A stretch of 10,011 bases of DNA from Acetobacteraceae bacterium (GTDB taxonomy: Bacteria; Pseudomonadota; Alphaproteobacteria; Acetobacterales; Acetobacteraceae), in contig CANJXD010000182.1 of the NCBI GenBank assembly GCA_947478535.1, positions 1 through 10,011 of the forward strand, in the 5' to 3' direction. Shown here piece after piece: positions 1-10,011 of this stretch. A program made the translations under genes and the position numbers. The stretch's first letter is position 1. Every line of letters begins with the position of its first letter. The notes beneath the pieces are model-generated. The model ran no database searches, was not told the origin of the DNA, and saw only the letters and a list, made by a program, of their open reading frames with translations.

Positions 1-515
1 ATTACGGCTCCACCGGGCCCGGCACGCTGTCCCATCTCGCGACGGAGGATCTGGCGGCGGCGGAACGATTCCAGGCCGTGCATGTCTCCTATCGCGGCGT
101 GGCGCCGGCGGTGCTGGACCTGATCGCGGGGCGGATCCAGATGTTCTTCGCGCCGCTCGCGGGTGTGGCGGGACAGGTGCGGGAAGGCACGTTGCGCGCC
201 TTGGCGGTGACGGGCCCGACCCGCATCCCGCAATTGCCGGATGTGCCGACGATGCGCGAGGCCGGGGCGCCGGGGGAGCCGGTGGTGGCCTGGATCGGCA
301 TGTTCGGCCCGGCCGGGATGCCGGCGGACCGCGTCGCGCGCCTGTCCGCGGAATGCCGCGTGGCGCTGCAGAACCCGGAACAGCGCCGCGTGCTGGAAGC
401 CGCGGGGTTCGAGCCGGTAGGCAGCAACCCCACCGATTTCGCGGCGTTGCAGAAGGCGGAGATCGAGCGCTGGGGCGGGCTGATCCGGCGCCTGGGGATC
501 AGGCCGGAAAGCTGA
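1..515 (+). CDS. Bug/TctC-family tripartite tricarboxylate transporter substrate-binding protein, 3' part only
   Basis: The gene enters from the left edge. The open frame starts at base 3 and gives 170 residues up to the TGA at 513-515. The fragment opens with YGSTGPGTLSHLATE and continues to VHVSYRGVAPAVLDLIAGRI and QLPDVPTMREAG. This is the usual C-terminal half of Bug receptors: a G-T-x-x-H-L stretch, then a H-V-x-Y-[RK]-G-x-x-P-A segment, then the P-D-[VI]-P-T-x-x-E-x-G block. Bug proteins are about 320 residues long with a signal peptide, so roughly 150 N-terminal residues lie outside the window. They are periplasmic solute receptors, often for carboxylates, and most are not encoded beside a TctAB membrane pair. 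None is seen here, so the ligand cannot be named. The family assignment is firm. Confidence 0.93.
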   Translation, partial: YGSTGPGTLSHLATEDLAAAERFQAVHVSYRGVAPAVLDLIAGRIQMFFAPLAGVAGQVREGTLRALAVTGPTRIPQLPDVPTMREAGAPGEPVVAWIGMFGPAGMPADRVARLSAECRVALQNPEQRRVLEAAGFEPVGSNPTDFAALQKAEIERWGGLIRRLGIRPES

Positions 516-528
516 CCGGGGGGCGGTC
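514..528 (+). terminator. Short GC hairpin at the end of the Bug gene
   Basis: GACCG (514-518) and CGGTC (524-528) form a 5-bp stem with a 5-G loop that overlaps the Bug stop codon. There is no T run after it, so it would be a weak intrinsic terminator at best. This is inference from the repeat alone. Confidence 0.25.
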
Positions 529-558
529 CCGAGGCGGCTCCTGGGGCAACCCTCAACG

Positions 559-588
559 TTGATTGTGTGGCGGGGGGTGCGCTGTTAT
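559..588 (+). promoter_or_regulatory. Candidate sigma-70 promoter for the hydrolase/methyltransferase pair
   Basis: TTGATT at 559-564 and TGTTAT at 583-588 are separated by 18 bases and resemble -35 and -10 boxes (4/6 and 4/6 to consensus). Transcription would start near 595, about 30 bases before the ATG at 625. The -35 box overlaps a perfect 10-bp palindrome TCAACGTTGA (553-562). The call rests on sequence match only. Confidence 0.4.
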
Positions 589-592
589 CCCA

Positions 593-619
593 CCGGTCAT
601 GTCAGGCAGACATGATCGG
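593..619. repeat. 27-bp imperfect palindrome just upstream of the hydrolase start (operator or RNA hairpin)
   Basis: CCGGTCATGTC (593-603) and GACATGATCGG (609-619) are reverse complements, apart from one pair that would be G-U in RNA, around a 5-base centre AGGCA. The inner seven pairs are perfect. It covers the predicted transcription start and ends 5 bases before the ATG at 625, where a Shine-Dalgarno sequence would normally sit. The two-fold symmetric layout fits the binding site of a dimeric repressor. As RNA it would be a hairpin at the extreme 5' end of the message. Confidence 0.55.
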
Positions 620-624
620 GCCGC

Positions 625-1479
625 ATGACGAACTCCTCGCTCGCCAGGGATATCATCCCCCGCAACCTCCGCTTCGGCATCCTGGAGAACGCGGACCGCG
701 CCTGGTTCGGCGGCGATCGGCTGCTCTCCGTGGTGTTCGACGGCTTCGCCCTGATGCTGCCGGAGGGCGAGCGGTTCTTCATCCGCTCTCTTCGTCCCTA
801 TGTCGCGGGGATCGATGACCCGGACCTGCAGGAGGCGATTCGCGGCTTCTCCGCGCAGGAAGCCTTCCACACGCGGGAACATGAATCCTACAACAATGCC
901 CTGCGGAAGCTGGGCTATGACGTGGATACGATGGAGGCGCGGTCGGCGAAGCTGCTGAACGCCGATGTCACCCCGATGCAACGCCTGATGGTGACCTGCG
1001 CGATCGAACAGGTGACCTTCGCCCTGTCCCGCTTCGTGCTGAAGCGGCCGGCGCTGATGGATCGCGCCGCGCCGGCCTATCGGCGGCTGTGGCGCTGGCA
1101 TGCGCTGGAGGAGGTGGAGCATTCCGCCGTGGCGCTGCGGGTGCTGTATGCGGCGCCGCTCGGCATTCCGGATTGGCTGCGCTACGTCACGCGGGTCGTG
1201 GTGCTGAACGTCGCGGTCTTCAAGCTCGTCCGCGTCGCCATCGCGAACATGATGACCATGCTGCGGGCGGATGGCGGCAAGGTGGGCTGGCGGACGCGGT
1301 TGCGGCTGGCCTGGGTGCTGTTCGGCCGGCCCGGCTTTCTCTATGGCCTTGTGGTTCCCTACCTCGCCTATCTCCGCCCCGGCTATCTCGGCGGCGGCGG
1401 TGCGTCCGATGCGGGGCTGCTGGCGGAAGGGCGCCGGCTGCTGGAACAGGATCCCTCTCCCGCCGGTGTTCATGCCTGA
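625..1479 (+). CDS. Metal-dependent hydrolase-like protein, PF10118/COG3687 type (ferritin-like helical fold)
   Basis: The 284-residue protein resembles the family annotated as predicted metal-dependent hydrolase (COG3687). Its acidic and histidine residues are spaced like a two-metal helical-bundle site: E79 with H82 and E85-H86 in the AQEAFHTREH segment, E128 in AIEQVTF, and H159, E162, E165 and H166 in WHALEEVEHS. The C-terminal part (about 170-265) is hydrophobic and may contact the membrane. The biochemical reaction of this family is not well established, so hydrolase is a label only. The start is well fixed: the same frame has a TGA at 613-615 and no other start before 625. No clear Shine-Dalgarno precedes it because a palindrome occupies 593-619. 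Its TGA overlaps the next ATG by one base, so it is probably co-translated with the methyltransferase. Confidence 0.85.
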   Translation: MTNSSLARDIIPRNLRFGILENADRAWFGGDRLLSVVFDGFALMLPEGERFFIRSLRPYVAGIDDPDLQEAIRGFSAQEAFHTREHESYNNALRKLGYDVDTMEARSAKLLNADVTPMQRLMVTCAIEQVTFALSRFVLKRPALMDRAAPAYRRLWRWHALEEVEHSAVALRVLYAAPLGIPDWLRYVTRVVVLNVAVFKLVRVAIANMMTMLRADGGKVGWRTRLRLAWVLFGRPGFLYGLVVPYLAYLRPGYLGGGGASDAGLLAEGRRLLEQDPSPAGVHA

Positions 1480-2294
1480 TGGCCAACGCCCTTTTCACCC
1501 GCATGCTCGAGGCGACGGAGCGCGGCGCCTTTCCAGGGCTGCGGCGCGCGGGGTGGAAGGCCGCCTACACGGTCATCTCGGGTGTGTGGCGGCGGCCGCG
1601 CTGGCGCTTCATGAACTACGGCTACATCGCCCCGGGTCCGCCCTTCCCGCTCGATCCGGCGGAGGAAGCGGAGCGCGCCTTCATCGGGCTGTATCATCAG
1701 GCGGTCGCGGGGCTCGACCTCGGCGGCGCGGCGGTGCTGGAGGTGGGCTCCGGGCATGGCGGTGGCGCTGCCTGGCTCGCCCGGCATTCGGGGGCGGCGA
1801 GCGTCACCGGCGTGGACCTTTCCGCCGCGACCGTGGCGCGGGCGAAGGCGCTGAACCCGGGGGTGCCGGGGCTGGCCTTCTCGCCCGGGGATGCGGAGGC
1901 GCTGGGCTTCGCGGATGGCAGCTTCGATGTCGTGGTCAACATCGAATCCTCCCACTGCTATGGCCATATGGACCGCTTCGTTGCCGAGGTGGCGCGCGTG
2001 CTGCGGCCGGGCGGCGTCTTCACCTGGGCGGATATGCGCAGCCCCGCCATGGTGCCTGCGCTGGACGCGGCCTTTGCGCATGCCGCGCTGGAGCCGCTGG
2101 CGGCGGCGGAGATCAATGCTGGCGTGCTCGCCGCGCTCGATGCGATGGAGGCGGTGAAGGCGGCGGAGATCGCGCGTTATCCGATGCTCCGCGGCATCAT
2201 CAACGAATTCGCGGGGATGCGCGGGTCCACGCTGTGCGCGGCGCTGGAGCGGCGGGAGACGCTGTACCTCGCCCGGCGGTTCCGCCGGATTTGA
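1479..2294 (+). CDS. Class I SAM-dependent methyltransferase
   Basis: The 271-residue protein has a Rossmann-type SAM-binding core. Motif I is VLEVGSGHGGG (residues 86-96), the acidic end of strand 2 is GVDLS (D113), an acidic DAE follows at 138-140, and FDVVVNIESSHCY (149-161) is the strand-4 motif. ARVLRPGG comes shortly after. The FMNYGY stretch near residue 44 and the N-x-E-S-S-H-C-Y motif recall methyltransferases acting on lipids or polyketide-derived phenols and sterol-like substrates. That similarity does not fix the substrate. The ATG at 1479 shares its A with the preceding TGA, which implies translational coupling to the upstream hydrolase-like gene. The two may modify the same lipophilic substrate (inference). 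The general class is certain, the specific role unknown. Confidence 0.9.
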   Translation: MANALFTRMLEATERGAFPGLRRAGWKAAYTVISGVWRRPRWRFMNYGYIAPGPPFPLDPAEEAERAFIGLYHQAVAGLDLGGAAVLEVGSGHGGGAAWLARHSGAASVTGVDLSAATVARAKALNPGVPGLAFSPGDAEALGFADGSFDVVVNIESSHCYGHMDRFVAEVARVLRPGGVFTWADMRSPAMVPALDAAFAHAALEPLAAAEINAGVLAALDAMEAVKAAEIARYPMLRGIINEFAGMRGSTLCAALERRETLYLARRFRRI

Positions 2295-2299
2295 AGGGT

Positions 2300-2325
2300 G
2301 GGGCGGCCCCTTGCGGCGCCGCCCC
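2300..2325. terminator. Hairpin between convergent methyltransferase and TerC-family genes
   Basis: GGGGCGGC (2300-2307) and GCCGCCCC (2318-2325) form an 8-bp GC stem with a 10-base loop in the 37-base gap between two converging stop codons. It reads TTCT afterwards on the plus side, with no long T run. Position and symmetry suggest a shared bidirectional terminator. Confidence 0.5.
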
Positions 2326-2331
2326 TTCTCG

Positions 2332-3336
2332 TCACGCCGCCTCGGCGGGCTTTTCCCCGCGCGTCTTCCACAGGGAGTAGAAGACGCCGCCGGCGATCAG
2401 CGCCGCCGTCACGCCAAGCGAGATGGCGGGATCGACCTTCCCGAAGATCTGGTTCCAGAAGATCTTGGCGCCGATGAACACCAGCACCATCGCCAGCGCG
2501 AACTTCAGGTAGTGGAAGCGATGCACCATGGCGGCGAGCGCGAAGTACAGCGCCCGCAGGCCGAGGATCGCCATGATGTTCGCGGTGTAGACGATGAAGG
2601 TATCCGTGGTGATGGCGAAGATCGCCGGCACGCTGTCCACCGCGAAGACCAGATCGGCGATGTTGATGACGACGAGCGCCAGGAACAGCGGCGTCGCCCA
2701 GGCCACCATCTTCCCCGTCACCGGGTCCGGCTGGCGGATGAAGAACTTCTGGCCGTGCAGTTCCGGCGTGACGCGCATATGGCGTTGCACGAAGCGCACC
2801 ACGGGGTTCTTCGAGACATCGGCGTCGCCTTCCGGCACCACCAGCATCTTGACGCCGGTGGCGATCAGGAAGGCGCCGAAGATGTAGAGCACCCAGCTGT
2901 ATTCCTGGACCAGCGCAGCGCCGACCGCGATCATCACGCCGCGCAGCAGGATGACGGCGACGATGCCCCAGACCAGGGCGCGATACTGGTATTTCCGCGG
3001 GATGGCGAAGAAGCCGAAGATCAGGCTGATGACGAAGACGTTGTCGATCGACAGCGCCTTCTCGATGAAGAAGCCGGTGAAGAAGGTCAGGCCGGCATGC
3101 GTGCCGTCCGCCGTCTCGATCAGGTCGTTGTCATAGGCCCACCAGATGCCGGCACCGTAGAGAATGGCGAAGCCGATGTAGAAGGCGGACAGGCGCAGGG
3201 TTTCGGCAATGCCCATCTCCCGGTCCTGCTTGTTCAGCACGCCGAGGTCGAAGGCGAGCAGCAGGGCAACGATCGTGAAGAAGCCGCCCCACATCCAAAG
3301 GGGCTTGCCGATCCATTCGGCGAGAAGGAATTCCAT
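2332..3336 (-). CDS. TerC/Alx-family integral membrane protein (probable metal ion exporter)
   Basis: The 334-residue protein has about nine hydrophobic segments and the two TerC signature blocks. The first is EKALSIDNVFV (residues 92-102) and the second NIADLVFAVDSVPAIFAIT (from residue 225). The intramembrane acidic residues D30, E92, D98, D228 and D234 are present. The family includes E. coli Alx and Bacillus proteins linked to Mn2+ export and to metalation of secreted enzymes, and TerC of tellurite resistance gave the name. Length and motifs match Alx-like members, so manganese or other metal efflux is the best guess. I chose ATG at 3336 because GGAG lies 8 bases before it. A GTG seven codons upstream (3357) is in frame but sits in a strong hairpin. 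The gene stands alone on the minus strand, facing away from tatA. Confidence 0.93.
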   Translation of the reverse strand: MEFLLAEWIGKPLWMWGGFFTIVALLLAFDLGVLNKQDREMGIAETLRLSAFYIGFAILYGAGIWWAYDNDLIETADGTHAGLTFFTGFFIEKALSIDNVFVISLIFGFFAIPRKYQYRALVWGIVAVILLRGVMIAVGAALVQEYSWVLYIFGAFLIATGVKMLVVPEGDADVSKNPVVRFVQRHMRVTPELHGQKFFIRQPDPVTGKMVAWATPLFLALVVINIADLVFAVDSVPAIFAITTDTFIVYTANIMAILGLRALYFALAAMVHRFHYLKFALAMVLVFIGAKIFWNQIFGKVDPAISLGVTAALIAGGVFYSLWKTRGEKPAEAA

Positions 3337-3353
3337 GGCATTCGCTCCGGGCG

Positions 3354-3374
3354 CCACCCGCCGGGGGCGGGTGG
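3354..3374 (-). promoter_or_regulatory. 9-bp perfect hairpin just before the TerC-family ribosome binding site
   Basis: CCACCCGCC (3354-3362) and GGCGGGTGG (3366-3374) are perfect reverse complements with a 3-base loop. In the minus-strand message the hairpin ends 4 bases before the GGAG ribosome binding site and 17 bases before the ATG at 3336. It is too close to the gene to be only an upstream gene's terminator. It could control ribosome access or early termination. There is no T run after it. Confidence 0.5.
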
Positions 3375-3385
3375 ACAGGTTACGG

Positions 3386-3493
3386 GTGTCCCGGCGCGGA
3401 CACGATCCGGGCCGGACTCGTGTGGTCTCTCTGGCGATCCGACATCGCGGTGGGCGGCACGGGCCGGATGGCGCGCGCGCCCGGACGCCAGAG
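3386..3493 (-). promoter_or_regulatory. Structured leader of the TerC-family gene (two further inverted repeats)
   Basis: Two more inverted repeats lie in the same leader. GTGTCC (3386-3391) and GGACAC (3398-3403) form a 6-bp stem with a 6-base loop. CTCTGGCG (3429-3436) and CGCCAGAG (3486-3493) form an 8-bp stem around 49 GC-rich bases. With the 3354-3374 hairpin this makes a three-stem leader of about 140 bases. I looked for the conserved core of the yybP-ykoY manganese riboswitch, which controls some TerC-family genes, and did not find it. The call is a candidate cis-acting RNA of unknown class. Confidence 0.35.
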
Positions 3494-3508
3494 GGGCCCG
3501 GATCAGTG

Positions 3509-3539
3509 CCTACATGGCCATTAAATTACCGATAGTCAA
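3509..3539 (-). promoter_or_regulatory. AT-rich candidate promoter region for the TerC-family gene
   Basis: Around 3517-3548 the sequence is much richer in A/T than its surroundings. On the minus strand it holds TTGACT (3539-3534), a good -35 box, but only a poor -10 (TGTAGG, 19 bases on). TTTAAT (3525-3520) matches the -10 consensus in 5 of 6 positions but has no good -35 at 16-18 bases. A promoter is likely here; the exact boxes are not certain. Confidence 0.3.
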
Positions 3540-3737
3540 TATGAAGGCTGTGCTGCTTTCGGGGCAGGGAAGGGCTTCCCGGTCGCGGTGGCGCGAAATC
3601 GGTCATCCCCCCGTTGTGCCGGAATGACGGAAGCGCCATGTCTCGGTTTGCGCTGGGGATGGACGCGCACTAGTGTCCGCCCAGGTATTTGACCGGTCCG
3701 CCCTTGTGGTGGACCCCTATGGGATCGAGGCGTCGCA
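3540..3737. other. Intergenic region before tatA
   Basis: No convincing gene is present. It holds a 6-bp inverted repeat GGGAAG/CTTCCC (3567-3580) and a degenerate palindrome with GTCATCC (3602-3608) and GGAATGAC (3621-3628) as arms. The second has the look of the GTCAT...ATGAC palindromes common between genes in alphaproteobacteria. Two short palindromes, CACTAGTG (3668-3675) and GACCGGTC (3691-3698), lie nearer tatA. Confidence 0.4.
3648..3676 (+). promoter_or_regulatory. Candidate promoter for tatA
   Basis: TTGCGC (3648-3653) and TAGTGT (3671-3676) are 17 bases apart and match the -35 and -10 consensus only partly (4/6 and 3/6). The ribosome binding site is clearer: GAGG at 3727-3730, 7 bases before the ATG at 3738. 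Confidence 0.3.
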
Positions 3738-4010
3738 ATGGGTTCGTTCAGCATCTGGCATTGGCTGGTCGTGCTGCTGGTCATCCTGCTGCTTTTCGGC
3801 AGCGGCAAGATCAGCGGCCTGATGGGCGACCTGGCCACAGGCATCAAGTCCTTCAAGAAAAACATGAAGGACGATGAGAAGGACGCCGCCATGGCGGCCG
3901 ATCCGGCGGCGCAAACGCCGACGCAGCCGACTGGCTCGATCGCTGCTCCGGCTGGCGCCTCGGCGCAGCCGGGCGCGCAGGCGGCCAACCCGTCGCGCCC
4001 CGCCGCCTGA
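3738..4010 (+). CDS. tatA: Sec-independent protein translocase subunit TatA
   Basis: This 90-residue protein is a typical TatA. It has one N-terminal transmembrane helix (residues about 5-20), the F20-G21 hinge, then the amphipathic helix [20 protein letters not shown] (23-42). An acidic DDEKD stretch follows, then a disordered tail rich in Ala, Pro and Gln (about 50-90). TatA multimers in the inner membrane form the conducting part of the Tat pathway, which exports folded proteins bearing twin-arginine signals. The [16 protein letters not shown] segment and the Lys-rich amphipathic helix favour TatA over TatB. The start is supported by GAGG 7 bases upstream. No tatB or tatC is adjacent: the next plus-strand gene is a transporter, and a hairpin separates them. 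Confidence 0.95.
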
Positions 4011-4017
4011 TCGCTCC

Positions 4018-4038
4018 CCGGGCGGTATCCCCGCCCGG
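4018..4038 (+). terminator. Hairpin after tatA
   Basis: CCGGGCGG (4018-4025) and CCGCCCGG (4031-4038) form a perfect 8-bp stem with a 5-base loop, seven bases past the tatA stop. It is followed by TTGATG, not a T run. It is the likely end of the tatA transcript and separates it from the downstream operon. Confidence 0.5.
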
Positions 4039-4067
4039 TTGATGCGCGGCCTTCGCGGCCTTAGGGT
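4039..4067 (+). promoter_or_regulatory. Candidate promoter of the TRAP-mtnBDC operon with a tandem repeat spacer
   Basis: TTGATG (4039-4044) and TAGGGT (4062-4067) are exactly 17 bases apart, with matches of 4/6 and 3/6 including the key TA...T of the -10. Two perfect tandem copies of CGCGGCCTT (4045-4062) fill the spacer and run one base into the -10 box. The promoter call is from sequence only. Confidence 0.35.
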
Positions 4068-4105
4068 GCCCCTGCAAAGATGAGCTCCGCCCCATGGCGG
4101 GGCCG

Positions 4106-4135
4106 CGCGCCGACCCTTTCGCTGGGGCCGGCGCG
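4106..4135 (+). promoter_or_regulatory. GC-rich hairpin in the leader of the TRAP permease gene
   Basis: CGCGCCG (4106-4112) pairs with CGGCGCG (4129-4135). Inside it CCC (4114-4116) can pair with GGG (4124-4126), leaving a 7-base loop TTTCGCT. The element ends 18 bases before the chosen ATG (4154). It could affect translation, or be part of an N-terminal extension if the ATG at 4094 is the real start. Confidence 0.35.
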
Positions 4136-4153
4136 TCGTGTTTGGGGGCTTCC

Positions 4154-6181
4154 ATGACTGCACCGCCGGCAACGAACGGCCCCGGGGGCGCCACGTCTGG
4201 CGGGGCGGGCGACGGGATCACCGTGGCCCAGATCGACGACATGGAATTCGCCTCCGCTCGCCGGGAATTGGCGGGCTGGCAGGGCTACGCCTGGCGCGTG
4301 GCGGCCTGCGCCTTCGTCCTGTGGCATCTCTGGGTCCTGCTGGTCTCCCCGGTCGATCCCACCGTCTCCCGCGTCGTGCATGTGTTCCTGGGCGCGGCGC
4401 TGGGCTTTGCCCTGTTCGCGCCGCGTGCCGTGGGGGCGGGCGCGGTGGAAGACCGTGTGCCCTGGTATGACTGGCTGCTCATGGTGCCCTGCTTCCTGGT
4501 GCCGGCGCACTACATCCTTGACGCGGATGGGATCGAGATGCGGTCCTTCATGGGGCCGAACTGGCAGGATCTCGTGGCCGGCGGCGTCGGCATGCTGCTG
4601 GTGCTGGAATTCGCCCGGCGCACGGCGGGCTTCGTCATGCCGATGATCGCTGTCATCTTCATCGCCTATTGCTTCGTCGGCCCCTGGATGCCCGGCATCC
4701 TGTATCACCGCGGGATCGAGTGGGATCAGGCGGTCGTCGAGCTGTTCGGCAATAACGGCGTGCTCGGCACCATCATCCAGGTCTCGGCCAGCTTCATCAT
4801 CCTGTTCGTGACCTTCGCAGCCTTCCTCCAGACATCGAAGGCGGGCGATTATTTCAACGATTTCGCGCTGGCCCTGGTCGGCCGCGCGCGGGGCGGGCCG
4901 GCCAAGGTCACGGTCATCTCCGGCATCCTGTTCGGCACCATCTCCGGCAGCGCGGTGGCGAATGTCGTGGCTTCTGGCAGCTTCACCATCCCGATGATGC
5001 GCCGCGTCGGCTATGACCGTGCGACGGCCGCGGCGGTGGAGGCGACGAGCTCGACTGGCGGGCAGATCACGCCGCCGGTCATGGGCGCGGGCGCCTTCAT
5101 CATGGCGGAGGTGCTGGGCCGCGCCTATGCCGAGATCGCGCTGGCGGGCCTCATCCCCGCCTTGCTGTTCTACATCGCCAACTACATCCATTGCGACCTG
5201 AACGCCCGCAAGGCCGGCATCCGCGGCCTGCCGCGGGAAGAACTGCCGCGCTGGGCCGATCTCGGCCGCCGCGCCTATATGGCGGCGCCGCTGGTGTTGC
5301 TGGTGGGGATGCTGGTGCTTGGCTATTCGCCATTCCGCGCGGCCGCCATCGGCATCGCGGCGACCATCGGCATCATGGTCTTCACCGCGCTGACGCACCG
5401 CCTCGCCTTGCGCGGCGAAAGCGTCGTCAGCGCCGTCACCGGCGCGGTGCGGGAAACGCTGGTGGCGATCGAGGCGGCGCTGGCCGGCTCGGCGAAGGAG
5501 ACGATGCAGCTTATCGCCGTCTGCGCGGCGGCGGGCATCGTCGCCGGCGTCATCGGCCTGACCGGCGTTGGCGGGCGCTTCGCCACCATGCTGCTGGATA
5601 TCGCGGGCACATCGGCCTTGCTCGCCATGATCTTCACCATGGTGGTGGCGATCATCCTCGGCATGGGAGTACCGACGACGGCAGCCTATGCGATTGCCGC
5701 CGCCGTGGTGGCGCCGGGGCTGATCCGCATCGGCGTCGATCCGCTGGTGGCGCATATGTTCATCTTCTACTTCGCCATCCTGTCCGCCATCACGCCCCCG
5801 GTGGCGCTCGCTTCCTTCGCCGCGGCGTCGATGGCGGGGGCCGATATGTGGAAGACCAGCCTCATCGCGGTGAAGCTCGGGCTCGCCACCTTCATCGTGC
5901 CCTTCATGTTCTGGCTGTCCCCGGCGCTGCTGGCGCAGGGCGAACTTCCCGAAATTCTCCAGGCCTTCGTGACCGCCTCGATTGGCGTCTGGCTGCTGGC
6001 CTGTTCGACCGAAGGCTGGATGCTCAATGGGCGGCTGCCGCTGCTGCTGCGCCTGGTCGCCGCCACGGCCGGCATTCTGCTGATGGTGCCGGAGGCCTGG
6101 GCCGATATCGCTGGCCTTGCCCTCGGGGGGGCGCTGGTGCTTTGGCAGCGCAGGGCCTTCCCGGAGGAAGCTCCCGCATGA
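4154..6181 (+). CDS. TRAP transporter fused permease, 4TM/12TM (DctQ-DctM fusion)
   Basis: The 675-residue inner-membrane protein joins a DctQ-like small subunit (hydrophobic segments within about 47-155) to a DctM-like large subunit (about 160-675). DctM motifs are intact: GTISGSAVANVVASGSFTIP (261 on), SSTGGQITPPVMGAGAF (near 299-315), LGMGVPTTAAYAIAA (502-516) and TPPVALASFAAASMAGAD (547 on). Fused permeases of this type normally work with a periplasmic TAXI receptor and use an ion gradient to take up small organic acids. No receptor gene lies in the window. I prefer ATG 4154, with GGGGG five bases upstream. An in-frame ATG at 4094 would add 20 residues but lacks a ribosome binding site. 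The stop overlaps the mtnB start by 4 bases (ATGA), so the permease is probably tied to methionine salvage. Confidence 0.95.
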   Translation: MTAPPATNGPGGATSGGAGDGITVAQIDDMEFASARRELAGWQGYAWRVAACAFVLWHLWVLLVSPVDPTVSRVVHVFLGAALGFALFAPRAVGAGAVEDRVPWYDWLLMVPCFLVPAHYILDADGIEMRSFMGPNWQDLVAGGVGMLLVLEFARRTAGFVMPMIAVIFIAYCFVGPWMPGILYHRGIEWDQAVVELFGNNGVLGTIIQVSASFIILFVTFAAFLQTSKAGDYFNDFALALVGRARGGPAKVTVISGILFGTISGSAVANVVASGSFTIPMMRRVGYDRATAAAVEATSSTGGQITPPVMGAGAFIMAEVLGRAYAEIALAGLIPALLFYIANYIHCDLNARKAGIRGLPREELPRWADLGRRAYMAAPLVLLVGMLVLGYSPFRAAAIGIAATIGIMVFTALTHRLALRGESVVSAVTGAVRETLVAIEAALAGSAKETMQLIAVCAAAGIVAGVIGLTGVGGRFATMLLDIAGTSALLAMIFTMVVAIILGMGVPTTAAYAIAAAVVAPGLIRIGVDPLVAHMFIFYFAILSAITPPVALASFAAASMAGADMWKTSLIAVKLGLATFIVPFMFWLSPALLAQGELPEILQAFVTASIGVWLLACSTEGWMLNGRLPLLLRLVAATAGILLMVPEAWADIAGLALGGALVLWQRRAFPEEAPA

Positions 6182-6822
6182 TTCCAGAGAGCGTGGCCGA
6201 GGCGATCTGCGCCGCCGGGCGGCGGCTCGACCATCTCGGCCTGGTGCCGGCGACGGCAGGAAACTTCTCCATGCGCCTCGACGCCGCGCATTGCGTGGTC
6301 ACCATCTCCGGCCGCCACAAGGGGTTTCTCACGGCGGATGACGTGATGGTGGTGGACCTCGACGGGCGCGCCGTCACGCCGGGCAAGCGCAGCTCGGCGG
6401 AGACGCTGCTCCATTGCGGCATCTATCGCCGATTCGCCGAGGCGGGGGCGGTGCTGCACGGGCATTCCATCGCCAATACCGTGCTGTCGCGCGCCGCGCG
6501 GGGGGGCGTGACGCTGTCCGGCTATGAATTGTTGAAGGCATTTCCGGGTCTGCCCACCCATGATGCGGCCATCACCATCCCCGTAGTGCCGAACGACCAG
6601 GACATCCCCCGCATGCAGCGTGGGCTGGACCTGCTGTGGGATGGCATGGCAGATCAGGCCGAAGGCGCCCAGCCGGGGAGTGCCGGCGTGCCGCCGCCGG
6701 GGTATTTGATCCGCGGCCACGGTTCCTATGTCTGGGCCGCCGATATGCCGGGCGCGCTGATGCGCCTCGAAGCCCTGGAATTCATGCTGGCCTGCGAGAT
6801 GCGGGAAAGGACGATGCGATGA
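6178..6822 (+). CDS. mtnB: Methylthioribulose-1-phosphate dehydratase
   Basis: The 214-residue cytoplasmic enzyme belongs to the class II aldolase fold and removes water from 5-methylthioribulose-1-phosphate to give the 2,3-diketo-5-methylthiopentyl phosphate. Visible landmarks are TAGNFSMR (26-33), SGRHKG (44-49), the acid/base candidate E75 in SSAETLLH, zinc ligands H94 and H96 in HGHS, the PNDQDI block (138-143) and the third zinc ligand H181 in RGHGSYVW. Length is normal for MtnB. Class II aldolases of the DHAP shunt are related, but the directly following mtnD and mtnC make MtnB much the better call. The ATG overlaps the permease stop by 4 bases, and its own stop overlaps mtnD by 4 bases. 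Confidence 0.95.
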   Translation: MIPESVAEAICAAGRRLDHLGLVPATAGNFSMRLDAAHCVVTISGRHKGFLTADDVMVVDLDGRAVTPGKRSSAETLLHCGIYRRFAEAGAVLHGHSIANTVLSRAARGGVTLSGYELLKAFPGLPTHDAAITIPVVPNDQDIPRMQRGLDLLWDGMADQAEGAQPGSAGVPPPGYLIRGHGSYVWAADMPGALMRLEALEFMLACEMRERTMR

Positions 6823-7358
6823 GCCGCCTGACAGTCTGGGACGCCGCTACCAACGCGAAGCTCGTCTCCACCGAGGACCCCCAGGCGATCGCCGAGGCGC
6901 TGCGGCCTATCGGCGTGCGCTTCGAATGCTGGCCGCGCGCCGACCTGCCCGACGATGCGGATGCGGAGGCGATCCTCGCCGCCTATCGCCCGCGTCTCGA
7001 TGCCTTCCTCGCCGCCACCGGTGCCGGCACGGCCGATGTCATCAAGCTGACGCCGGACCATCCCATGAAGGATGCGATGCGCGCCAAATTCCTGTCCGAG
7101 CACACCCATACCGAGGATGAGGTCCGCTTCTTCCATGCCGGCACAGGGAATTTCGTGCTGCATGTCGATGGCAAGGTGTTCGACGCGGCCTGCGGGCCGG
7201 GGGATTTGATCAGCGTGCCGGCGAATGCGAAGCACTGGTTCGATGCGGGTGAGGCGCCAGCCTTCGCCGTCGTCCGGGTCTTCACCGACACCACGGGCTG
7301 GACGCCGCACTACACCGGCACGGACATGGCCGAGCGGTTCCCGGCCACCACGGCGTGA
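6819..7358 (+). CDS. mtnD: Acireductone dioxygenase (ARD/ARD')
   Basis: The 179-residue cupin metalloenzyme oxidises 1,2-dihydroxy-5-(methylthio)pent-1-en-3-one. With Fe2+ the products are 4-methylthio-2-oxobutyrate and formate. With Ni2+, as shown for Klebsiella ARD, the off-pathway products are methylthiopropionate, CO and formate. All four metal ligands are in place: H95, H97 and E101 in EHTHTEDEVRFF, and H139 in NAKHWF. They sit one residue from their Klebsiella positions. The GTGNFVLHVDGKVF segment (108-121) is the cupin core. Sequence cannot say which metal is used. The ATG lies in a 4-base overlap with the mtnB stop, and the stop overlaps the GTG start of mtnC. Confidence 0.96.
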   Translation: MSRLTVWDAATNAKLVSTEDPQAIAEALRPIGVRFECWPRADLPDDADAEAILAAYRPRLDAFLAATGAGTADVIKLTPDHPMKDAMRAKFLSEHTHTEDEVRFFHAGTGNFVLHVDGKVFDAACGPGDLISVPANAKHWFDAGEAPAFAVVRVFTDTTGWTPHYTGTDMAERFPATTA

Positions 7359-8047
7359 GCCGGGACGGCCCCATCCGCCTCGTCCTGACCGACATCGAGG
7401 GCACGACCAGCGCCATCGCCTTCGTGAAGGACACGCTGTTTCCCTTCGCGGAGCAGGCGCTGGAAGGTTTTCTCGAGTCGCGGGGGGAGGACCCCGAGGT
7501 CGCCGCCATTCTTGCGGAGGTACCCGGGCCAGACCGGGTCGCCACGCTGCGCGGCTGGATGGCGGCGGATGCGAAAGTGACGGCGCTGAAATCCCTCCAG
7601 GGGATGATCTGGGATGCGGGCTTCCGGGATGGCCGGCTGCGCGGGCATCTCTGGCCGGATGTCGCTTCCTGCCTGCGCGCCTGGCAAGCGGGGGGGGTGG
7701 GGCTCGCGGTCTATTCCTCGGGCTCCATCGGGGCACAGAAGCTGCTGTTCGGGCATTCCGAGGCGGGGGATCTGCTCGGGCTGTTTTCCGGGTTTTTCGA
7801 CACCACCATCGGCCACAAGCGGCAAGCCGCCTCCTACGCCGCCATCGCCACCGCGCTGGGGTTGGCGCCGGCGGACATCCTGTTCCTGTCCGATGTGGCA
7901 GAGGAGTTGGACGCGGCGCGGGATCAGGGCCTCGCCACCTGCCAATTGGTCCGCCCAGGGGATGGCACGCTGCCCTGCGGCCGGCATCCCGAGGCCGCTG
8001 ATTTCCCCGCCGTCAGCCGGCTTTTCAACTTGCCTCTCCCGGCGTGA
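7355..8047 (+). CDS. mtnC: Enolase-phosphatase E1 (2,3-diketo-5-methylthiopentyl-1-phosphate enolase/phosphatase)
   Basis: The 230-residue HAD-superfamily enzyme enolises the MtnB product and then dephosphorylates it to the acireductone used by MtnD. Motif I is LTDIEGTT (D13 and E15, typical of E1 enzymes instead of DxD), motif II is YSSGS (120-124), the motif III lysine is K155 in IGHKR, and motif IV is SDVAEELDAA (179-188). The GTG start at 7355 overlaps the mtnD stop by 4 bases (GTGA). No Shine-Dalgarno is evident, so translation probably depends on ribosomes finishing mtnD. The gene contains a run of eight G (7690-7697). It is the last gene of the coupled unit. Confidence 0.95.
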   Translation: MSRDGPIRLVLTDIEGTTSAIAFVKDTLFPFAEQALEGFLESRGEDPEVAAILAEVPGPDRVATLRGWMAADAKVTALKSLQGMIWDAGFRDGRLRGHLWPDVASCLRAWQAGGVGLAVYSSGSIGAQKLLFGHSEAGDLLGLFSGFFDTTIGHKRQAASYAAIATALGLAPADILFLSDVAEELDAARDQGLATCQLVRPGDGTLPCGRHPEAADFPAVSRLFNLPLPA

Positions 8048-8048
8048 C

Positions 8049-8068
8049 AGCCCCCCCGTCGGCGGGCT
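8049..8068 (+). terminator. Weak hairpin after mtnC
   Basis: AGCCC (8049-8053) and GGGCT (8064-8068) can form a 5-bp stem just past the mtnC stop, with a little extra pairing inside the loop. There is no T run. It may only attenuate transcription into corA. Confidence 0.25.
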
Positions 8069-8103
8069 AGAGGCATCCTGTTCCCGAGGCGGGAGAGCGC
8101 GAC

Positions 8104-9087
8104 ATGATGACCACCTATGCCGTCGCCGATGGCCGTCTGTCGGTGCGCGATGGGCTGTTGCCTCCCGAGGCACTGGGTTCGGCCGTGTGGATCGACATGC
8201 TGAACCCGACGCCGGAGGAAGGCCGCTCCGTCCAGGCGGCGCTGCGCCTCGAGATTCCGACGCGCGAGGAAATGCAGGAGATCGAAAGCTCCTCCCGTCT
8301 GTATCGGGAGGAGGAGGCGCTCTTCCTCACCGCCAATTTTCTCTATGGCGTGGAGGGCGGCGAATACGGATCGACGCCGATCACCTTCGTGCTGTCGAAC
8401 AACGCGCTGGTGACGGTGCGCTACGCCACGCCCAAGGCCTTCGCCGTCTTCGCACTGCGCTGCCAGCGGACACCGGTGCTGGTGGCGACGCCGGATGCGG
8501 TGATGCTGCATCTGTTCGAACAGATCGTCGATCGGCTGGCGGATATCCTGGAACGAGTCGGCAGCGACATGGACCGCGCCTCCTCCGCCTCCTTCCGCTC
8601 CGCGCGCAGCAAGGTGAAGGCGAGCGCGCGTGACCACGATCTGCGGGAAGTGCTGATCACGCTCGGCCAGGTGGGCGAAGTGACGACCCGGGCGAATGAG
8701 ACGCTGCTCGGCCTGACGCGCATCCTCAGCTTCGTTGGCGCCGAGAAGGCGATGGCGGTGCGGAAGGAAAACCAGAACCTGCTGAAGACACTTGTGCGAG
8801 ACGTTCGCAGCCTGGTGGATCACGCCGGCTTCCTGAATGGCAAGGCGAACTTCCTGCTCGATGCCGTGCTGGGCATCCTGAATGTCGAGCAGAATGCCAT
8901 CATCAAGACCTTCACCGTGGCCTCCGTCGCCCTGATGCCGCCGACGCTGATCGCCAGCATCTACGGCATGAATTTTCGGCACATGCCCGAACTTGATTCG
9001 ACCTTCGGCTATCCGGCGGCGCTGCTGCTGATGGTGTTCTCCGCCGCGCTGCCGATCATCTACTTCAAGCGGAAGGGCTGGCTCTGA
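8104..9087 (+). CDS. corA: CorA-family magnesium/divalent cation transporter
   Basis: The 327-residue protein has the CorA layout: a large cytoplasmic N-terminal domain (1 to about 265) with long helices, then two transmembrane helices at about 268-287 and 303-321. Between them is the selectivity signature G288-M289-N290 in YGMNF, followed by MPEL (294-297) in the periplasmic loop. The C-terminus is basic (KRKGWL), as expected on the cytoplasmic side. CorA forms a homopentameric Mg2+ channel, and some members also carry Co2+ or Ni2+. GGGAG at 8091-8095 lies 8 bases before the ATG at 8104, which favours this start over the ATG at 8107. It lies 56 bases after mtnC and may be read through from that operon or have its own promoter. 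Confidence 0.95.
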   Translation: MMTTYAVADGRLSVRDGLLPPEALGSAVWIDMLNPTPEEGRSVQAALRLEIPTREEMQEIESSSRLYREEEALFLTANFLYGVEGGEYGSTPITFVLSNNALVTVRYATPKAFAVFALRCQRTPVLVATPDAVMLHLFEQIVDRLADILERVGSDMDRASSASFRSARSKVKASARDHDLREVLITLGQVGEVTTRANETLLGLTRILSFVGAEKAMAVRKENQNLLKTLVRDVRSLVDHAGFLNGKANFLLDAVLGILNVEQNAIIKTFTVASVALMPPTLIASIYGMNFRHMPELDSTFGYPAALLLMVFSAALPIIYFKRKGWL

Positions 9088-9118
9088 GCCCCCGCCGCCG
9101 GTCCTTGCCTGGCGTGGC

Positions 9119-9832
9119 ATGACGGGCTTCGCCCCCGCCGTGTTCGCCTCTGCTGTGCTCGCCCCCGCGCTGCTGCTGACCGTGGGCGCCGCCCTGGCGC
9201 AACCCGCCTGCCCAGCGCGCGGCAACCCAGCCGTCTCCGTCACGCTGCATGACCCGGACCCGCGCCTGGCATCCCCCCTTCCGGCGGCGCAACTGCGCCA
9301 GATGGCGGATGGGGAAGAGGCGGAGGTCGGCCCGCCGCTGCACCATCTGGGCCTGACGCTGTCCCGCGTCGAATGGCGCAGCGACATCACCGTGCGCAGC
9401 CAGAGCGGGGGTGGGGGTGGGCAGGTCTGCGCCGTGCCGACCGAGATCCGCCTGAGCCTGCTGCATGCCGAACACACCATCCGCCTGGCGCGGGAGATCC
9501 CCCGCGCTGGCTGCCTGGCCGGGGAGGTGCTGGCCCATGAACGCCGCCATGCCGAGGTCAACCGCCGCACGCTGCGGGAGGCCGCCGAGGGGCTGCGCGC
9601 CGCCGCCCGCGCCTGGGCATCCCGTGCCGAGGGCCGCGCGCGGGATGCGGGGGCCGCGGCGCTGGTGATGCAGGATGACCTGGCGGCCGCGGTGGAGCCG
9701 GTGTTGGAACGGCTGCGCGTGGCGCGCGCCGCGGCGCATGCGGCGATCGATACGCCGGAGGAATACCGCCGGCTCGGCCGGGTCTGCCCGGGGGACCAGC
9801 GGCGCATCCGGGCGATCTTCGGCGGGCATTGA
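9119..9832 (+). CDS. Predicted exported protein with an HExxH motif, possible zinc peptidase-like (unassigned)
   Basis: The 237-residue protein begins with a likely Sec signal peptide: a hydrophobic stretch at 5-26 and an ALA-Q cleavage site near 27/28. The mature part has four cysteines (C31, C104, C132, C223), enough for two disulfides in the periplasm. HERRH (140-144) in EVLAHERRHAEVNRRTL fits the HExxH zincin pattern and lies in a predicted helix, followed by a long Ala/Arg-rich helical region (about 145-208). The motif and size recall the DUF922 group of putative secreted zinc proteases, but I cannot assign it firmly. A Gly5 tract (97-101) coded by a G-rich run may be a flexible linker. 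It starts 31 bases after corA with no clear ribosome binding site, so it may be co-transcribed. Confidence 0.75.
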   Translation: MTGFAPAVFASAVLAPALLLTVGAALAQPACPARGNPAVSVTLHDPDPRLASPLPAAQLRQMADGEEAEVGPPLHHLGLTLSRVEWRSDITVRSQSGGGGGQVCAVPTEIRLSLLHAEHTIRLAREIPRAGCLAGEVLAHERRHAEVNRRTLREAAEGLRAAARAWASRAEGRARDAGAAALVMQDDLAAAVEPVLERLRVARAAAHAAIDTPEEYRRLGRVCPGDQRRIRAIFGGH

Positions 9833-10011
9833 TCGGGGCCAGGATTGCGGCCGATGACCGAGGCTGCGGCGTTGGCCCGCGCGGGTGCCCAGGGCTTGGG
9901 CATTCCGCGCCCAGCTGAGCGCCGCGGCAGGCTCTGCCGGATTGACCGCGCGCCATCGGCCGCGCTTCCTATAAGTGGAATTTTCGTCAGGTTGCGTCGG
10001 CCCGGACCCCC
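9833..10011. other. Terminal region without a supported gene
   Basis: No coding frame here looks real. CGGCAG (9925-9930) and CTGCCG (9934-9939) form a 6-bp stem with a 3-base loop, which could end the upstream transcript. Past it, TTGACC (9943-9948) and TATAAG (9970-9975) look like promoter boxes but are 21 bases apart, which is too far for a standard sigma-70 promoter. They may belong to a gene beyond the window. Confidence 0.4.

Follow-up and report, generated by a model that had tools for sequence, protein, structure and literature searches.

In TRAP transporters of the TAXI type, a receptor captures the substrate and a permease imports it on an ion gradient. The closest described system, VcGluP/VcGluQM (PMC11574862), combines a TIGR02123 permease with a TIGR02122 receptor. 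The permease studied here shares with it the fused membrane component and probably the TAXI receptor family, and its relatives depart from it in the position of the receptor gene and in the residues of the glutamate site. In the TAXI-GltS system of Bordetella, as described in a passage of PMC12344293, a TAXI-system gene likewise overlaps its neighbor and translational coupling is read from the overlap. There, however, the overlapping pair consists of receptor and transporter, whereas here the permease gene overlaps an enzyme gene and the putative receptor is encoded away from it.

Transporter genes have also been described in a group with methionine salvage genes: a passage of PMC4239095 names the methylthioribose uptake genes mtnXYZ with mtnKABCDE, and one in PMC6302742 mentions methylthioribose transporters. 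The premise of the sequence-only reading of this locus, namely that salvage has no dedicated importer, was therefore too strong. In contrast to the mtnXYZ-mtnKABCDE set, which according to that passage takes methylthioribose and has mtnK, the present locus carries a TRAP permease and its sampled relatives lack MtnK. A search of the open-access PMC literature returned one Pseudomonas proteome study in which methionine salvage, TRAP transporter and mtnB occur together; it yielded neither a pairing of a TRAP transporter with acireductone nor Roseomonas, TRAP transporter and TAXI together.

Gene content of the window

The window, that is, the whole analyzed stretch of 10,011 nucleotides, holds a permease gene followed by three salvage genes (Table 1). 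For this four-gene unit, the coordinates, strand, gene identities and ATGA/ATGA/GTGA junctions initially given were all exact, as judged by profile matches and re-reading of the junctions.

Table 1. Features of the window around the permease-mtn unit
Feature	Position	Strand	Basis	Remark
tatA	3738..4010	+	TIGR01411, 71 bits (cut-off 53.9)	
Fused TRAP permease, putatively of TAXI type	4154..6181	+	TIGR02123	added between tatA and mtnB
mtnB, methylthioribulose-1-phosphate dehydratase	6178..6822	+	TIGR03328	ATGA 4-base overlap at start
mtnD, acireductone dioxygenase	6819..7358	+	Pfam ARD and 1zrr	ATGA 4-base overlap at start
mtnC, acireductone synthase (enolase-phosphatase)	7355..8047	+	TIGR01691	GTG start, GTGA 4-base overlap
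CorA-type transporter	8104..9087	+	Pfam CorA, 170.9 bits	conserved downstream neighbor of the block

The permease, of 675 aa, scores 626.3 bits with the NCBIfam model TRAP_fused (cut-off 320.65) over profile positions 6-610 of 615, the match on which the label "fused" is based. The NCBIfam models for mtnB and mtnC are likewise matched above cut-off (181.2 bits against 137.05 and 258.4 against 128.1). No NCBIfam model matched mtnD, which is identified by 103.7 bits against a Pfam cut-off of 27 (profile 11-157 of 157) and by its match to the solved acireductone dioxygenase (E 3.4e-43). The CorA-type gene scores 200.4 bits with NCBIfam corA, slightly below the cut-off of 200.75, and 9119-9832 has no Pfam or NCBIfam match. 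A methionine riboswitch ahead of the unit was considered and rejected, as an Rfam scan of the window returned a terC element only. A consensus scan of 3500-8300 gave no promoter of the permease's own, a result that is uninformative with 0.4 expected by chance.

Junctions and co-expression

Among 20 loci, namely the window and 19 related ones, permease and mtnB overlap by 4 bases in 16 and by 1 base in one, while three have 3-5 bases between the two genes, as read by a script that favors overlapping starts wherever several starts are possible. The permease-mtnB overlap is not a chance feature. Between mtnB and mtnD, a 4-base overlap is found in all 19 readable loci with the permease; since it is also seen in permease-less mtnBDC relatives (6/7, L135-L141), it is no mark of the permease. 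Four-base overlaps are frequent in bacterial operons. Judged from the overlaps, a single message probably encodes all four proteins, and the earlier claim that permease and salvage enzymes are made together thus appears probable.

Spread of the arrangement

The permease-mtn link holds across genera, as had been asked of it, and is no accident of one strain: of the 79 loci that carry related permeases, 19 have mtnB next to the permease gene, and these cover five named genera. By tblastn, none of the 45 permease loci L035-L079 contains mtn genes. These mtn counts rest on tblastn and profile searches, as a simple gene caller missed or mislabeled several mtn and tatA genes; neighbors named by that caller alone are less sure. 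Of the 19 mtn loci, 16 have CorA downstream, and in Elioraea (L033, L034) it is the next of the sought genes after the permease. In G062, an ExoD-type gene stands between permease and mtnB. One close permease orthologue was found in each of 25 relatives' genomes.

Of 63 Acetobacteraceae neighborhoods without the permease, 59 have tatA immediately ahead of the mtn genes. This is the usual order of the family, and the permease is a gene added in between. Apart from G001, the 10 mtnC neighborhoods of the class sample contain no TRAP or TAXI match.

The two parts also occur separately. Elioraea and two like-arranged genomes retain the permease in the slot with mtnB absent: it lies between tatA and CorA in G017, G018 and G069, and in the same slot after tatA in G119, whose contig ends past the permease. 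Conversely, all seven genomes G019-G025 (Roseococcus, Sabulicella, Neoroseomonas) display tatA-mtnB-mtnD-mtnC-CorA with no permease in the slot, and in six of them the TAXI gene sits beside the permease. Permease and mtn genes are thus separable both ways, which leaves the salvage-importer reading unsupported.

Permease and TAXI receptor

A phylogenetic profile was compiled over 150 Acetobacteraceae genomes, 13 with and 137 without the permease, with at most 7 permease and 14 TAXI candidates scored per genome. A TAXI relative is present in all 13 permease genomes, in 12 of them as an orthologue of at least 63% identity and in one as a 48% relative; the orthologue occurs in 12/13 permease genomes versus 0/137 others (Fisher p 7.5e-17). 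For mtnC the corresponding values are 8/13 (9 when counting G074, which is cut by a contig end) versus 80/137, with p 1.0 and 0.56, and the permease is absent from 80 of the 88 family genomes with mtnC. The permease hence co-occurs with the TAXI receptor and not with mtnC.

The TAXI orthologue (TIGR02122, 199.7 bits, cut-off 84.35) is present in all 25 relatives' genomes and adjacent to the permease in 6. In more distant loci (42, L035-L079 minus L068, L069 and L074), the TAXI gene immediately precedes the permease on the same strand in 39, as in the known TAXI-type arrangement. Where the permease occupies the tatA slot, by contrast, the receptor is on another contig in 18/18 genomes (G001-G018). 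Co-occurrence and the relatives' genomes together point to this protein as the probable partner of the window's permease. Between genomes, TAXI distances are only moderately correlated with permease distances (r 0.47, 22 genomes), no more strongly than permease distances are with those of CorA (0.50), and therefore indicate no special co-evolution of the pair.

Substrate and salvage context

Six residues of the VcGluP glutamate site have been mutated: Y45, S75, Q93, E125, Y200 and M201 (PMC11574862). In the aligned relative L008, Y45 is kept and the other five are replaced by P, T, T, F and A, so that the key pair Y45/Q93 of the glutamate-specific type is reduced to Y45 with T at Q93. These five differences disfavor glutamate import by analogy with VcGluP, and glutamate is probably not what the transporter carries. 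In three of the distant TAXI-TRAP units scanned, a D-2-hydroxyacid dehydrogenase gene follows the permease; our tentative guess would be a 2-oxo or 2-hydroxy acid.

The genes mtnP and mtnA were found in 31/32 and 25/25 genomes, respectively, indicating the internal methylthioadenosine route. Use of free methylthioribose requires the kinase MtnK (TIGR01767), which was matched in none of the 25 relatives' genomes and in both controls, E. coli and B. subtilis. Import of methylthioribose is thus unlikely.

Weighing the explanations

With a probability of roughly 0.78, we take the permease to be one half of a split TAXI-TRAP carboxylate transporter that is expressed together with the enzymes of ordinary methionine salvage but does not specifically serve them. 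It would form the membrane half, and the receptor gene would lie at another site of the genome. In an ancestor shared by Elioraea and the Roseomonas group, its gene would have been placed between tatA and mtnB of an old tatA-mtnBDC order, and its 3' end may then have come to overlap the mtnB start, putting four proteins on one message. The periplasmic TAXI protein would bind a small carboxylate and pass it to the permease for import on an ion gradient, while MtnB, MtnD and MtnC would recycle methylthioadenosine formed within the cell, the genes for MtnP and MtnA lying at other sites.

The sequence-only reading held that the permease brings in an outside methylthio compound for MtnBDC, the overlap coupling uptake to use. 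The conservation of that overlap over five genera agrees with this, as do TAXI-TRAP genes found independently in the vicinity of mtnA in two further lineages, where the starts are 4.6-4.7 kb apart (G022 and G025) or 1.1 kb apart (G017 and G018). However, the Elioraea unit near mtnA is a different TAXI-TRAP (39-40% identity) and convergent, and the missing co-occurrence with mtnC, the permease kept where mtnB is absent, the lack of MtnK, the distant loci without mtn genes and the class-sample neighborhoods without TRAP or TAXI make such import quite unlikely. Less probable still is a split TAXI-TRAP for a methylthio acid (4-methylthio-2-oxobutyrate, its 2-hydroxy form) or a precursor, which would be the first TRAP-type sulfur-salvage importer, with an enzyme-coupled permease exchangeable in place; its recurrent proximity to mtnBDC and, in the two further lineages, to mtnA would then be the sign of this role. 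A site without the VcGluP glutamate ligands is compatible with such an acid; 4-methylthio-2-oxobutyrate is, however, the product of MtnD, and its import would bypass all three coupled enzymes.

Evidence against the carboxylate reading comes from the long-kept overlap and from a slot that stays filled despite apparent permease exchange, both of which could reflect selection for co-expression. The permease might then aid or balance salvage indirectly, for example by supplying 2-oxoacids or donors of amino groups to the final transamination step, with no methylthio transport. The persistence of the slot and the 2-hydroxyacid dehydrogenase neighbors of distant relatives would suit such a benefit. 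We consider it unlikely, though slightly less so than methylthio import, as the two parts stand apart, with neither lost, in the seven genomes of Roseococcus, Sabulicella and Neoroseomonas, and the ExoD-type gene of G062 splits permease from mtnB.

If the carboxylate reading holds, the locus would be a warning case: from a strict, conserved 4-base transporter-enzyme overlap one would ordinarily conclude that transporter and enzymes share a substrate, and here the gene content of the family points to a distantly encoded receptor, which is thereby also singled out as the protein to assay for ligand binding.

Apparent replacement of the permease gene within its slot

Some lineages seem to have exchanged only the permease gene in place while the flanking block is retained, an example of a single permease gene apparently swapped within an otherwise vertical gene block. 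An old tandem permease pair with differential loss may account for the pattern instead of exchange. Gene displacement in situ within operons is similar in that one gene of a conserved order is replaced by a distant homologue and its flanks stay.

Gene Block in the Window and Spread of the Pairing

In the window (10,011 bases, 68% G+C), tatA is followed on the + strand by a fused TRAP permease gene, mtnB, mtnD, mtnC and a CorA-type transporter gene. For the permease and the three mtn genes, the coordinates, overlaps and identities of the sequence-only reading all held.

Features located in the window
Feature	Position	Strand	Remark
TctC-type tricarboxylate receptor gene, C-terminal part	3-515	+	Enters from window edge; Pfam TctC
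TerC/Alx gene	2332-3357	-	terC RNA element immediately upstream
terC RNA element RF03067	3430-3509	-	41.6 bits; gathering 39.9
tatA	3738-4010	+	
Fused TRAP permease	4154-6181	+	
mtnB	6178-6822	+	
mtnD	6819-7358	+	
mtnC	7355-8047	+	
CorA-type transporter	8104-9087	+	
237-aa protein	9119-9832	+	HERRH motif noticed by eye; no match in Pfam or NCBIfam

TctC-type genes were found repeatedly upstream in several relatives, and relatives of the 237-aa protein lie downstream of CorA in several mtn loci.

The pairing of permease and mtnB does recur across genera, the question that the sequence-only reading had raised. When species genomes were searched for the permease, mtnB adjoined it in 19 of the 79 distinct loci retained as the best of 502 relatives, all Acetobacteraceae-type judging by their titles, from Falsiroseomonas, Roseomonas, Neoroseomonas alkaliterrae, Humitalea and Pseudoroseomonas plus several MAGs; in L005 and L031, contig ends fall inside the mtn genes. 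The prevailing order on sufficiently long contigs is terC, tatA, permease, mtnB, mtnD, mtnC, CorA. None of the 45 loci L035-L079 gave a match to the mtn genes. Among the 79 loci, some are too short to judge their mtn neighbours (L022 stops 63 bases past the permease match). The permease-mtnB junction is a four-base overlap in 16/20 cases (window included), the exceptions being a one-base overlap in L006 and gaps of 3 to 5 bases in L024, L028 and L030; mtnD and mtnC overlap by four bases in 11/19.

The Permease as an Added Gene

Among 150 Acetobacteraceae genomes, mtnC is present in 88, and the permease is missing from 80 of these. In 59 of the 63 such permease-less neighbourhoods examined, tatA is the next sought gene upstream of the mtn genes, 22-422 bases away, preceding mtnB in 55, mtnD in 3 and mtnC in 1, with one or two mtn genes lacking a match in 5 of the 59. 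Of the remaining four, L182, L183 and L198 are truncated where their contigs stop, and L208 is not. Neither TRAP nor TAXI, the receptor family paired with fused TRAP permeases, matched in these 63 neighbourhoods. Few genomes of the class sample have mtnC (11/289), and once G001 is set aside, the other ten mtnC neighbourhoods there contained no tatA, TRAP or TAXI. The permease is a gene added to the tatA-mtn order.

The two parts are also found separately. Elioraea (L033, L034) and G069 have tatA-permease-CorA with no mtnB anywhere in the genome, and G119, likewise without mtnB, has tatA-permease at a contig that stops after the permease. Conversely, all seven genomes G019-G025 (Neoroseomonas terrae, Neoroseomonas lacus, Roseococcus, Sabulicella) hold tatA-mtnB-mtnD-mtnC-CorA without a permease at that place. 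Six of them have the permease next to its TAXI gene. G023 is the exception: there the permease is followed by another TAXI, and the orthologous one is ~770 kb distant. In G062, the most divergent holder of the slot between tatA and mtnB (54-55% identity), an ExoD-type gene separates permease and mtnB.

In a quick permease tree (12/45 inner branches below 80; G062 not included), 15 rows not at mtn form a clade (SH-aLRT 99) nested among slot permeases. The clade is classed as TAXI-adjacent, although the TAXI is a different one in L017 and L019, none is seen in L025, and the L022 contig stops before one could appear. Since Elioraea is moreover the first branch, placement in the slot seems to predate placement beside TAXI within this group. 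The permease of L074, a MAG titled Pararhodobacter, is 64% identical and nested among slot permeases; upstream of it lies an enolase-superfamily gene. This reflects either transfer or a binning error.

Possible Exchange of the Permease in Place

L024, L026 and L030 group with other Falsiroseomonas and Roseomonas genomes when judged by mtnBDC together with CorA, and likewise when judged by TAXI; by permease, they form a separate clade of their own. Constraining the permease tree to unite L011 with L026 carried a penalty of 226.5 log units (AU p 1e-60); for uniting L006, L007, L024 and L030 the penalty was 229.2 (AU p 5e-5). Both groups had been picked after the trees had been seen. Compared in windows of 120 bases, L011 and L026 share 82-97% across mtnB and mtnD, 92-95% in the first two windows of tatA and 64% in its last, but 49-88% within the permease. 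This discordance fits replacement of the permease in place, and fits equally an ancient tandem pair of which different lineages lost different copies. In the comparisons of L011 with L026, L006 with L030, and L009 with L027, the permease alone appears exchanged in place; the TAXI gene, mtnBDC, CorA and most of tatA keep the vertical pattern.

Relation to Methionine Salvage

The sequence-only reading took coupling to mtnBDC as a sign that the permease imports an outside methylthio compound. This role is unlikely, given that the permease is kept without mtnB in Elioraea, G069 and G119 and that mtnC occurs in 8 of 13 permease genomes as called, or 9 if G074 is counted, its mtnC being cut by a contig end, versus 80 of 137 others (p-values on these counts and on the receptor counts below are descriptive only, as the genomes share ancestry). 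Permease and mtnC stand in a single block in six of the nine genomes with both (G001, G003, G008, G013, G062, G074) and apart in three (G023, G057, G068). The permease does go together with a TAXI receptor: a TAXI orthologue (at least 63% identity) occurs in 12 genomes, every one among the 13 of 150 that carry the permease. The thirteenth, G101, has a 48% TAXI adjoining its 56% permease, and weaker TAXI relatives (43-49%) occur in four genomes without permease. The most likely reading is that of an ordinary TAXI-TRAP transporter with its parts split, whose position is unusual and long-lived.

The pathway itself can recycle internal methylthioadenosine without any importer, as mtnA is present in 25/25 close genomes, methylthioribose kinase in 0/25, and mtnP in 31/32 (the exception, G074, is a MAG going by the title of L031). 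Four genomes keep mtnP and lack mtnB (G017 and G018, both Elioraea, G069 and G119), and the two of them examined for mtnA (G017, G018) keep it as well, so a different fate of methylthioribulose phosphate is expected there. Two further lineages have TAXI-TRAP genes in the vicinity of mtnA: the distance is 4.6-4.7 kb in G022 (L144) and G025, and 1.1 kb in Elioraea (L145, L146), where a different TAXI-TRAP is convergent with mtnA.

Ligand of the TAXI Receptor

VcGluP is a glutamate receptor (structure 8S4J) in which six residues were mutated, loss of Q93 costing 990-fold, according to the passages cited from PMC11574862. The TAXI relative from L008 aligns with VcGluP and keeps Y45 alone of these six, with T in place of Q93; the mapping is one pairwise alignment at low identity, and 13/13 named residues fell on the correct letter in the numbering check. 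Among the distant TAXI-TRAP units that were scanned, three have a D-2-hydroxyacid dehydrogenase gene after the permease, namely L054 (Reyranella MAG), L073 (Planococcus) and L071 (Peptococcaceae MAG), and CoA-transferase genes occur in L073 and near the TAXI gene of L119. These neighbours point weakly to 2-oxo or 2-hydroxy acids as ligands. Among the lone-TAXI neighbourhoods (L116-L134), where the domain scan covered L119 only, the gene family identified in L119 as a chemotaxis-type receptor is present in 12/19, and semialdehyde dehydrogenase genes are often found nearby.
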